From: Bradyrhizobium sp. LLZ17
Lineage (GTDB): Bacteria; Pseudomonadota; Alphaproteobacteria; Rhizobiales; Xanthobacteraceae
NCBI RefSeq assembly: GCF_041200145.1
Contig: NZ_CP165734.1
Coordinates: 1,364,001 to 1,428,000 of the forward strand
DNA: 64,000 nt
Direction of reading: 5' to 3'
Shown: positions 1 to 64,000 of the stretch, piece after piece
How positions within the stretch are numbered: the first letter of the stretch is position 1
Layout of the letters: each line of letters starts with the position of its first letter
The notes under the pieces: generated by a model
What the model was told of the DNA's origin: nothing
Databases searched by the model: none
What the model saw: the letters and a program-made list of their open reading frames with translations, nothing else
Translations under genes and position numbers: made by a program

Positions 1-1535
1 GCGCTGTGCAGCCGCACGGCCTGCATCGATCGCCTCGATATTGCGGGAGGCGCCTGCAAAGTCGCGGTTGGCCTGCCGGAAGCCCTCAGAGGCATTCTCT
101 AGCGAGTTGTCGACATGCGTCAGCACCTGACTAAGCATCCGGGCGCGGTTGCCCTGACCGCTCTGGCGGGCGTTCTGCACCTCATCCGAAAGCTCGGAGC
201 GAACACGTTGCACATGCTCAAAATCGGAGACGAACTGCGGGTTTTCTTCGTCGCCGTTGGTCAACATGCGAGCGTAGCGCTGCAAACGTCCCGAAATGGT
301 GTCAGGTGCTGCCGGCTCAGCAGGAACGTTGGCCTCGATATGATCGACCACGTTGCGCACGTCCACCGGGCCGGCATCATTGCGAACCGCCCCATAGGCG
401 TCGTCCGCGATTGCGCCGCGCTCGGCTTCCATGGTGCCGCGCAACTCGTCCGGCGTCATGCGGCTGCCGAAACCCTCGGTAAGAGCGTTCTGCACGCGCC
501 GACCTTGGCCCGCCTGCCGGTTCTCGAGATAGTTCACAACGTTGGTTCGGCCTTCGCCGGGCGCGCGGGCAACGGTCGAGAGCATCCGCTGGCCTGAATT
601 GCCAAGAGCATCCGCAAGCGTGTAGCCGCCTTGGCCTTCAGCTGCTGCATTGGCAAGCTCGCCGCCGATGTCGGCAGTTGACCGGCCCGATTCCGCAATA
701 GCTCTGGCAACCTGTCGCCGGCCATAACCAGCGGGATCGATGCGAGCGATAATGTTGCTGATGAACGGCGAGGCAACGCCTTTAGCAAGGGCGCCGGCAA
801 CAGGCATGGCGCCGCCAACCGCTCCACCGAGCAAAGCGCCGGTGCCCGCATTGGCGCCGCGCTCGGCAAGGCTGTTGCCTTCACCGAAACCAGCGAGGCC
901 GCCGAGGGCGGAGCCGTCCAAGGCAGCGGCTGCTGTACGTCCGAGCAGACCGTTACCAAGGAAGCGAGCGGCAGTGATGCCGCCCCGCGCCAGCCCCGCA
1001 CCCCCGCCGCGCCACCGAGTAACTCGGCAGCCGTACCGGCATAGCCGGTATTCTCTCGAGCCTGCTGCAAATCAAGATCCTCGCGGGCCTTCGCGTAGTT
1101 GTAACCTTCTGCCGGATTGATAGTGCCGTGCAGATACATTTCGGCCGGCGTCTCCAGGCCAGCATACAGCTCGTCCATCAGGTTGAAGCTTGCGCCTTGC
1201 TGGCCCATGCGCGCCAAGTCGGCAGCATGTCCACCCGTCAACGTATCGGCCACCTTGCCAGCGACCTTAAGGGGTAGCGGGGCAATGTTGCTGAGCGCGG
1301 CGCCGATGGCTTGGCGGGTTACGCCACCATGTGACGTATCGCCGGCAGCATCGCGAGCGGACTGCTCATCGATCGCGGCCTGTTGATACTTGTCCGGCTT
1401 CAGCCCGATTTTCTCGGCAAACTGATCGGGCGGCATGTCCGAATAGAAACGATCGTGAAGGGCTCCCGCCAACTCCACGTCGCTCATGTCGTTGTACTGC
1501 GGATATTGCGACCGAACCTCTGCAATGGTCGGCAT
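1..1535 (-). pseudogene. Phage virion (internal/ejection-type) protein, partial and frameshifted
   Basis: The gene starts at ATG 1535, sharing one base with the stop of the gene before it (TGATG), and runs off the left edge after about 510 codons. The first ~175 residues read in one frame, then the coherent reading moves to another frame at a five-C run at 1001-1005. Restoring one base gives a continuous product rich in Ala and Gly stretches, followed by a polar helical region down to base 1. The alternative downstream frame at the shift turns to low-complexity nonsense. Its place directly after another virion-type gene suggests a large internal or DNA-ejection protein, but I do not recognise the family. 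The shift may be a sequencing error. Confidence 0.6.
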
Positions 1536-2878
1536 CAGCGGATACCCAACGGATCAGATTTCGGGGCATCGCCCACGGCGGATGCCTGGGATTTGTAGCC
1601 AGGACCGGCCGCGCGCTTCATCTGCTCGATCACAACGGCTCGAGCCTTGGCCTTCTGCGCAACGGTGTCCCCGCTGTCACCGGGTTGCGGGAAGTATTCC
1701 TTTTCCGTGCGGGTAAATTCAGACGGAGCAATGGCCGCGCCGCTTTCCTGTCGGAGAACGCCGCTAATGAAGTTGTCGCGAGCCTGCCGATACTTCTGAT
1801 AATCGTTGCTCTGCATCCAAGTCGTCGCCGCCGTCCCGCCGATCAATGGCGTGGTTTCGGTCAAGCGGTTCCAGAAGCTGGAGCCCTCGCCAGCGAGAGA
1901 CTTCAGCGTCTTTTCGGCAAGCTCCATACGCGCCGCGTAAGACGACGCTTTGGCCTGTACCTCGGTCATCTTGCCGGTTGCAGCATCCGCGTTCGTCTTG
2001 CTGATCTCGTTCACGAAGGTCTTGCGATCGACGCCGGGCGGGATCTGGATCAGCTTGCCATCAGGGCCGGTCACAGCATCGCCGCGCTCGGGACCGCTGC
2101 CCTGGAGCGGCACAACGGTGCGCTTGCCGGCATCAATCCAGCCGTATTGCTTTCCGCCGCCTTCCTGCTCCCCAATGATGCCGAAAGTAGGCTTGGTGCC
2201 GCCCGAATAGACCGGCTCAACGGTGCCGTTTTTCGGATCTTGACGCACAACCGTTCCGTCCGGCAGCGTCGTGAAATTGTAGGTTTTGCCGAGCGCGTCC
2301 GCCAAGATCGACTTGCCGTATTCGGGATTGATAGCAGCCAAGCGCGCTTTCGGCTCGGGAATGCCGGCAGCAATCAGTGCCTGATAGGTCTGGCGCACGG
2401 TCTGCTGTGCAACGGCCTGCGGGTCATTCCGCTCCCCGGTTGCGAAACCGCTGATGCCGCTCAAGAGCGAGCCGATAAGCCCGTTGTGCAGATTGCCCGC
2501 GAGGTTGTGCAACCCGGCTGAAATGTGGTCGCCAAAACCGCTGGTAGAGGGCTGCTGAAGCTGCGGAGGCAACTGTTGCATCGGCGCGGGAAGTTGGCCG
2601 GCCGCCTGCTCTTGCGCGCTCTGGCGCGGTAACGGGCTGTCTTCCTCAGGGAAGCCGGCGCCAATCCGCGGCATCTGATAATTGCCAACAGCGATCGGGT
2701 CATTCTGCGGCGCCGCCTGCGCCGGCATCGCTGCATTTGCGTTCATGGGCGCACCAGGGAAGCCCTGCGAGGGCTGATACTGCGATTGCGTCTGCAACTG
2801 TGCCATCAGGCGGTCAATCATGCCGCTGCCGCCGCCCTGATAGGTGCTCGGGTCGAAATAGCTGTCAAAAATGCCCAT
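1535..2878 (-). CDS. Phage virion-associated protein (internal virion type)
   Basis: A 447-residue protein. I chose the ATG at 2878 because the frame upstream of it overlaps the tail gene and reads as His/Arg-rich nonsense. The N-terminal ~150 residues are Gln/Pro-rich and probably flexible. The C-terminal third carries NFISGVLRQESGAAIAPSEF followed by YFPQPGD, a block I associate with internal or ejection proteins of podovirus-like phages. It sits six bases after the tail gene and overlaps the next gene by one base, so the three are probably cotranscribed. There is no signal peptide or membrane helix. The virion role is inferred from the motif and neighbours. Confidence 0.65.
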   Translation of the reverse strand: MGIFDSYFDPSTYQGGGSGMIDRLMAQLQTQSQYQPSQGFPGAPMNANAAMPAQAAPQNDPIAVGNYQMPRIGAGFPEEDSPLPRQSAQEQAAGQLPAPMQQLPPQLQQPSTSGFGDHISAGLHNLAGNLHNGLIGSLLSGISGFATGERNDPQAVAQQTVRQTYQALIAAGIPEPKARLAAINPEYGKSILADALGKTYNFTTLPDGTVVRQDPKNGTVEPVYSGGTKPTFGIIGEQEGGGKQYGWIDAGKRTVVPLQGSGPERGDAVTGPDGKLIQIPPGVDRKTFVNEISKTNADAATGKMTEVQAKASSYAARMELAEKTLKSLAGEGSSFWNRLTETTPLIGGTAATTWMQSNDYQKYRQARDNFISGVLRQESGAAIAPSEFTRTEKEYFPQPGDSGDTVAQKAKARAVVIEQMKRAAGPGYKSQASAVGDAPKSDPLGIR

Positions 2879-2883
2879 CAGAC

Positions 2884-4293
2884 TCAGTGCCTCCAGACCC
2901 CAGGGCCGAAATAAACGCGCGAAATGGTGCCCGTCAGCGCCTCTTGGTTTGTAAGGACTCCGGCGGTGGTGATGATGCCGTGAATGAACTGCCACGTTCC
3001 GGTGAAGCCGAGGAGTTGAACCCCCCAAGCCTGGGTCAGCGGCACATGATAGCCGTGAACAGTGGCTAACGTCGTGCCTGCCGCCACCGCGCCCGGCGTG
3101 TTCATCGTGATGTAACCGCTGCCGACGACGACATCACCGGATACGGCGGTTGACATATCTTCCGAGTTGCCCGGCAACGCGAAGCCTGTTGCTGGCGTCA
3201 CAGCCAGGGGACGACACGACACCTGCACAAAGTCGGGTCGGAATATGCAGTCCGCGACAAAGCTCCAGAGCGCCACGCTGAAATCGTCCGCCGGGTGAAC
3301 CTTGTCCGTCGCATTCAACCAGCCTGTGAGCAGGTTATAGCGGGCCTCTCGAAACTGCGCGTAAGCGTCAATGAACATCACGCCATAGTCACGGCAAGCC
3401 TGCCGTGCTTGCTGCACGAACGTTTCGCGCCAACTCTCGTTTCGCGCTCCTGTGTCATCATAGGCCGTGTTCGGCATGACATAGACGACTGATGTTTGAT
3501 TGCCCGTCCACGTGCCCCGCAGCAACGCGAAGCCAGAGCGGAGATTGGAAATCGACGTTGGAATGCTGACCGGAGAGCCGCCGGTATATGGGTCGTTCAT
3601 CCCGTAGTTCAGAATATAGAGCTTCGGAATGTTGCCGGCCGTATACGTGGAAAGATCAGACGGCAGATGTGTATTGAGCCAATCCGCGATGGTGGTCCCG
3701 GTAACTCCCAAGTTGGTCGGGGAGATGTTCAGCCCCTTGCGCTTCGCAACGGCCTTGAACACAACGTCAGGAGCCGTCGTCGTCGGACTCGATAGCCCGG
3801 TGCCGATCATCGTACTATCGCCGCGCATCAGGACGTTAGCCGCCGAACCGCCGCCAGTGCGCCACGAATTGAGATATGCGCCGAGATACTCCCTGCCGAA
3901 ATAAAACTTAGCGCTGTCGGTATAGCTGGGTGGTCGCGGGCTTGTGCCGCCGGGCGTACCAGACAGGTTTAAGTTGGTCGGGCCGATCAAGTCCTCCGCA
4001 AGAGCGACAATCGCGACTTGGGGGGCTGCGCTGAAGTTTATCTTCGTCGTCGTACCAGACGAATTTGAAAAGACCGTCGTGCGAGAAAGAACGTTGGTCG
4101 AGGTGTTGTATGTGCCCGCTCCAGATTCCCACTGAGACAAATCGGCACTCTCAGCGCGATAGCTGTAGGTCGCCCCGTTGACTGCGCCCGCAGTGGCTGG
4201 CGATTGGTAGCCGGTAACGGCAGACGAGTAGGTCCAATCCGTGATGCCACCAGCGGCCGGGGTGAAGCGGCAAAGGTCCAGAAAGCTTGCCAC
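2884..4293 (-). CDS. Phage tail protein with SGNH/GDSL hydrolase domain
   Basis: 469 residues from a GTG start that overlaps the previous stop by one base. Residues ~10-100 resemble the widespread tail-fibre N-terminal module that ends in NFSAAPQVAIVALAEDL and anchors the protein to the particle. Residues ~150-345 form an SGNH hydrolase: block I has the nucleophile S160 in GDS, block II has G198, block III has GMND with N233, and block V has D330-K-V-H333. A beta-rich C-terminal region of ~130 residues follows. SGNH domains in tail proteins commonly remove acyl groups from surface polysaccharide, so an exopolysaccharide or O-antigen esterase is likely. The substrate is not visible from sequence. 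Confidence 0.8.
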   Translation of the reverse strand: MASFLDLCRFTPAAGGITDWTYSSAVTGYQSPATAGAVNGATYSYRAESADLSQWESGAGTYNTSTNVLSRTTVFSNSSGTTTKINFSAAPQVAIVALAEDLIGPTNLNLSGTPGGTSPRPPSYTDSAKFYFGREYLGAYLNSWRTGGGSAANVLMRGDSTMIGTGLSSPTTTAPDVVFKAVAKRKGLNISPTNLGVTGTTIADWLNTHLPSDLSTYTAGNIPKLYILNYGMNDPYTGGSPVSIPTSISNLRSGFALLRGTWTGNQTSVVYVMPNTAYDDTGARNESWRETFVQQARQACRDYGVMFIDAYAQFREARYNLLTGWLNATDKVHPADDFSVALWSFVADCIFRPDFVQVSCRPLAVTPATGFALPGNSEDMSTAVSGDVVVGSGYITMNTPGAVAAGTTLATVHGYHVPLTQAWGVQLLGFTGTWQFIHGIITTAGVLTNQEALTGTISRVYFGPGVWRH

Positions 4294-4562
4294 TAAGCAT
4301 CCACCCGCTCATAGCGCCGCGACAGAATGATGCTCATTCCGTTCGAAAGCATCCAATCGATTGCGCCGTGCTGATGCAGCTCGAGCAGCTTCTCCAGATC
4401 CATCCTGTAGGTTTGCTGCACCGGTCGGCCAACAGGAAAGCCCTCAGAAGCCACAGCAGCGTCCGCGAGCGAGCGGAGCAAGGTTGAGAGCCCCACACCA
4501 CGGCGCTCGGCTACGGCCCTCAGGAGGTCCGGACGATCGTATCTAAAGCCAACGTCAGGCAC
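4293..4562 (-). CDS. Small phage protein, unknown
   Basis: 89 residues from a GTG start, lying between the tail gene (one-base overlap) and the 54-residue gene upstream (eight-base overlap). A much longer reading to 4781 is open but turns Cys/Ser/Arg-rich upstream of this GTG, in a stretch already used by the 54-residue gene, so I reject it. The product looks helical and soluble, with FRYDRPDLLRAVAERRG near the N-terminus. The tight overlaps support a real phage structural-region gene; no family is recognised. Confidence 0.55.
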   Translation of the reverse strand: MPDVGFRYDRPDLLRAVAERRGVGLSTLLRSLADAAVASEGFPVGRPVQQTYRMDLEKLLELHQHGAIDWMLSNGMSIILSRRYERVDA

Positions 4563-4719
4563 GGGCGGATTCCTTCGTGATGCGCCAACCGCGCTGCTCT
4601 GCCAGCTCGAGGGCTGCGCGTAACTGCATGTTCGTAACCTGGGGCAGCGCTTCGCTCGCGTGGAGCATCCGCGCCAGCTCGCCAAGGTCTGCACGATCGG
4701 GGGCGGGACGCTGGCACAT
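4555..4719 (-). CDS. Very small phage protein, unknown
   Basis: A 54-residue reading frame starting MCQRPAPDRADLGELARM and ending ESARA. It looks like an ordinary amphipathic helical protein, and its TGA overlaps the GTG of the next gene by eight bases, typical of packed phage genes. No strong ribosome site is seen before the ATG, so it may be translationally coupled to the gene before it. Function unknown. Confidence 0.45.
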   Translation of the reverse strand: MCQRPAPDRADLGELARMLHASEALPQVTNMQLRAALELAEQRGWRITKESARA

Positions 4720-4749
4720 GTCAGGTTGCCGCCGGCTTCGTCAGCTCGG

Positions 4750-4908
4750 TCACGGCTGATTCCTGCGCTTGCTGCGCTCACGCTCGATCATGTCGTCAAT
4801 GCTGCGGTTGAGATCGGGCTGCGGCGCCTGCCGTTCGCTGTTGATGTAGTCGCCAATGGGACGGCTGCGGTCCTGGGGCGGCACTTTGCCTGGATCGTTG
4901 TTGCTCAC
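4750..4908 (-). CDS. Very small phage protein, unknown
   Basis: A 52-residue frame from a GTG preceded by a good AAAGGAA ribosome site about eight bases upstream. It starts MSNNDPGKVPPQDRSRP and ends in a charged ERERSKRRNQP tail. Highly polar, with no membrane segment. It would be the first gene of the leftward late cluster on this side. The ~260 bases before it hold only an imperfect 21-base palindrome at 4956-4976 that could be an operator. Function unknown. Confidence 0.5.
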   Translation of the reverse strand: MSNNDPGKVPPQDRSRPIGDYINSERQAPQPDLNRSIDDMIERERSKRRNQP

Positions 4909-5171
4909 TGCGGCGTTCCTTTGTTGCGGATCACTTGTTCCGATAATGTAGCAACCCCGTAATCAATAATCACGGGAATGCATCTGAAATTGCCTGTAAT
5001 TCCAGTGGTTACGCACATGACGACAGACAACTGTACACTACGTGTCCACAAGCGAGCTAAAAGCCTGAGTCAATCTGTCGCAGGCCTTCATCACAAGTTG
5101 CGACGAAATTCGGTCAGCCTCGCGCGCGCGAACTGGTCGCGTTCGTCCCGCTAGCCGGAGCCAAATTCCCA

Positions 5172-5369
5172 GTGCATACTCCAAGCATGACAAAGAAGCG
5201 GGGCTCGGTTTGGGACGGCATTCGGGACGCCTACAACGTTCATGAAGCCTTTCAGCTCCTAGAGAGCCTGCGTGATCGCAGCGGGAGCGTCCTGCATGAG
5301 CTGCGGGAATTGGCAATGCTGGCTGGCGCTCTTGCATTGGTCATCACCGTCTTCTGGCTGATGAGCTAA
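5172..5369 (+). CDS. Putative small membrane protein, opposite strand inside the prophage
   Basis: 65 residues from GTG 5172, which has GGAG 11 bases upstream; an internal ATG at 5187 is possible. The middle is charged (GSVWDGIRDAYNVHEAF, LLESLRDR) and the C-terminus is a clear hydrophobic segment, LAMLAGALALVITVFWLMS, ending at the stop. It is the only plausible rightward gene in the element. The layout of a soluble head with a C-terminal anchor would suit a small host-interaction or lysis-related protein, but that is a guess. Confidence 0.4.
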   Translation: MHTPSMTKKRGSVWDGIRDAYNVHEAFQLLESLRDRSGSVLHELRELAMLAGALALVITVFWLMS

Positions 5370-5397
5370 GCTGCTTCACCTGTCCCGTAGTGCTCTC

Positions 5398-6238
5398 TCA
5401 GCGCAGCCTCGATGATGCTGGTTGCCTCATCCAACACAGTCTCGGGGGCCGCTGATCATCCTGGGGAAGGCTTCGCTTGAACGTGTCTACCAGTCGTTCG
5501 AGCACGTCAGCGTCTAGTCGGCTTGGAAGTGGTCCCGGATCATATGCCAAGAGCTTGGGGGGCTGCTCTGGCGCCGCTCGCATTCCTAGGCGCTGCTCCA
5601 GCTCTATGATGCGCTTGCGGAGTGCTCGCGAATCGTTGGCGCTGATAACGTGGCCGTCGTCGTCGTGGATGGGATCGATTATGTCCCGTTCGATGGTCCG
5701 CGTCCGGCCGTCTATCGTCCTCATCAGTTCGTCGACGCTGCCGCCGGCAGGGACGCCAACCAACTCGATCTTTATTGAATGGCGCCGATCGCTCGTTTTC
5801 CCAACTGATCTTGATGTTTCGATCTTCCACCGCTTCGGGCAACTTGTCGCCGTACCGCTTCGGGTGAAGCTTCGCCATCAGGAACTTGAGCGTATCGACC
5901 TTGAGGCGAGACCGGGCAATCCATTCATGATTGCAGAGGTCATCTTTGCCCTCTCGCTTGATGGTGTCCTTGGAATCGTCCCAGGCAATCGCCAGGATCT
6001 CTTCCGAGTACCAATCCATGAGGGCTTCGCGGGCCTTCTGGTACTTGCTCTGCCGGCCGGTGTCGTTCTCAACCCACCGGAGGAAAGTCGATCGGCTCGG
6101 CATGTCGCGGTCGCTGCAAATCTTGCGCAGCCCCTCGCCGTTCGCCATGCGCTCGCAAATCTCTGCGAAGATCTCCTCTGTAAATTCGACGTAGGGGCCG
6201 GTCGTTTTCGGCGACGCGGATTCCGGTGCAACTTGCAT
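5398..6238 (-). pseudogene. Phage terminase small-subunit-like protein, frameshifted
   Basis: Residues ~15-150 carry the features of small terminase subunits: a helix-turn-helix near GLRKICSDRDMPSRSTFLRW, then YQKAREALMDWYSEEILAIA and KFLMAKLHPKRYGDKL. Small subunits bind the packaging site and recruit the large subunit. After codon ~146 the frame turns into Arg-rich nonsense, while the next frame carries a sensible tail (IKIELVGVPAGGSVDELM) to 5398. Removing one base from the four-T run at 5796-5799 joins the two into about 279 residues. So one extra base breaks the gene, possibly a sequencing error. No large subunit follows in the window. Confidence 0.7.
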
Positions 6239-6286
6239 ATTTTGCCTATAAATTAAGTGTTTTTGATGACTTCGCGCAGATCCGAT

Positions 6287-6598
6287 TTACTCTGAGCCTT
6301 CGATGTCGTGCGAGATTGTCTTGCGGTATTCATCGATTGCCAAAAACGCTCTGTGCGCTGCTTGCGGGTCGATGCCGTCGCGAACAATCAGCGTATGAAA
6401 ATCAACGAATATCTTTGCAAGGTTATCGGCTGAATGGTTCCGCCTGGAAACCTCAACTGCCCCGCAAGTTCGAGCAAAGGCTGGCTTCGTCCAATCCCTG
6501 CAGCTTTGGAGCGATCGAACCGAAACGTGGCCGCGAAGCTCTGCCGGTACGTGCTCGCTGTTCGGGGTCCAGACGATCACTGTGTTGTAAGCTTTCAC
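6287..6598 (-). CDS. Hypothetical phage/island protein
   Basis: 103 residues; its ATG overlaps the stop of the upstream DNA-binding gene by four bases, indicating coupled translation. The C-terminal half looks like a helical soluble domain (DNLAKIFVDFHTLIVRDG, AHRAFLAIDEYRKTI). No motif or membrane segment identifies a function. The pairing with the HTH gene upstream suggests a role in replication or control of the element. Confidence 0.55.
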   Translation of the reverse strand: MKAYNTVIVWTPNSEHVPAELRGHVSVRSLQSCRDWTKPAFARTCGAVEVSRRNHSADNLAKIFVDFHTLIVRDGIDPQAAHRAFLAIDEYRKTISHDIEGSE

Positions 6599-7167
6599 CT
6601 GGTTGCCTCGCTGGTACCTACCCGAGATATAGAGGTAGTGATGGTTTCCGACACTTGGACAGTAGTGCCGGTTTCCATCACTGGAGAATTGGCCCTACGG
6701 TGCCGGTTTCCATCACTGGCACAGTGCCGGTTTCCATCACTGGACTTTTGTTTTCTGGCGGCGCGAGCGACCATTTCCGCGGTCTCGATGTCAGGTATTC
6801 GCCGCCAATCATGCGTTGGGTCTGGGGTGCTTCGGCAGTTAACCCACGGGATCAGAAACAGGTTCGGAATCCGAAACTCTCCTGCGCTGGGTCGCCCGTG
6901 CTGCGTCACAATCAAAAACCCCAAGGCTTGCAGCTCTCGGATTGCCGGCGCGATCGCGTGGCGATGAATGCCGTATTCCACAAAATGCTCATAAGTTACG
7001 GGCAGTTTGCCGTTGTCGTTGCCGCCATGCTGGGCAAGCTCGATGCAGACACGATCTAGCACCCGATGCGCGGACAGGCTCAGCACCCGGTAAGCTGGGC
7101 TTTCCATCATCTCGATAAGACGGGCATTGAACTGCCCGTCTATCTTGTTCAGCTTCCTGCGAGCCAC
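6595..7167 (-). CDS. Helix-turn-helix DNA-binding protein of mobile-element type
   Basis: 190 residues. The first ~115 form a winged-helix-like domain (SPAYRVLSLSAHRVLDRVCI, YGIHRHAIAPAIRELQALGF), resembling a family of replication or partition-associated proteins often seen on rhizobial islands. The C-terminal ~60 residues are low-complexity and are encoded by three 20-base DNA repeats (6665-6743) read in two frames. It lies in a tight run with the next gene (four-base overlap) and starts 7 bases after the gene before it. A role in copy control or activation of the element is inferred from context only. Confidence 0.6.
   Translation of the reverse strand: MARRKLNKIDGQFNARLIEMMESPAYRVLSLSAHRVLDRVCIELAQHGGNDNGKLPVTYEHFVEYGIHRHAIAPAIRELQALGFLIVTQHGRPSAGEFRIPNLFLIPWVNCRSTPDPTHDWRRIPDIETAEMVARAARKQKSSDGNRHCASDGNRHRRANSPVMETGTTVQVSETITTSISRVGTSEATR
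6665..6743. repeat. Three direct copies of a 20-bp repeat inside a gene
   Basis: The sequence GTGCCGGTTTCCATCACTGG occurs perfectly at 6665-6684, 6700-6719 and 6724-6743, with a degenerate fourth relative just to the left near 6641. Start-to-start spacings are 35 and 24 bases. Because 35 is not a multiple of three, the copies are translated in different frames of the HTH gene. Iteron-like binding sites or slippage-prone repeats are both possible. Confidence 0.85.
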
Positions 7168-7174
7168 GCGGCGC

Positions 7175-7564
7175 TTACTCCCGCGCTCGCTTGGCCAGAC
7201 CTTCCATGAACGTCACCTCGTTCTCTGGCGAGATAAAGACGAACGTGTCGGTTTCCGCGTCCCAGGTGGCGCGCTGCCGGATAATCAGCTCGCCATGCCT
7301 GTTGCGGTAAGCCGCGGTCGCCCGCTGCTCCCGCAAGATGATGCTGTCCTCGGTCGGGCTATCCCAATCAAATTCTTCTTCGCTGCCCGTGCCGAGCACG
7401 GCCCGAGCGGCCTCCACCTTCTCGCCGGCATGGATCTTCTCCACATCGGCCTTGAAGGCCGGGCTGTCAGGATCGATATGGCGAGGGAGCATCTGGATCA
7501 GCAATTCCTCTCGGGTCTTGCCGGCGGTCAGCTCGAGTTGCTTGGGGGTCACTGCTTTATTCAC
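7175..7564 (-). CDS. Hypothetical phage/island protein
   Basis: 129 residues starting MNKAVTPKQLELTAGKTREE. Acidic and mainly soluble; the middle reads like a mixed alpha/beta fold (YRNRHGELIIRQRATWDA, DTFVFISPENEVTFMEGL). Its ATG overlaps the stop of the gene upstream by four bases and it ends 7 bases before the HTH gene, so it belongs to the same operon. No family recognised. Confidence 0.6.
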   Translation of the reverse strand: MNKAVTPKQLELTAGKTREELLIQMLPRHIDPDSPAFKADVEKIHAGEKVEAARAVLGTGSEEEFDWDSPTEDSIILREQRATAAYRNRHGELIIRQRATWDAETDTFVFISPENEVTFMEGLAKRARE

Positions 7565-7890
7565 TGAGCAGCCCTCCAGAGCGCGACGGTGTAGCCGCCC
7601 TCGTTGATGGTGCGCTCGTCGGTCTCCTGCACCTCGCCGGCCGCCACAAGCTCGCTCATGCGGGCGCGGACGGAGTAGACCAGAATGCCGGTTGCAGCAG
7701 CGATCTGCTCGGAACTGCGCCCGTGAGGCAAAGCCTCCTTAAGGGCCGCGAGGATCTTCCCGCGCTGACTTTTCGCCAGGGGGGCGATGCGCTCGGCAGC
7801 GGCGCGGCTGGTGTCGGGCGCGCTGTCCCGATAGCCGGGTGCGCTAGGATAATGCTCGCTTGCGCGAGTGGTCGTTGTGATATAGTCCAT
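7561..7890 (-). CDS. Small winged-helix DNA-binding protein
   Basis: 109 residues from ATG 7890. The frame is open further upstream, but that extension is Arg-rich and runs into the preceding gene, so I use the internal start. Residues ~45-90 look like a winged helix (KILAALKEALPHGRSSEQIA, ATGILVYSVRARMSELVAAG) with a short wing. The N-terminus is polar and probably disordered. A transcription regulator of the element is the likely role. Its stop overlaps the next start by four bases. Confidence 0.6.
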   Translation of the reverse strand: MDYITTTTRASEHYPSAPGYRDSAPDTSRAAAERIAPLAKSQRGKILAALKEALPHGRSSEQIAAATGILVYSVRARMSELVAAGEVQETDERTINEGGYTVALWRAAQ

Positions 7891-7958
7891 GTGTGTTTCC
7901 GTCTTGCTGGTTGAAGTTTCAGAAAGCCCCGAGCGCTCGCAACGCCGGGGCTTTCGCC

Positions 7959-8153
7959 TTACGCACACGCCTGCACGGTCTGCGACGTAGAACGGCGCTT
8001 CCCGGCTTCCTTGAAAATTTGGATTGCTTCGTCTGTGTAGCGGACGGCGCTCCCGAGCTTCACAAACTCGGGGCCGCAGCCCTTTACCCGCCAGCCGTTG
8101 AGCGTGTGGACAGATAGTCCAAGCTCGGCGGCGGTCTCTTCAACGGTCTTCAT
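7959..8153 (-). CDS. AlpA/MerR-type excisionase or regulator
   Basis: 64 residues containing a MerR-like helix-turn-helix: TVEETAAELGLSVHTLNGWR followed by the wing GSAVRYTDEAIQIF. This layout is typical of AlpA-family and phage excisionases, which bend attachment-site DNA and bias the integrase towards excision, or activate integrase expression. Its place in the integrase gene cluster supports that role. A ~110-base gap to the next gene upstream leaves room for its own promoter. Confidence 0.75.
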   Translation of the reverse strand: MKTVEETAAELGLSVHTLNGWRVKGCGPEFVKLGSAVRYTDEAIQIFKEAGKRRSTSQTVQACA

Positions 8154-8263
8154 CGTGCTAACCTCTCTGTGTTTAGAGTGGTTGCACCTTGCGCTGCGTT
8201 GCGATGATTTGTCTAGCTAAGTCATTGATTTCATGGAGACATTAAGCCACGTGAAAAAATCGA

Positions 8264-8737
8264 TTACTTATTGTCCACGACGTGCAAATTGGGAGTTTGT
8301 AGAGCGACAATGCGGCGCGTCTCCGCGTCCTGCTCGTCCATCTTGCGCTTTATGCGTCGAGCGTGTGTGCCGTATTGCTTGCGGACTTTGAAGCGCGCGT
8401 AGATCGCCGCCGGCTTTGGCTTGCCGCCACGTATCTCGGCAATTATCTCTGCATCTTTCGCGGCGTATTTCTCATCCTTGCTGCCAATCGGCCGGTGATT
8501 GCTGTCGGGATCAATCCGGTTGCGCAGGAGTAGTGACGGCGCCTCGCCAACCACAGCCAACAATTCGTTTATATCGTCCGGCTCGCCGGCCAGGTATCTC
8601 CACCCGCGCGACTCCGTTCGTGCTGCCTGGGCGATTGCTGCGTTGCGCCGGGTCGGCGGGAGCTTGGACTTGTCGTCCATTATCCGCCCTAGGAAGATCA
8701 GGAGCGCGCGAAGGGTCTTGCGCTTGTTCTCCCTCAT
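8264..8737 (-). CDS. Hypothetical protein coupled to the integrase
   Basis: 157 residues; the ATG overlaps the integrase stop by four bases, so it is probably translated with the integrase. Strongly basic at both ends (MRENKRKTLRALLIFLGRI; HARRIKRKMDEQDAETRR), with no membrane segment. The basic character hints at DNA or RNA contact, but no motif gives a function. Confidence 0.55.
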   Translation of the reverse strand: MRENKRKTLRALLIFLGRIMDDKSKLPPTRRNAAIAQAARTESRGWRYLAGEPDDINELLAVVGEAPSLLLRNRIDPDSNHRPIGSKDEKYAAKDAEIIAEIRGGKPKPAAIYARFKVRKQYGTHARRIKRKMDEQDAETRRIVALQTPNLHVVDNK

Positions 8738-9966
8738 GACGCGGCCCTTTCCATCTTCACGACGTTGTCGGTCGGCGGATTGAGGATCAGCGCCACCAAG
8801 CCGGCCAGGGCCTCGAATGCTTTCCGCTTCTCGTTCAGGTACTCGTAACGATCATAGGTCCCGCGGACGCCTGCAATCATGTGCCCCATTGCCCGCTCGG
8901 CGTGGTCGTCTGAGATCCCCGCCCGGCTCATCAGGGTGCGCCCGGTGCGGCGCAGGTCGTGCAAGGTCCATCTGGGCATGGACGGCTTGCCGGCCGCCTT
9001 CCTAGCCTTGGTAATCAGCCGATCCAGCTCGGCCTTGGCCTTGCTGAAACCGGAGAACGCTTTCTTGCCGCCGGTTGTCGAGAACAGAAAACCCTTCCCG
9101 CTCGGCACCGTTTTCTTTGCGGCCTCGGTGAGCGGGATAACGTGGTCATGCTTATTTTTGTACCGGCTCGCCGGGATAACCCAAACATCGCCCTCGATCT
9201 CGTCTGAGTGGATGTCGGCAGCCTCATTGCGCCGCGTCATGGTCAGAAGCAGGGTTCGGACATACGCAGGGAAGCAAGGCGGCTCGGTCATCTGATCCAG
9301 CGCCGCCCATACCTCCCTGATTTCGTCGTCGGAAAGGATGCGTTTCCGCTTCCGTTCGGCTGGCTTCGTGCGGGCCATGCCGCGGACGATCGGGGACTTG
9401 AAGTCCTCGTCCTGCACCATCCACCAATTGAACGCCTTCCGAACATGGGCAAGCACACGATCGGCCATTACGGGGCCGTGCTCGTCCTCTACCTCGTTCA
9501 ACAACTCCACGATGTTGCGGCGCTTAAGCTCATAGATTGATTTCGTGCCGATTCGAGGCCGGACGTAGACCGTGAAAGCACGCTTGATCTGATCGGCGCT
9601 GCGGAGCCTGCTCGAATAGCGGGCTTCAAATTTGTCCAGGATGGCGTCAACCGTGTTGGCCTCCGCCAGCTTCTCCATCTTCGCTTGTGCGCGGGTTTCC
9701 TCGCGGTCGCCCTTCGGGTCCTTGCCATCGGCAACCTCACCGGCTCGCTTCTTTGCGAATCCTCGAGCCTGCTCCGCAGTAATGGTGCCGTGTATGCCGA
9801 GACTGATAAGCCGCTGCTCGTTGCTCCCCTTAACCCGGTAACGGTAGGCATAGGAGATGGCGCCGCTATCAAGCCGGCGCGCTAGGAAGCCCCGGATTTC
9901 TTTGTCCGCAATTCGCTCGCCCGGATTCAATCGCTCAACGGCGGTCTTGGTGATCTTTCCAATCAT
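8734..9966 (-). CDS. int: Tyrosine recombinase, prophage/island integrase
   Basis: 410 residues, the usual length for P4-type integrases. The N-terminal ~90 residues form the arm-binding domain (ERIADKEIRGFLARRL, YRYRVKGSNEQRLISLG), the middle is a SAM-like core-binding domain, and the C-terminal half is catalytic. Visible catalytic elements are the first arginine in LLLTMTRRNEAADI, the beta-hairpin lysine in RYKNKHDHVIPL, H336-x-x-R339 in LHDLRRTGRT, H362 in AMGHM, and the nucleophile Y371 in GTYDRY. It starts 190 bases from the tRNA-Lys fragment that marks the border and faces away from it. It should carry out insertion and, with the AlpA-like protein, excision. Confidence 0.93.
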   Translation of the reverse strand: MIGKITKTAVERLNPGERIADKEIRGFLARRLDSGAISYAYRYRVKGSNEQRLISLGIHGTITAEQARGFAKKRAGEVADGKDPKGDREETRAQAKMEKLAEANTVDAILDKFEARYSSRLRSADQIKRAFTVYVRPRIGTKSIYELKRRNIVELLNEVEDEHGPVMADRVLAHVRKAFNWWMVQDEDFKSPIVRGMARTKPAERKRKRILSDDEIREVWAALDQMTEPPCFPAYVRTLLLTMTRRNEAADIHSDEIEGDVWVIPASRYKNKHDHVIPLTEAAKKTVPSGKGFLFSTTGGKKAFSGFSKAKAELDRLITKARKAAGKPSMPRWTLHDLRRTGRTLMSRAGISDDHAERAMGHMIAGVRGTYDRYEYLNEKRKAFEALAGLVALILNPPTDNVVKMERAAS

Positions 9967-10156
9967 CGCATTGCCCCGTGTGTGTACAAAAATCAGAAGG
10001 TCTGAGTGTCCACTCTATGTACACATGACCGGGGCAATGCAAGACAAATCGGAGCAACCTCGCACAATGCTGGAAAAGTGCTATAAAGGCGGGGTTTTAG
10101 CGGGAATTTGCAAAAATGGAGTCCATACAATGACTTGCGGCGAATGCGACGACATA

Positions 10157-10202
10157 ACTTTTAATCACGGGGTCCTGGGTTCGAGCCCCAGCGCGCTCAC
10201 CA
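10157..10202 (+). other. attR: displaced 3' fragment of tRNA-Lys(UUU)
   Basis: The fragment reads as the anticodon loop CTTTTAA (anticodon TTT), a 3' anticodon strand TCACG, a full T arm (CTGGG-TTCGAGC-CCCAG), an acceptor 3' strand CGCGCTC, discriminator A and CCA. The bases before it (ACATA) do not pair with TCACG and no D arm or 5' acceptor strand exists, so this is not a working tRNA. It fits the 46-bp identity block left by integration into the 3' half of tRNA-Lys. Confidence 0.85.
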
Positions 10203-10408
10203 AACAAACCAAGCGCTTAGCCAGAAAACCACCTCCACAAAAACCTCTGTGTCGGTACTGCATGGGCAAATCGATTGCCGCGACCTCTGTCAACTTGCCG
10301 ACCGTTGCCGTCTGCACCTTGACCCGTGATGGGACGAGCTTAACTTTTGTTGACGTTACGTCGGACTATAGTTGATAGGATGACGATGCTCGGGGGCATG
10401 GGAAGCAT

Positions 10409-10678
10409 ATGGTTGACCGTCTGAAGGACGCTCTGGAGCATCTTGAAACTCCAATCTGTCTCGACTGCCATGTCGGGATGCGCTGGTTCCGCTCTGAGCT
10501 GGTCGCGGATAACCCGATCTCAAGGATCGCGCATCTTTTCGTCTGCCCAAACTGCAAGCGTGCGGAGCGGACGGACACGAAATTCACTCCCGCCGGCGTG
10601 CCGCCTGCAAAAGCTTCTGCCCCGCGTTTTCGCGGCGTGGCATCCGAAATCGGTGGCATAGCCAGTCGGGCTGTCTGA
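10409..10678 (+). CDS. Small zinc-ribbon protein
   Basis: 89 residues with two CxxC pairs, CLDC near residue 17 and CPNC near residue 46, spaced as in a zinc ribbon. The C-terminal ~35 residues (after TKFTPAGVPPAK) look disordered. It is the first chromosomal gene right of the element; the ~200 bases between the attachment site and its start show nothing I can name. Function unknown; a nucleic-acid- or protein-binding ribbon is likely. Confidence 0.6.
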   Translation: MVDRLKDALEHLETPICLDCHVGMRWFRSELVADNPISRIAHLFVCPNCKRAERTDTKFTPAGVPPAKASAPRFRGVASEIGGIASRAV

Positions 10679-10736
10679 CCGAAGCGGCTGGGCGCCTAGC
10701 GCCGACACAAACTCCAGTGATTTGCCCGACTTATCT

Positions 10737-11393
10737 TCAGCTTTCCGGAGCTGCAGCCGGCACACTCAGCGGAGCTCCTCCAACCGAGACGGGCCCTACG
10801 GACTTCAATTGCCGGGCCATCCGTTTGCGCATCGCCGCGGAAATTCCATAGCGTGCATGCGCTCTTCGAACGGAGGACGTCACGTCCGACATCATTGCGC
10901 TTTGCAGCGAGTCAATCTTTGCGATCAGCGTCGAAAGCTGTGACGATATCTTCTTCACATCGAACCGTTCGTCCGTGATGCTCTGTCGCAGAGAAAGCAG
11001 CACCATTGAATCCTGCTGCAGTAGATCTGCGTTTTGCTGCAATGCATGATTGTTCTCCTGCAGCGAAGCCGCGTGTTGTTGCTGGGATGACTGAATATCC
11101 TTCAGTGCAGCGACAACCGGATCCGGTTTTGGCGCAGAAGCTTCCCAGCGCGGAAGCAGTTCAGCCAAACTGCCGACATTCGGCGCGCGAAAATCAAGCG
11201 GCGATGTATAGATGGCCGCCGAGCCGTTGATGGCGAGAGCACAGACCGACAGGACCAGGATCGATTTCCGGCTGGACTGCTTGATCGGTGCTGGACTTTC
11301 CGGGGCTGCGGGTTCGAGTGCTGCGGCAGCAAGTGCGAGCGCCACAGGGTCGAATTGTTCGGCGAGGACTTGCGTTTCGGATGTCGTGGTCAC
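10737..11393 (-). CDS. Membrane-anchored coiled-coil protein, unknown
   Basis: 218 residues from GTG 11393, chosen because TGAGG lies about nine bases upstream; the open frame continues to 11468. A single hydrophobic segment (SILVLSVCALAINGSAAIY) near residue 50 should anchor it in the inner membrane. The following ~90 residues are Gln/Leu/Ser-rich with heptad spacing (SSQQQHAASLQENNHALQQN, LLSLRQSI) and likely form a coiled coil. The tail is Ala/Pro/Val-rich. Function unknown. Confidence 0.65.
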   Translation of the reverse strand: MTTTSETQVLAEQFDPVALALAAAALEPAAPESPAPIKQSSRKSILVLSVCALAINGSAAIYTSPLDFRAPNVGSLAELLPRWEASAPKPDPVVAALKDIQSSQQQHAASLQENNHALQQNADLLQQDSMVLLSLRQSITDERFDVKKISSQLSTLIAKIDSLQSAMMSDVTSSVRRAHARYGISAAMRKRMARQLKSVGPVSVGGAPLSVPAAAPES

Positions 11394-11680
11394 GTGCGTC
11401 GACCTCAAAGGAGCCAGCGAAAGGCACCGTCGCCGGAACGCCGTCGTGACGCCTCCTGTACGCAGCACCCACCTACAACTGCCTAAAATTGTGGGCTTTT
11501 CGGATTAATTCCACGTTAGCAACGGGGCCGCGTCCCATGCCCAGCCACCCCGGCAGATTACGGGGGGCGATGCGATGGTTTGCCCGGTGGCGTGTCCCGG
11601 CTCTCGTCCAAGCAAACTGTTGTGCTCCCCTGAGGAATGGGGCAGCCTGCTTCGAAGCGCGACAAATCGGGAGGAACGGC

Positions 11681-11851
11681 ATGTTTGAAATCAGCGGTTT
11701 CGACACGGCAGGCGTGGTGAGCCTCAAGCGGCCGTCACTCGCCGCCGCCCTCAAGAAAGCCAGAGAGCTTGTCGAGGACGGATGCTGGGACGTTCAGATC
11801 GTTGATCCAAATGGTCGCGTTTACCTCTCGTTCGAGGAACAGGCCGCGTAG
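11681..11851 (+). CDS. Small conserved-looking protein, unknown
   Basis: 56 residues from ATG 11681 with an excellent ribosome site (GGGAGG, seven bases upstream). The sequence MFEISGFDTAGVVSLKRPSL followed by a helix (AAALKKARELVEDG) and a strand (WDVQIVDPNGRVYLSF) suggests a compact beta-alpha-beta domain. A larger frame opening at 11489 lacks this signal. No function assigned. Confidence 0.65.
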   Translation: MFEISGFDTAGVVSLKRPSLAAALKKARELVEDGCWDVQIVDPNGRVYLSFEEQAA

Positions 11852-11935
11852 CCACCCCGCCCCGCACCGTTGCCAATCAACTCGTTTCGGAGCACGCTCT
11901 CTTCAGGCGCGCAGACGCTGCATTGGGAGAGAGAC

Positions 11936-12178
11936 ATGAAGGAGACCGGCCTGGATGGTCGCCATCGGGACAAGGATGGCGCGATCAGCAAGAAGCACGG
12001 CAACACGCTGGTGGGTACGTTGCGCAAGATCTACGGCAAGGGCTTTGCAGCCGGTTATCCGGATACGACCCTGCTGAGTGACGTCCTGCTTCAATTGAAC
12101 GAGACCTCCCTGAGCCAATTGCGTCGCGATCACGACACCGGGCATTTGGGGCACAAGATCGACCACGTCCCTAAGTAA
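11936..12178 (+). CDS. Small basic protein, unknown
   Basis: 80 residues from ATG 11936, preceded by GGGAGAGAGAC. It starts MKETGLDGRHRDKDGAISKK and contains HGNTLVGTLRKIYGKGFAAG. I recall similar short proteins in Bradyrhizobium genomes without a known function. Soluble, with charged ends and a helical middle. An in-frame start at 11870 lacks a ribosome site. Confidence 0.65.
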   Translation: MKETGLDGRHRDKDGAISKKHGNTLVGTLRKIYGKGFAAGYPDTTLLSDVLLQLNETSLSQLRRDHDTGHLGHKIDHVPK

Positions 12179-12212
12179 CGGACGTTACGCGGTCCACTTC
12201 ACGTCATCGGAA

Positions 12213-12234
12213 CCGGGCCTGCCGAGAGGCCCGG
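12213..12234 (+). terminator. Hairpin downstream of a small gene
   Basis: A perfect 8-bp stem CCGGGCCT/AGGCCCGG around a six-base loop, 35 bases after the stop of the 80-residue gene. No T run follows, so it is at best a weak or Rho-assisted end. The rest of the 229-base gap to the next gene shows nothing else. Confidence 0.3.
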
Positions 12235-12407
12235 CAATGTGGCCTGGACAGGCGCGAGATCGGTTGTCCCAAGCCAACCGCTGAGCCGGCGCAGCCCCGG
12301 TTGGCGACACCTCAACGCACGGGCGGACGCAGATACCGGCGGGCTCTCATTGACGGTTTGAGCGTTCGGACACTCAGCGCTAGGATGGGCCTTTTACGGA
12401 GGCTCAT

Positions 12408-12647
12408 TTGAAGTCGATCATTATCATCGCCGCCATCGCAATTGTTGCCACAGGGCCCGCACGGTCACAGGCGCTGGTCGATCCCGCCAAGGTTGCTCCC
12501 GAATATCGCGAGGCTGCGGAAAAACGCCGGGCGGAGCAGATCCGCCAGCGCGAATGCGCGATGAAGGCGGATCTCGAGAAAGTGCTCCCGAGGGATCGGA
12601 CCGTCTACCTGAACCATTGCCTGGACGCATTGGCCGCCAAGCAATAG
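12408..12647 (+). CDS. Small secreted protein, unknown
   Basis: 79 residues from TTG 12408, chosen because GGAGG sits six bases upstream and no ATG fits. A signal peptide (MKSIIIIAAIAIVATGPARS, cleavage near residue 21) precedes a short, charged, helical mature part with two cysteines (REC, NHC) that could pair in the periplasm. No family recognised. Confidence 0.6.
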   Translation: MKSIIIIAAIAIVATGPARSQALVDPAKVAPEYREAAEKRRAEQIRQRECAMKADLEKVLPRDRTVYLNHCLDALAAKQ

Positions 12648-12797
12648 CCGCTTGATCGGTTTTGAAGAACTGGACGGCCCTCGTGTTTCCACGGCGGCTG
12701 CGCCTTCCGCGCGACGGGGTGCGACCGCCCTTCAACCTTTGTTCAGACCTTTGGGCTCAGCTAATCGCCTACCTCCATTGGTGATTGCTGTCCGCAC

Positions 12798-13082
12798 ATG
12801 AGCTCGGTCCAGGTCCAGTGCACGCGCTGCAAGACGATGTTCCGCGATCGCGCAGCGCGATTGCAGGATGGCTATTCCAGGCAATGTCCCGGCTGCGAGG
12901 TGGTGCTGTTCTTTGCCGAGGATGCACAACACCCCTTCATCAAGCGCGTGATGAGAGAGGCGCGGAAGGTCCGTAAGGAAATCCGCGACGCCGATGCTGC
13001 CAGGATCTCCGCGCCGAGCGCCGGTGCGGCCTCCTCAAGGTCGTCCTTTCGGCGAACGCGGGTGTCAGAGCGATCGGAGTAA
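12798..13082 (+). CDS. Small zinc-ribbon (MJ0042-like) protein
   Basis: 94 residues. CTRC at residues 8-11 and CPGC near residue 30 form a zinc ribbon similar to the zinc-finger/thioredoxin-type motif found at the start of many alphaproteobacterial proteins. A basic helix (KRVMREARKVRKEIRDAD) and a Ser/Arg-rich tail follow. Role unknown. Confidence 0.6.
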   Translation: MSSVQVQCTRCKTMFRDRAARLQDGYSRQCPGCEVVLFFAEDAQHPFIKRVMREARKVRKEIRDADAARISAPSAGAASSRSSFRRTRVSERSE

Positions 13083-13111
13083 GGACCGCTCGGGCTCGCC
13101 GGCAAAGCCGT

Positions 13112-14032
13112 CTAGGTTGCGTCCATCCAGATCCCGGCATCGGAATGCGCGCGGATGTGGTCGACCAAAAAATCCGAGAACACCCTGATTTTCGCCGGCA
13201 GCCGGACCCGGTTCTGGTAGGCCACGTTCATCGTGAGCAGCGGCAGCTCCCACTGCATCAGCACCGGCACGAGCTTGCCGGCCGCGATGTCGCCCTGCAC
13301 GATGTAAAGCGGCTGGATCAGGATGCCGAGGCCCGCCAGCGCCGCACCGCGGATGATTTGGCCGTCATTGCTGTCCAGCGCCGGCGCGATGTGCACGGTC
13401 TGCGCGGCATTGCCTTGCTGAAGCCGCAGCGAATAGGGGTCGTTGGCAAGATTGTAGATCAGCATGTCGTGACGCGCGAGATCGGCGGGATGCTCGGGCT
13501 GGCCGTGCGTGGCGAGATAGGAAGGCGCTGCCGCCAGCACCCGGCGCATCTGCCCGATCCGGCGAATGATAACGTTGGAGTCGGGCTCCTGCTCCCTTGT
13601 GCGGATCGCGACGTCGATGCCGGCCTCGATGAAGTCGGGATAGCGGTTGGCCGCGATGATCTGGACGTCGAGCTTCGGGTAGAGCTTGCGAAACGCCGGC
13701 AGCATCGGCGCCATGTAGATCATCGCAAACGACAGCGAGCTGGTGACGCGCAGCATGCCCTTGGGCGACAGCGCGCGGTCGCTGACGGCGTCCTCGGCTT
13801 CGGCGAGCTCGTTCAGCAGCGGGCTGCAACGCTGCAACAGCTCCTGCCCTGCCTCGGTCAGCCATTGCCGGCGCGTGTTGCGCTCGATCAGCCGCACCGC
13901 GAGCCGCTCCTCCAGCGCGCTCAGGTGCCGGCTCGCGGCCGCGTTCGACATCCGCAAAACGTCCGCAGCCTTGGACAGGCTGCCGAGCTCGGCGGTCCTG
14001 GCGAAAACCTCTAGCTGGAGCAGCCGGTCCAT
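13112..14032 (-). CDS. LysR-family transcriptional regulator
   Basis: 306 residues, standard for the family. Residues 1-60 are the winged helix-turn-helix (LGSLSKAADVLRMSNAAASR, HLSALEERLAVRLIERNTRR) and residues ~90-295 the effector-binding domain. It is divergent from the maleylacetate reductase operon with a 106-base shared region, the usual arrangement for a LysR activator of an adjacent catabolic operon. The effector is presumably an intermediate of that pathway. Autoregulation from the shared region is expected for the family but not shown here. Confidence 0.9.
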   Translation of the reverse strand: MDRLLQLEVFARTAELGSLSKAADVLRMSNAAASRHLSALEERLAVRLIERNTRRQWLTEAGQELLQRCSPLLNELAEAEDAVSDRALSPKGMLRVTSSLSFAMIYMAPMLPAFRKLYPKLDVQIIAANRYPDFIEAGIDVAIRTREQEPDSNVIIRRIGQMRRVLAAAPSYLATHGQPEHPADLARHDMLIYNLANDPYSLRLQQGNAAQTVHIAPALDSNDGQIIRGAALAGLGILIQPLYIVQGDIAAGKLVPVLMQWELPLLTMNVAYQNRVRLPAKIRVFSDFLVDHIRAHSDAGIWMDAT

Positions 14033-14138
14033 TTTTGCGCATATTGGAAAAGAGACTTACGAAATTTGACCTTTATTTCCGATTTCTGCAAGGCAAAATG
14101 GGGGCAACAAACAAGATGACAGGCGAGGAAATCCGGGA

Positions 14139-14462
14139 ATGTCGGGCCCGATCAAGCACATCGTGATGTGGCGGCTGCGCGGCGAGACGCCTGCGGAGCG
14201 CACGGCGGCCAGGTCCAAGGTCAAAACCTTGTTCGAAGGCCTCAGGGGCCGAATCGACGGCCTTACCCATATCGAGGTCGGCGTCGACGTCAGCGATGTC
14301 GATTACGCCTGCGACGTGGTCCTGGTCTCGGAGTTTACCGACAGTGCGGCCCTGAAGGCCTACGCCATCCATCCGGAACATCTGCGGGTACGGGAGGAGC
14401 TTGGCGACTTGCGGATCGGCCGTTTCCAGGTCGATTATCCCAGCAAAGAGACCGGCGCATGA
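14139..14462 (+). CDS. Dabb-family (stress-responsive alpha/beta barrel) protein
   Basis: 107 residues with the Dabb signature: an N-terminal IKHIVMWRLR strand, GLTHIEVGVDVSD in the middle, and DLRIGRFQVDY at the end. Such ferredoxin-like dimers act as small lyases, hydrolases or stability factors and often sit in aromatic-degradation operons. First gene of the operon; its stop overlaps the maleylacetate reductase start (ATGA). A catalytic or protective role for an unstable ring-cleavage intermediate is inferred from location only. Confidence 0.8.
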   Translation: MSGPIKHIVMWRLRGETPAERTAARSKVKTLFEGLRGRIDGLTHIEVGVDVSDVDYACDVVLVSEFTDSAALKAYAIHPEHLRVREELGDLRIGRFQVDYPSKETGA

Positions 14463-15538
14463 TCGGTTCGTTCACCTTTGAAAATCTGCCCTGCCGCGTC
14501 GTGTTCGGCAGCGGAACGCTTGCCTCGGCCAAGGCCGAGGTCGAGCGTCTCGGCGGCACACGCGCGCTGGTCCTGACCACGCCGCAGCAGGAGGCGCAGG
14601 GCGCCAGGCTCGGCGCCGCGCTGGGCCCGCTTTATGCCGGCATCTTCGCAGGCGCCACGATGCACACGCCGGTCGATGTGACCGAGCGGGCGATCGCGGC
14701 GATGAAGGCGTGCAATGCCGACTGCGTGGTTGCGCTCGGCGGCGGCTCGACGACCGGGCTCGGCAAGGCGCTCGCCTTGCGTACCGGAATCAACCAGCTC
14801 TGCATTCCCACCACTTATGCCGGCTCGGAGATGACGCCGATCGTCGGCCAGACCGAGAACGGCCTGAAGACCACGGTACGCGATGTGGCCGTGTTGCCAG
14901 AGACTGTGATCTACGACGTCGACCTGACGATGACGCTGCCCGTCGGCCTCGCCGCCACCTCCGGCATCAACGCCATCGCACACGCGGTGGAAGCGCTCTA
15001 CGCCCGCGACACCAATCCCGTGACCTCGCTGATGGCGGAAGAAGGCATCCGCGCGCTGGCGCGCGCCCTGCCAGCCATTGCCGCCAAACCTGACGACCGC
15101 GAGGCCCGCAGCGAAGCGCTCTATGGCGCCTGGCTCTGCGGCGTGTGCCTCGGCACCGTCGGCATGGCGCTGCATCACAAGCTCTGCCACACCCTCGGCG
15201 GCACCTTCGACCTGCCGCATGCCGAGACTCACACCATCGTGCTGCCGCATGCGCTGGCCTACAACGCGCCCGCAGTGCCCGAGGCGATGGTGCGGATTTC
15301 GCGCGCGATCGGTGCGGCCAATGCGGCGCAAGGCCTGTACGATCTCGCCCGCCGCCTCGGAGCAAAGCTGGCGCTGCGCGACATCGGCATGCCCGAAAGC
15401 GGAATCCACAAGGCGGCCGACCTCGCCGTGACCAACGCCTACTGGAATCCGCGCCCGCTCGAGCGCAACGCCATCCGCGACCTGATCGCGCGTGCCTGGG
15501 CGGGCGAGCCGCCGGTCGCAGCCAAAGCCGTGACGTGA
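14459..15538 (+). CDS. macA: Maleylacetate reductase
   Basis: 359 residues, the usual length. Belongs to the iron-containing alcohol dehydrogenase superfamily, maleylacetate reductase branch: N-terminal RVVFGSGTLASAKAEVERLG, nucleotide-binding VVALGGGSTTGLGKALAL, and the metal-site helices HHKLCHTLGGTFDLPHAETH. The enzyme reduces maleylacetate to 3-oxoadipate with NAD(P)H, the last specific step of hydroxyquinol, resorcinol and chloroaromatic breakdown. The start at 14459 overlaps the Dabb stop. The ring-cleaving dioxygenase that would make its substrate survives only as a short stub at 17857, so the substrate must come from elsewhere or the pathway is incomplete. Confidence 0.9.
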   Translation: MIGSFTFENLPCRVVFGSGTLASAKAEVERLGGTRALVLTTPQQEAQGARLGAALGPLYAGIFAGATMHTPVDVTERAIAAMKACNADCVVALGGGSTTGLGKALALRTGINQLCIPTTYAGSEMTPIVGQTENGLKTTVRDVAVLPETVIYDVDLTMTLPVGLAATSGINAIAHAVEALYARDTNPVTSLMAEEGIRALARALPAIAAKPDDREARSEALYGAWLCGVCLGTVGMALHHKLCHTLGGTFDLPHAETHTIVLPHALAYNAPAVPEAMVRISRAIGAANAAQGLYDLARRLGAKLALRDIGMPESGIHKAADLAVTNAYWNPRPLERNAIRDLIARAWAGEPPVAAKAVT

Positions 15539-15543
15539 CCGAC

Positions 15544-16916
15544 ATGCGGCGCATCCTGATCAAATCGGCAACAATCATCAGCATGGACGAGCGCATCGGC
15601 GATCTCCGTGCCGGCGACGTGCTGGTCGAGAATGAGCGGATCGCAGCGGTCCGTCCCGACATCGATCTCGGCAGCGGCGCTGCAGAGACCGAGATCGTCG
15701 ACGGCCGCGGCCGCATCGTCATCCCCGGGCTCATCAATGCGCATATGCACACCTGGCAGACGGCGCTGCGCGGATATGCGGCGAACTGGACGCTGCTGGA
15801 ATATTTCCGCCGGATGCATGCCGGGCTCGCGACGGTGTTCGCGCCGGACGATATCTACATCGCCACTCTCGTCGGCGCGCTGAACCAGATCAATTGCGGC
15901 GCCACCACGCTGGTCGATTGGTGCCACAACAATCCGACTCCTGATCATACCGACGCCGCATTGCGCGGCCTGATCGAGAGCGGCATCCGCGCCGCCTTCT
16001 TCCATGGCTCGCCCAAGCCGGAGCCGAAGCCGGGCGAGCCGCATTTCTCGGAAGTGCCGCATCCGCGCCGCGAAATCGAGCGCCTGCTCGCCGGCCCCCT
16101 GGCCGATCGCAACGGCCTCGTCACACTCGGGCTCGCCGTCCTCGGCCCGCATTATTCGACACTCGATGTATCCTTCCATGATTTCCGTCTGGCGCGGGAG
16201 TTCAACCTGATCGCCTCGATGCATCAGGGCGGCGGCCCGGCCAAGACCCAGGCGGCTGGGAAAAGTTGATCGACGCCGGCCTGGTCGGTCCCGGCGTCAA
16301 CATCGTCCATGGCAACGACCTGCCCGACGAACTCCTGCAAAAGCTGATCGATCTCGGCGCGTCGATCTCGGCGACGCCGGAGAACGAGATGATCCAGGGC
16401 CACGGCTTTCCCATCACGGGACGGCTGCTCAAACGCGGCGTCCGTCCCACCATCGGCATCGATCTGGAATCCGTGTTGCCCGGCGATCTCTTCTCCGCAG
16501 CACGCGTCGCGCTGTCGATGCAGCGCGCGCTGGACAACGCCGGCATGCGCAAGAGCGAGGGCACCATTCCAGCGACGACCACGATCCCAGCGCGCGAAGC
16601 GCTGCGCTGGATCACCACCGAAGGCGCGCGCATGCTCGGCCGCGACAACCAGATCGGCTCGCTGAGCCCGGGAAAACTCGCCGATCTCGTCGTCATCAAC
16701 GCCGATGATCTCAGCCTCGTTCCGGTCCACGATCCCGTCTCCACCGTTGTGATGCAGACGAGCCTCGCCAATATCGAGGCGGTCATGATCGGAGGCCGCT
16801 GGAAGAAACGAGATGGGATATTGTTGGTCGACGGACTCGCTCGCAAGAAGGAGCTGCTCGCGCAGTCAGGCCAGCGGCTGGTGAGGGATATCGAGCGACA
16901 AGGGCGCAGCGCATGA
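15544..16916 (+). pseudogene. Amidohydrolase (AtzA/TrzN/8-oxoguanine-deaminase type), frameshifted
   Basis: Starts six bases after macA. The N-terminal part to residue ~235 has the metal motif NAHMHTWQTALRG and reads to MHQGGGPAKT, where a stop follows shortly. The rest of the enzyme (NIVHGNDLPDELLQKL, the metal Asp in IGIDLES, GSLSPGKLADLVVINADDL) continues in the next frame to 16916. Adding one C to the run at 16247-16249 joins both into 457 residues, normal for the family. The usual HxxE pair appears here as HQGG. These enzymes hydrolyse C-N or C-Cl bonds on N-heterocycles or related amides. The break may be a sequencing error. Confidence 0.75.
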
Positions 16917-16938
16917 TGCGGCCAACGGACAACAAGCC

Positions 16939-17841
16939 ATGACTGATACGACAAGACACATCGCGTTCATCGGTATCGGCAAGATGGGCCTGCCGATGTC
17001 GCTGCTCATCGCCAAGGCGGGCTACCGCGTCGCCGCCTTCGATCAGAGCGCAGCGCGGCTCAATGAGGCGCGTGAAAACGGTCTTGCGGTCGCAAGCTCG
17101 CCGGCCGAGGCTGTCGCTAGCCGCGCCGTGGCCATCACCTCGCTCCCCGACGACGCCGCATTGCGCGCCGTGATGCTTGGCCCGACCGGCCTCGTCAGTG
17201 CGATGGCGCCGAAGTCGGTCCTGATCGAGACCAGCACGGTCAGTGCCGAAGCCTCGGCCGAGGTCGGCGCCGCCGCGCAGGCGCGCGGGATCGCCTATCT
17301 GCGGGCGCCCGTCTCCGGCAATGCCAGCATCGTCCACACCGGCGCTTTGAGCTGCTTTGTGTCCGGTCCCAGGGACGCTTTCGAAAGCGTCAGGCCGCTG
17401 TTCGCGAGCTTCACTCGTTCGCAGACCTATCTCGGCCCCGGCGAGGAAGCACGTTACGCCAAGCTCGCGGTCAATCTCCTGATCGCGGTCTCGGCGGCGA
17501 TGATGGCGGAAAGCCTCGCGCTGGCGCGCAAGGGCGGCATCGGCTGGCACGACATTTTGAAGGTGCTGGACGACAGCGCGGTCGCCTCCCCGATGGTGAA
17601 GTACAAGACCGCGCCGCTACGGACGCGCGATTTCGAGTCGACCTTCTCCTGCAAGCAGATGGCCAAGGATCTGGACCTCATCCTCGGTGCCGGCCACGCC
17701 GTCGGCGTGCCGCTGCAGCTGGCGGCGCAGGTCCGCGAGACCTACGGCGCGCTGGTGGCGCAAGGCGACGGCGAGACCGACTTCATCGCGACCGTCAAGC
17801 ATCTCGAACGGCTGTCGGGCCTTGGCGAGCCCAAACTCTGA
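16939..17841 (+). CDS. NAD-dependent beta-hydroxyacid dehydrogenase (3-hydroxyisobutyrate dehydrogenase family)
   Basis: 300 residues. The N-terminal Rossmann motif is FIGIGKMGLPMSLLIAKAGY, the substrate loop is RAPVSGNASIVHTGAL, and the catalytic lysine lies in ARYAKLAVNLL, all standard for the family. These enzymes oxidise 3-hydroxyisobutyrate, tartronate semialdehyde, sulfolactaldehyde and similar short hydroxy acids. Fourth gene of the LysR-controlled operon. The exact substrate is not readable from sequence. Confidence 0.85.
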   Translation: MTDTTRHIAFIGIGKMGLPMSLLIAKAGYRVAAFDQSAARLNEARENGLAVASSPAEAVASRAVAITSLPDDAALRAVMLGPTGLVSAMAPKSVLIETSTVSAEASAEVGAAAQARGIAYLRAPVSGNASIVHTGALSCFVSGPRDAFESVRPLFASFTRSQTYLGPGEEARYAKLAVNLLIAVSAAMMAESLALARKGGIGWHDILKVLDDSAVASPMVKYKTAPLRTRDFESTFSCKQMAKDLDLILGAGHAVGVPLQLAAQVRETYGALVAQGDGETDFIATVKHLERLSGLGEPKL

Positions 17842-17856
17842 TCGACGAAGGCAGAA

Positions 17857-17925
17857 TTGCGGAACTTCAACGAACACACGATCATCGACGCGGTGCTGGA
17901 GCGCATGGCCGGCGCGACGCGAACA
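17857..17925 (+). pseudogene. N-terminal stub of a hydroxyquinol 1,2-dioxygenase-like gene
   Basis: From TTG 17857 the frame reads LRNFNEHTIIDAVLERMAGA, which matches the N-terminus I know from hydroxyquinol/chlorocatechol-type intradiol dioxygenases. After ~20 residues the match ends and the rest of the ~290-residue enzyme is missing; the next gene starts at 18000. A small GCCGG hairpin lies near the break. It seems to be the remains of the ring-cleavage gene that should precede maleylacetate reductase in the pathway. Confidence 0.6.
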
Positions 17926-17999
17926 ACGCACAGCCGGCGTAAAGCCGGATACAACGGACTGACAAAGCGTCCGCATAGAACGGAAGACGGGAAGAGACG

Positions 18000-19387
18000 A
18001 TGGGACCGCGGATCAGCATAGCCGCACTGGCTGAACGCCTCACAGGCATGATCGGTCCGCGCGCCAGCATCGCGCGCGGCGTGCTCGATCAGCATGGCCA
18101 GAGTGAATCCTACTATCGCGCATTGCCGCCCGACATCGTGGTGTTTCCGGAGACGACGCAAGAGGTGGTCGAGATCGTCAAGCTCTGCGCCGGCGCAGGC
18201 GTGCCGATCGTGCCGTTCGGCGCCGGCACCTCGCTCGAGGGCAACGCGTCCTCGGTCGCGGGCGGCGCCTGCATCGACTTCGCACGCATGGACAAGGTGC
18301 TGACGGTGCACGACAGCGACATGAATGTCGTGGTGCAGCCCGGCATCACCCGCAAACAGCTCAATGCTGAGCTCCGCGGCACCGGCTTGTTCTTTCCGAT
18401 CGACCCCGGCGCCGATGCTTCGATCGGCGGCATGGCCTCCACGCGCGCCTCCGGCACCATGGCAGTACGTTACGGCACCATGAAGGACAACGTCATGGCC
18501 CTCGAAGTCGTGCTGGCGGACGGTCGCGTGATCCGCACCGCCAGGCGCGCCCGCAAATCGGCAGCGGGCTACGACCTGACGCGACTGTTCGTCGGCGCAG
18601 AAGGTACGCTGGGCGTCATCACCGAGATCACGCTGAAGCTGCACGCCCTGCCCCAGGCGATCTCGGCGGCGGTGTGCAGCTTCGACACTCTGCACGACGC
18701 GGTCGATACCGCGATCGGAATCATCCAGGCCGCCATTCCGGTGGCGCGCGTCGAACTACTCGACGATGTCATGATGCGCGGCATCAACGCCTACGCCAAG
18801 TTCGGCTATCGCGAGGCGCCGACGTTGTTCTTCGAATTCCACGGCTCCGAGACCGCCGTTGCCGAACAGGCTGAGCTGGCGCAAGCCATCGCCGCTGAAC
18901 ATGGCGGCCGCGGATTCGAATGGGCCAAGGCGCCGGAGGACCGCAGCCGGCTCTGGCACGCCCGCGACAACACGCTCTACGCCGGCCTCGGCTTGCGGCC
19001 CGGTGCGCGCGCCATCATCACCGATGTCTGCGTGCCGATCTCGCGGCTTGCGGAATGCCTGATCGAGACCCGCCGGGACGCCGACGAGCACGGCTTCACC
19101 GCCCCGATCGTCGGCCATGTCGGTGACGGCAATTTCCACATGCTGATCCTGATCGACCCGGCAAAGCCCGATGAGGTCGACAGCGCCAAGGCGCTCCAGG
19201 CCCGCATGGTCGCACGCGCCATCGCCATGGACGGCACCTGCACGGGCGAGCACGGCATCGGGCTCGGCAAGATCGATTACCTCACTGATGAGCTCGGTGG
19301 AGCCGTCGACGTGATGCGGTCGATCAAGACCGCGCTCGATCCGGATGGATTGATGAATCCCGGCAAGATCTTTGCGGGAGCGCGCGC

Positions 19388-19391
<4 letters not shown>
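18000..19391 (+). CDS. FAD-linked oxidase, D-lactate/glycolate dehydrogenase (GlcD-like)
   Basis: 463 residues from an ATG with GGGAAGAGA just upstream. The N-terminal FAD-binding domain of the vanillyl-alcohol-oxidase superfamily is clear (PIVPFGAGTSLEGN, DPGADASIGGMASTRASG, GAEGTLGVITEITLKL). The C-terminal cap has the metal/substrate histidines in GHVGDGNFHM and the GEHGIGLGK motif near the end. Such enzymes oxidise D-2-hydroxy acids and pass electrons to cytochrome or quinone. In this operon it may act on a hydroxy acid released from the imported compound; the substrate is unknown. Confidence 0.88.
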
Positions 19392-20906
<1,515 letters not shown>

Positions 20907-20914
<8 letters not shown>

Positions 20915-21857
20915 GGCCGCGATCGTATCACAGCCCAATCCGCTTCAGCGCATCCCGGGCGTCGCCATTGTGTTGGGAGCGCTGGTCGTGCTGTTCGGCG
21001 CAATCGCGCCCGGCTTCCTCTCGGCGGCGAACCTGTCCAACGTGCTGGTGCAGTCGACCATCCTGACCATGCTGGCGCTGCCGATGACGCTGATCATCAT
21101 GACCGAGGGCCTCGACCTCTCGATGGGCGCGGTCCTGACCTTGACCTCGCTCTGCGTGGCCATCGTCTCGCTCGCGACGAAGTCGATGCTGCTTGGGCTG
21201 TGCGCCGGCATTGCCGTCGGCGCGGCCTTCGGGACGGTCAACGGCTGGCTGGTCGCGACCGTCGGCATTCCGCCGTTCGTGGCGACGCTCGGCACCCTCG
21301 GCATGGCGCAAGGCTTGTCGCTGATCGTCTCCGACGGCCAGAGCGTGGTCGGCATTCCCCACACGGTCCGCGATATCTATTCGGCGTCGTTGCTGGGCAT
21401 CCCCGTGCCGATCGTGATGGCGCTCGTCACCTATGCGGCCTTTCACGGCCTGCTCTATCACACCCGTTTCGGCAGCTACGTCTTCGCGCTCGGCGGCAAC
21501 CGCGAGGCGCTCAGATATGCCGGCCTCTCGCCCAACCGGCTCTTGATCGCGGTCTACGCCATCGGCGGCACCATGGCCGGCATCGCCGGCCTGCTGATGA
21601 CGGCCCGGATGAATTCGGGGCATCCGACCGCGGGTCTCGGGCTTGAATTCGACGCGATTGCGGCAGTTGCGGTCGGCGGCACCTCGTTCGAACGCGGCAA
21701 TGGCTGGCTGCCCGGCACTTTGCTCGGCGTGATCGCGGTCGGCGTGCTGCGCAACGGCCTCAATTTGATCTCGATGCCGTCCTCGGTGCAGGTCGCAAGC
21801 ATCGGCGTCCTTGTCATCGTCGCGCTCTTCCTCGATGGCCTGCGGAGCCGGGCATGA
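20907..21857 (+). CDS. Sugar-type ABC transporter permease
   Basis: 316 residues, RbsC-like, with 8-10 hydrophobic segments and the CUT2 permease signature (LTLIIMTEGLDLSMGAVLTL; GGTMAGIAGLLMTARMNSG; VAVGGTSFERG). It overlaps both neighbours, so expression is coupled. It probably forms a heterodimer with the next permease in the inner membrane. Confidence 0.92.
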
Positions 21858-22831
21858 CCGACATCTCCAAGGAAGCCTTGTCGCCGCCGCGCTCCTTCCT
21901 GTCCCAGGACGCGATCCAGCTGTTCTATCGTCTGCTCGCCGTGCTCCTGATCTGCGCCGTGCTGGCGGTGCTGAACGATTCATTCCTCAGCCTCGGCAAC
22001 ATTCTCAATGTGCTGCGGCAGGCGAGCCTGACCTTCTTCATCGCCTCGGGCCTGACGCTGGTGGTGCTCACCGCCGGCCTCGATCTCTCGGTCGGCGCCA
22101 ATGTCGCGCTGTCCGCCTGTATCGCCGGGACCGTGATCCACGCGACCGGTTCGCCAGTGCTGGGAATCCTCACGGGGCTCGCCTGCGGCGGCATCGTCGG
22201 GCTCCTCAACGGCATCATGGTGACGGCGCTCCGCATTCCCTCCTTCATCGCCACCTACGGCATGCTCTGGGTCCTGAACGGGCTGACCTACTGGTACATG
22301 GCCGGCGAAACCCTTCACGGTTTCCCCGCCGGCTTCCGCCAGATCGGCAGCGGCTATTTGCTGGGCCTGCCGATCCCGGTCTATCTGCTGCTGGTGTTCC
22401 TCGGCATCGGGACGCTGTTTGCCCAGCGCACCATCTGGGGCCAGCAGATCTACGCCATCGGCGCCAATCCGGTCGCCGCGCGCCTCTCCGGCATTCCGGT
22501 CGCGCGGCGCCTGCTGCTGGTCTACGCCGTCTCCGGCACCATGGCGGGGCTTGCCTCGATCATCTTCCTGTCCCGGCTCAACTCGGCGGAGGCCGATATC
22601 GGCGAGAGCCTGACCTTGCCGGCGATCGCGGCCGTTCTGATCGGCGGCACCTCGCTGTTCGGCGGCGTCGGCACCGTGTTCGGCACCTTCATCGGCGCGC
22701 TGATCCTGACACTGGTCCTGAACGGCATGAACCTGCTCTCGGTCAGCGCCAACTGGCAACCGCTGGTCACCGGCATCATCGTCATTCTCGCGGTCTGGCT
22801 CGACATGAAGACGCGCCGCCGGACCTCATGA
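21854..22831 (+). CDS. Sugar-type ABC transporter permease
   Basis: 325 residues, second RbsC-like permease, starting within the stop of the first (ATGA). It has the same family landmarks (LVVLTAGLDLSVGANVALSA; GTMAGLASIIFLSRLNSAEA; LIGGTSLFGGVGTVFGTF) and a similar number of membrane segments. Two different permeases in one CUT2 system are common for importers of less usual sugars or polyols. Confidence 0.92.
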   Translation: MTDISKEALSPPRSFLSQDAIQLFYRLLAVLLICAVLAVLNDSFLSLGNILNVLRQASLTFFIASGLTLVVLTAGLDLSVGANVALSACIAGTVIHATGSPVLGILTGLACGGIVGLLNGIMVTALRIPSFIATYGMLWVLNGLTYWYMAGETLHGFPAGFRQIGSGYLLGLPIPVYLLLVFLGIGTLFAQRTIWGQQIYAIGANPVAARLSGIPVARRLLLVYAVSGTMAGLASIIFLSRLNSAEADIGESLTLPAIAAVLIGGTSLFGGVGTVFGTFIGALILTLVLNGMNLLSVSANWQPLVTGIIVILAVWLDMKTRRRTS

Positions 22832-22874
22832 GTTTTCACGCAATCCAACAAACCAAAATGGGGATGGAGACGAC

Positions 22875-23849
22875 ATGAAACAGAGACTGGGCTATCTCGC
22901 ACTGCCGCTTGTCATGGCGGCCGCGTTCACAACGCAGGCGCGCGCCGACGGCGAGACCATCGCCGTGTTCACGAAAAATCAGACCAATCCGTTCTTCCAG
23001 ACCGTGCGGGTCGGCGCTGACAACATGGCCAAGTCGCTGAACGCCAAGACGCTGCAATACATCCCGACCAAGCCCGACTCGATTCCGGAACAGCTCAGCC
23101 AGATCGAAGACGTCGTGGTGAAGAAGCCGAGCGCGATCGTCTTCACGCCGGTCGACTACAAGGCGATGGTGCCCGGGGTCGAGAAAATCAACGACGCCAA
23201 GATCCCGGTCGTCAACATCACCGACCGCTCCGCCGGCGGCAAATTCGTCTCGTTCATCGGTGCCGACGATTACAGCCTCGGGCTCGAGACCGCGCGCTTC
23301 CTGCTCAAGGCGTTGAGCGGCAAGGGCAACATCGTCATCATCGAGGGCGTCAAGGGCTCGCTGACCAATGTCGACCGCGTCCGCGGCTTCAACGACGCGC
23401 TCAAGGAAGCACCCGGCGCCAAGCTTCTGGCGTCGCAGCCCGGCAACTACCAGCGGCTCCAGGCGCTCCAGGTGATGGAGAATTTGATGCAGTCGAATGC
23501 GCAGATCGACGGCGTGCTCGCCGCCAACGACGCCATGGCGGTCGGCGCGATCGAGGCGCTCGACGGCGCCAACCGCAAGGCCCAGGTGATCGGCATCAAC
23601 GGCACCAAGGAAGCCATCGACGCCATCAAGTCAGGCAAGCTGCTCGCAAGCGGCGACTACAACGGCTTTGCCCAAGGCTGCCTCGGCACCATGATGGCGA
23701 TCCGAAGCTTGCGCGATCAGCCCGTCGTCAAGGAGATCGTGCTGAAGCCCACCGTCATCACCAAGGACAATTACCAGCCGTTCGACACACCGCTGGAGCA
23801 GCGCACCTGCCCGACCTTCGAGGAAGCTAGCAAGCTCGGCGCCAAGTAG
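22875..23849 (+). CDS. Periplasmic sugar-binding protein of the ABC importer
   Basis: 324 residues. A signal peptide (LPLVMAAAFTTQARA, cleavage near residue 25) is followed by a type I periplasmic-binding fold like RbsB: IAVFTKNQTNPFFQTVRVGA, PVVNITDRS, and the hinge region GVLAANDAMAVGAIEALDG. GGAG lies upstream of the ATG. It determines the specificity of the importer, which cannot be read from sequence; the neighbours suggest a substrate tied to maleylacetate or hydroxy-acid metabolism. Confidence 0.92.
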   Translation: MKQRLGYLALPLVMAAAFTTQARADGETIAVFTKNQTNPFFQTVRVGADNMAKSLNAKTLQYIPTKPDSIPEQLSQIEDVVVKKPSAIVFTPVDYKAMVPGVEKINDAKIPVVNITDRSAGGKFVSFIGADDYSLGLETARFLLKALSGKGNIVIIEGVKGSLTNVDRVRGFNDALKEAPGAKLLASQPGNYQRLQALQVMENLMQSNAQIDGVLAANDAMAVGAIEALDGANRKAQVIGINGTKEAIDAIKSGKLLASGDYNGFAQGCLGTMMAIRSLRDQPVVKEIVLKPTVITKDNYQPFDTPLEQRTCPTFEEASKLGAK

Positions 23850-23918
23850 ACGCGGCCTGTTCTGACGAAGCGCCGGACGGCTGACATCACAGCCGTCCCC
23901 CAAAGCCCTGGAGAGATC

Positions 23919-24206
23919 ATGCTGTTTGCCATCCATGCCCTCGACCGTAGCGGCGCACTGCCGACGCGGCTTGCCAATTACGACGCCCACAAGGCGTTTC
24001 TCGGCGACACCTCGCGCTTCGGCGTCAAGATCGTGATGTCGGGACCGCTGGTGTCCGATGACGGCGGCACCATGATCGGCAGCCTGTTCCTGATCGAGGC
24101 TCCCGGCCGCGCCGAGGTCGAGGCCTTCAATCGCGCCGACCCCTTCGCGGCGGCCGGCATCTGGGAGAAGGTCACGATCACCGGGTTCTTGCGCCGGCAG
24201 GGCTGA
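23919..24206 (+). CDS. YciI-family protein
   Basis: 95 residues with the YciI ferredoxin-like fold: N-terminal MLFAIHALDRSGALPTRLAN, YDAHKAFLGD, and VKIVMSGPLVSDDGGTMIGS. Members related to muconolactone isomerase often act in aromatic catabolism, and the conserved His and Asp of the family are present. GGAGAGATC precedes the ATG. It is the last gene of the operon, directly before a terminator. Confidence 0.85.
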   Translation: MLFAIHALDRSGALPTRLANYDAHKAFLGDTSRFGVKIVMSGPLVSDDGGTMIGSLFLIEAPGRAEVEAFNRADPFAAAGIWEKVTITGFLRRQG

Positions 24207-24228
24207 CGCACGGAGCCGACGCGAAAAA

Positions 24229-24252
24229 CCCCAGTGCTTGGAGACACTGGGG
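24229..24252 (+). terminator. Intrinsic terminator-like hairpin ending the catabolic operon
   Basis: A perfect 8-bp stem CCCCAGTG/CACTGGGG with an eight-base loop, preceded by AAAAA and followed by CGTTTC, 22 bases after the YciI stop. The A-rich left side would serve as a T run for the opposite strand, so it may work in both directions. Confidence 0.7.
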
Positions 24253-24385
24253 CGTTTCAACGGAAATCAATTGGTACGGCAATGGCGCCTTGATAGCAGC
24301 GAACTCGGCGACGGTATGTGAACTGCTTCACATCCCACGGCGGCCGGTGACCGGTCCATTTGTCACACCCCAAGCAACGTCGCGC

Positions 24386-24781
24386 TCAGCTCCGCCGCCG
24401 CTGCTTCCGCGGGAACAGCCGATCGCGCACGTAGCGCGAGGTCGCAGTCAGGCGGATGCCGCGCGGCTTGTGCCAGGCGGCGCGGTCGATCTCCTTCTTG
24501 TCGCCGATCGCGAGCCTGCCCTTGGCGCTCTTGGCAATGAAGATCGCGTCGCTCATCTTGCGGCCGGAACGCTTGTTCTTGGCCTTCACTTCCTTCCAGA
24601 GGCTGATCCGGCCGAGCTTCAGCTTCGGCAGCTCCTCGCGGATCTCGCGCCGCAGGCAGTCCTTCTCGGATTCGCGCGCGCGTTTGCGGCCCCCTGGAAA
24701 CATCCAGAGGCCGTCGGAGCGCCGCCTGACCAGCAGAACCTTACCGCGCCTGGCCGCAACCAATTTGGAAGACTTCGCCAT
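24386..24781 (-). CDS. Nudix hydrolase
   Basis: 131 residues. The Nudix box lies at residues ~30-53 (GRKRARESEKDCLR, then REIREELPKL), keeping the catalytic RExxEE core but with proline where the canonical glycine follows. These enzymes cleave nucleoside diphosphates linked to another moiety. The protein is very basic at its C-terminus (RDRLFPRKQRRRS), suggesting nucleic acid or membrane contact. Its start faces the AI-2E gene's end across ~150 bases. Confidence 0.75.
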   Translation of the reverse strand: MAKSSKLVAARRGKVLLVRRRSDGLWMFPGGRKRARESEKDCLRREIREELPKLKLGRISLWKEVKAKNKRSGRKMSDAIFIAKSAKGRLAIGDKKEIDRAAWHKPRGIRLTATSRYVRDRLFPRKQRRRS

Positions 24782-24935
24782 TGCCGTCGCAAACCAAAAA
24801 CAGAATCGGTCTATGGTAACTTGTCTAGTTGGTTAGACAAGTTAGTTGGCCATTGCGGTGACCGGCGCCGGCCGCAATTGTCCGGACTTGCGAGATCCGG
24901 CAAACCCGCGCCTCTTCCGCGAGACGCGTGCAGCC

Positions 24936-26042
24936 CTATTGAGCCTCGTCAACCGCCGGCGACTCCACTTTCCGTTTCCCCGCGCCTGTCCCGATCCACG
25001 CCGCCGCCATTTCCCACGCCACCGACAGGATGATCGGCCCGATGAACAGGCCGACGATGCCGTGGGCCAGCGTGCCGCCGATCACGCCGACGAAGATCAC
25101 GACGGTCGGCGTGTTGAGGCCGCGTCCCATCACGAGCGGTTTCAGCATGGTGTCCAGGAAGCCGACAACGACGAGAAACACCGTGAGCACGAGCGCCGTG
25201 GTAACGTCCTTGGCGGTCCAGATCCAGATGATCACCGGCAGCAGCACCAGGAAGGCCCCGATCTGCACGATCGACAGCAGCAGAACGATGAAGGCGAGCA
25301 GGCCGGCGCTCGGCACGGCGGCGAGCTTGAAGCCGATTCCGGCAAGCAGCGCCTGCACGATGGCGACGCCGATCACGCCCTGCGCCACGGCGCGGATGGT
25401 GGCACCGCCGAGCTCGAGAAAATGCTCGCTGTGCTCGGGCACGATGCGAGACAGGAAACCGCGCCCGGCCGCAACCAGCCGCGGCCCGTGCGGAAACAGG
25501 AATCCGGCCACGAACACCGAGACCAGAAACTGGAGTGTTCCAAGGCTCGCATCGCCCGCGAGCAACAACAGCGGTCCCGCCAGCGGCTGGAGATAGGGCG
25601 CCACCTCGCGCAGCACCGCGCGGATGTTGGTGTAGGCCTGATCCCAGACTTCGTAGAGCGTCGGGCCGATGATCGGCCACGACTTGATCTGCTCCGGCGC
25701 CGATTTGAGCGCAAGGTCACCGGTGCCAAGCTGGTGCGCGAGCTCCTTCACCCCGTCCACGGCGCTGAGGCCGAGCCAGGTCGCGGGGCCGAGCACGATG
25801 CCGAGCGTGATCAGGGTGAGAATGGCGGCCGCGGTCTTGGGGCGGCCGCCGAGGATCTTGGCGACCCAGCTGAAAGCCGGATAGAACGCCACCGCGAGCA
25901 CAGCGCTCCAGGCCAGGATCGGCACGAACGGCCGGATGATAATGAACGTCCAGATGATCAGCAGCGCCAGCAGGCCGAGCCGGATCACGAGCTGGATGAC
26001 GTCCTCACCCGTCAGGAGCTGACGCAGACTTTTCACAGGCAC
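24936..26042 (-). CDS. AI-2E family (PerM/YdiK-like) membrane transporter
   Basis: 368 residues from GTG 26042, chosen because AAGGAA lies six bases upstream; the frame is open to 26150 but that part is not membrane-like. About eight hydrophobic segments, with the typical N-terminal pair (LGLLALLIIWTFIIIRPFVP) and the conserved late region GRGLNTPTVVIFVGVIGGTL, GLFIGPIILSVAWEM. The family includes exporters of autoinducer-2 and Na+/H+ antiporters; substrate unknown. Confidence 0.85.
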   Translation of the reverse strand: MPVKSLRQLLTGEDVIQLVIRLGLLALLIIWTFIIIRPFVPILAWSAVLAVAFYPAFSWVAKILGGRPKTAAAILTLITLGIVLGPATWLGLSAVDGVKELAHQLGTGDLALKSAPEQIKSWPIIGPTLYEVWDQAYTNIRAVLREVAPYLQPLAGPLLLLAGDASLGTLQFLVSVFVAGFLFPHGPRLVAAGRGFLSRIVPEHSEHFLELGGATIRAVAQGVIGVAIVQALLAGIGFKLAAVPSAGLLAFIVLLLSIVQIGAFLVLLPVIIWIWTAKDVTTALVLTVFLVVVGFLDTMLKPLVMGRGLNTPTVVIFVGVIGGTLAHGIVGLFIGPIILSVAWEMAAAWIGTGAGKRKVESPAVDEAQ

Positions 26043-26344
26043 GGCTTTCCTTGCGGCATCAACGCGGGTTCCGGCACTTGCGCGGCCATGCGTTATTGCC
26101 AGCAACGGACCGGACGTCAAGGTAACCGAGCCCGGGCGCGCGGGCTCCAACCTGGAAGTGATAGTTCACGCCCGGCGGCGATCTGGACTGATGGGCGGTC
26201 CGAACACCGGTAACTCTTGCAACGCCGCGCCCGAGCCGGGTTTGGCTAACGATGATTAACCGGATTTGCGACGGCCGGTTTACGCGGATGCAAACCCTCG
26301 CACCTACGCTTTGGCTTAAGGTCCCAAAAAACAAACTCGGTGCA
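26043..26344. other. Intergenic stretch without a recognised feature
   Basis: About 300 bases between the leftward AI-2E gene and the rightward zinc-ribbon gene. It must carry both promoters, but I see no clear -35/-10 pair, repeat or stable hairpin. Short open frames here look like chance. Confidence 0.4.
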
Positions 26345-26572
26345 ATGGCCAACAGCATCTGGACGATCGAGGAATTCACCTGCCCCGGCTGCGGCATGAA
26401 CTACACCGCGACCCGGGAGGAGCACGCCGAGCCGCACGCCGGCAGCTTCAAATGCAGCATCTGCAGCGGCGTGGTGCACAGCTGGTCCGGCAAGCATCAT
26501 TTCTTCGGCTGGCAGGCGGTCAAGACGAAGCCCGCCGTGTTCGGAAGACGCTGGGCGGGCGCCGGCTGGTAG
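26345..26572 (+). CDS. Small zinc-ribbon protein
   Basis: 75 residues from ATG 26345. Cysteine pairs CPGC (residues 13-16) and CSIC (near residue 38) make a zinc ribbon, followed by a Trp/His-rich segment (VVHSWSGKHHFFGWQ). An upstream in-frame start at 26252 adds an unlikely Met/Leu-rich extension. Function unknown. Confidence 0.55.
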   Translation: MANSIWTIEEFTCPGCGMNYTATREEHAEPHAGSFKCSICSGVVHSWSGKHHFFGWQAVKTKPAVFGRRWAGAGW

Positions 26573-26688
26573 GCTAAGGGCAGCGTTCTCGGTGCTGTAG
26601 CCCGGAGGGAGCGAAGCGCAATCCGCGACGAGCGTCGGATCATGTTGCGCGTGCCCACCGGCTTGCGCTCCGCTCTCGTCCACACTCC

Positions 26689-26766
26689 GTCATTGCGAGC
26701 GCAGCGAAGCAATCCAGTCTGCCGCCGCGGAGGGATTCTGGATTGCTTCGCTGCGCTCGCAATGAC
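26689..26766. repeat. Palindromic intergenic repeat with 29-bp perfect arms
   Basis: The arms at 26689-26717 and 26738-26766 are exact reverse complements (starting GTCATTGCGAGCGCAGCGAA) around a 20-base centre. A damaged copy lies at 34941-35037. I know this family as a common intergenic palindrome in Bradyrhizobium. The ~350 bases from 26573 to 26921 otherwise hold only another REP-like scrap near 26600 (GTAGCCCGGAGGGAGCGAAG). Confidence 0.85.
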
Positions 26767-26921
26767 GAGTTCGTTGAACCAGCGGCCCGCCTCTCCGGCG
26801 TCGTTGTCCCGGCGAACCGCGACGACCTAACACCCAGGTCAGCATTGGGAGTGAATCGCGGCTTCTGCTATGCCGCGACGCCCGTTAAACTCCGGCTCCC
26901 TGCAACCGAAGTCAACACGCC

Positions 26922-28971
26922 ATGACCGCGCCCTTCGTTCCCCAGATCGCCCTCTACCGCAACTGGCTCGCCGAGCAGCGCGGCCTCACCTTCGCGAATT
27001 ATGAGGAGATGCGGCAATGGTCGGTGCGCGATCTCGACGGCTTCTGGCGCAGCATCTGGGACTACTATGATCTGCAATCGCCGACGCCGTTTGCGGCCGT
27101 GATCACCGAGCGCAAGATGCCGGGTGCGGTCTGGTTTCCCGGCGCGCAGGTCAACTATGCCCGCCAGGTGTTCCGCCATGTCGAGGCGGCCGATGCAGCC
27201 CGCCTGCCCGCGATCGTCAGCGGCGGCGAAGACGGCAGGCTCGCGGAGACGAGCTGGCCTGAGCTTAAGCGCAAGGCGACCGCACTCGCGCTGCATCTCA
27301 AGGACCAGGGCATCGGGCCCGGTGACCGCGTAGCTGCCTATCTGCCCAACATTCCCGAGACCATCATCGCGTTTCTGGCGAGCGCCAGCATCGGCGCGGT
27401 CTGGAGCGTCTGCGCGCCCGATATGGCCGCGCCCGCGGTGATCGACCGCTTCAAGCAGATCGAGCCAAAGGTGCTGATCGCCTGCGACGCGGTCACCTAT
27501 GCCGGCCGGCGGCATGACCGGCGCGACGTCGTCAGTGAGCTCCGGCGATCGCTACCGACGCTCGAGCATGTCATCCTGCACAGCGAGGCTGGCGCGGCCG
27601 CACCGCCCGACGCCTTGCTCTCGGATATCGTCGCCAGGACAGGTGCGGCGGTCGACGCGTTCGAGCCGGTCTGGCTGCCGTTCGATCATCCGCTCTGGAT
27701 CGTGTACTCCAGCGGCACCACCGGCCTGCCCAAGCCGATCGTGCACGGCCATGGCGGCATCATCATCGTGGTGCTGGCGCTGCTTGGGCTGCACAACGAC
27801 ATCGGCTGCTCCTACCACGAGAACTCGTTCGGCGAGCGCTATCATTGGTACAGTTCGACCGGCTGGATCATGTGGAATTCGCAGGTCGGCGGCCTGCTCG
27901 GCGGTACCACCTGCTGCATCTTCGACGGCAGCCCGGGAGGCGCGAAGGACAAGCCGGACTGGGCCACGCTGTGGCGTTTTGTCGCCCAATCGAAATCGAC
28001 CTTCTTCGGGGCCGGTGCGGCGTTCTTCGCGAATTGCGCCAAGGCCGAATTGGATCTCGCCACCGCGGGCGATCTCTCGCAGCTGCGCTGCCTCGGCTCG
28101 ACGGGGTCGCCGCTCAGCGCCGACACACAAGCCTGGTTCAACGCGCGCTTCGCGGCACTGTCGAAGACCAACGGCAGCCAGGCGCAGGCAGACATCTGGT
28201 GGGCGAACATCTCCGGCGGCACCGATTTCGCCGGCGCCTTCATCGGCGGTAACCGCGAGCTACCGCAGACGCCGGGCGCGATGCAGTGCCGGCTACTGGG
28301 CGCCGCCGTCGAAGCCTTCAGCGAGCAGGGTCGCGCCGTCATCGACGAGGTCGGCGAGCTCGTCTGCACCGAGCCAATGCCGTCGATGCCGCTCTACTTC
28401 TGGAACGACAACGGCAACGCCCGTTATCGCGCCAGCTACTTCGAGACCTACCCGGACAATTTCGACGGCAGCGGCCGCGGACCGGTGTGGCGGCACGGCG
28501 ACTGGCTCAAGGTCAATCCGGACGGCTCCTGCATCATTTACGGCCGCAGCGATGCGACCATCAACCGCCACGGCCTGCGCATGGGCACCAGCGAGCTTTA
28601 TTCCGCGATCGAGGCGCTGCCGGAAGTGCTGGACTCGCTCGTGGTCGACCTCGAATATCTCGGGCGCGACAGCTACATGCCGCTGTTCGTCGTGCTTCGT
28701 GAGGGCGTCGCGTTGGACGGCGCGATGCAGGCGAAGATCAACGAGGCGATCGAGGCCGGCCTGTCACGCCGCTTCCTGCCGAACGAGATGTTTGCGGTCG
28801 CCGAGATTCCCGCGCACGCTGTCCGGCAAGAAGCAGGAGCTGCCGATCAAGAAGCTCCTGCTCGGCCAGCCCGTGGAGAAGGTCATCAACAAGGAGGCCA
28901 TGGCCAATCCGGCCTGCCTCGACTGGTATCTCGGATTCGCGCGCGACTATCTGGCGCGGACCGCCCCCTGA
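26922..28971 (+). pseudogene. Acetoacetyl-CoA synthetase-like acyl-CoA ligase, frameshifted near the end
   Basis: An ANL-superfamily enzyme of about 682 residues once one base is removed, matching acetoacetate-CoA ligases in length. It has the family's N-terminal cap (FWRSIWDYYDL), the ATP motif WIVYSSGTTGLPKPIVHGHG, GSTGSPLSADTQAWF, and the hinge region GDWLKVNPDGSCIIYGRSDA. At residue ~629 an extra C in the run at 28809-28811 throws the frame off; the correct ending resumes in the next frame with the catalytic-lysine motif TLSGKKQELPIKKLLLGQ. The reaction would be acetoacetate + ATP + CoA to acetoacetyl-CoA, feeding ketone-body or polyhydroxybutyrate metabolism. Probably intact in the organism. 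Confidence 0.85.
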
Positions 28972-29037
28972 GCGACAGATCGGGCCAATTGCATCAATGG
29001 CCTTTGCATTCCGTTCACCGATGATCGCTAGATCAGG

Positions 29038-29367
29038 ATGGATCCTGCGCAACGAACACCTGACATGCCCGACCTCAACGCCGTCCTCACCAGGCTGAAC
29101 GACCGCCTGCTCCGCCTCGAGGGCGAGCTGTTCGTGCTGCGCTCGCTGGCACGCGCGACGCTGACAGCCGGCGACGATCACGCCACGCGAATGCGCAAGC
29201 TGGTCGAAGCCGCCAAGATCGCGCTCGAGGACGAAGCCAGGCGTCCGCTCGACAAGCCGACCCGCAAATATGTCGATGCGGCAACCGCGTTGGTGGAGGA
29301 ACTCCTGGTCGAACCCACCCACGCGCGGCCGCTGTTCACCGTCATCGACGGCGGCAAGCGCGACTAG
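29038..29367 (+). CDS. Small helical protein, unknown
   Basis: 109 residues; ATG 29065 is an alternative start. Mostly amphipathic helix (LNAVLTRLNDRLLRLEGELF, RMRKLVEAAKIALEDEAR) ending in LFTVIDGGKRD. It overlaps the end of the convergent next gene by four bases. No motif recognised. Confidence 0.55.
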   Translation: MDPAQRTPDMPDLNAVLTRLNDRLLRLEGELFVLRSLARATLTAGDDHATRMRKLVEAAKIALEDEARRPLDKPTRKYVDAATALVEELLVEPTHARPLFTVIDGGKRD

Positions 29368-29606
29368 TCTCCTTCGATGGTCCGGGTTGCAGCGGGATCA
29401 GCCAAATCCGCTTTCAACCGGCTCAGCCCGGCCTCGATGATCGCGATCTCCTCGTCGATCTGGCCGATCGGCAGGCTAAAATCGTAACCGGATTTGCTCT
29501 TCAGATCGACTGCGAGGCGCTGCCTGTGCATCATCAGCTGGTCGAGGCCACGGCGGTTTTTCAGTCGCACATAGGTGTCGACGATCTGCTCAATCGCGCT
29601 CGGCAT
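29364..29606 (-). CDS. Small coiled-coil-like protein, unknown
   Basis: 80 residues from ATG 29606; the frame is open for another 330 codons upstream but that stretch overlaps other genes and is Arg/Ser-rich. The sequence (IVDTYVRLKNRRGLDQLMMH, IDEEIAIIEAGLSRLKADL) is helical and charged. Convergent with the gene at 29038. Function unknown. Confidence 0.55.
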   Translation of the reverse strand: MPSAIEQIVDTYVRLKNRRGLDQLMMHRQRLAVDLKSKSGYDFSLPIGQIDEEIAIIEAGLSRLKADLADPAATRTIEGD

Positions 29607-29757
29607 GAAATCGGTCCCGGCAAAAAAAGCCCGCGGCGCGCCCGCGCCGCCGGGACATTTTTGGTGTCGCGGTACGCAATACTCATCCGCGACGGATTCG
29701 TCGATACGACAGCCAGGTTGAGAACAAGTTACGTTGGACGATCCTGCGACGGCAGGG

Positions 29758-30046
29758 CTAATCGGTGACGCAGAAATACGTCCGCGGCAGCTTGCGGTAG
29801 GCGGTGTAGCGGTAATGCGGCCGATAGGCATAACCACGATAGAGCGCCGGCGGCTCTTCGCCGTAATAGGCACCGTGATAGAAATTGTAGACCGGCCCTT
29901 GGGCGCACCGATAGGTGTCCCAGCTCGGGCCGATGAACGGCGGTATCCCCGATCTCGGGTGGCACGACCGGGTATGGCGGCCCGCCGGCGTGCGCAGGAG
30001 CCGTCAGCATCAATCCGGCGACAAGGATCAGCCACACGCGTCGCAT
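29758..30046 (-). pseudogene. Small secreted protein, frameshifted
   Basis: Starts MRRVWLILVAGLMLTAPAHA, a clear signal peptide. The mature part begins GGPPYPVVPPEIG; then the frame fails. One base fewer in the four-C run at 29947-29950 continues it as a Tyr/Pro/Arg-rich sequence (PPFIGPSWDTYRCAQGPVYN, YRYTAYRKLPRTYFC) to a stop at 29758, about 95 residues in all with two cysteines. It resembles short secreted Tyr-rich proteins of rhizobia; function unknown. Confidence 0.5.
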
Positions 30047-30233
30047 TCGCTCGCTCCGAGCTGGTGGAATATACCCATGGAAGCACCGGAGCGGGCGGCC
30101 GCGCAATCGCAGAGTTCAACGCACCCGCCTCCGGCGCATTGTTGATAACCGGCGCAAACGCGCCGCGGCTGGTGACAGCACCGCCTGACGTGTTATCGGG
30201 GAATAACGCAGTTGCGAGACGGATCAGACAGCC

Positions 30234-30822
30234 ATGCGCATTACCCTCGTCGGCTCCCGCCATTTCGGCGTCGCCACCCTGAACATGCTCCGGGAGCACG
30301 GGGTTTCGATCGCGCGGGTCGTGGTGACCGACCCCGAGGATCGGCTGGCCGCGACCGCGAACGCGGCAGGCATCGAGGTGGTGGTCCAGGCCGATCCGAA
30401 GCTCGTGGTCGCCTCCGAGATTGCTCCTGATACCGACCTGATCATCACGGCGCACAGCCATGCCCGGATCGGCAAGGACGCGCTGGCTGCCGCGAAGCTC
30501 GGCGGCATCGGCTATCACCCCCTCCCTGTTGCCGCGCCATCGCGGCAAGGCCGCTGTGGAATGGACCATCAAGGAAGGCGATCCGATCGCCGGGGGCACG
30601 ATCTACCATCTGGCCGACCGCATGGACGCCGGCGCCATCGCCGCCCAGGATTGGTGCTTTGTCAGGAAGGGCGAGACGGCGCGAGAGCTGTGGGAGCGCT
30701 CACTCGCCCCACTCGGCCTCAAATTGCTGGCCGATGTGATCGATTATGCCAAGGTTCACAAGGCGCTGCCGTCCAAGATCCAGGACGAGCAGTTTGCAAC
30801 GTCAGCGCCGAGTCTCTCCTGA
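30234..30822 (+). pseudogene. Formyltransferase-domain protein, frameshifted
   Basis: With one base removed from the five-C run at 30518-30522 this reads as 195 residues: MRITLVGSRHFGVATLNMLR, IITAHSHARIG, then the formyltransferase signature HPSLLPRHRGKAAVEWTI and GGTIYHLADRMDAGAI. It has the N-terminal catalytic domain only, like free-standing sugar or methionyl-tRNA-type formyltransferases, and would use 10-formyl-tetrahydrofolate. The conserved His-x-Ser-LLP triad region is present. The acceptor is unknown. As sequenced the frame breaks in the middle of the active-site motif. Confidence 0.75.
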
Positions 30823-30994
30823 CGTTTACCCTTAACGTGAGGCGGCATTGATTTCGCTACAAAAATCGCAGCCAAAAACGCAAATAAACCATTGTTTCCA
30901 CAGGAACAATTTTCGATTTGGCATTGCACCAAATTTCCGTCACATTTCGCCTGAATAAGGGTCATCATCTCAGACATATTCAAGGACGAAATTC

Positions 30995-31339
30995 ATGCGT
31001 TTTGGTCGCATTGCGGCGTTCTGTGCCGCGTCAGTTTTCACCCTCGCCGCACCCGCCTTTGCCCAGACCCCCTATGACGGCAACTGGCAGGTCACCATCG
31101 TTACCAAGAGCGGCACCTGCGAGCCGACCGCAAGCTCCTTGCTGACGGTTGCGGACGGCAAGATCACCGCGCCCGGTGCTAACGTTTCCGGCACCATCGG
31201 CAGCGGGGGACTTGTGAAAGTTTCGATCAATGGTGCATATGCCAACGGTCAACTCAGCGGCAACGCCGGATCGGGGAAGTGGAATGGAGCATCTGCAGGC
31301 ATACCGTGCAGCGGGCGGTGGGAAGCATCGCGCCAGTAA
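30995..31339 (+). CDS. Secreted protein, unknown
   Basis: 114 residues. Signal peptide MRFGRIAAFCAASVFTLAAP with cleavage near AFAQ. The mature part is a small beta-rich domain (YDGNWQVTIVTKSGTCEPT, GKITAPGANVSGTIGSGGLV) with two cysteines that could form a disulfide. A second protein of the same flavour follows at once, so the pair may be related. Function unknown. Confidence 0.65.
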   Translation: MRFGRIAAFCAASVFTLAAPAFAQTPYDGNWQVTIVTKSGTCEPTASSLLTVADGKITAPGANVSGTIGSGGLVKVSINGAYANGQLSGNAGSGKWNGASAGIPCSGRWEASRQ

Positions 31340-31373
31340 GCAATTCGGAACCGGTGTCCTGAACCGGCGGCTG

Positions 31374-31829
31374 ATGACGGCGGCCGCCGTTTTGTTTGTT
31401 GCGACTGTCGCCAGCTCCGAAAGCAAGGCCCAGTCCGGTCCCTTCGCGCCGATGGCGGGAACCTGGAGCGGCGGAGGCACCGTCATCCTCGATGACGGCT
31501 CGACCGAGCGGATCCGGTGCCGGGCCAAATACGCCCCGATCGGACCGACCATGGAGATGTCGCTGACTTGTGCCAGCGACGCCTACAAGTTCAACCTCGG
31601 CGCCAACGTCCGCGCCGAAGGCAGCGCCATCACCGGCAGCTGGAGCGAAGCCAGCCGCAATATCAGCGGCTCGTTAGAGGGCCGCGGCAATGGCGGAAAC
31701 TTCGAGGTGGTCGCTTCGGCCGCAGGCTTCAACGCCAATATCGGGCTGAAGACGAGCGGCAACAAGCAGATCGTCACCATCCGCGCGGACAGCCAGTTCC
31801 GCGGCGCCAACATCTCGATGTCGCGGTAA
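31374..31829 (+). CDS. Secreted protein, unknown
   Basis: 151 residues from ATG 31374; the longer frame back to 31230 overlaps the previous gene. N-terminal signal peptide (MTAAAVLFVATVASSESKAQ). The mature part is beta-rich (MAGTWSGGGTVILDDGSTER, GSLEGRGNGGNFEVV) with two cysteines, like the gene before it. Ends just before a strong terminator. Function unknown. Confidence 0.65.
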   Translation: MTAAAVLFVATVASSESKAQSGPFAPMAGTWSGGGTVILDDGSTERIRCRAKYAPIGPTMEMSLTCASDAYKFNLGANVRAEGSAITGSWSEASRNISGSLEGRGNGGNFEVVASAAGFNANIGLKTSGNKQIVTIRADSQFRGANISMSR

Positions 31830-31850
31830 GCCAAAGTCAGACCTGACGAC

Positions 31851-31881
31851 AATCGATCCGGCGCCCCGCGCCGGATCGATT
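31851..31881. terminator. Strong bidirectional terminator
   Basis: A perfect 14-bp stem (AATCGATCCGGCGC pairing with GCGCCGGATCGATT) around a CCC loop, flanked by T/A-rich ends. It lies between the convergent secreted-protein gene and the RidA gene, overlapping neither, and can end transcription from both. Confidence 0.85.
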
Positions 31882-31882
31882 T

Positions 31883-32281
31883 TTATGTGCCCGGGACGAA
31901 CGCGGTCACCTCGATCTCGACCTTGGCGCGATCATCCACGAGACCGCCGATGTAGAGCAGCGTCGAGGGCGGGAAATTGCGCCCGAGCGTCTCCTTCCAG
32001 GCGGCACCGATGCCAGCGCCTGCGGCCTCATATTCGCTTCGGCTGGTCAGATACCAGGTCAGGCGGACGATGTGCTCGGGGCCGGCGCCCGCCTCAGCCA
32101 GCAGTTTGACGATCCGCTTCAAAGCGCTCGCGACCTGGGCGGCCATGTCAGGCGCATAATTGCCGGTCTCGTCGCCCCCGGTCTGGCCGGCAAGCACGAC
32201 CCAGCGGCCCGGCCCCTCCACCGCCACACCATGTGAAAAACCGCGCGGTTTCGACCATTCAGCCGGCTGCAAGATGCGCAT
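31883..32281 (-). CDS. RidA-family (reactive imine deaminase) protein
   Basis: 132 residues, with LAGQTGGDETG at the strand after the N-terminus, the central helix (QVASALKRIVKLLAEAGAG), and the closing VDDRAKVEIEVTAFVPG typical of the family. The conserved arginine of the active RidA subgroup is not obvious at its usual place, so it may be a Rid4-7-like member. These trimers hydrolyse reactive enamines or imines. Single gene. Confidence 0.8.
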   Translation of the reverse strand: MRILQPAEWSKPRGFSHGVAVEGPGRWVVLAGQTGGDETGNYAPDMAAQVASALKRIVKLLAEAGAGPEHIVRLTWYLTSRSEYEAAGAGIGAAWKETLGRNFPPSTLLYIGGLVDDRAKVEIEVTAFVPGT

Positions 32282-32430
32282 GAGCGAAGTCTCCCGATTT
32301 TCTCGTTGATCGGCGCTGATCTAGCACGCTGCCCTGCATCGCTGCACCCGCAGATTTGGCCGTTGCAAACCGCGGTGATGTCGCCGATACCGGCGTCCCC
32401 TCAGAGTCAATTCTCCCGCGCCCTGCCCCA

Positions 32431-33306
32431 ATGACCACGACACCGTCCAAAACGATGGCTGCATTCTGGATGGCCGGCTGGCTGTCCCTGATGCTGATCA
32501 TGGCCGTGGCCGGACGCGAGACCACGCGCGAGCTGAACGTCTTCCAAATCATGGAAGTGAGGTCGCTGGCCGGGTTCCTGCTGCTCTCCCCGATCATTTA
32601 CCGCGCCGGCGGCTTCAGGGTACTCAGGACCTCGCGCCTGCCGCAGCACATCGGGCGTAATCTGGTGCACTACGTCGCCCAGCTCGGCTGGTTCTTCGCG
32701 CTGACGCTGATCCCGATCGGCCAGGTGGTCGCGATCGAGTTCACCATGCCGATCTGGACAGCCATTCTGGCGGCAAGCTTCCTCTCCGAGCGCATGACGC
32801 CGTGGAAGATCGCCGCCATCGCGCTCGGCCTTGTCGGCGTGGTCGTGATCGTCCGGCCAGCCACCGGCGAGATCAATCCGGGCCAGCTCATCGCGCTGGG
32901 CGCGGCCATGGGCTTTGGCGTGTCGATGGCGCTGGTCAAATCGTTGACCCGCACTGAAAGCGCGCTGTCGATCCTGTTCTGGATGCTGGTGGTACAATCC
33001 GTCGCAGGCTTCGTTCCGACCCTGTTCGTCTGGACCTGGCCATCCGCCCATGCCTGGGCTTGGGTCGGCGTGATCGCCGTCTGCGGCACGTTTTCACATT
33101 ACTGTCTCGCCAGCGCGATGCGGTATGCGGATGCGACGATCGTCGTTCCGATGGATTTCCTGCGGGTACCGCTGACCGCGACGGCGGGCTGGCTGCTGTA
33201 TTCGGAGCGGCTCGACGCCTGGACCGTGCTGGGCGCCGCACTGATCCTATGCGGCAATCTGCTGAATTTGAAACCAGCCGCGCCGGTTGCCGCTCGCGCC
33301 CAGTGA
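32431..33306 (+). CDS. EamA/DMT-family membrane transporter
   Basis: 291 residues from ATG 32431; the frame opens earlier (32356) but that extension is not membrane-like. Ten hydrophobic segments form two EamA repeats (FWMAGWLSLMLIMAVAGRET; QVVAIEFTMPIWTAILAASF; ALILCGNLLNLKP). Such proteins export metabolites or drugs; substrate not predictable. Confidence 0.85.
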   Translation: MTTTPSKTMAAFWMAGWLSLMLIMAVAGRETTRELNVFQIMEVRSLAGFLLLSPIIYRAGGFRVLRTSRLPQHIGRNLVHYVAQLGWFFALTLIPIGQVVAIEFTMPIWTAILAASFLSERMTPWKIAAIALGLVGVVVIVRPATGEINPGQLIALGAAMGFGVSMALVKSLTRTESALSILFWMLVVQSVAGFVPTLFVWTWPSAHAWAWVGVIAVCGTFSHYCLASAMRYADATIVVPMDFLRVPLTATAGWLLYSERLDAWTVLGAALILCGNLLNLKPAAPVAARAQ

Positions 33307-33506
33307 ACCGCGCGCCATCTCGCGCGACAAAACGGAGTGGTCGAGCGTGATTTGGATCACGTTGGGGGGCCGTCCATCGTGCACGTTCGACCGCAAGGCA
33401 ACGGGTCGGGCGACCTGTCGTTTTGGTGGCGCGAAACCGGGCGTTTTCGTGTAAGTTCGCGACCAATTTGTTGCTGCCGATTATTCGATTCTGTTGGGGA
33501 TTTCAG

Positions 33507-34928
33507 ATGCGCACTCTCACCATCCTCGTCTCGTTGATCTGCATGGCGCTGACGGTCAGCGCCGCAAAGGCCGACCGCCGCGTCGCCTTCGTCGTCGGCA
33601 ACGGCGCCTACAAGAACGTCGCACAGTTGCCGAACCCGCCGATCGACGCGAAGGCGATGGCGGCCACGCTGCGCAATGTCGGCTTCGAGGTGATCGAAGG
33701 TTCGAACCTGAGCCGCGACCAGATGACGGAGAAGCTTCTGGACTTCGGCCGCAAGGCACAGGGCTCCGACGTCGCGGTGTTCTATTACGCCGGTCACGGC
33801 ATCGCCGTCGGCGGTTCAAACTACCTGCTGCCGATCGACGCCGACATCAAGTCGGAGATGGACGTCAAGCTCGGCGCCGCCATCAATATCGACCTGACGC
33901 TCGACCAGACCATGGGCGACGCCAAGGTCAAGCTCGTCTTCCTCGACGCCTGCCGCGACAATCCCTTCGCCGCCAAGATCAAGTCGAACTCGGCGACCCG
34001 CAGTGTCAATGTGCAGAGCGGTCTCGCCGAGATGAAGTCCGGCGAAGGCACGCTGATCGCGTTCGCCACCGGCCCGGGCCAGACCGCGCTCGACGGCCAG
34101 GAGGGCAACAACAGCCCGTTTACCCGTGCGCTGATCGACAACATCACCAAGCCCGGCGTCGAGATCCAGCAGGCGATGACATCGGTCCGCGCTCAGGTCA
34201 ACGAGGAAACCCATAAGGGTCAGCTTCCCTGGGGCCATACCAATCTGATCGGTGCCGTCTACCTCAATCCGGCTCAGCAGACCCAGGTCGCCAACGCCGC
34301 ACCGACCGCTGCTTCCGGCAGTGCGCCCGTTGCCGCGACTGGCGCCAGCTCGGACGGCGTGGAGCTCGAGTATTGGCGTTCGGTGAAGGAGACCAACAAG
34401 CCGGAGGAGCTCAACGCCTATCTCTCCACCTATCCGAACGGCCAGTTCAAGGCGCTGGCGCTGGCGCGGCTTGCGGCGATCCAGAATGGACCGTCGACCA
34501 CGACGCGCAACCTCAACGCCGGCGTCGACCCCGCGACCTTCACTGATGACGCCAGCCAGCTCACCGAGGACCAGATCGGCCTCGACAAGGGCCAGCGTCG
34601 CGACGTGCAGCGCCGCCTCAACGGGCTCGGCTTCGACACCAAGGTGACCGGTGCGTTCACCGACGAGACGCGGACCGTGCTCAAGCGCTGGCAGGCCGCC
34701 CGTGGCTATCCGTCGACGGGCTATCTCAACAAGCTTCAGCACAAGGCTCTGCTTTCAGAGATCGTCGCCTCGACGCCGACCGCCAGCGATGACAATGCGA
34801 AGCCGGCGCGGCGTGCCAACAGCGCTCCCACCAACAACGGCGGCGGCCACCGTGGCGGCGGCGATGCGGGCGCGGCCTTCGTGGGCGGCGTCGTCGGCGG
34901 AATGATGGGCGGCATGTTCCGCCACTGA
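33507..34928 (+). CDS. Secreted metacaspase (peptidase C14) with peptidoglycan-binding domain
   Basis: 473 residues from ATG 33507. A signal peptide (LTILVSLICMALTVSAAKA) is followed by a caspase-like domain at residues ~25-260 with the catalytic His in FYYAGHGIAVGGSNYLLP and the Cys in FLDACRDNPF. A linker and a peptidoglycan-binding-1-like helical domain follow (GLDKGQRRDVQRRLNGLG, TGAFTDETRTVLKRWQAARG). The end is Gly/His-rich with GGVVGGMMGGMFRH. Export and wall binding suggest a periplasmic protease. Its targets are unknown. Confidence 0.85.
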   Translation: MRTLTILVSLICMALTVSAAKADRRVAFVVGNGAYKNVAQLPNPPIDAKAMAATLRNVGFEVIEGSNLSRDQMTEKLLDFGRKAQGSDVAVFYYAGHGIAVGGSNYLLPIDADIKSEMDVKLGAAINIDLTLDQTMGDAKVKLVFLDACRDNPFAAKIKSNSATRSVNVQSGLAEMKSGEGTLIAFATGPGQTALDGQEGNNSPFTRALIDNITKPGVEIQQAMTSVRAQVNEETHKGQLPWGHTNLIGAVYLNPAQQTQVANAAPTAASGSAPVAATGASSDGVELEYWRSVKETNKPEELNAYLSTYPNGQFKALALARLAAIQNGPSTTTRNLNAGVDPATFTDDASQLTEDQIGLDKGQRRDVQRRLNGLGFDTKVTGAFTDETRTVLKRWQAARGYPSTGYLNKLQHKALLSEIVASTPTASDDNAKPARRANSAPTNNGGGHRGGGDAGAAFVGGVVGGMMGGMFRH

Positions 34929-34940
34929 GAGGCATACTCC

Positions 34941-35037
34941 GTCATTGCGAGCGCAGCGAAGCAATCCAAAATCCCTCCACGGCGGCAGCCTGGATTACTT
35001 CGTCGGCCCTCAAGGCCGGTCCCAACTCACAATGACG
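34941..35037. repeat. Degenerate copy of the palindromic repeat
   Basis: The left arm 34941-34968 matches the first 28 bases of the 26689 repeat exactly; the right arm keeps only CTGGATTACTTCG and CACAATGACGAG separated by unrelated sequence. It fills the gap between the convergent metacaspase and BrnA-like genes. Confidence 0.75.
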
Positions 35038-35043
35038 AGTTGC

Positions 35044-35286
35044 CTACTTCCCCGCCGCCTTCCGGAGTGCCTCGTTGATGCGGTCCTGCCAGCCGGGACC
35101 TCCCTCCTGGAAGAACTCGAGCACATCCTGGTCGATGCGCAGGCTGACCTGCTCCTTGACTCCAGGCGCCACGTTCGGCTTCGGCGGCGCTACGGCGACC
35201 TTGGCGGTCACCTTCTTGAACGCCGCCTCGGCTTCGCTCCGCGCATCGCCCAATGTCCGCGGCCGCCTCGGTGGTTGCTCCGCCAT
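35044..35286 (-). CDS. BrnA-like antitoxin, orphan
   Basis: 80 residues. The C-terminal part VSLRIDQDVLEFFQEGGPGW followed by QDRINEALRKAAGK is the ribbon-helix-helix signature of BrnA antitoxins. The N-terminal half is basic and Ala/Pro-rich, longer than in classical BrnA. No BrnT toxin is adjacent: cysK is upstream (4 bases away) and a repeat downstream. It may be a free-standing regulator or the remains of a pair. Confidence 0.7.
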   Translation of the reverse strand: MAEQPPRRPRTLGDARSEAEAAFKKVTAKVAVAPPKPNVAPGVKEQVSLRIDQDVLEFFQEGGPGWQDRINEALRKAAGK

Positions 35287-35289
35287 CTG

Positions 35290-36279
35290 CTAGATTCCTT
35301 CAAACAATGCTGTCGAAAGATAACGTTCTGAGAACGACGGCACCACTGCAACAATGGTTTTTCCCGCAGCTTCCGGCCGTTTGCCGATCTGGAGGGCTGC
35401 GGCGACCGCAGCACCTGAAGAGATGCCGCCCGGGATTCCCTCGTGCCGCGCCAAGGCCCGCGAAGTCTCGATCGCCGTGGTCGAGTTGATCTTCACGATC
35501 TCGTCGATCACGGAGCGGTCGAGAATGTCGGGCACGAATCCGGCGCCGATGCCCTGGATCTTGTGCGGCGTGTGCTGACCGCCCGACAGCACCGGACTTT
35601 CCTCGGGTTCGACCGCGACCACACGCAACGAGGGTTTGCGCGGCTTGAGCACCTGGCCGACACCGGTGATCGTGCCGCCGGTGCCGACGCCGGCTACGAA
35701 GAAATCGATTTTGCCGCCGGTGTCGTTCCAGATTTCCTCGGCCGTGGTGCGGCGATGCACCTCGGGATTGGCGAGGTTCTTGAACTGCTGCGGCATCACG
35801 GAATTCGGCGTCGTCTTCAGAAGCTCTTCGGCGGTGGCGATCGCGCCCTTCATGCCCTGGGCTGCCGGCGTCAGCACCAGCTCGGCGCCGAGAAAGGCGA
35901 GCATCTTGCGCCGCTCGATCGACATCGATTCCGGCATCACCAGCTTCAACCGGTATCCGCGCGAGGCGGCGACGAAGGCGAGCGCGATGCCGGTATTGCC
36001 GGAGGTCGGCTCGATCAGCACGGTGTCCGGCTTGATGATACCGGCGTTCTCCATCGCGATGATCATGGCCGCGCCGATGCGATCCTTCACACTCGCGGCC
36101 GGATTGAAATATTCAAGTTTTGCCAAAATGGTCGCGTTCAGGCCGTGCATGCCCGGCAGCCGGCGCAAACGCACGATCGGCGTGTCGCCAAAAGCCTCGA
36201 CGATCGAGTCATAGATCCGGCCGCGGCCAGCTTGGTGCGCTGCACCCGTTTTTGCAGCCTTCTCCGACGATGCGTCCAT
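35290..36279 (-). CDS. cysK: Cysteine synthase A (O-acetylserine sulfhydrylase)
   Basis: 329 residues with a ~24-residue N-terminal extension. PLP-lysine K65 lies in [11 protein letters not shown]; the substrate loop [12 protein letters not shown], phosphate loop [13 protein letters not shown] and C-terminal [13 protein letters not shown] are all present. It makes L-cysteine from O-acetylserine and sulfide in the cytoplasm. It starts about 220 bases from the next gene to the right, is followed after three bases by the BrnA-like gene, and may share its transcript. Confidence 0.92.
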
Positions 36280-36499
36280 GATGAACTCCCTGTGGCACGA
36301 TTGCGCTCTGCCGCAGCCCTAGCGCAGTTAGAGATGGCCTGTGACGACACGCAAGCGACAATGCCGCACATGTTAAGTACGCTGCATCGCAAAATCGCGT
36401 GAGATGTAATTAGCAGAAAACCAACGCATTTGTGTTGCGACCTCGTCAACTGATTCTGTTTATGTTAGACTTAGGTCTCAAAGCAGGGAGGTCACCACG

Positions 36500-36721
36500 A
36501 TGTCAGCGTTTGCTGAAGTGTTGTCGACCGTCGTCACGTCAAGCCGCGATCCACGTTGCAGCGCGTTGCCGACCTGTCCCGTCTGCGCCGACTCCATGGT
36601 CGCAGCCGAAGCTTCCGCCTATGTCTCGGACCACGTGATCAGCTATCTCTGGACCTGCGACACCTGCGGCTATGGCTTCGTGACCAAGCACGCCGTCAAG
36701 CAGCGGCTCGTCTGCAATTGA
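36500..36721 (+). CDS. Small zinc-ribbon protein
   Basis: 73 residues with a strong ribosome site (GGGAGG, eight bases upstream). CPVC and CDTC pairs about 26 residues apart form a zinc ribbon; the second is followed by GYGFVTKHAVKQRLVCN. Function unknown. Convergent with tgt. Confidence 0.65.
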   Translation: MSAFAEVLSTVVTSSRDPRCSALPTCPVCADSMVAAEASAYVSDHVISYLWTCDTCGYGFVTKHAVKQRLVCN

Positions 36722-36733
36722 CGCTGCAATGCT

Positions 36734-37867
36734 CTAGCGCGGGGCGATGTCGCCCCTCGCCCAGTCCTCGCGCGTACGCTGGTAGAACTCCTCGAACGTC
36801 CCGTGTGCGATCGCGTCCCTGATGCCCTGCATCAGCAACTGGTAATAGGCAATATTGATCTCGGATAGCAGCATCGCCCCCAGCGTCTCGCCGGCCTTGA
36901 CGAGATGATGCAGGTAGGCGCGGGCATAATTGCGCGCCGACGGCCATGAACTCTCTTCATCGAGCGGACGCGGATCATCGGCGTGGCGCGCATTGCGCAG
37001 GTTCACCTGGCCAAAGCGCGTGAACGCGACGCCATGCCGGCCATTGCGCGTCGGCATCACGCAATCGAACATGTCGATGCCGCGCTTCACCGCCTCGAGC
37101 ATATCGTCCGGCGTGCCCACGCCCATCAGATATCGCGGCCGGTCCGACGGCAGCGCCGGCGCGGTCTCGTCGATCATCGCCAGCATCACGGCCTGCGGCT
37201 CGCCGACGGCGAGGCCGCCGATCGCATAGCCGTGGAATCCGATCTCGACCAGGCCCTCGGCACTTGCATGACGAAGCTGCGGCAGGTCGCCGCCCTGCAC
37301 GATACCGAACAGCATGTAGCCGTCCGGCGCGCTTTCGAAGGCGCGCTTGCTGCGTTCGGCCCAGCGCAGCGACAGTCGCATCGCGCGCTCGATGTCGTCG
37401 CGTTCGGCCGGCAACCGCACGCATTCGTCCATCTGCATGGCGATGTCGGAGCCGAGGAAACGCTGGACCTCGATCGAGCGCTCCGGCGACAGTTCGACCT
37501 TGGCGCCGTCGATATGCGAACGGAACGTGACGGCGTTCTCGGTGACCTTGCGCAGATCCGACAGCGACATCACCTGGAAGCCGCCGGAATCCGTGAGCAT
37601 CGGTCCGTTCCAGCCGGTGAATGTCTGCAAGCCCCCGAGCGCATGGATGCGCTCCGCGCCCGGACGCAGCATCAGATGATAGGTATTGCCGAGCACGATG
37701 TCGGCGCCGGCGTCGCGGACCTCGCGCCAGTGCATGCCCTTCATGGCGCCGGCGGTGCCGACCGGCATGAAGGCCGGGGTTCGCACCACACCGTGCGGCG
37801 TGGTCAGGCGGCCGGTGCGCGCGGCGCCGTCGGTGGCGAGCAGTTCGAAATGATTGGGAACGGTCAT
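36734..37867 (-). CDS. tgt: Queuine tRNA-ribosyltransferase, zinc cysteines replaced
   Basis: 377 residues from ATG 37867, the normal length; the frame extends to 37993 but that part is not homologous-looking. Exchanges guanine-34 of tRNAs with GUN anticodons for the queuosine precursor. The two active-site aspartates are present (D93 in [10 protein letters not shown]268 in [14 protein letters not shown]). However the zinc motif, normally PLDxxCxCxxC, reads [19 protein letters not shown]306, W308 and A311 stand where the three cysteines should be. The rest of the fold is well kept, including [10 protein letters not shown]. Confidence 0.9.
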
Positions 37868-37980
37868 GGCGGTGCTTATTGCGTGTCGGGCGGGGCCGAT
37901 CAACCGCCCAGTTCGTTGCCCGCCGGCGCCCTGCTCGCCCTCGGCCGGACACAATCCGGCCGCGGCAACACCGCTTGTAA

Positions 37981-38002
37981 AACAAAACGACACCGTATAG
38001 TT
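37981..38002. promoter_or_regulatory. Putative TetR-type operator upstream of the patatin gene
   Basis: The 22 bases AACAAAACGACACCGTATAG plus TT contain the dyad AACnAYACnGTATnGTT. A site with 20 of 22 identical bases lies at 40206-40227 next to the nearby TetR gene. This one is about 130 bases before the chosen patatin start, in the region divergent with tgt. Confidence 0.55.
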
Positions 38003-38132
38003 CTAGCTGCGGGGCAGGATGGGAATGTCGACGCGGGCGCGAACGCCGGCGGCGGCGCGTAGCGTGTGCGGTGACTGACGGCGAATGCCTTCCCCTTTTG
38101 TTGAGACTCGATCGATCCCCTTCCTCAGCCGG

Positions 38133-39248
38133 ATGGGGCGAACAGGCCTTCGCCTGCTCGGAGCGGCTGCCCTCGCGTGCAGCTTCACGCTCGGCGCCTG
38201 CACGTCGCTGCCCCGCACGCCCTACACCGCGGCCGATGCCAGCAGTTCGCGCGTGCTCGATATCGATGGCTTGAGGCGCTACACCGACGAGCCCATCACC
38301 AGATTCAGCTTCCCTGTGATCCGGAGCTATCTGGCGCTCTCCGGCGGCGGCGCCGACGGGGCCTACGGTGCCGGCGTGCTCAATGGCTGGAGCGCGGCCG
38401 GCACGCGCCCCGCCTTCTCGGTCGTCTCGGGCGTGAGCACCGGCGGTCTGATCGCGCCGTTTGCATTTCTCGGGTCGCAATATGACGACACGCTGAAGGA
38501 GGTCTACACCAGCGGCATCGCCGAAAGCCTTCTGAATGATCCCAGCATCATGCGCGTGCTGTTCGGCTCCGGCCTGTTCGGCAACAAGCGGTTGCGCGAG
38601 CTGGTGGCGCGCTATGTCGGGCCGGAGATCCTGGAGCAGGTCGCTCGCGAAAATGCCAAGGGGCGACGATTGCTGGTGGTGACGACCGACCTCGACACCC
38701 AGCGAACCGCCATCTGGGACATGGGCAAGATCGCCGCGGTCGGCACGCCGGAGGCGCTCAAACTGTTTCGCGACGTGATGGCGGCGTCCGCCAGCATTCC
38801 GCTGGTGTTTCCCCCGATCCTGATCGAAGCCGAAGGCCAGGGCCACCGGTTTCAGGAGATGCATGTCGACGGCGGCGTGACGGCGCCCGTTCTGACGCTG
38901 CCGGAGGCCCTGCTCTTCCAGGGCCGCCTGCCCGGCACCGCGAAGATGGACATCTACATTCTCGTCAACAAAAAGATCGAGCGAAACTTCGAGCTCGTCG
39001 CCAACAGCACGATCGATGTCGCGTCACGCAGCCTGTCCTCGATCACCCAGTCGCAGACCCGCTCAATCATCTTCTCGACCTACGATTTCGCCAGGCGCAA
39101 CCGGCTCGGCTTCCATCTCTCCTATATCCAGCGCGACTATCCGGCACCGCCATCCGAAGGCTTCGACACCGCCTATATGCGGGCGCTTTACCAGTACGGA
39201 TACGAGAAAGCGGCGGCCGGCCAAGCCTGGATCTCGACGCTGCCTTAG
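38133..39248 (+). CDS. Patatin-like phospholipase, lipoprotein
   Basis: 371 residues from ATG 38133; I prefer this to the upstream ATG at 38085 because it puts a lipobox (FTLGAC, Cys at residue 23) at the right distance. The domain has the patatin oxyanion motif SGGGADGAYGAGVLNGW, the nucleophile serine in GVSTGGL, and the catalytic Asp in HVDGGV. These lipases release fatty acids from membrane lipids; lipidation would place this one in the envelope. The operator-like site in front of it suggests control by the TetR protein encoded next. Confidence 0.85.
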   Translation: MGRTGLRLLGAAALACSFTLGACTSLPRTPYTAADASSSRVLDIDGLRRYTDEPITRFSFPVIRSYLALSGGGADGAYGAGVLNGWSAAGTRPAFSVVSGVSTGGLIAPFAFLGSQYDDTLKEVYTSGIAESLLNDPSIMRVLFGSGLFGNKRLRELVARYVGPEILEQVARENAKGRRLLVVTTDLDTQRTAIWDMGKIAAVGTPEALKLFRDVMAASASIPLVFPPILIEAEGQGHRFQEMHVDGGVTAPVLTLPEALLFQGRLPGTAKMDIYILVNKKIERNFELVANSTIDVASRSLSSITQSQTRSIIFSTYDFARRNRLGFHLSYIQRDYPAPPSEGFDTAYMRALYQYGYEKAAAGQAWISTLP

Positions 39249-39401
39249 GACCGCGGCGCTGCCTTGGGACCGCGGTGCGGAACGGGCTCGTAGGGAGACC
39301 GTTGACGATACGGCCTGTTCGGCCAGATTCGCGATGACGCCCCGGCTGCTGCGCGTTATAGAGCAATGACCATTGTCGGGAACGCGCAGGAATCATTGGG
39401 C

Positions 39402-40148
39402 ATGGGATTGGCTGCGACCAAGGCAAGAACGGCAACGCCAGGGCGCGAGGCATCGAAATCCCGCGGCGGCCGGCCGACCAAAACCGCAGCGATCGAGCGC
39501 GATCAGCGGCTGATCGAAGTCGCCACCCGGCTGTTCCTGGACCGCGGGTTCGACGCGACCTCGCTCGACGCGGTTGCGGAAGCAGCCCGGGTCAGCAAGC
39601 CCACCGTTTATGCCCGCTATGGCGACAAGCGCGGTCTGTTCCGGGCCGTGCTGCGGCGGGAAATCTCGCGCTGGCTTGCGCCCCTGTCCGCAGCGGCCGA
39701 GACCCAGCTCGGCAGTTCGTCGGACATCTCGGTCGAGCAGCGCCTGGTCGAGATCGGCCGGGAGATGCTGATCTTCACCTGCGGCCCCGATGCCATGGCC
39801 TTCAGCCGCATGATGACGTCGCAGGCCATCAACTTTCCCGACATCGCCAAGCTCGGCAAGGAGGAAGGCTGGCTCAAGGCCGTCGCCACGACCGCGCGCT
39901 TCTTCGATCACCTCGCCGCCCAAGGCGCGCTCGATGTCGACGACACCACCATTGCGGCCGAGGTATTCCTCGACGTCGTCGTCGGCCACACCCACCGCAT
40001 GGCGACGTTCGGAACGCCGATGGAGCTCAAATCCGCCGAAAAGCGGATGCGCGCGGCGATCAAGCTGTTCCTGGCCGGAGCGTTAGGGCCGGCTGACCGT
40101 GTCCAGAGCCCTGCCAAAAGCACGCAACGGCGCCGCCCGTCCCGCTGA
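39402..40148 (+). CDS. TetR/AcrR-family transcriptional regulator
   Basis: 248 residues from ATG 39402, which has AGGAATC about ten bases upstream (39366 is an alternative). After a basic tail the HTH lies at residues ~35-75 (RLIEVATRLFLDRGFDATSL, DAVAEAARVSKPTVYARYGD). The C-terminal domain has the AcrR-like TetR_C core. Matching dyad sites lie upstream of the patatin gene and downstream of this gene, so it likely represses one or both neighbours. The ligand is unknown. Confidence 0.85.
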   Translation: MGLAATKARTATPGREASKSRGGRPTKTAAIERDQRLIEVATRLFLDRGFDATSLDAVAEAARVSKPTVYARYGDKRGLFRAVLRREISRWLAPLSAAAETQLGSSSDISVEQRLVEIGREMLIFTCGPDAMAFSRMMTSQAINFPDIAKLGKEEGWLKAVATTARFFDHLAAQGALDVDDTTIAAEVFLDVVVGHTHRMATFGTPMELKSAEKRMRAAIKLFLAGALGPADRVQSPAKSTQRRRPSR

Positions 40149-40205
40149 CATTTCCGTGAGCCAGGCGATCTACCCGCCGAGCGCGACGGCCCTCTCGTTG
40201 ACCGA

Positions 40206-40227
40206 AACAAAACGATACCGTATGGTT
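40206..40227. promoter_or_regulatory. Putative TetR-type operator upstream of the PepSY gene
   Basis: Within a longer inverted repeat at 40201-40236 (ACCGAAACAAAACGATACCG on the left, mirrored by GGTTTTGTTCGGT on the right). The core AACGATACCGTATGGTT fits the dyad AACnATACnGTATnGTT. It lies between the TetR gene and the PepSY gene. Confidence 0.6.
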
Positions 40228-40402
40228 TTGTTCGGTTCGGACCTGTTTTTCACCAGCCCCAAATGGGTTCGGACCGACTTTCAGACGATGATCGTCGTGG
40301 CGGGTACAGCCCGTGGCGACAATCGGCGGCCGGCCGCTGCCCGCGGTCGGCCGCGACTTCTTTACGATTGTCCGGCACACTCGCTGGCCGAGGGTTTCGA
40401 GC

Positions 40403-41008
40403 ATGACGACAGCACGACGACGCACCTGGCAGTTGACCGCGATCGCCCTGTCGGGGCTGCTCATCGCAGCGCCGGCGCAGGCGATCGGCACGACGGATGG
40501 CACTGCCACCGCCCTCCACGGCGAGACGGATGGTGATGCCGCGGCCGACCGCCAGGCCGTCAGCCGCGAGATCGAGCGCTTCCGCAGCTCGTCGATCTCG
40601 ATCGGCCAGGCGATGGCGATCGCCGAGGCCCGCCATGCCGGCGCCACCACCGCGGACGTCAGCTTCGACGGCGGCTCCGGCGTCCCGGTGTTTCGGGTGA
40701 AAACCTTGCACAATGACCGGGTCTGGCGGCACACCATCAACGCCGCAACGGGCGAGCTGATCGGCGGCGAAGCCGCCCTGCCCCTCGCCCAGCTTGACCA
40801 GGAGGATCGCAACAATCTCGCAGCGCTCGGCACCATCCGGCATCGTCTGGCGGAAGCGGTCCGTGTCGCCGAGCAGGCCGCCTCCGGCAAGGCCATCAGC
40901 GGCGGGTTGGTGCGCGAACGCGGCCGGCTCAATTTCGCGATCGTCGTCATCAGCGGCGACGACCTCAAGGAGGTCCTCCTCGAGCCGCCGGGGGCGCGCG
41001 TGAAATAG
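40403..41008 (+). CDS. Secreted PepSY-domain protein
   Basis: 201 residues from ATG 40403. A signal peptide (LTAIALSGLLIAAPAQA) is followed by a PepSY domain at ~residues 60-125 (SISIGQAMAIAEARHAGATT, VFRVKTLHNDRVWRHTINAA, TGELIGG). PepSY proteins in the periplasm are thought to inhibit proteases or regulate envelope functions. The upstream TetR-like site suggests shared control with the patatin gene. Confidence 0.75.
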   Translation: MTTARRRTWQLTAIALSGLLIAAPAQAIGTTDGTATALHGETDGDAAADRQAVSREIERFRSSSISIGQAMAIAEARHAGATTADVSFDGGSGVPVFRVKTLHNDRVWRHTINAATGELIGGEAALPLAQLDQEDRNNLAALGTIRHRLAEAVRVAEQAASGKAISGGLVRERGRLNFAIVVISGDDLKEVLLEPPGARVK

Positions 41009-41036
41009 CAGCGGCCACAATCACGCCGAAAAGCCA

Positions 41037-41065
41037 TTGACGGGCGCAGAACACTCCCGCATAAG
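41037..41065 (+). promoter_or_regulatory. Predicted sigma-70-type promoter of the asd leader
   Basis: TTGACG at 41037-41042, a 17-base spacer, and CATAAG at 41060-41065. Transcription would start near 41072, so the following leader peptide ATG at 41074 would be almost at the 5' end of the RNA. Confidence 0.6.
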
Positions 41066-41073
41066 TCGCCGCC

Positions 41074-41145
41074 ATGTTCACGACCACCAAACGCACCACC
41101 AAAACCACCGCGGCCTTCGGGGCCCGGGGAGGCGTGCGCGCATAG
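41074..41145 (+). CDS. Threonine/lysine-rich leader peptide, putative attenuator of asd
   Basis: A 23-residue peptide starting MFTTTKRTTKTT with 7 threonine and 2 lysine codons, six of the threonines as ACC. It has no ribosome site and begins ~2 bases from the predicted transcript start, like leaderless attenuator peptides described in rhizobia for trpL. A terminator follows 30 bases later and then asd, a gene of the aspartate pathway leading to Thr, Lys and Met. A CGGGGC segment near the end of the peptide gene (41117-41122) can pair with the terminator's left arm as an antiterminator. Function inferred from this layout. Confidence 0.6.
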   Translation: MFTTTKRTTKTTAAFGARGGVRA

Positions 41146-41175
41146 TCGTCGACTAGAACGCAATCAGCTCTACCG

Positions 41176-41207
41176 AAGCCCCGCCCATGATGGTCCGGGG
41201 CTTTTTT
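41176..41207 (+). terminator. Rho-independent terminator of the asd leader
   Basis: Stem AAGCCCCG/CGGGGCTT (8 bp) with a 12-base loop containing a small CCATGATGG inner pair, followed by six T. It ends 21 bases before the asd ATG and would block read-through unless its left arm is captured by upstream RNA. Confidence 0.8.
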
Positions 41208-41227
41208 GTTGTCTGTGATCAACTGAT

Positions 41228-42265
41228 ATGGAGGAGAATGTGAGTAACGATCCCGTCGTCGCGATTGTCGGCGTCACCGGTGCGGTGGGCGCCGAATTCA
41301 TCGCCACCATGGACAAGCGCGGCTTTCGCGTCGGCAAGCTCAAGGCGCTCGCAAGCGCCCGCTCGGCCGGCAAGACGGTGTCGTTCCGCGGGCAAAACAT
41401 CGAGATCGAGGAGCTCACCGAGCGCGCCTTCGACGGCGTCGACATCGCCCTGTTCTCCGCCGGCGGCGGCATCTCGAAGAAGTACGCGCCACTCGCGGTC
41501 AAGGCCGGCGCGGTCGTCGTCGACAACTCCTCCGCTTTCCGCATGGATCCGAACGTGCCGCTGGTGATCCCCGAGATCAACGCCAACCGCATCCGCGACC
41601 ACAAGGGCATCATCGCCAATCCGAACTGCGCGGCCATCACCGCGCTGGTGCCGCTCTGGCCGATCCATCAGAAGAACCGCATCAAGCGCGTGATCATCTC
41701 GACCTACCAGGCGGCTTCCGGCGCCGGCGCGGCTGCGATGGACGAACTCGTCGAATCCACCCGCGCCAATCTCAACGGGCAGGTCTATACGCCGAAGGTG
41801 ATGCCGCACCCCTATGCCTTCAATCTCTTCAACCACAACACGGCGGTCGATCCCGAGACCGGCTACAATGACGAAGAGACCAAGGTCATCAACGAAACCC
41901 GCAAGATCTTTGAGGACGAGAACATCGCCATCGGTGTCACCTGCGTCCGCGTGCCGGTGCTGCGCGCCCATTGCGAGGCCATCACCTTCGAATGCGAGAA
42001 GCCGATCAGCGAGGACCAGGTCCGTGCCATCATGGCGCGGGCGCCCGGGGTGAAGGTCGTCGACGACCGCGTGAAGAACTACTTCCCGATGCCGATCGAT
42101 GCCTCGGGCCAGGACGACGTCCTGGTCGGCCGCATCCGCAGGGACCTCAGCGATGGCTCAGGCCATTCGATCTCGATGTTCGTGGCGGCCGATCAGTTGC
42201 TCAAGGGCGCCGCGCTGAACGCGGTGCAGATCGCGGAGCTGTTGCCGCAGCGGGTGGTGGCCTAA
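41228..42265 (+). CDS. asd: Aspartate-semialdehyde dehydrogenase
   Basis: 345 residues. N-terminal NADP motif GVTGAVG (residues 15-21), catalytic cysteine C134 in NPNCAAI, and the substrate-domain motifs STYQAASGAG and the family's conserved His in CVRVPVLRAHCE. It reduces beta-aspartyl phosphate to aspartate semialdehyde, the branch point to lysine, diaminopimelate, threonine and methionine. The ATG is preceded by GGAG-like sequence after the leader terminator. Expression is probably controlled by attenuation through the Thr/Lys-rich leader. Confidence 0.95.
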   Translation: MEENVSNDPVVAIVGVTGAVGAEFIATMDKRGFRVGKLKALASARSAGKTVSFRGQNIEIEELTERAFDGVDIALFSAGGGISKKYAPLAVKAGAVVVDNSSAFRMDPNVPLVIPEINANRIRDHKGIIANPNCAAITALVPLWPIHQKNRIKRVIISTYQAASGAGAAAMDELVESTRANLNGQVYTPKVMPHPYAFNLFNHNTAVDPETGYNDEETKVINETRKIFEDENIAIGVTCVRVPVLRAHCEAITFECEKPISEDQVRAIMARAPGVKVVDDRVKNYFPMPIDASGQDDVLVGRIRRDLSDGSGHSISMFVAADQLLKGAALNAVQIAELLPQRVVA

Positions 42266-42282
42266 CCGCCATCGTAGGTCTC

Positions 42283-42374
42283 GTAGGGTGGGCAAAGGCG
42301 CACTTGCGCCGTGCCCGCCATTTCTTTCCCAAATTCAAACCAACGGGCGGGCACGCATCGCTTTGCCCGCCTAC
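42283..42374. repeat. Nested palindromic repeat between asd and aapP
   Basis: Outer arms GTAGGGTGGGCAAAGGCG (42283-42300) and CGCTTTGCCCGCCTAC (42359-42374) are imperfect mirror images, and the inner pair CGTGCCCGCC (42310-42319)/GGCGGGCACG (42346-42355) is perfect. This TGGGCAAAG...CTTTGCCC palindrome is a second repeat family, different from the one at 26689. It separates the convergent asd and aapP genes. Confidence 0.75.
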
Positions 42375-42385
42375 GGAGCCGGAAC

Positions 42386-43126
42386 TCACCGCAAAATCTG
42401 GCTCAGGAACAACTTCGAACGCGCATGCTGCGGGTTGGCAAAGAACTCGTGCGGCGTGTTGGCCTCGATGATCTGGCCGGCATCCATGAACACCACGCGG
42501 TTGGCGACCTCCTTCGCAAACCCCATTTCGTGCGTGACGACCAGCATGGTCATGCCCTCTTTCGCAAGATCGACCATGGTGTCGAGGACCTCCTTGACCA
42601 TTTCGGGGTCAAGCGCCGAGGTCGGCTCGTCGAACAGCATCACCTTCGGGTTCATCGTCAGCGCGCGGGCAATGGCGACGCGCTGCTGCTGGCCACCCGA
42701 CATCTGTCCCGGAAACTTGTTGGCCTGGTGCGGGATCTTGACCCGCTCCAAAAATTTCATCGCGGTCGCTTCGGCGTCCTTTTTGGGGATGTTGCGCACC
42801 CAGATCGGCGCCAGCGTGCAATTGTCCAGCACCGTGAGATGCGGGAACAGATTGAAGCTCTGGAACACCATGCCGACCTCGCGCCGCACCGCGTCGACAT
42901 GCTTGAGGTTCGGCCCGAGCTCGATGCCGTCGACGACGATCTCGCCCTCCTGGAATTCCTCGAGCGCGTTGATGCAGCGGATCAGGGTCGACTTGCCCGA
43001 GCCCGACGGGCCGCAAATCACGATGCGCTCGCCCTTCTCGACCTCGAGGTCGATGTCGCGCAGCACGTGAAAGTCGCCGTACCATTTGTTCAGGCCGGAA
43101 ATGTTGACGATCGGTTTGGCTGACAT
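42386..43126 (-). CDS. aapP: General L-amino-acid ABC transporter ATP-binding protein
   Basis: 246 residues from ATG 43126. Walker [12 protein letters not shown]-loop in [14 protein letters not shown], signature [15 protein letters not shown], Walker [13 protein letters not shown] and the switch histidine in [12 protein letters not shown] are all present. It is a polar-amino-acid-uptake ATPase and last gene of aapJQMP. A 12-base gap separates it from aapM. It energises uptake of a broad range of L-amino acids. Confidence 0.95.
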
Positions 43127-43137
43127 GGTGAGCTCGA

Positions 43138-44658
43138 TCAGTTGCGACGGTGAGCGTTGAGGCGGCGCTCGACGAAGAGCGAGTATCGCGACATTCCAAA
43201 GCAGAACAGAAAATAGATGATCCCGGCAAAGGCGAAACCGGTGAACGCGGTCGACGGCGTCGACCATTTCGGATCCGAGAATGACGCCCGCAGCGAACCC
43301 AGCAAGTCGAACAGCGCCACGATCGAGACCAGCGAGGTATCCTTGAACAGCGAGATGAAGCTGTTGACGAGGTTCGGAATGACGTGGCGGAGCGCCTGCG
43401 GCAGCACGATCAGCGACGTCGTCTTCCACCAGGACAGCCCCAGGGCCGCGGCCGCCTCGCCCTGCCCGCGCGGGATCGCCGCGAGCCCGCCACGGACGTT
43501 CTCGGCCTGGTAGGCACCCGTGAACAGGGCGATGCCGATCAACGCGCGCACGAGGCCATCGACCGAAAAATTGCCCGGCAGGAACAGAGGCAGCATGTAA
43601 GTGGCGAAGAACAGCACGGTGATCAACGGCACGCCGCGCCAGAACTCGATGAAGGCGATCGAGAAGATCCGGATCAGCGGGATCGAGGCGCGGCGGCCGA
43701 GCGCCAGCGCAATGCCGATCGGCAGCGAGGTGACGATGCCGGTCACGGAGACCACCAGCGTCACCAGCAGGCCGCCCCACAGATTGGTGGCGACGATCGG
43801 AAACCCGCCGTGATCCAGCCCCATCAGCTTGATGACGATCGCGATGACGGCAAAGACGGCGATGCTCCACGTGAGAGCGCGGCCGCCGCTGCGCATGCCG
43901 CCGCCGAGCAAGAAGGCGAGCAGCGAGACAAAACCGGCGGTGATGGCGAAATCGACCCAGACCGACTGGCCCGTCGCCTGGATCTGGTCGCGCAGCCAGG
44001 TCAGCGGAAAGATCAGCCAATGGACGGCGGTGCCGACCAGCAAGACGAGCTTGCCGACCACCCAGAGCAGCGGACCAATGGCCGATGTCTTGCCGAGGCT
44101 GAGCAGGACCTGTCCGGCGCTGATGACGCTGTCCTCGAACAACTCCAGCAGCCCGGCCGTCCAGCTCAGGCCGAACCCACTGATGCCGCCGCCATGCAGC
44201 AGGAAGAATGCGACGATCGGGAAAGCAAAGAAGAACAGGCCGGCATTGAGGCCCTTCGCCGGCAGGCGCGGGATCAGCAGCGGCAGCAACAGGATCACCG
44301 CCATGATGAGGGCGAGATTGACCCGCCAGCGCTCGGCGTCCGGATAGAAGCCATAGATCAGTTGCGGCAGCTTCGCCTGGATGTAGGGCCAGCAGGCGCC
44401 GACCGTAAATCCTGCATTCTCGGCCAGGCAGGCGGCGCGATCGTTGCCGGTCCAGACCGCATCGACGATCAGGAATCTGACCGACGGAATGACGGTGTAC
44501 CAGAGCAGCAAGGCGCCCAGGATCGTCAGCAGGATGTTGGTCGGTGAATTGAACAGGCGGGTGCGCAACAGGCCGACGAACCCCGTGGTCTTCACCGGCG
44601 CTGCACGCTCGGCAACGAGGTCCTCACGCACGAATGATGACGCGGTGATGTCGGTCAT
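43138..44658 (-). CDS. aapM: General L-amino-acid ABC transporter permease AapM
   Basis: 506 residues from ATG 44658, which overlaps the aapQ stop by four bases. A long N-terminal part with extra membrane segments (typical of AapM) is followed by the permease domain ([20 protein letters not shown]) and its EAA-like loop [20 protein letters not shown]. The frame stays open to 45192, but that part overlaps aapQ and is Arg/His-rich. Forms a heterodimer with AapQ in the inner membrane. Confidence 0.93.
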
Positions 44659-45860
44659 GCGCCCAGGCTCCGGCTGATGCGCCATCCGTAGATGCTCATG
44701 ACACCACTGGTGATCAGTGAGATCAAGAGATAGACGCCCATCGTCATGGCGATGATCTCGATCGCCTGCCCGGTCTGGCTCAGCGAGGTGCCGGCGAACA
44801 CCGAGACCAGGTCCGGATAGCCGATCGCGACCGCCAGCGAGGAATTCTTGGTGAGGTTGAGATACTGGTTGGTCAGCGGTGGAACGATGACGCGCATCGC
44901 CTGCGGCACGACGATCAGCCGCAGTGTGGCGCCGCGGCTCAGTCCCAGCGAAGCGCCCGCCTCCATCTGCCCCTGGTGAACGGATAGGATGCCGGCGCGC
45001 ACGATCTCGGCGATGAAGCTGGCAGTATAGGTGGATAGCGCCAGTGTCAGCGCCACGAACTCCGGAATGACCCGCGAACCGCCGGCAAAATTGAAGCCCT
45101 TGAGCTGCGGAAATTCGAAGATGAACGGCAGTCCGAACACAAGCATCGTAACCAGCGGCAAACCGACGATGAACGTCAGCACGTAGGGCCAAACACGGAT
45201 CAACCGGCCGCTCTCGAACAGGGCGCGTCGTGCATAGGAGCGCAACGCCAACGACGCGACAATGCCAAGGCCAAGCATCGTCAGAAACGGGGCGAGGCCA
45301 GGCTCGCCCACCGGGGACGGGACGATCAGGCCGCGGTTGTTGATAAAGGCTGCACCGAAGAGCGAAATGCTCTGCCGCGGATTGGGCAATGCCGCGAGCA
45401 CTGCGAGGTACCAGAACAGGATCTGGAACAGGAGCGGCAGGTTGCGGATGATTTCGACATAGATCTCACCGACGCGCGCCACCAGCCAATTGGGCGACAG
45501 ACGGCACAGCGCGATGATGAAACCGATCACGGTGGCGAAGACAATGCCCACCACCGAGACCACGAGCGTATTCAAAAGCCCGACCACGAACACGCGGAAG
45601 AACGTGTCAGACCCGGTATAGGAGATCAGGGTCTGATTGACGTCGAAGCCGGCATTGTTCCTGAGGAAGCCGAAGCCAGCGGCAATGTGCTGGTTTTCGA
45701 GGTTGGCGCGGGCGTTGGAGATGATTTCGTAGGCGATCCAGCCCAACACCACCGCGAAGGCGAACTGGACGGCGATGCCGTTCCAGCCCCCCTTGCCACC
45801 CAGAATCCGCCTGATCTTCAGCGCGATCTGGAGCGGCGGTTTACGAGCCTCGATGCTCAT
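44655..45860 (-). CDS. aapQ: General L-amino-acid ABC transporter permease AapQ
   Basis: 401 residues. About eight hydrophobic segments, the permease core (TLVVSVVGIVFATVIGFIIA) and the EAA loop MEAGASLGLSRGATLRLIVV with PQAMRVIVPPLTNQYLNL. Lies 25 bases after aapJ and is coupled to aapM by an ATGA overlap. Transport partner of AapM. Confidence 0.93.
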   Translation of the reverse strand: MSIEARKPPLQIALKIRRILGGKGGWNGIAVQFAFAVVLGWIAYEIISNARANLENQHIAAGFGFLRNNAGFDVNQTLISYTGSDTFFRVFVVGLLNTLVVSVVGIVFATVIGFIIALCRLSPNWLVARVGEIYVEIIRNLPLLFQILFWYLAVLAALPNPRQSISLFGAAFINNRGLIVPSPVGEPGLAPFLTMLGLGIVASLALRSYARRALFESGRLIRVWPYVLTFIVGLPLVTMLVFGLPFIFEFPQLKGFNFAGGSRVIPEFVALTLALSTYTASFIAEIVRAGILSVHQGQMEAGASLGLSRGATLRLIVVPQAMRVIVPPLTNQYLNLTKNSSLAVAIGYPDLVSVFAGTSLSQTGQAIEIIAMTMGVYLLISLITSGVMSIYGWRISRSLGA

Positions 45861-45885
45861 GCCGCTGGCCTGTGGATCAAATCAA

Positions 45886-46902
45886 TCAGCGGATCGGCGG
45901 CGCGTACTGGAGACCGCCTTTATTCCAGAGATTGTTCAGACCGCGATTGATGCCGAGCGGCGAGCCCGCGCCGACGTTGCGATCAAACACCTCACCGTAA
46001 TTGCCGACGGCCTTGACGATCCGGATGACCCAGTCCTTGGTCACGCCAAGCTGTTCACCGAAATTGCCATCGCTGCCGAGGACGCGTTTCAGCTCCGGAT
46101 TTTCCATTTTGGCCTTCTCATCGACGTTCTTCGACGTCACGCCGAGCTCTTCGGCGGTGACCATGGCGAACAACGTCCATTTGACGAGATCGAACCACTG
46201 GTCATCGCCGTGGCGCACCATCGGTCCGAGCGGCTCCTTCGAGATGATCTCCGGGAGCACCATGTGATCGTTGGGATTGGCCAGCTTCAGGCGATTGGCG
46301 TACAGGCCCGACTGGTCGGTGGTGAAGACGTCGCAACGCCCGGCTTCATAGGCCTTGACCGTCTCGTCGTTGGTGCCGAAAGCGATCACCTCGTACTTCA
46401 TGTTGTTGGCCTTGAAGTAGTCGGCGAGATTCTGCTCGGTGGTCGTGCCGGTTTGGACGCAGACCGAGGCGCTGTTGAGCTCCAGCGCCGAATTCACCTT
46501 GAGCGACTTCTTCACCATGAAGCCCTGCCCGTCATAATAGGTCACGCCGGTGAAATTGGCGCCGAGCGAGGTGTCGCGCGAGATGGTCCAGGTGGTGTTG
46601 CGCGAGAGCACGTCGATCTCGCCGGATTGCAGCGCCGTAAAGCGGTCCTTGGCGGAGGTCGGCACGAATTTGACCTTGGTCGGATCGTTGAAGATCGCGG
46701 CCGCAATCGCGCGGCAGACGTCGACGTCGAGCCCGGTCCAGTTGCCCTTGTCGTCGGGCGCCGAGAAGCCCGGCAGGCCCTGGCTGACGCCACAGGACAG
46801 CACGCCCCGGTCCTTGACGGTCTTGAGCGTTTGCGCGTCGGCGGCTTGGGCGGACAGGCCGGCGGCGAGAGCGAGAGTGAGAGCCAGGGTTACGCGTTTC
46901 AT
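45886..46902 (-). CDS. aapJ: General L-amino-acid-binding periplasmic protein
   Basis: 338 residues from ATG 46902, with GAAAGG about ten bases upstream; a TTG at 46920 is less likely. Signal peptide MKRVTLALTLALAAGLSAQA is followed by the family-3 solute-binding fold (KDRGVLSCGVSQGLPGFSAP, FVPTSAKDRFTALQSGEIDV, GRCDVFTTDQSGLYANRLKL). It binds many L-amino acids and delivers them to AapQM. First gene of the operon, transcribed away from metC. Confidence 0.95.
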   Translation of the reverse strand: MKRVTLALTLALAAGLSAQAADAQTLKTVKDRGVLSCGVSQGLPGFSAPDDKGNWTGLDVDVCRAIAAAIFNDPTKVKFVPTSAKDRFTALQSGEIDVLSRNTTWTISRDTSLGANFTGVTYYDGQGFMVKKSLKVNSALELNSASVCVQTGTTTEQNLADYFKANNMKYEVIAFGTNDETVKAYEAGRCDVFTTDQSGLYANRLKLANPNDHMVLPEIISKEPLGPMVRHGDDQWFDLVKWTLFAMVTAEELGVTSKNVDEKAKMENPELKRVLGSDGNFGEQLGVTKDWVIRIVKAVGNYGEVFDRNVGAGSPLGINRGLNNLWNKGGLQYAPPIR

Positions 46903-47296
46903 GGGCTTAAGGCCTTTCAAAGTCGTCTCAAGGTCAAGAATGTTGTCTCAGGATCGCCTCTGCGAGGGCTAGCCGTATCAAGACCTGCCTTGCAAGAGTC
47001 ATGCTGAAACCTTGCCGAACACCCGCCCATCCATCGAGGCCATTACCTTGATCCCCGCCGCAGGCGCCCGCCATTGTGGCTGTAGCGCAAAGTCCGGTCA
47101 GACGATGGATCGAAGATCGCGGCAGGCCCCTCAACATGCGGCGACTGAATAGCACCTGCGCATCTGAGAGCGGCTGGCGAGCCGGGTCAAGGGGTTGACG
47201 GGACTCTTCTGTGTTCTGTTATTAACATCTGCCGCCTCCGGTCGGCCCATCGGTGCGATCCGCGCCCGGCGGAAACGCGGTTTTGAAAGCAGACGC
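46903..47296. other. Divergent intergenic region between aapJ and metC
   Basis: About 390 bases that must hold the promoters of both genes. On the + strand a promoter candidate is visible at 47195-47222; for aapJ I see none. No riboswitch core was found. A 73-codon leftward frame at 46934-47155 looks like chance. Confidence 0.45.
47195..47222 (+). promoter_or_regulatory. Predicted promoter of the metC-like gene
   Basis: TTGACG at 47195-47200, a 16-base spacer, and TGTTAT at 47217-47222. It would give a leader of about 68 bases before ATG 47297. Confidence 0.5.
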
Positions 47297-48487
47297 ATGG
47301 ATTCCTCGCACCCCTCCGAACAGCACGCCGAGACCCGGCTGGTCACCTCCGGCCGCGACACCAAGGCGCAGAAGGGGTTCGTTAATCCGCCGGTTTTTCA
47401 CGGCTCGACCGTGCTCTATCCGACCGCCGAGGACCTGCACGCCCATCGCGGCGAGTTCCAGTACGGCCGCCATGGCACCCCCACCACGCGGGCGTTCCAG
47501 GAGACGATGATGGCGCTGGAGGGTCCGCGATGCGCCGGCGTCGGCATCGCACCGTCCGGCCTGGCGGCGATCTCCACCACCCTGCTCTCGGTCCTGAAGG
47601 CCGGCGACCATCTCCTGGTCTGCGACAACGTCTACCGGCCGTCGCGCAATTTCTGCAACGGCCTGCTCGCCCGCTACGGGGTCGAGACCTCCTATTTCGA
47701 TCCGATGATCGGCGCCGGTATTGAACAGCTATTCAAGCCCAACACGCGCGCGGTGCTGGTCGAAGCGCCGGGATCGCAATCCTTCGAGATGCCGAATATT
47801 CGCGCCATCGCCGATGTCGCGCATGCGCGCGGCGCGCTCGTAATCGACGACAACACCTGGGCCACGCCGCTCTATCACCGCTCGCTCGAACAGGGCGTCG
47901 ACATCAGCATGCAGGCTGCCACCAAATATATCGGCGGCCATTCCGACATCATGTTCGGCACCATCTCGGCCAACGCCAAGGCCTGGCCGCAGATCGCCGA
48001 AGGCATCCGCCTGCTCGGCGTCTGCGCCGGCCCCGACGACGTCTTCCTCGCGCTGCGCGGCTTGCGCACATTGTCGGTGCGGCTTGCGCAGCATCATCGC
48101 TCGGGACTGGACGTGGCGCGCTGGCTCGCAACACGGCCCGAGGTGGCGCGCGTGCTGCATCCGGCGCTGGAGAGCGATCCCGGCCACGCCATCTGGAAAC
48201 GCGACTTCACGGGAGCCTCCGGCCTGTTCAGCATCGTGCTGAAGCCGGCGCCGCAGAAAGCGGTCGATGCCATGCTCGACACGCTCAAGCTGTTCGGCAT
48301 GGGCTTCTCCTGGGGCGGGTTCGAGAGCCTGGTGATTCCCTTCGATTGCGACAGCTATCGCACCGCGACAAAGTGGGCGCCGGGCGGGCCGACGCTGCGG
48401 CTGCATATCGGGCTCGAGAGCGTCGACGATCTCAAGGCCGATCTCGATCGCGGCTTCGCTGCGTTGAAGGCCGCATCAGGTTCCTGA
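47297..48487 (+). CDS. metC: Cystathionine beta-lyase (Cys/Met PLP enzyme)
   Basis: 396 residues from ATG 47297; the frame is open to 47195 without a start signal. A fold-type I PLP enzyme of the trans-sulfuration family: FVNPPVFHGSTVLYPTAEDL, the cofactor-stacking region YGRHGTPTTRAFQE, and the PLP lysine in MQAATKYIGGHSDIMFG. Late SWGGFESLVIPFDC is typical of cystathionine beta-lyase. It would split cystathionine to homocysteine, pyruvate and ammonia. No SAM-riboswitch motif is seen in its leader. Confidence 0.85.
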   Translation: MDSSHPSEQHAETRLVTSGRDTKAQKGFVNPPVFHGSTVLYPTAEDLHAHRGEFQYGRHGTPTTRAFQETMMALEGPRCAGVGIAPSGLAAISTTLLSVLKAGDHLLVCDNVYRPSRNFCNGLLARYGVETSYFDPMIGAGIEQLFKPNTRAVLVEAPGSQSFEMPNIRAIADVAHARGALVIDDNTWATPLYHRSLEQGVDISMQAATKYIGGHSDIMFGTISANAKAWPQIAEGIRLLGVCAGPDDVFLALRGLRTLSVRLAQHHRSGLDVARWLATRPEVARVLHPALESDPGHAIWKRDFTGASGLFSIVLKPAPQKAVDAMLDTLKLFGMGFSWGGFESLVIPFDCDSYRTATKWAPGGPTLRLHIGLESVDDLKADLDRGFAALKAASGS

Positions 48488-48602
48488 CCCGGCCGACTGC
48501 AACGATCCGGCGGCTATCGACGGTTCGCCGGGCTTGACGTATAAGCCAATGGTTATTGCGCCTTGCCCATACTAGTTGCCGGCTGCAAATGGATTTGAAA
48601 GC

Positions 48603-50378
48603 ATGAACGTCCGGGTCGACCGCCGTCTGGCAGCTATCCTTGCCGCCGACGTCGCCGGCTACAGCCGCCTGATGGGCGAGGACGAGGAAGGCACGCTCGC
48701 ACGCCTCAAGAGCTGCCGACATGGGCTCATCGATCCCAAGATCGCTGAACATCGCGGACGCATCGTGAAGACGACCGGGGACGGCATGCTGGTCGAGTTC
48801 GGCAGCGCAGTCGACGCCGTCCGTTGCGCGGTCGAAATCCAGCGCGCCATGGCCAGCGGCTTTGTCGACATGCCCGCCGAAAAGCACATCCAGTTTCGGA
48901 TTGGCATTCACGTCGGCGACATCATCATCGACAGCGACGATATCTTCGGCGACGGCGTCAACATCGCAGCGCGCCTGGAGGGGATTGCCGAGCCCGGCGG
49001 CATTTGCATCTCGGACGATGCCTATCGCCAGATCAGGGGCAAGACCGAGATCGCCTATGACGACATGGGACAGCAGTCGCTCAAAAACATCTCCGAGCCG
49101 ATGCGCGCGTGGCGAGCCCGCCCCGCAGCAGGGGCGACGTCCTCGATGAGGACGTCCGATCGACCGGTTGCCCTGATGCTGCCTGAGAAGCCCTCGATTG
49201 CGGTCCTGCCGTTTACCAATATGAGCGGCGATCCGGAGCAGGAATATTTCGCTGACGGCGTGGTCGAAGACATCATCACGGCCTTGTCGCGCATGAACTG
49301 GCTGTTCGTCATCGCGCGCAATTCGAGCTTCACCTACAAGGGGAAGGCCGTCGACATCAAGCAGGTCGGCCGCGAACTCGGCGTCCGCTATGTGCTGGAA
49401 GGCAGCGTGCGCAAAGCCGGCAACAAGGTGCGCATTACCGGACAGCTGATCGACGCCTCGAACGGAGCGCATTTGTGGGCAGACCGGTTCGATGGCGCGC
49501 TCGAAGACGTCTTCGAACTCCAGGACGAGGTGACAACGAGCGTCATCGGCGCCATTGCGCCGAAGCTCGAGCAGGCCGAGATCGAGCGCGCCAGGCGCAA
49601 GCCGACGGACAAGCTTGCCGCGTACGACTATTATCTGCACGGGATGGCGAACATCTATCAGGGGACGAAAGACGCCAATCTCGACGCCCTGCAGAACTTC
49701 CAGCGTGCCACGGAAATCGATCCCAACTTCGCAACCGCTCACGGCATGAGCGCATATTGCTATGTGTGGCGCAAGGCGAATGGCTGGGTCACAGAAACCA
49801 AGCAGGAAACCGCCGCGGCCGAAGTCGCGGCAAGAAAAGCCGCTAGGCTGGGTCTCGATGACGCGATCGCGCTCGCCCAGGCGGGCTTCGCCCTGGCATT
49901 CGTTGCCGCCAATCTTGACGATGGCGCCGCGCTCATCGATCGGGCGCTGAACCTCAACCCAAATCTTGCGGCGGCCTGGCGCTTCAGCGGATATGTCCGG
50001 GTGTTTCTTGGGAACCCCGATCTCGCGATCGAGCATCTCGAACGCGCGATACGGCTGAGCCCGCTCGACCCATTGATCTTCATCGTCCAGAACGGGATCG
50101 TGCTGGCCCACTTCTTTGCCGGACGCTACGAGGAGGCGCTGGACTGGGCTCAGCGCGCGCTTCGGCAGAATCCGAACTACGCCGCAGCGCTGATTATGGC
50201 GGCGGTCAGCGGCGCGCTGGCCGGACGCAACGAGGATCGGGACAAAGCCGTCGCCCGGCTGCGCGAGCTCGACCCGCAGGTCCGGATCGCCAATTTCGCA
50301 AATGTGTGGCCTTTGCGACGCGCTGGGGACCATGCCGCCTTCGAACAAGGCCTACGTCTGACGGGTCTGCCTTCATAA
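48603..50378 (+). CDS. Class III adenylate/guanylate cyclase with TPR domain
   Basis: 591 residues from ATG 48603. Residues ~5-175 form the cyclase homology domain, with metal-binding aspartates in LAADVAGYSRLM and TTGDGMLVEF and the conserved FGDGVNIAARLEGIAEPGGI. Residues ~200-320 carry the TolB-like segment SIAVLPFTNMSGDPEQEYFA, and the C-terminal half is tetratricopeptide repeats (YYLHGMANIYQGTKDANLDA, FQRATEIDPNFATAHGM). No membrane segment, so it should be cytoplasmic. This cyclase-TolB-TPR fusion is abundant in rhizobia; the signal it senses is unknown. Confidence 0.9.
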   Translation: MNVRVDRRLAAILAADVAGYSRLMGEDEEGTLARLKSCRHGLIDPKIAEHRGRIVKTTGDGMLVEFGSAVDAVRCAVEIQRAMASGFVDMPAEKHIQFRIGIHVGDIIIDSDDIFGDGVNIAARLEGIAEPGGICISDDAYRQIRGKTEIAYDDMGQQSLKNISEPMRAWRARPAAGATSSMRTSDRPVALMLPEKPSIAVLPFTNMSGDPEQEYFADGVVEDIITALSRMNWLFVIARNSSFTYKGKAVDIKQVGRELGVRYVLEGSVRKAGNKVRITGQLIDASNGAHLWADRFDGALEDVFELQDEVTTSVIGAIAPKLEQAEIERARRKPTDKLAAYDYYLHGMANIYQGTKDANLDALQNFQRATEIDPNFATAHGMSAYCYVWRKANGWVTETKQETAAAEVAARKAARLGLDDAIALAQAGFALAFVAANLDDGAALIDRALNLNPNLAAAWRFSGYVRVFLGNPDLAIEHLERAIRLSPLDPLIFIVQNGIVLAHFFAGRYEEALDWAQRALRQNPNYAAALIMAAVSGALAGRNEDRDKAVARLRELDPQVRIANFANVWPLRRAGDHAAFEQGLRLTGLPS

Positions 50379-50490
50379 CCGGCATGCATGCCTCCGGCAC
50401 GGGCACGCTGAAACTTCTTCCGAAGAAAATGATTGATCGCCAGTCGTTTGGCGCTAGCCTGACCCCTCGACTCCAATCCGGACACGGAGC

Positions 50491-52183
50491 ATGGGAACGT
50501 TGGTTCTGCTCGATCTGATGGGCGGCGTGGCGCTGTTGCTGTGGGGCCTTCACATGGTCCACAGCGGGATTCTGCGCGCCTTCGGCCCTGACCTCCGTCG
50601 CCTCCTTGGCAAGGCGTTGAGCAACCGCTTCAGCGCCTTTGCCGCCGGTCTCGGGCTGACGGCGCTGCTCCAGAGCAGCACGGCGACCGCGCTGCTCACC
50701 AGCTCTTTCGCCGCGGAGGGCCTGCTGAGCCTCGTTGCCGCGCTCGCCATTATGCTCGGCGCCAATGTCGGCACCACGCTGATCGTGCAGGTGCTGTCAT
50801 TCAACATCGCAGCCGTCGCGCCGGTGCTGTTCGTGCTTGGGCTCGTCGCCTTCCGCTCGGGGCGCGCGTTCGCGGATCAAGGATATCGGCCGAGTCTGCA
50901 TCGGCCTCGGCCTGATGCTGCTGTCGCTGCACATCCTGCTCGACACGCTGGCCCCCGCGGAGAACGCGCCCGGCGTCCGCGTCGTCATGGCGGCGATCAC
51001 CGGCGATCCGGTTCTGTGCATCGTCATTGCCGCGCTCGTCACCTGGGCCGTGCATTCGAGCGTCGCCAGCGTGCTGCTGATCATGTCGCTGGCCTATTCG
51101 CAGTTCATCACCCCCTACGCGGCTCTCGCATTGGTGCTCGGCGCCAATCTCGGCAGCGCCATCAACCCTGTGTTCGAAGGCGCCAGGCGCGACGATCCCG
51201 CCAGCTATCGGCTGCCGCTCGGCAACCTCATCAATCGCGTGGTCGGGATCGTGCTCGTGCTGCCGTTCCTGAGCGGGATCGCCGCCCACATGCAGGCCTG
51301 GCAGCCGGATCTCGCCAGGATGACAGCGGCCTTCCACATCGCGTTCAATGTCGGCACGGCCGTCGTCTTCATCGGTCTGCTCGACGCCATGTCGCGACTG
51401 TTGACGAGACTGCTGCCCGATCGCGTGCAGGAGACCGATCCGGCCCGTCCACGCTATCTCGACGAGACCGCGCTGGACACGCCGTCACTGGCGCTGGCCG
51501 ATGCCGCCCGCGAGGCGTTGCGCATGGGCGACCTCGTCGAGGTCATGCTGCGCAAGGTGATGGCCGCGATGATGACGGGCGACCGCACCCTCGTCGACCA
51601 GGTCTCGCGGATGGACAATGTCGTCGACAGTCTCGACGAGGCGATCAAGCTCTATTTGACGAAGCTGACGCGGGGCAGCCTCGACGAGAGCGAGGGCCGC
51701 CGCGCGATGGAGATCATCTCCTTTGCCATCAACCTCGAGCATATCGGCGACATCATCGACAAGAATCTGAGCGAGCTTGCGACCAAGAAGATCAAGCGCC
51801 GCTTCCAGTTCTCACCGGAAGGCGCCGAAGAACTTGCCGCCTTCCACAAGCGCACGATGGATTCGCTGCGGATCGCCTTCGGCGTGTTCATGTCGGGCGA
51901 CGCCAACGAGGCCCGCAAGCTGCTGGTGGAGAAGACCGCGCTGAAGAACACCGAGCTTGCCGCAGTCGAGCGCCATCTCGACCGCCTGCGCGAGGGTCGC
52001 CCCGAAACCATCGAAACCACTTCGCTGCATCTGGACGTGCTGCGCGATTTGCGCCGCATCCACTCGCACATCTGCTCGGTCGCCTATCCGGTACTGGATG
52101 CGGCGGGCGAGCCCTATCGCAGGCCCGAGGCGGAGGCGACCGCCCTGCCCGCACCCGGCGCGGCCTCGGCGCTGCCGCGCTAA
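50491..52183 (+). pseudogene. Na/Pi cotransporter family protein, frameshifted
   Basis: With one base removed from the four-G run at 50859-50862 the gene reads as 563 residues. It has the two NptA-type repeats with their QSS motifs (ALLQSSTATALLTSSFAAEG and AVHSSVASVLLIMSL), GANVGTTLIVQVL, and a C-terminal PhoU-like domain (EVMLRKVMAAMMTGDRTLVD, INLEHIGDIIDKNL). Such proteins couple phosphate uptake to sodium. As sequenced, the first ~125 residues and the rest lie in different frames, possibly by sequencing error. Confidence 0.85.
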
Positions 52184-52368
52184 TCAGTCAGATGCAGTGG
52201 TCGTCGCGGTCACCCTGCCTGATGATCGTATCATGCCAGTGTTTTGCCCGACGCGTCAAACTGATTTCGTAAAATCAGCAACACCATTGCCAGCCCGGGG
52301 CTACTGTGCATGGGGTTGTTTTCGACATTTTTTGTCGATCTCCATCCAAGCCTCGGTCCAACCCGGGA

Positions 52369-52707
52369 TCAGCGCTCCAGCGTCTTCGAGGCGCGGCTGC
52401 GGTTCTTGACGATCAGCATGATGTTCCGAATATAGATGATGGTCGCCAGCGCCTGCCCGAGAATGATGACGGGCTCGCGCTTGACGATGCCGTAGACCAG
52501 CGTCATCAGCCCGCCGCCCATCGAGCAGAACCAGAACGCCATCGGCACCACGCTGTTGCCGGCGCGCTCGCTCGCAATCCACTGCACCAGGAAGCGCGCG
52601 GTGAAGAACAGCTGTGCGACCAGGCCGAACGCAAGCCAGAAGTCGAATTTGGCGACGAAGACATCGTAGAGATAATTGTTCAGCGCCTGACCGTATTGGA
52701 TGATCAC
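52369..52707 (-). CDS. LAB_N-domain (lipid A biosynthesis N-terminal) membrane protein
   Basis: 112 residues from GTG 52707, overlapping the glycosyltransferase stop (GTGA); a longer frame to 52761 runs into that gene. Three hydrophobic segments with the domain's hallmark FFTARFLVQWIASERAGNSV and PMAFWFCSMGGGLMTLVYGI. Short LAB_N proteins are found beside GT2 and ArnT-like genes and are suspected to flip or pass polyprenyl-linked sugars. Last gene of the envelope-sugar operon. Confidence 0.8.
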   Translation of the reverse strand: MIIQYGQALNNYLYDVFVAKFDFWLAFGLVAQLFFTARFLVQWIASERAGNSVVPMAFWFCSMGGGLMTLVYGIVKREPVIILGQALATIIYIRNIMLIVKNRSRASKTLER

Positions 52708-53438
52708 GCATTCACCTCGCTCACGTCCGGTGTCGGCTTCTTGCGGCGGATCAGCCACCACACGCCGGCGAGATCCATGATTCCGATCCAGAGCCGGTCG
52801 AAGAAGCCGTAATTCGACACGCCGGAATGGCGCGGCCGGTCGATCACGTCGACATAGGCGATCTCGTAGCCCTCGCGACGCACCAGCGCCGGCAGAAACC
52901 GATGCAGCCCGTCGAAATAGGGCAGCATCAGGAACACCTCGCGCCGGAACGCCTTCAGGCCGCAGCCGGTGTCGCGGGTGCCGTCCTTCAGGATCGCCCC
53001 GCGCACGCCATTGGCGATGCGCGACTGGAACTTCTTGAAGCCGGTGTCCTTGCGTCCGATCCGCTGGCCGGCGGCGAGCCCGACGCGGGCTCCGTTCTCG
53101 ACCGCCGCAATGAGGTCCGGCAGGAAGGCCGGGTTGTTCTGGCCGTCGCCGTCGAGCGTCGCCACGATCGCGCCGCGCGCCGCCCGCACGCCGCTGCGTA
53201 CCGCCGCCGACTGACCGCTCGATCTGGCGTGGCGCAGCTGCCGCAGATTGTCGCGTTGCTTCATGATGGCCGCGAGCCGTTCACCGGTCGCGTCGGTCGA
53301 GCCGTCATTGACGTAGATGATTTCATAGGCCCAGCGGCCATCGAGCGCCGCGCTGATCTCTGCGATCAGTGGCGCGATGTTGTCGGCTTCGTTGCGCACG
53401 GGAACGACGATGGAAACCGAAGGCTGGGACGTCGACAA
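52704..53438 (-). CDS. GT2 glycosyltransferase, polyprenyl-phosphate sugar synthase type
   Basis: About 244 residues if TTG 53438 is the start; the frame is open to 53615 over the PAP2 gene and TTG 53528 is also possible, so the start is uncertain. The GT-A fold is clear: VSIVVPVRNEADNIAPLIAE, YVNDGSTDATGERL, the DxD-type TLDGDGQNNP, and FRREVFLMLPYFDGLHRFLP. It ends in WWLIRRKK without the two C-terminal helices of ArnC, like soluble Dpm1-type enzymes. It would load a sugar onto undecaprenyl phosphate for the ArnT-like transferase in the same cluster. Confidence 0.85.
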   Translation of the reverse strand: MSTSQPSVSIVVPVRNEADNIAPLIAEISAALDGRWAYEIIYVNDGSTDATGERLAAIMKQRDNLRQLRHARSSGQSAAVRSGVRAARGAIVATLDGDGQNNPAFLPDLIAAVENGARVGLAAGQRIGRKDTGFKKFQSRIANGVRGAILKDGTRDTGCGLKAFRREVFLMLPYFDGLHRFLPALVRREGYEIAYVDVIDRPRHSGVSNYGFFDRLWIGIMDLAGVWWLIRRKKPTPDVSEVNA

Positions 53439-53502
53439 ATCGAAGCTCGTGGTTGGAATTGGCCCGCCCTCAGGAACCGGCGGCCCCGGCAGGCAGCCGC
53501 TT

Positions 53503-54348
53503 TTATGGGGCGGATGCCCCGCGGGCAACCCTTTTGAGACGGCCGCCGACCGCCTCGGGAAGCGGCACAATGGTGCCGTCGGCGCGGATCGCAAAACCGA
53601 GCCGGCGAGCCGCAAACCAGTAGCGGACCGCCATGGCGCTGACGATGCCGACCAGGGCGCCGGCCACGACGTCGCTCGGGTGGTGCGCGAGCAACACCAG
53701 TCGCGTCAGCAGGATCACGATCGCGTAAGTGAACATGAACACGCGCAGCCGCGGCCAGAGCGCGGAGACCGCAAACGCCAGCGCGAACGCCGTGACCGCG
53801 TGCGCGGACGGCAGGCTGAAATAGGCCTCCGTTCCCTGGAATGGAACGAAGTTGAACGGGTTGGCCTTGCCGCCCACGAACGGCCGGCCGCGCCCGATGG
53901 CGAATTTCAGGATTTCGGCTGTGAACACCGCCACGGCAACGGACAGAAACAGAAACTGCAGCCGCGTGCCGAGCCCCAGCAGCACCGCACGGCGGGTGCC
54001 GTGCAGCCCCGCCGCAACAAGCGCCACGATCACGAGCGCCGCGGCCAGCACCACCAGCACATACTCGTCCTTGCCGAAATCGGTGAGGATCCGGATCGGC
54101 CACAGGCCGGGCGTGCCGCGCGCCGGCATCAACTCGATCTCGGTCAGATCGAAGGCGAGCATGAGCGCGATGACCAGGGCGGCGCCGGCCACGCTGAGCC
54201 AGAGCGAATGCCGCGCCAGTTTTCGCGCAGCCTCGGAGCGGCGCGAATGCGAGGGCGCGCGCACGAGCTGCGCCAGCGCGCCGCCCGCGACGGCGAGCAG
54301 TTGCGCGGGGTAGCGCGCGCGCGGCGCGATCTCGGTGGGAGCCGGCAT
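53503..54348 (-). CDS. PAP2-family membrane phosphatase
   Basis: 281 residues with five to six membrane segments. The three PAP2 motifs are present: KFAIGRGRPF, SLPSAHAVTA (PSAH in place of PSGH) and RLVLLAHHPSDVVAG. Starts two bases before the stop of the ArnT-like gene. PAP2 phosphatases recycle polyprenyl phosphates or remove lipid A phosphates (LpxE type), and either would fit this cluster. Confidence 0.85.
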   Translation of the reverse strand: MPAPTEIAPRARYPAQLLAVAGGALAQLVRAPSHSRRSEAARKLARHSLWLSVAGAALVIALMLAFDLTEIELMPARGTPGLWPIRILTDFGKDEYVLVVLAAALVIVALVAAGLHGTRRAVLLGLGTRLQFLFLSVAVAVFTAEILKFAIGRGRPFVGGKANPFNFVPFQGTEAYFSLPSAHAVTAFALAFAVSALWPRLRVFMFTYAIVILLTRLVLLAHHPSDVVAGALVGIVSAMAVRYWFAARRLGFAIRADGTIVPLPEAVGGRLKRVARGASAP

Positions 54349-54349
54349 C

Positions 54350-56092
54350 CTACTCGGTGCCTTCGGAGCGGAAGATCGAGATCGAGATCGCGCGCCCTTG
54401 CGAGAAATTATAGCCGTCGATGCGCGCGCCGACCTTGTAGCGCAGCCCGATCGCCTCGGCGCGCTGCACGAAGCTGCGCTCGGAACGCTGCTCGATCAGT
54501 GCGAAACGGCAGCTCCCCTGCCGCAGGAAGTCGGCCGCGCCAGAACCGTCGGTGAGCAGCGTCGAGGTGCCGGTCAGGAACACCAGGCTTGGCTCGTGAT
54601 AGCCGGCCGCGGCCGCCTTCGGCCCGACACAGGTGACGTTGCGCAGGGCGCGCGCGATCTCGATGCTCGGAAACAATGGCGTCAGCGACGGCAGCACGAT
54701 GCCGTAGACCACGACCGCCAGCATCAGCGCCGCCACCAGCGCGTTGAGCACCGAGCGCTCGGCGCGGTTGTTGTCGTAGAGCCACCAGGCGAACAGGCCG
54801 AAGATCAGCGAGGCCGCGATGAACGGCCATGCCACGAAGGCCGGCTGCCGCGTCAGCATGACCGCGCCGACCACCGCGATGATCGAGGCCGCCGCGGGAA
54901 TCGCGAACCACCAGGCCGAGCCGCGCATCAGCCACGACCGCGACAGCACGCGCCGCTCCAGCGCGCCGACGGTGAGGATCGCGATCGCGGGGTACAGCGG
55001 CAGCACATAATGCGGCAGCTTGGTCAGCACCGCCTCGAACACGATCCAGGACGGGATCAGCCAGGCCAGCAGGAATTGCGCACCAGGTTCGCGCCGGGCC
55101 CGCCACACCGCCGGCGCCGCCATGGCCGCGAGCGGCGCGCCCGGCCAGAACGTGATCCAGAACAGCGCCAGGTACACGCCTGGCGGGGCGCCATGGGATT
55201 CCTGCGCGCCGATCTTGCTCAGCATGTCGCCGCCGACGGAATCGGCGAAAAAGGCGTCGCCCGCGCGCCAGAAGATCGCGATGAACCAGGGCAGCACCAG
55301 CACCAGCATCCACATCAGGCCCCAGACCGGGCGCAGCCGCCACAGCCACGAGGCATCGCGGTCCTGGATCGCGAGCACGACGATGGTGAGCCCCGCGAAC
55401 ATCAGGATCAGCGGTCCCTTGATCAGGATGCCGACGGCAAGCGCCGTCCAGAAGATCGCGGGCCAGCTCCAGGGCGGACGCGCCTCGTCTTCGGCGCGCT
55501 GCCAGGACAGATAGGCCCGCGCCATCGCGCCCATCGCCGCGGTGACGCAGAACAGCAGCATCGCGTCGGTTTTCGCGAGCCGCGCCTCGACGCCGAGCAG
55601 CACGGAGGCGCACATCAGGAGCGCGGCAAGGACCGCGGCGCGGCGCGTGACGAAGCCAAGTGCGGTCCAATAGGTCATGAGCACGGCGCCGATCGCGCCG
55701 ATCAGCGATGGCAGCCGATAGACCCAGATCCGCAATTCGGCTTTCGGCAGTTTGAGCGCCGAGGCGATTTCGACCGCGGCGGATTGCAGCCAATAGATGC
55801 CGACCGGCTTCTTGTAGCGGACGTCCTCCTGGAAGCGGATGTCGACATAGTCGCCGCTCTCGACCATCTGCTTGGTGGCCTGGGCAAAGCGCGCCTCGTC
55901 GCGGTCAACGGGCGGGATGGTGAAGAAGCCCGGCAGGAACAGCAGCAACGCGCACAGCACAAGAAACGCAACCGCGCGGGCGTGGCTTGCGGTCGCGATG
56001 TCGAGCATCAGCAGGAGCCGGCTGCCCGGATTTACGGGCGATTTCGGCTCGCGCGGCGCTCCAAAACGGGGGCTGGGATAGGTCTCGGCCAT
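54350..56092 (-). CDS. ArnT-like (GT39) glycosyltransferase
   Basis: 580 residues with about 12 hydrophobic segments. The first periplasmic loop carries the acidic motif PPVDRDEARFAQATKQMVES and the family's KKPVGIYWLQSAAV. GT39/83 enzymes such as ArnT and the rhizobial Rgt proteins take a sugar from a polyprenyl carrier and add it to lipid A or core in the periplasm. With the GT2, LAB_N and PAP2 genes downstream it forms a candidate lipid A or hopanoid decoration unit. Confidence 0.85.
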   Translation of the reverse strand: MAETYPSPRFGAPREPKSPVNPGSRLLLMLDIATASHARAVAFLVLCALLLFLPGFFTIPPVDRDEARFAQATKQMVESGDYVDIRFQEDVRYKKPVGIYWLQSAAVEIASALKLPKAELRIWVYRLPSLIGAIGAVLMTYWTALGFVTRRAAVLAALLMCASVLLGVEARLAKTDAMLLFCVTAAMGAMARAYLSWQRAEDEARPPWSWPAIFWTALAVGILIKGPLILMFAGLTIVVLAIQDRDASWLWRLRPVWGLMWMLVLVLPWFIAIFWRAGDAFFADSVGGDMLSKIGAQESHGAPPGVYLALFWITFWPGAPLAAMAAPAVWRARREPGAQFLLAWLIPSWIVFEAVLTKLPHYVLPLYPAIAILTVGALERRVLSRSWLMRGSAWWFAIPAAASIIAVVGAVMLTRQPAFVAWPFIAASLIFGLFAWWLYDNNRAERSVLNALVAALMLAVVVYGIVLPSLTPLFPSIEIARALRNVTCVGPKAAAAGYHEPSLVFLTGTSTLLTDGSGAADFLRQGSCRFALIEQRSERSFVQRAEAIGLRYKVGARIDGYNFSQGRAISISIFRSEGTE

Positions 56093-56142
56093 TGGTTCCG
56101 CTTACGATGAAACCGCCATGGCCACAACCGCTTAAGGCAAGG

Positions 56143-58203
56143 TCATTGAATTCGAATGACAACTGTGTCCGCAGCGCCCGTGGCGTCGATCACGGTCAGC
56201 CGTGCAAAGCCTGGACCAGGCGGATCGATCAGGCGCTGGCGCCGTCCGTCCATTTCGCCGAGTGCCGTGCCGTTGACCATGACCGTCATCGGCAAGACAC
56301 CGCCGGCGACCTTCACGGGCATGGCTGCGGCCTCCGGCCCGCTGGAGCGATCCACATCGATCCGCGAGCCGTTCATCGGGAACTGGATGTGCGGTGCCTG
56401 CTCGCCCCCGGTCCGAACGAGCTCCCCGACCGGCCGGAACCGCTTCAACGGCAGCGGCAGTTTGGCGTTACTGGCGACCAGGGTTCCCTTTGGCGGCTTC
56501 GGCAATGGGGTCAGCGTCTTGCCGGTCCGTGCAAAGGCGTCGAACAGGATGGGAGCTGCGGCGACGCGGCCGATCAGGCCGGGCACCGGCGCGCCGTCCG
56601 GGCGGCCAACCCAGACGCCGATGGTCATGCGGCCGTCGAACCCGACCGACCAGGCGTCGCGATAGCCGTAGGAGGTGCCGGTCTTGAAGGCGATGCGGTT
56701 ATGGGCGGCGTTTTCCGGCGGCGGCGTGCCGAGCAAGACGTTGCCGACCTGCCACGCCGCGACAGGATCCAGTAGCCGCAAGGGCTCGCGGTCGTCCCTG
56801 TTCGCCATGATCTCACGCAGCGGCCGCGTTGAGCCCAGCCGGGCGAACCCCGTGTAGAGCTGAACGAGATCCTGAAGCGTCACGCCGACACCGCCGAGGC
56901 CCATCGCGAGACCAGGCGCCTCCTCCTTCGGCAAAACCAGATTGCCGCCGGCCTGCCGCAGCCGCGATGCCAGCCGGCTCGCGCCGACGCGGTCGAGCAG
57001 TACGATCGCGGGCACGTTCAGGGACATCTGCAGCGCCTTCTTCACCGGCACCGTGCCCTGGAACGTCATGTCGAAATTTTCCGGCGCATAGGAGCCGAAG
57101 CGAACCGGCCGGTCGTCGATCAAACTGTCCGGATGGACAAAGCCGTCCTCGAAGGCGAGCCCATAGATGAATGGCTTGAGCGTCGAGCCCGGCGAGCGGA
57201 TGGCCCGGGTCATGTCGACCTGCCCGGCCCGGCTCTCGTCGAAATAATCCGCTGAACCGACGCGCGCGAGCACATCGCCGCTGTCGTTGTCGACCACGAT
57301 GATGCCGACGGAGATGTTGGGACCGAGCGCGATGGCGCGGTCGCGCGCCAGCGGCTCCAGCACCTTTTGCAAGTTCGCGTCCAGCGTCAGCTTGATGAGC
57401 GGCGTATCCTTGACGGTCGACAGCGCCGTGTCCGAAGCGTGCGGCGCCAGTATCGGCATCGGCTTGCGCAGTTTTGGCACCGGCACAGCCTTGGCCTGCC
57501 TGGCGTCGTCGACGCTGACCACATGCTCCTCGACCATGCGATCGAGCACGCGGTCCCGCGCAATGCGGGCGGCCTCGGGATAGCGGTCGAGCCGGCGCGT
57601 CTCCGGTGATTGCGGCAGCGCGACCAGCAATGCAGCCTCCGCCAGCGAAAGCCGCTTCGGCTCCTTGCCGAGATAGGCGATCGAGGCGGCGCGGATGCCT
57701 TCGAGATTGCCGCCATAGGGCGCGAGCGCAAGATAGAGGTTGAGGATCTCGTCCTTGCTGAGCGTCCGCTCCAGCTCGATCGCACGCACGATCTGGTGCA
57801 GTTTTGCGTAGAACGAGCGCTGCCGCCGCGGCTCCATAAGCCGGGCGAGCTGCATCGAGATGGTCGAGCCGCCGGACACGATGTGCCCGCGCGTCGAGAG
57901 CTGCAACGCGGCACGACCCAATGCGAGCGGATCGATGCCATCATGGGCATAGAAGCGCTGGTCCTCATAGGCGAACAGCAGTTTGAGATAAGTCGGATCA
58001 ACATTCGCTTTGGTCTCGACCGGCAAGCGCCAGCGTCCGTCCGTCATGGCATAGGCACGCAGCAGCTTGCCGTTACGATCGACGATCGTGGTGGAGACTC
58101 GGCGCGCCTCCTCGAGCGGCAGTGGACCGAGCGAGTAAACCCAGGCGACGAAGGCGCAGGTGGCGAGGATGAGCGTGAGAGCGAGCGCGGAGAGTATACG
58201 CAT
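56143..58203 (-). CDS. pbpC: Penicillin-binding protein 1C
   Basis: 686 residues from ATG 58203. N-terminal membrane anchor (ILSALALTLILATCAFVAWV), a transglycosylase domain (FAYEDQRFYAHDGIDPLALG, GGSTISMQLARLMEP, NLYLALAPYGGNLEGIRAAS), then a transpeptidase with the SxxK in RSPGSTLKPFIYGL, SLN in MSLNVPA and KTGTSYGYRDAW. A PBP1C-type C-terminal domain follows. It follows the alpha-2-macroglobulin gene on the same strand, as in many Proteobacteria, separated by a repeat. It builds or repairs peptidoglycan. Confidence 0.94.
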   Translation of the reverse strand: MRILSALALTLILATCAFVAWVYSLGPLPLEEARRVSTTIVDRNGKLLRAYAMTDGRWRLPVETKANVDPTYLKLLFAYEDQRFYAHDGIDPLALGRAALQLSTRGHIVSGGSTISMQLARLMEPRRQRSFYAKLHQIVRAIELERTLSKDEILNLYLALAPYGGNLEGIRAASIAYLGKEPKRLSLAEAALLVALPQSPETRRLDRYPEAARIARDRVLDRMVEEHVVSVDDARQAKAVPVPKLRKPMPILAPHASDTALSTVKDTPLIKLTLDANLQKVLEPLARDRAIALGPNISVGIIVVDNDSGDVLARVGSADYFDESRAGQVDMTRAIRSPGSTLKPFIYGLAFEDGFVHPDSLIDDRPVRFGSYAPENFDMTFQGTVPVKKALQMSLNVPAIVLLDRVGASRLASRLRQAGGNLVLPKEEAPGLAMGLGGVGVTLQDLVQLYTGFARLGSTRPLREIMANRDDREPLRLLDPVAAWQVGNVLLGTPPPENAAHNRIAFKTGTSYGYRDAWSVGFDGRMTIGVWVGRPDGAPVPGLIGRVAAAPILFDAFARTGKTLTPLPKPPKGTLVASNAKLPLPLKRFRPVGELVRTGGEQAPHIQFPMNGSRIDVDRSSGPEAAAMPVKVAGGVLPMTVMVNGTALGEMDGRRQRLIDPPGPGFARLTVIDATGAADTVVIRIQ

Positions 58204-58218
58204 GCTCGCGCGCCCTAC

Positions 58219-58330
58219 TCCTCCGTCATTCCGGGGCGACTCGAAGAGTCGAACTACGGTGCGCAATTGCGCACCGGAGAATCTCGTCATTCCGGGTCTG
58301 GTCCTTCGGACCATCCCGGAATGACGAGAT
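58219..58330. repeat. Composite palindromic repeat between pbpC and the alpha-2-macroglobulin gene
   Basis: Contains CGACTC-GAA-GAGTCG (58237-58251), an 18-base palindrome GGTGCGCAATTGCGCACC (58258-58275), and a hairpin with 14-bp perfect arms CTCGTCATTCCGGG/CCCGGAATGACGAG (58283-58296 and 58315-58328) enclosing GGTCC-TTC-GGACC. A third repeat family, REP/BIME-like. It could moderate read-through from the upstream gene to pbpC. Confidence 0.8.
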
Positions 58331-58361
58331 ACTTGGTTGACCTCGCTCATCCCATTACCAC

Positions 58362-61300
58362 TCACTTCGCCGGCCGCACCTCGACATTGCCAGTACCCGT
58401 ACGCCCATAACGCGAGGGATTGTACATGTCCTCGACATAGGCCTGCGGCAGCACGTATTTGCCGGGCGAGACCACGCGCACGACATAGGCCACCGTGAAG
58501 ACCGCCTTCGAATCCGAGGCCCGATCGACCGCCGCGGTGAAGCGGTCGTCGCGAAACTCGGCATCTTCGGGCTCCTGGCCATCCTCGATCCAGTCCAGCG
58601 TGCCGCTGTCGCCCGACGAAACCAGCTTCGGGTTGTCGATCTCCAGCCCAGCCGGCAGATAGTCGGACACCATGATGTGGCCGTATTCAGGCTTCGCCTC
58701 CGTAACCTTCAACACCACGGCGAAGCGATCGTTCTGCTTGACCTTGCTGATGTCGGCCGGCTTGCCGTCGAGCGTGAAATAGTTGCGCTCGATCTTGAAG
58801 CCGTTGGAGGCCGCAGGCTCCGGCGTCACCGGCGAGCCTGATACCGAGATCACCGCCTGCACCGGCGCGTCGCCGGTGTTGGTGATCTTCAGCGGCTTGC
58901 CGCTCAGCATGTCCGCCTTGTAGCTGCGATACAGCGCTGTCTTGACCGATTGGCCATCGACCTCGATGGAGAGGTTTTCCTTCGCCAACGCACGTGCCGC
59001 CAGCACCAACCACGCATTCTCCTGCGTGGAGGTGTAGGGCGTCAGCCCGCGAGCGGTCTCGACCCGCGACACGGCTTGCGTGAGCGTCGCCTTCGGGGCG
59101 TTGCCCTCGCTCGCGAGCGACACCAGCGCCGCCGCATCGCGAAGCTGCGAGCCGTAGTCGGTCCGGCCAAACTCCAGCACCGGCTTCGGTGCCAGGCTAT
59201 CGAGCGCAGCACCATAGACCCGCTCGGCGCGGTTGCGATCACCGACCAACGCAAGCGCCGCTGCGAGCTGCGACTTCGCGATCGGAGTTGCCAGGTTGGA
59301 AAGCTTGGTGTCAGCGAGATAACGCAGATCGCCGATCGGAGCTGCGCCGTTACGTGCGAGCACGTAGAGTCCATATGCGAGATCACGCCCGCCGTCCTTC
59401 TCCGGCTCGTTGCCGTTGACGACGGAGTTGCGGACGCGGTCGAGCGCGTTCTTGAACAGCACGTCCGGCACCACAAAGCCTTTTTCACGGGCCCGGGTCA
59501 GGAAGTCCGTCACATAGGCGTCCAGCCAGGCATCGTCGCCGCCGGCCACCCACAGGCCGAACGAGCCATTGGAGCCCTGACGGGCCAGCAGCCGCTCGAT
59601 CGCATCGCGGATGCGCTGGTCCACCTCGGTGTCCATGGCGAGATGCGCGCCGGCCGCGAGGTCGTTGACATAGAGCAGCGGCAAGGCGCGGCTCGTGATC
59701 TGCTCCGAGCAGCCATAGGGATAGCGGTCGAGTGCTTTCAGGATCGTCGCAGCATCGAGGGCGGTCGACAGGCTCGCCGAAACCGAGACGCTGCCCGTGC
59801 CCGGCACGAGGTCGGAGAACATGTCCGAGGTCAACGTCAGGCTCTCACCCTTTGCCAGCGTCCGGATCGAGCGCCGCGCCAGCACCTGCGTCGCCGCCTT
59901 GACGTCGAACGCATAGTGCCGCGCCAGCGCAAGTCCGTTCGGCCCCTTGATGTCGACGTCGAGCGTCGCCGGCCCTGCCGCCGTCGCGTCGAGCGCCAGG
60001 GAAAACGAGTTGCGCTGCTTGGCCGCGAGCTTGACCGTGGTTGCGGCATTGCCGGTCATCTTCACCGGACCACCCGTCTTCACGTTAATGACGTAGTCGC
60101 CGGCCTGGCCCTCGACATTGTCGATTTCGAGATTGACCGTCCCATGGTCGCCGTTGAGCAGGAAGCGCGGCAGCGTCGTGGTCAGCACCACGGGATCGCG
60201 GATCACGACATCGGTGTTGGCGCGGCCGAGCTTGGTCGCGGTCCACGCCACCGCCATCACGCGCGCGGTGCCGGCGAATTCGGGGACGTCAAAACTCACC
60301 TCCGCGGTGCCGTCGGAGGCGACGGTGACGATGCCCGAATAGAGCGCCAGCGGCTTTTGCGCGGGCGGCGAGCCCTGCAGCTCGGCCGCGCCGGCATCAC
60401 CGCCGGACTTGATCTGGCCGCGCGTGCCCGACATGCCGTCGATCAGCTGCCCGTAGAGATCGCGGATCTCGGCGCTGAGGCGGCGCTGGCCGAGATAATA
60501 ATCGTCCGGCGCGGGCGGCTTGTAGTTCGTGAGGTTGAGGATGCCGACATCGACCGCTGATATGACCACCTTCGCGTCCTCGCCCGGATTGAGCCCATCC
60601 AGCTTGACCGGTATTTTGAGCATCCCGTTCGGCCGGATGAGCGCCGGTGGTGTCAGCTTCACGGACAGTGTGCGCGTCTGCTTGTCGATGCCGAACCATT
60701 TCAGCCCGATCGCCCGGCCGGGCATGCGCTGAGCGGCCGCATCGAGCGGACGACGCAACGTTGCCACGACATAGGCGCCCGTACCCCAGTCCTTGCCGAC
60801 CGGAATTTTCAGCTGCGCGGTGCCCTCTTTGACGTCGATGGTCTGCGTCGTGAGCAGGCGATCACCGAGCACGTTGATGGTGAGCTTGCCCGCGGTGCGG
60901 ACGTTCACCGACACCGTCATCGTATCGCCGGAGGCGTATTGCGGCTTGTCGATCGAGGTCTCCAGCAGGTCGGGGGTGTCGGCGCTGCCCTCGGAGTACC
61001 AGCCGACGTCGAACTGCACCGAGGTCATCGGGCCGTCGGCGTCGTTCGACTTCACGTCGAGACGGTAGCGGCCGGGCTGCGGCGTCAATGACACGCGCGA
61101 CGGCTTGTCGGCAGCGATCGTGACATCGCCGTCAGAGACGCGCGAGGTCGACTTGACCGGCTCGTACTCCCAGTAATTGTTCTGGCGATACCATTGATAG
61201 CGCGACTCCAGCTTCAGCAGCTCGTAGCGCAGGCCGTCCCGCGGCAAGGTCTTGCCCTCGGGCGAGACGAACACGACGTCGAACTCGGCCTTGTCGCCCT

Positions 61301-63566
61301 CGGCAACGTTCTTGTCGCCGAAGAGCGGCTTGATGCCGATCATGGCAGTTGCGGGCGCGACCGGCAGTATGAGCTTGCGTTCGACGGCGCGGCCGCCGGT
61401 CTCGACCATGCGGACGAAGATCTGCGCCTCCTGCGGGCGGGTCGAGGCCGGCTGCTTGTCGAGCGTCACAGGGAACGTCGCAACGCCATTGGCATCGGCT
61501 TCAGGCAAATTCTCCAGCGGCGTGCGCTCGTTCGAGGTGGTTTCCTCGTCGGCGACGCCGAACTGGTAGCCGGCAAAGCCCGGACGTTCGGACGCGGGCG
61601 CGACCAGCATGTCGCCCTCCAGCTGGAGGCCGGACGCGGGCGCGCCGTAGAGGAAGTGACCGTCGGCCTTCAGCTCCACTGGAGCATTAGCTTTGATCAG
61701 CTTGTCCTTGGTGGACAAGTCGAATTCGATCCGGTCGGGAACGTAATCCTCGACCATGAAGGTGGTCTCGCCGACCGAGGAGCCCTTCGGGTCGGTGAAG
61801 GCGCGCACGCGCCAGGTGCCGGTCGGGACGGCGGAGTTGAGCGCCACGGACAGCGTGCGGCCGCCGGCACCCTGGTCGGACAGGACTGCGCGGCGGAATT
61901 CGACGCCGTCGGGGCGCTCGATCACCAGCGTCAGCGGCCCGCCGGTGACGGCATTGCCCTGCCCGTCGCGCAGCAGCGCGGTCAGATAGACGGTCTCGCT
62001 GGAGCGGTAGACGCCGCGCTCGGCATAGACGAAGGCGTCGGCGCCGGCCGGCACCACACGTCCCGCCACGCCGCGGTCGGAGAGATCAAAGGCGGAGGTC
62101 TTCAGGCTGAGGAAGGCATAGTCGGCCTTCTCGCCAGTGACGGTCAGCATCGCCGGGGACAGCCCGCCCTCGCCGCGCGCGAGCCCCGTCTCGAACAGGA
62201 CGTGGCCGCTGTCGTCGGTCTTGCGGGTCGCGAGAATCTCGTTGTTGCGGGCCACTAGCCGGACCTCGGCCTTCCCGACCGGATCGGTCGATGCCAGCGA
62301 ATTGACGAAGACATGGATGCCGTCATTGCCCGAATACGCCGTCACGCCGAGATCGGAGACGATGAACCATTGGGTGGCGAGCTGATAATCGTCGTCGTTG
62401 CCCGGGCCCTTCGCGGCGGCCGTCATCACGTAGACGCCGGGCTGAAGCTCACCGAGCGCCTGGTCGACCGGGAATGCGGTGGTGACGTCCTGGTTCAGGG
62501 TCATTGCGGTGGCGAGCTCGCCGGACCACACCTTGACCCCGCGCTCGCCGCCGAGATCTGCAAGCTGGTATTTTGACAGCGTCTTCTGGAAGTCGCTGTC
62601 GACCACCGTGTTGATCAGATTGCGGTCGCCGATCCGGAATACGTTGACATTGACCGCCGGCGTGTTGACGCTGACCACGGGAATGCCGCGCTGGCCGGTC
62701 CTCGGCAGCACATAGGCGCGGCTGGTGAAGCGCACGAACGGCTTCCGGTCGCGCACATAGACGTTGAATTCGGCCGATTTCGGCAGCCCCTCTTTCACCG
62801 TGGATGGCAGACCTGCGCGCAGATTGATGTTGTAGCGCTCGCCATGCTTCAGCCCGTCGACGCAGAGTTGCTTGCCTTCGGCCGTCACAGCCGGCTTGTC
62901 GGTGCCTGCCAGCGCCAGGAACGGCGCGAAATCGGTGCGCTTGGCAAGGTCCTCAGAGAACTGGAAGCACGCGCGCGGGCTCGCCGAGTCCGAATCCACG
63001 GTATAATCGAGCAGCCGAAAGCCGTGCTCATCGCGCATCTTCTCATATTGCCCGCGGACGTCGGCGACCTCACGCATGTCGAGCGATAGCCGCAGCGCAT
63101 CCAGCGCCGGCCGCCACAATTTTCGTTCGGCCAGCGACTTGCCGAGCACGGCGAGCGCGTCCGCCTCCTCGCCCGGATTACCGGCGCGCTGATAGGCAAT
63201 GTAGGCGGCGGTCGAGGCGCGCTCCAAAAGGAAGATCTGCTCGCTCGAGCTCTTCGGCGTGATCTGGAAAATGACCTTGGCGAGCCGCAGCCAGTTGCCG
63301 GCGTCCTCCGGCGCGGTCGCGGCGATCTGGCCGAGAACCGACAGGCCACTGCGAAAATCGTTGCGCCGGAAGGCAGCGTCGGCATCGGTGCGCAGCGTCG
63401 TATTGGTCTTGGCGACCGGCCCCGCCTCGCTCTTGATCTGGGCCTCCAGCTTGATCGCGGAATCGGCGAGATCGTCGCGCTTGAACGCCTTGTCCGCGGC
63501 GTGCGCAGCCGCAAGGCCGAACGCCAGCGTGGCGCAGAGTGCAACAGCGCGGATCAGACCGATCAT
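58362..63566 (-). CDS. yfhM: Bacterial alpha-2-macroglobulin (YfhM-like)
   Basis: 1734 residues from ATG 63566 with signal peptide MIGLIRAVALCATLAFGLAA. The middle contains the MG and bait-region-type beta domains, and the thioester motif GCSEQ is intact with C1286, in the typical context YPYGCSEQITSRALPLLYV. It traps attacking proteases in the periplasm, and with PBP1C downstream is thought to act as a wall-repair defence pair. The frame is open to 63755, but that extension is not signal-like. No lipobox, so it is probably soluble. Confidence 0.93.
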   Translation of the reverse strand: MIGLIRAVALCATLAFGLAAAHAADKAFKRDDLADSAIKLEAQIKSEAGPVAKTNTTLRTDADAAFRRNDFRSGLSVLGQIAATAPEDAGNWLRLAKVIFQITPKSSSEQIFLLERASTAAYIAYQRAGNPGEEADALAVLGKSLAERKLWRPALDALRLSLDMREVADVRGQYEKMRDEHGFRLLDYTVDSDSASPRACFQFSEDLAKRTDFAPFLALAGTDKPAVTAEGKQLCVDGLKHGERYNINLRAGLPSTVKEGLPKSAEFNVYVRDRKPFVRFTSRAYVLPRTGQRGIPVVSVNTPAVNVNVFRIGDRNLINTVVDSDFQKTLSKYQLADLGGERGVKVWSGELATAMTLNQDVTTAFPVDQALGELQPGVYVMTAAAKGPGNDDDYQLATQWFIVSDLGVTAYSGNDGIHVFVNSLASTDPVGKAEVRLVARNNEILATRKTDDSGHVLFETGLARGEGGLSPAMLTVTGEKADYAFLSLKTSAFDLSDRGVAGRVVPAGADAFVYAERGVYRSSETVYLTALLRDGQGNAVTGGPLTLVIERPDGVEFRRAVLSDQGAGGRTLSVALNSAVPTGTWRVRAFTDPKGSSVGETTFMVEDYVPDRIEFDLSTKDKLIKANAPVELKADGHFLYGAPASGLQLEGDMLVAPASERPGFAGYQFGVADEETTSNERTPLENLPEADANGVATFPVTLDKQPASTRPQEAQIFVRMVETGGRAVERKLILPVAPATAMIGIKPLFGDKNVAEGDKAEFDVVFVSPEGKTLPRDGLRYELLKLESRYQWYRQNNYWEYEPVKSTSRVSDGDVTIAADKPSRVSLTPQPGRYRLDVKSNDADGPMTSVQFDVGWYSEGSADTPDLLETSIDKPQYASGDTMTVSVNVRTAGKLTINVLGDRLLTTQTIDVKEGTAQLKIPVGKDWGTGAYVVATLRRPLDAAAQRMPGRAIGLKWFGIDKQTRTLSVKLTPPALIRPNGMLKIPVKLDGLNPGEDAKVVISAVDVGILNLTNYKPPAPDDYYLGQRRLSAEIRDLYGQLIDGMSGTRGQIKSGGDAGAAELQGSPPAQKPLALYSGIVTVASDGTAEVSFDVPEFAGTARVMAVAWTATKLGRANTDVVIRDPVVLTTTLPRFLLNGDHGTVNLEIDNVEGQAGDYVINVKTGGPVKMTGNAATTVKLAAKQRNSFSLALDATAAGPATLDVDIKGPNGLALARHYAFDVKAATQVLARRSIRTLAKGESLTLTSDMFSDLVPGTGSVSVSASLSTALDAATILKALDRYPYGCSEQITSRALPLLYVNDLAAGAHLAMDTEVDQRIRDAIERLLARQGSNGSFGLWVAGGDDAWLDAYVTDFLTRAREKGFVVPDVLFKNALDRVRNSVVNGNEPEKDGGRDLAYGLYVLARNGAAPIGDLRYLADTKLSNLATPIAKSQLAAALALVGDRNRAERVYGAALDSLAPKPVLEFGRTDYGSQLRDAAALVSLASEGNAPKATLTQAVSRVETARGLTPYTSTQENAWLVLAARALAKENLSIEVDGQSVKTALYRSYKADMLSGKPLKITNTGDAPVQAVISVSGSPVTPEPAASNGFKIERNYFTLDGKPADISKVKQNDRFAVVLKVTEAKPEYGHIMVSDYLPAGLEIDNPKLVSSGDSGTLDWIEDGQEPEDAEFRDDRFTAAVDRASDSKAVFTVAYVVRVVSPGKYVLPQAYVEDMYNPSRYGRTGTGNVEVRPAK

Positions 63567-63947
63567 GATGGACTCCAGAATCCCTGAGAGGATCGCGGAC
63601 GAGCGCCGCGTTGGCGATAAAGGGCGCGGAAAGGTGACGGACTCAAGGCGATGGAACCAAAGGTGCAAAAGGTCGCATTCGCCATGGCAAGGCAAGCCCA
63701 AAGCTGCCGAAGGACCGCCGCAAGGACACGGCGGAAAGATGAACGGGCAAAGCACGTCTCACGCGCGACTTCTGAGGGCGGCACGGCTCGCTGCCGCGTC
63801 GCGAGAGGCCGGCCAAACGCACTCCGCCGCTCCGCTTTGTCGCTTTCGGGGGGAAAACGGTTCGGTTCAGGCTTGGCGAACCCGCGGATTTTTCATACTT
63901 GCCATGGTACAAGCCGGCCACGCCTCGATAGAGGCTGGCTTCATGAC
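63567..63947. other. Intergenic stretch before tRNA-Arg
   Basis: About 380 bases between the alpha-2-macroglobulin start and the tRNA. It should hold promoters for both, but no clear -35/-10 pair, repeat or convincing gene is seen. Confidence 0.4.
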
Positions 63948-64000
63948 GGTCCCATAGCTCAACTGGATAGAGTAGCGGATTTCTACTCCGCGGGTTGCAG
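63948..64000 (+). tRNA. tRNA-Arg(UCU), cut by the window end
   Basis: The 5' acceptor strand GGTCCCA, a D arm (GCTC...GAGT), and the anticodon arm GCGGA-TTTCTAC-TCCGC with anticodon TCT are all visible; the variable loop and T arm are only begun (GGGTTGCAG) at the right edge. Confidence 0.9.

Follow-up and report, generated by a model that had tools for sequence, protein, structure and literature searches.

A candidate threonine- and lysine-sensing transcription attenuator upstream of a second asd gene in Bradyrhizobium

Results

The asd2 gene and its leader

The window (the whole 64,000-nucleotide stretch of Bradyrhizobium sp. LLZ17 DNA that was analysed) carries on its forward strand a gene for aspartate-semialdehyde dehydrogenase, asd2 (41240..42265), which scores above the cut-offs of the NCBIfam equivalogs NF011456 and TIGR01296. 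Upstream of it and on the same strand, every element that the initial annotation had listed can be read directly from the sequence. A sigma-70-like promoter (41037..41065) joins a -35 box TTGACG (41037-41042) to a -10 box CATAAG (41060-41065) across 17 bases, and eight bases further on an ATG at 41074 opens a leader ORF of 23 codons (41074..41145; stop TAG at 41143-41145) encoding MFTTTKRTTKTTAAFGARGGVRA, with seven Thr and two Lys. A CGGGGC segment (41118-41123) lies within this ORF and is followed by an intrinsic terminator (41175..41207), in which GCCCCG (41178-41183) stands opposite a second CGGGGC (41196-41201) and six T (41202-41207) close the element. From the promoter spacing, the transcript is predicted to start at about 41072, and space for a ribosome-binding site upstream of the leader ATG is absent. 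The window has 453 ATG-initiated ORFs of 15-40 aa, and in no other are Thr and Lys packed as tightly as in the leader ORF, with 9 of 12 residues against 7 in the runner-up. A consensus scan missed the promoter and the terminator at the leader because its rules require the -10 box to end in T and the hairpin loop to be no longer than 8 bases, and neither holds here. Folded as a whole, the leader is not unusually stable (z -1.1), and between 40500 and 41700 there is no Rfam match up to E = 1.

The asd2 gene probably starts at GTG 41240, though its reading frame is also open from an ATG at 41228: the GTG is present in 108 of 110 loci of the genus, compared with 75 of 110 for an ATG at the 41228 position. 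A ribosome-binding site GGAGG (41230..41234) sits five bases 5' of the GTG, and a Shine-Dalgarno-like word is found in 107 of the 110 loci. The initial annotation of the gene as asd stands, but comparison across the family indicates that it is not the family's usual asd. The other genera of the family have a different, ordinary asd that is ~46% identical, and both genes exceed the NCBIfam asd cut-offs; by sequence, asd2 is a second paralogue, additional to the ordinary one. Elsewhere in the LLZ17 genome, asd-like fragments with in-frame stops (G000:C1:3769229-3769819; L003-L005) are probably a decayed third copy, and an asd2 match in another genome (G037:C140) has one in-frame TAG.

Conservation of the leader within the genus

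Genes of the asd2 type (at least 79% identity) were found in 111 of 117 sampled Bradyrhizobium genomes; five genomes have the ordinary asd alone (G032, G041, G048, G053 and G096), and one (G090) gave no match in this asd search. We fetched 110 asd2 loci from 108 genomes, two of them with a second copy, leaving out G033, G051 and G060, where the asd2 matches were partial or at contig edges. A Thr/Lys ORF is in place at all 110 loci. The automatic search returned 59 distinct peptide strings, in three cases not the leader itself but another or a longer ORF; at L081, L083 and L106 another or longer ORF was picked first and the leader was found on a second look. Subsequent counts use 109 leaders, without L076, whose terminator ends GGGGCCTTTTT and missed the search pattern. 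Of these 109 leaders, 106 have TTGACG and 105 have CATAAG; the two boxes are 17 bases apart in 108, and in 102 the -10 box is separated from the ATG by exactly 8 bases. A covariance model (R1) built from 33 leaders of the genus matches 256 of 265 genus genomes at E <= 0.01, with E values of 2e-25 or better in 253 and weak matches in G990, G1003 and G1004. The attenuator interpretation thus passes the main check proposed at the outset, as the Thr/Lys codons, the frame, the promoter spacing and the alternative hairpins persist throughout the genus.

The exceptions are few. In G090 the element is present and asd2 is absent from the sequence after it, the peptide there being MMRCAKQITKTGKPSWASGAVRA with two Thr only, a reduction that favours the attenuator reading; asd2 may lie elsewhere in this genome, the assembly of which is 93% complete. 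Loss of the reading frame, named at the outset as an observation that would count against a leader peptide, occurs in one genome, G248 (L116), where the Thr/Lys codons are intact and a shorter G-run, which may be a real change or a sequencing error, shifts the frame so that it is read past the terminator toward asd2. The second asd2 copies at L075 (G071) and L076 (G076) have their own leader and CATAAG box without a TTGACG box. A weaker R1 match (27.4 bits) lies in the LLZ17 genome at C1:151006-151143 (L337), where an ORF without a Thr/Lys cluster (MFKSMRKLNCIHMTRFGRAVEGVVR) is followed by a GGCCCCGCC hairpin with a T-run and then by an ORF of 94 aa whose DUF1127 match stays below threshold (20.9 bits; cut-off 23.3).

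Folding predicts a switch at two codons

To represent a ribosome at successive positions, the LLZ17 leader was folded from successive start points. With 41110 as the first free base, a protector (1:2) hairpin at 41112-41124 forms and the terminator stands; this hairpin would hide CGGGGC when no ribosome is present, and a related consensus hairpin is 93.9% paired. With 41114 or 41117 as the first free base, CGGGGC at 41118-41123 pairs instead with the terminator left arm GCCCCG at 41178-41183, giving an antiterminator (41118..41183) with a long bulged stem between. It is predicted at -30.9 kcal/mol before the right arm of the terminator exists, and is the best structure even with the right arm. 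From 41120 onwards the terminator stands again. Antiterminator and terminator are thus mutually exclusive, and both are conserved as paired elements: the terminator in 99.0% of cells, and the antiterminator in 98.1% of cells versus 34-55% when slid.

Across the 109 leaders, the terminator probability is lowered only when codon 10 or 11 is in the A site (medians of 0.15 and 0.09, against at least 0.81 for all others), so that in the median leader stalls at the control codons, and none elsewhere, free the antiterminator. The probability falls below 0.2 at codons 10 and 11 in just 58% and 55% of leaders, respectively. The predicted control codons (41101..41109) are Lys10 (AAA, 41101-41103), Thr11 (ACC, 41104-41106) and Thr12 (41107-41109). 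When the assumed ribosome edge was varied from +12 to +19 in 55 leaders, the low window of two codons shifted only inside codons 9-13. In the same leaders, every second of the 109, a full switch was found in 32 of 55 compared with 23 of 550 shuffles of the segment from codon 13 to the left arm; an equilibrium switch is absent in the other 23 of 55. The idea put forward in the initial annotation, that stalling for Lys or Thr would free the antiterminator, agrees with these foldings, in which the stall positions that open the terminator coincide with the conserved Lys10 and Thr11 codons.

The compensatory changes that had been hoped for proved scarce. There is no covariation in the antiterminator or terminator among the genus leaders, a test that is uninformative because both elements hardly vary, and the 5' hairpin has one compensatory pair (4 of 33 sequences). 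RNAalifold gave weak consensus energies on alignment A2.

Codon-level constraint on the leader peptide

Of the leaders, 104 have exactly 23 residues (L076 excluded); in these, departures from the commonest codon at positions 1, 2 and 3 number 143, 101 and 240 in codons 2-12, and 159, 200 and 83 in codons 13-23. Third positions are most variable in the first half and least variable in the second, and we therefore conclude that selection has preserved the peptide in the first half and the RNA in the second. At codon 8, 38 departures are synonymous and 3 nonsynonymous. Of these 104 leaders, 101 use AAA for Lys10 and 103 use ACC for Thr11.

An attenuator that senses Thr only, its Lys codons being incidental, would fit the seven Thr to two Lys codons in MFTTTKRTTKTTAAFGARGGVRA, as well as the folding, where Thr11 stays antiterminating for assumed ribosome edges from +13 to +18. 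The Lys codons are nevertheless retained too faithfully for us to consider this likely. Codon 10 is Lys in 104 and codon 6 in 108 of 109 leaders, compared with Thr at codon 11 in 107, and a K before T-T is also kept in the distant leaders described below. In addition, the rare Lys codon AAA makes up 233 of 251 leader Lys codons versus 24 of 564 in asd2 genes (loci L006-L034), a contrast for which the p-value is indicative only, the sequences being related. AAA may be preferred because it makes the leader more sensitive to charging, or because it keeps G out of a region without structure.

asd2 and its leader beyond the genus

Rhodopseudomonas and Nitrobacter, suggested initially as comparisons, turned out to be the wrong ones: among 42 genera of the family sampled, an asd2 orthologue occurs only in Bradyrhizobium and in G181 (genus g41). 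In 199 genomes sampled across the order, asd2 was found outside the genus in G334, the other six matches (E <= 1e-90) belonging to Bradyrhizobium. Five genomes from other orders of the class (G678, G727, G646, G749 and G782) carry asd2 at 57-61% identity, and in the order of G782 it is present in 10 of 148 genomes. Judged from these sequences, the distribution of asd2 in Alphaproteobacteria is patchy. The gene of a sixth genome, G564 (57% identity), is not preceded by a leader and is placed elsewhere in the tree.

Leaders with a K-T-T motif also precede distant asd2 genes. The leader in G181 (L121) is MITTTQRATTKTPFRAEESARV, and others are MSTTTTIKRITKTTAQAGRPLVCVQ in Acidisphaera (L175), MTRYATTKRTTKTTASAGVVGRAR in a Rhodobacteraceae MAG (L177), MSILMKKTMTKMTTALAGDVFAWSDRI in Marivivens (L179) and MMRFATKTTTTTKTTTFGGPARTCA in Reyranella (L218). 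Met codons are added in several of them, for example in Marivivens and Yoonia. The best promoter-like site ends 6-10 bases 5' of the ATG in 29 of 32 distant leaders (scores of 5-10 of 12, with no control run). Leaders, these 32 among them, were labelled by eye, the labels including the weak L183, L185, L192, L200, L209 and L212 and the truncated L176, and on a tree of 100 rows these by-eye labels change 4 times, compared with a mean of 33.5 in shuffles. L186 was labelled as having no leader, the ORF there being without a Thr/Lys cluster. A Thr/Lys leader is absent upstream of L187, L188, L196, L197 and L210, and also from cyanobacterial, planctomycete, verrucomicrobial and similar homologues, among which L254 has one short ORF that is a stray match.

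The switch itself is less evident in these leaders. Antiterminating codons were not enriched for Thr/Lys in the 32 distant leaders (42 of 116 versus 206 of 676), in a test where some automatic terminator picks were plainly wrong, and several of the distant hairpins have no T-run. When masking of the ribosome-binding site was considered instead, in 31 of the 32 (L121 was dropped, no start having been obtained), dependence on the stall was clear only in L189 and partial in L166 and L170. At gathering scores, Rfam found tRNA only, and no Thr_leader, at 20 distant asd2 loci.

Leader-like ORFs upstream of ordinary asd and other genes

No Thr/Lys leader was found upstream of the family's ordinary asd in 19 regions, the LLZ17 copy (L002) included; this set omits L129 and L138, which are short, and L122, which is of another type. 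Elsewhere in the order, short ORFs in which 7 or more of 12 residues are Thr or Lys precede the ordinary asd in 34 of 66 regions (16 of 39 in one set, 18 of 27 in the other). Such an ORF turned up in 2 of 660 shuffled controls and in none of the 66 reverse strands. The 39 regions come from 40 hand-picked across families, a non-random choice from which L307 was removed for lack of the gene motif; the 27 loci (L258-L284) include L259, which is from the Bradyrhizobium family and has no Thr/Lys ORF. In these leaders the cluster mostly lies close to the stop codon, as in MACALITKTTTIKTTKTTTV (L309). Twenty ordinary-asd loci gave zero Rfam matches at gathering scores.

Leader-like ORFs with a Lys-Lys pair and a strong terminator also occur in two genomes of the genus without asd2, at L330 (G032; MITQPCTATSSKKAPHPGASERRAR) and L331 (G041). 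The ORF at L330 lies directly 5' of a gene of the dihydrodipicolinate synthase family (PF00701, E 9e-51), and the element is a candidate Lys attenuator of a dapA-like gene.

Discussion

Computation establishes the anatomy of the asd2 leader, its conservation, its frame and the match between stall positions and conserved codons: a short ORF rich in codons for products of the pathway precedes a biosynthetic gene, and the leader can form mutually exclusive hairpins. On these grounds the leader is, very probably, a ribosome-dependent transcription attenuator that would sense charged Thr- and Lys-tRNA. Leaderless initiation, stalling and read-through are steps that we infer from the sequence. RNA polymerase would start about two bases 5' of the leader ATG, and ribosomes would therefore load at the 5' end. 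With ample Thr and Lys, the ribosome would reach the stop codon and cover segment 2, the terminator would form and a short RNA would be released. When Lys- or Thr-tRNA is scarce, the ribosome would stall with codon 10 or 11 in the A site and open the protector hairpin, and the freed CGGGGC would pair with the terminator left arm, allowing asd2 to be transcribed. Without a ribosome, the protector hairpin would form and the terminator would prevail. Thr and Lys derive from aspartate semialdehyde. Since asd2 supplements an ordinary asd, which in this family lacks a leader of this kind, its natural role would be to supply extra aspartate semialdehyde only when end products are low. Several points count against an attenuator of this kind: the switch is incomplete in part of the leaders, covariation is almost nil, G248 has a shifted frame, Thr/Lys are not enriched at antiterminating codons of the distant leaders, and the -10 box has no TGn extension; leaderless mRNAs of B. 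japonicum are described in passages of PMC4842269 as having this extension of the -10.

The peptide or the terminated leader RNA could also act in trans, with or without attenuation, by analogy with peTrpL and rnTrpL of S. meliloti, and a leaderless small mRNA of similar kind is indeed known (passages of PMC7298713). The codon-level pattern is accounted for by attenuation without a trans role, and we regard such a role as quite improbable. According to the same passages, the rnTrpL transcript begins at the leader ATG, and trpL/rnTrpL of S. meliloti and B. japonicum resemble the asd2 leader in their small ORF, control codons, terminator and single biosynthetic target, while differing in having Trp codons and trpE as the target (PMC7298713).

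A nascent-chain arrest peptide, with a C-terminal GGVRA-stop that halts the ribosome for another ligand and Thr/Lys richness that is secondary, would explain why most genus leaders end in GGVRA or GAVRA. It is very unlikely, since the third positions are least variable precisely in codons 13-23, which points to constraint on RNA over peptide, the C-termini differ among the other asd2 leaders, and a ribosome held at the C-terminal codons leaves the terminator intact. It is hardly credible that the hairpin simply ends transcription arriving from upstream and that the ORF beside it arose by chance: the hairpin by itself has an ordinary terminator shape, but the promoter, the frame of the ORF, the pattern across codon positions and the agreement with stall positions are all conserved, and an ORF kept at 110 of 110 fetched loci is the opposite of the ORF loss expected.

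Transcription attenuation of asd2 by charged Thr- and Lys-tRNA, the reading we favour, combines ingredients that are known separately, namely a transcript start at the leader ATG, as in rnTrpL, and Thr leaders 5' of thrA. The enterobacterial thr leader also has Ile codons. Thr_leader (Rfam RF00506), which precedes thrA in Shewanella as given in passages of PMC2659441, is similar to the asd2 leader in its Thr codons and in attenuation within the aspartate family pathway; it differs in its target, thrA, and occurs in another class, and the window element has no match to it up to E = 1.

The closest published description is that of SEP5 of S. meliloti, a translated short ORF within the 5'-UTR of a gene that its authors name 'aspartate dehydrogenase'. 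Six Thr and three Lys codons cluster towards the 3' end of this ORF, which is described as 'conserved only in Sinorhizobium' and is suggested to be a possible leader peptide (passages of PMC10117765). We compared SEP5 by description only. Both it and the asd2 leader have a Thr/Lys codon cluster in a short ORF, but the SEP5 cluster lies near the 3' end and that of the asd2 leader in codons 3-12 of 23, so the window leader is not of the SEP5 type (a cluster near the stop of a leader of ordinary asd). By that description SEP5 is closer to the ordinary-asd leaders, and it is likely a relative of the Thr/Lys leaders found here. The initial statement that no Thr/Lys leader for asd was known in this group needs correcting for the order, where SEP5 has been proposed (passages of PMC10117765). 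No paper on a Bradyrhizobium asd attenuator was among the matches listed in the open-access literature, PMC10117765 being the only relevant one among them, although Vitreschak 2004 and Lopatovskaya 2010 may hold predictions; besides SEP5, no asd leader is described in the passages of PMC4842269, PMC10117765, PMC1273637, PMC4833913, PMC4117421, PMC2659441 and PMC7298713.

Taken more widely, the asd step in Alphaproteobacteria could be under Thr/Lys-sensing leaders of at least two origins, a reading on which we are evenly divided. A leaderless K-T-T type would stay with the patchy asd2 across the class, and a 3'-clustered type would precede the ordinary asd across much of the order. The output could be termination in some cases, as in Bradyrhizobium, and masking of the ribosome-binding site in others, most clearly in L189; the ordinary asd of Bradyrhizobium would not be regulated in this way, and asd2 would be the copy induced by starvation. 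Behind the asd2 element there would thus stand a wider leader family, on which the literature searched has only the SEP5 remark, and what was an isolated remark on an S. meliloti small protein would become part of a broad family to which Rfam offers no match, either in the window or at the 40 related loci scanned. If SEP5 is among the ordinary-asd leaders, its published range (Sinorhizobium only) is too narrow. If the attenuator is real, one gene at the point where the routes to Lys, Thr and Met branch would be under a sensor of two amino acids, in a genus that matters to agriculture. The control codons are specified to the exact triplet, which makes the prediction directly testable, and the attenuator would offer a reason for the retention of a second asd in 111 of the 117 sampled genomes of the genus.
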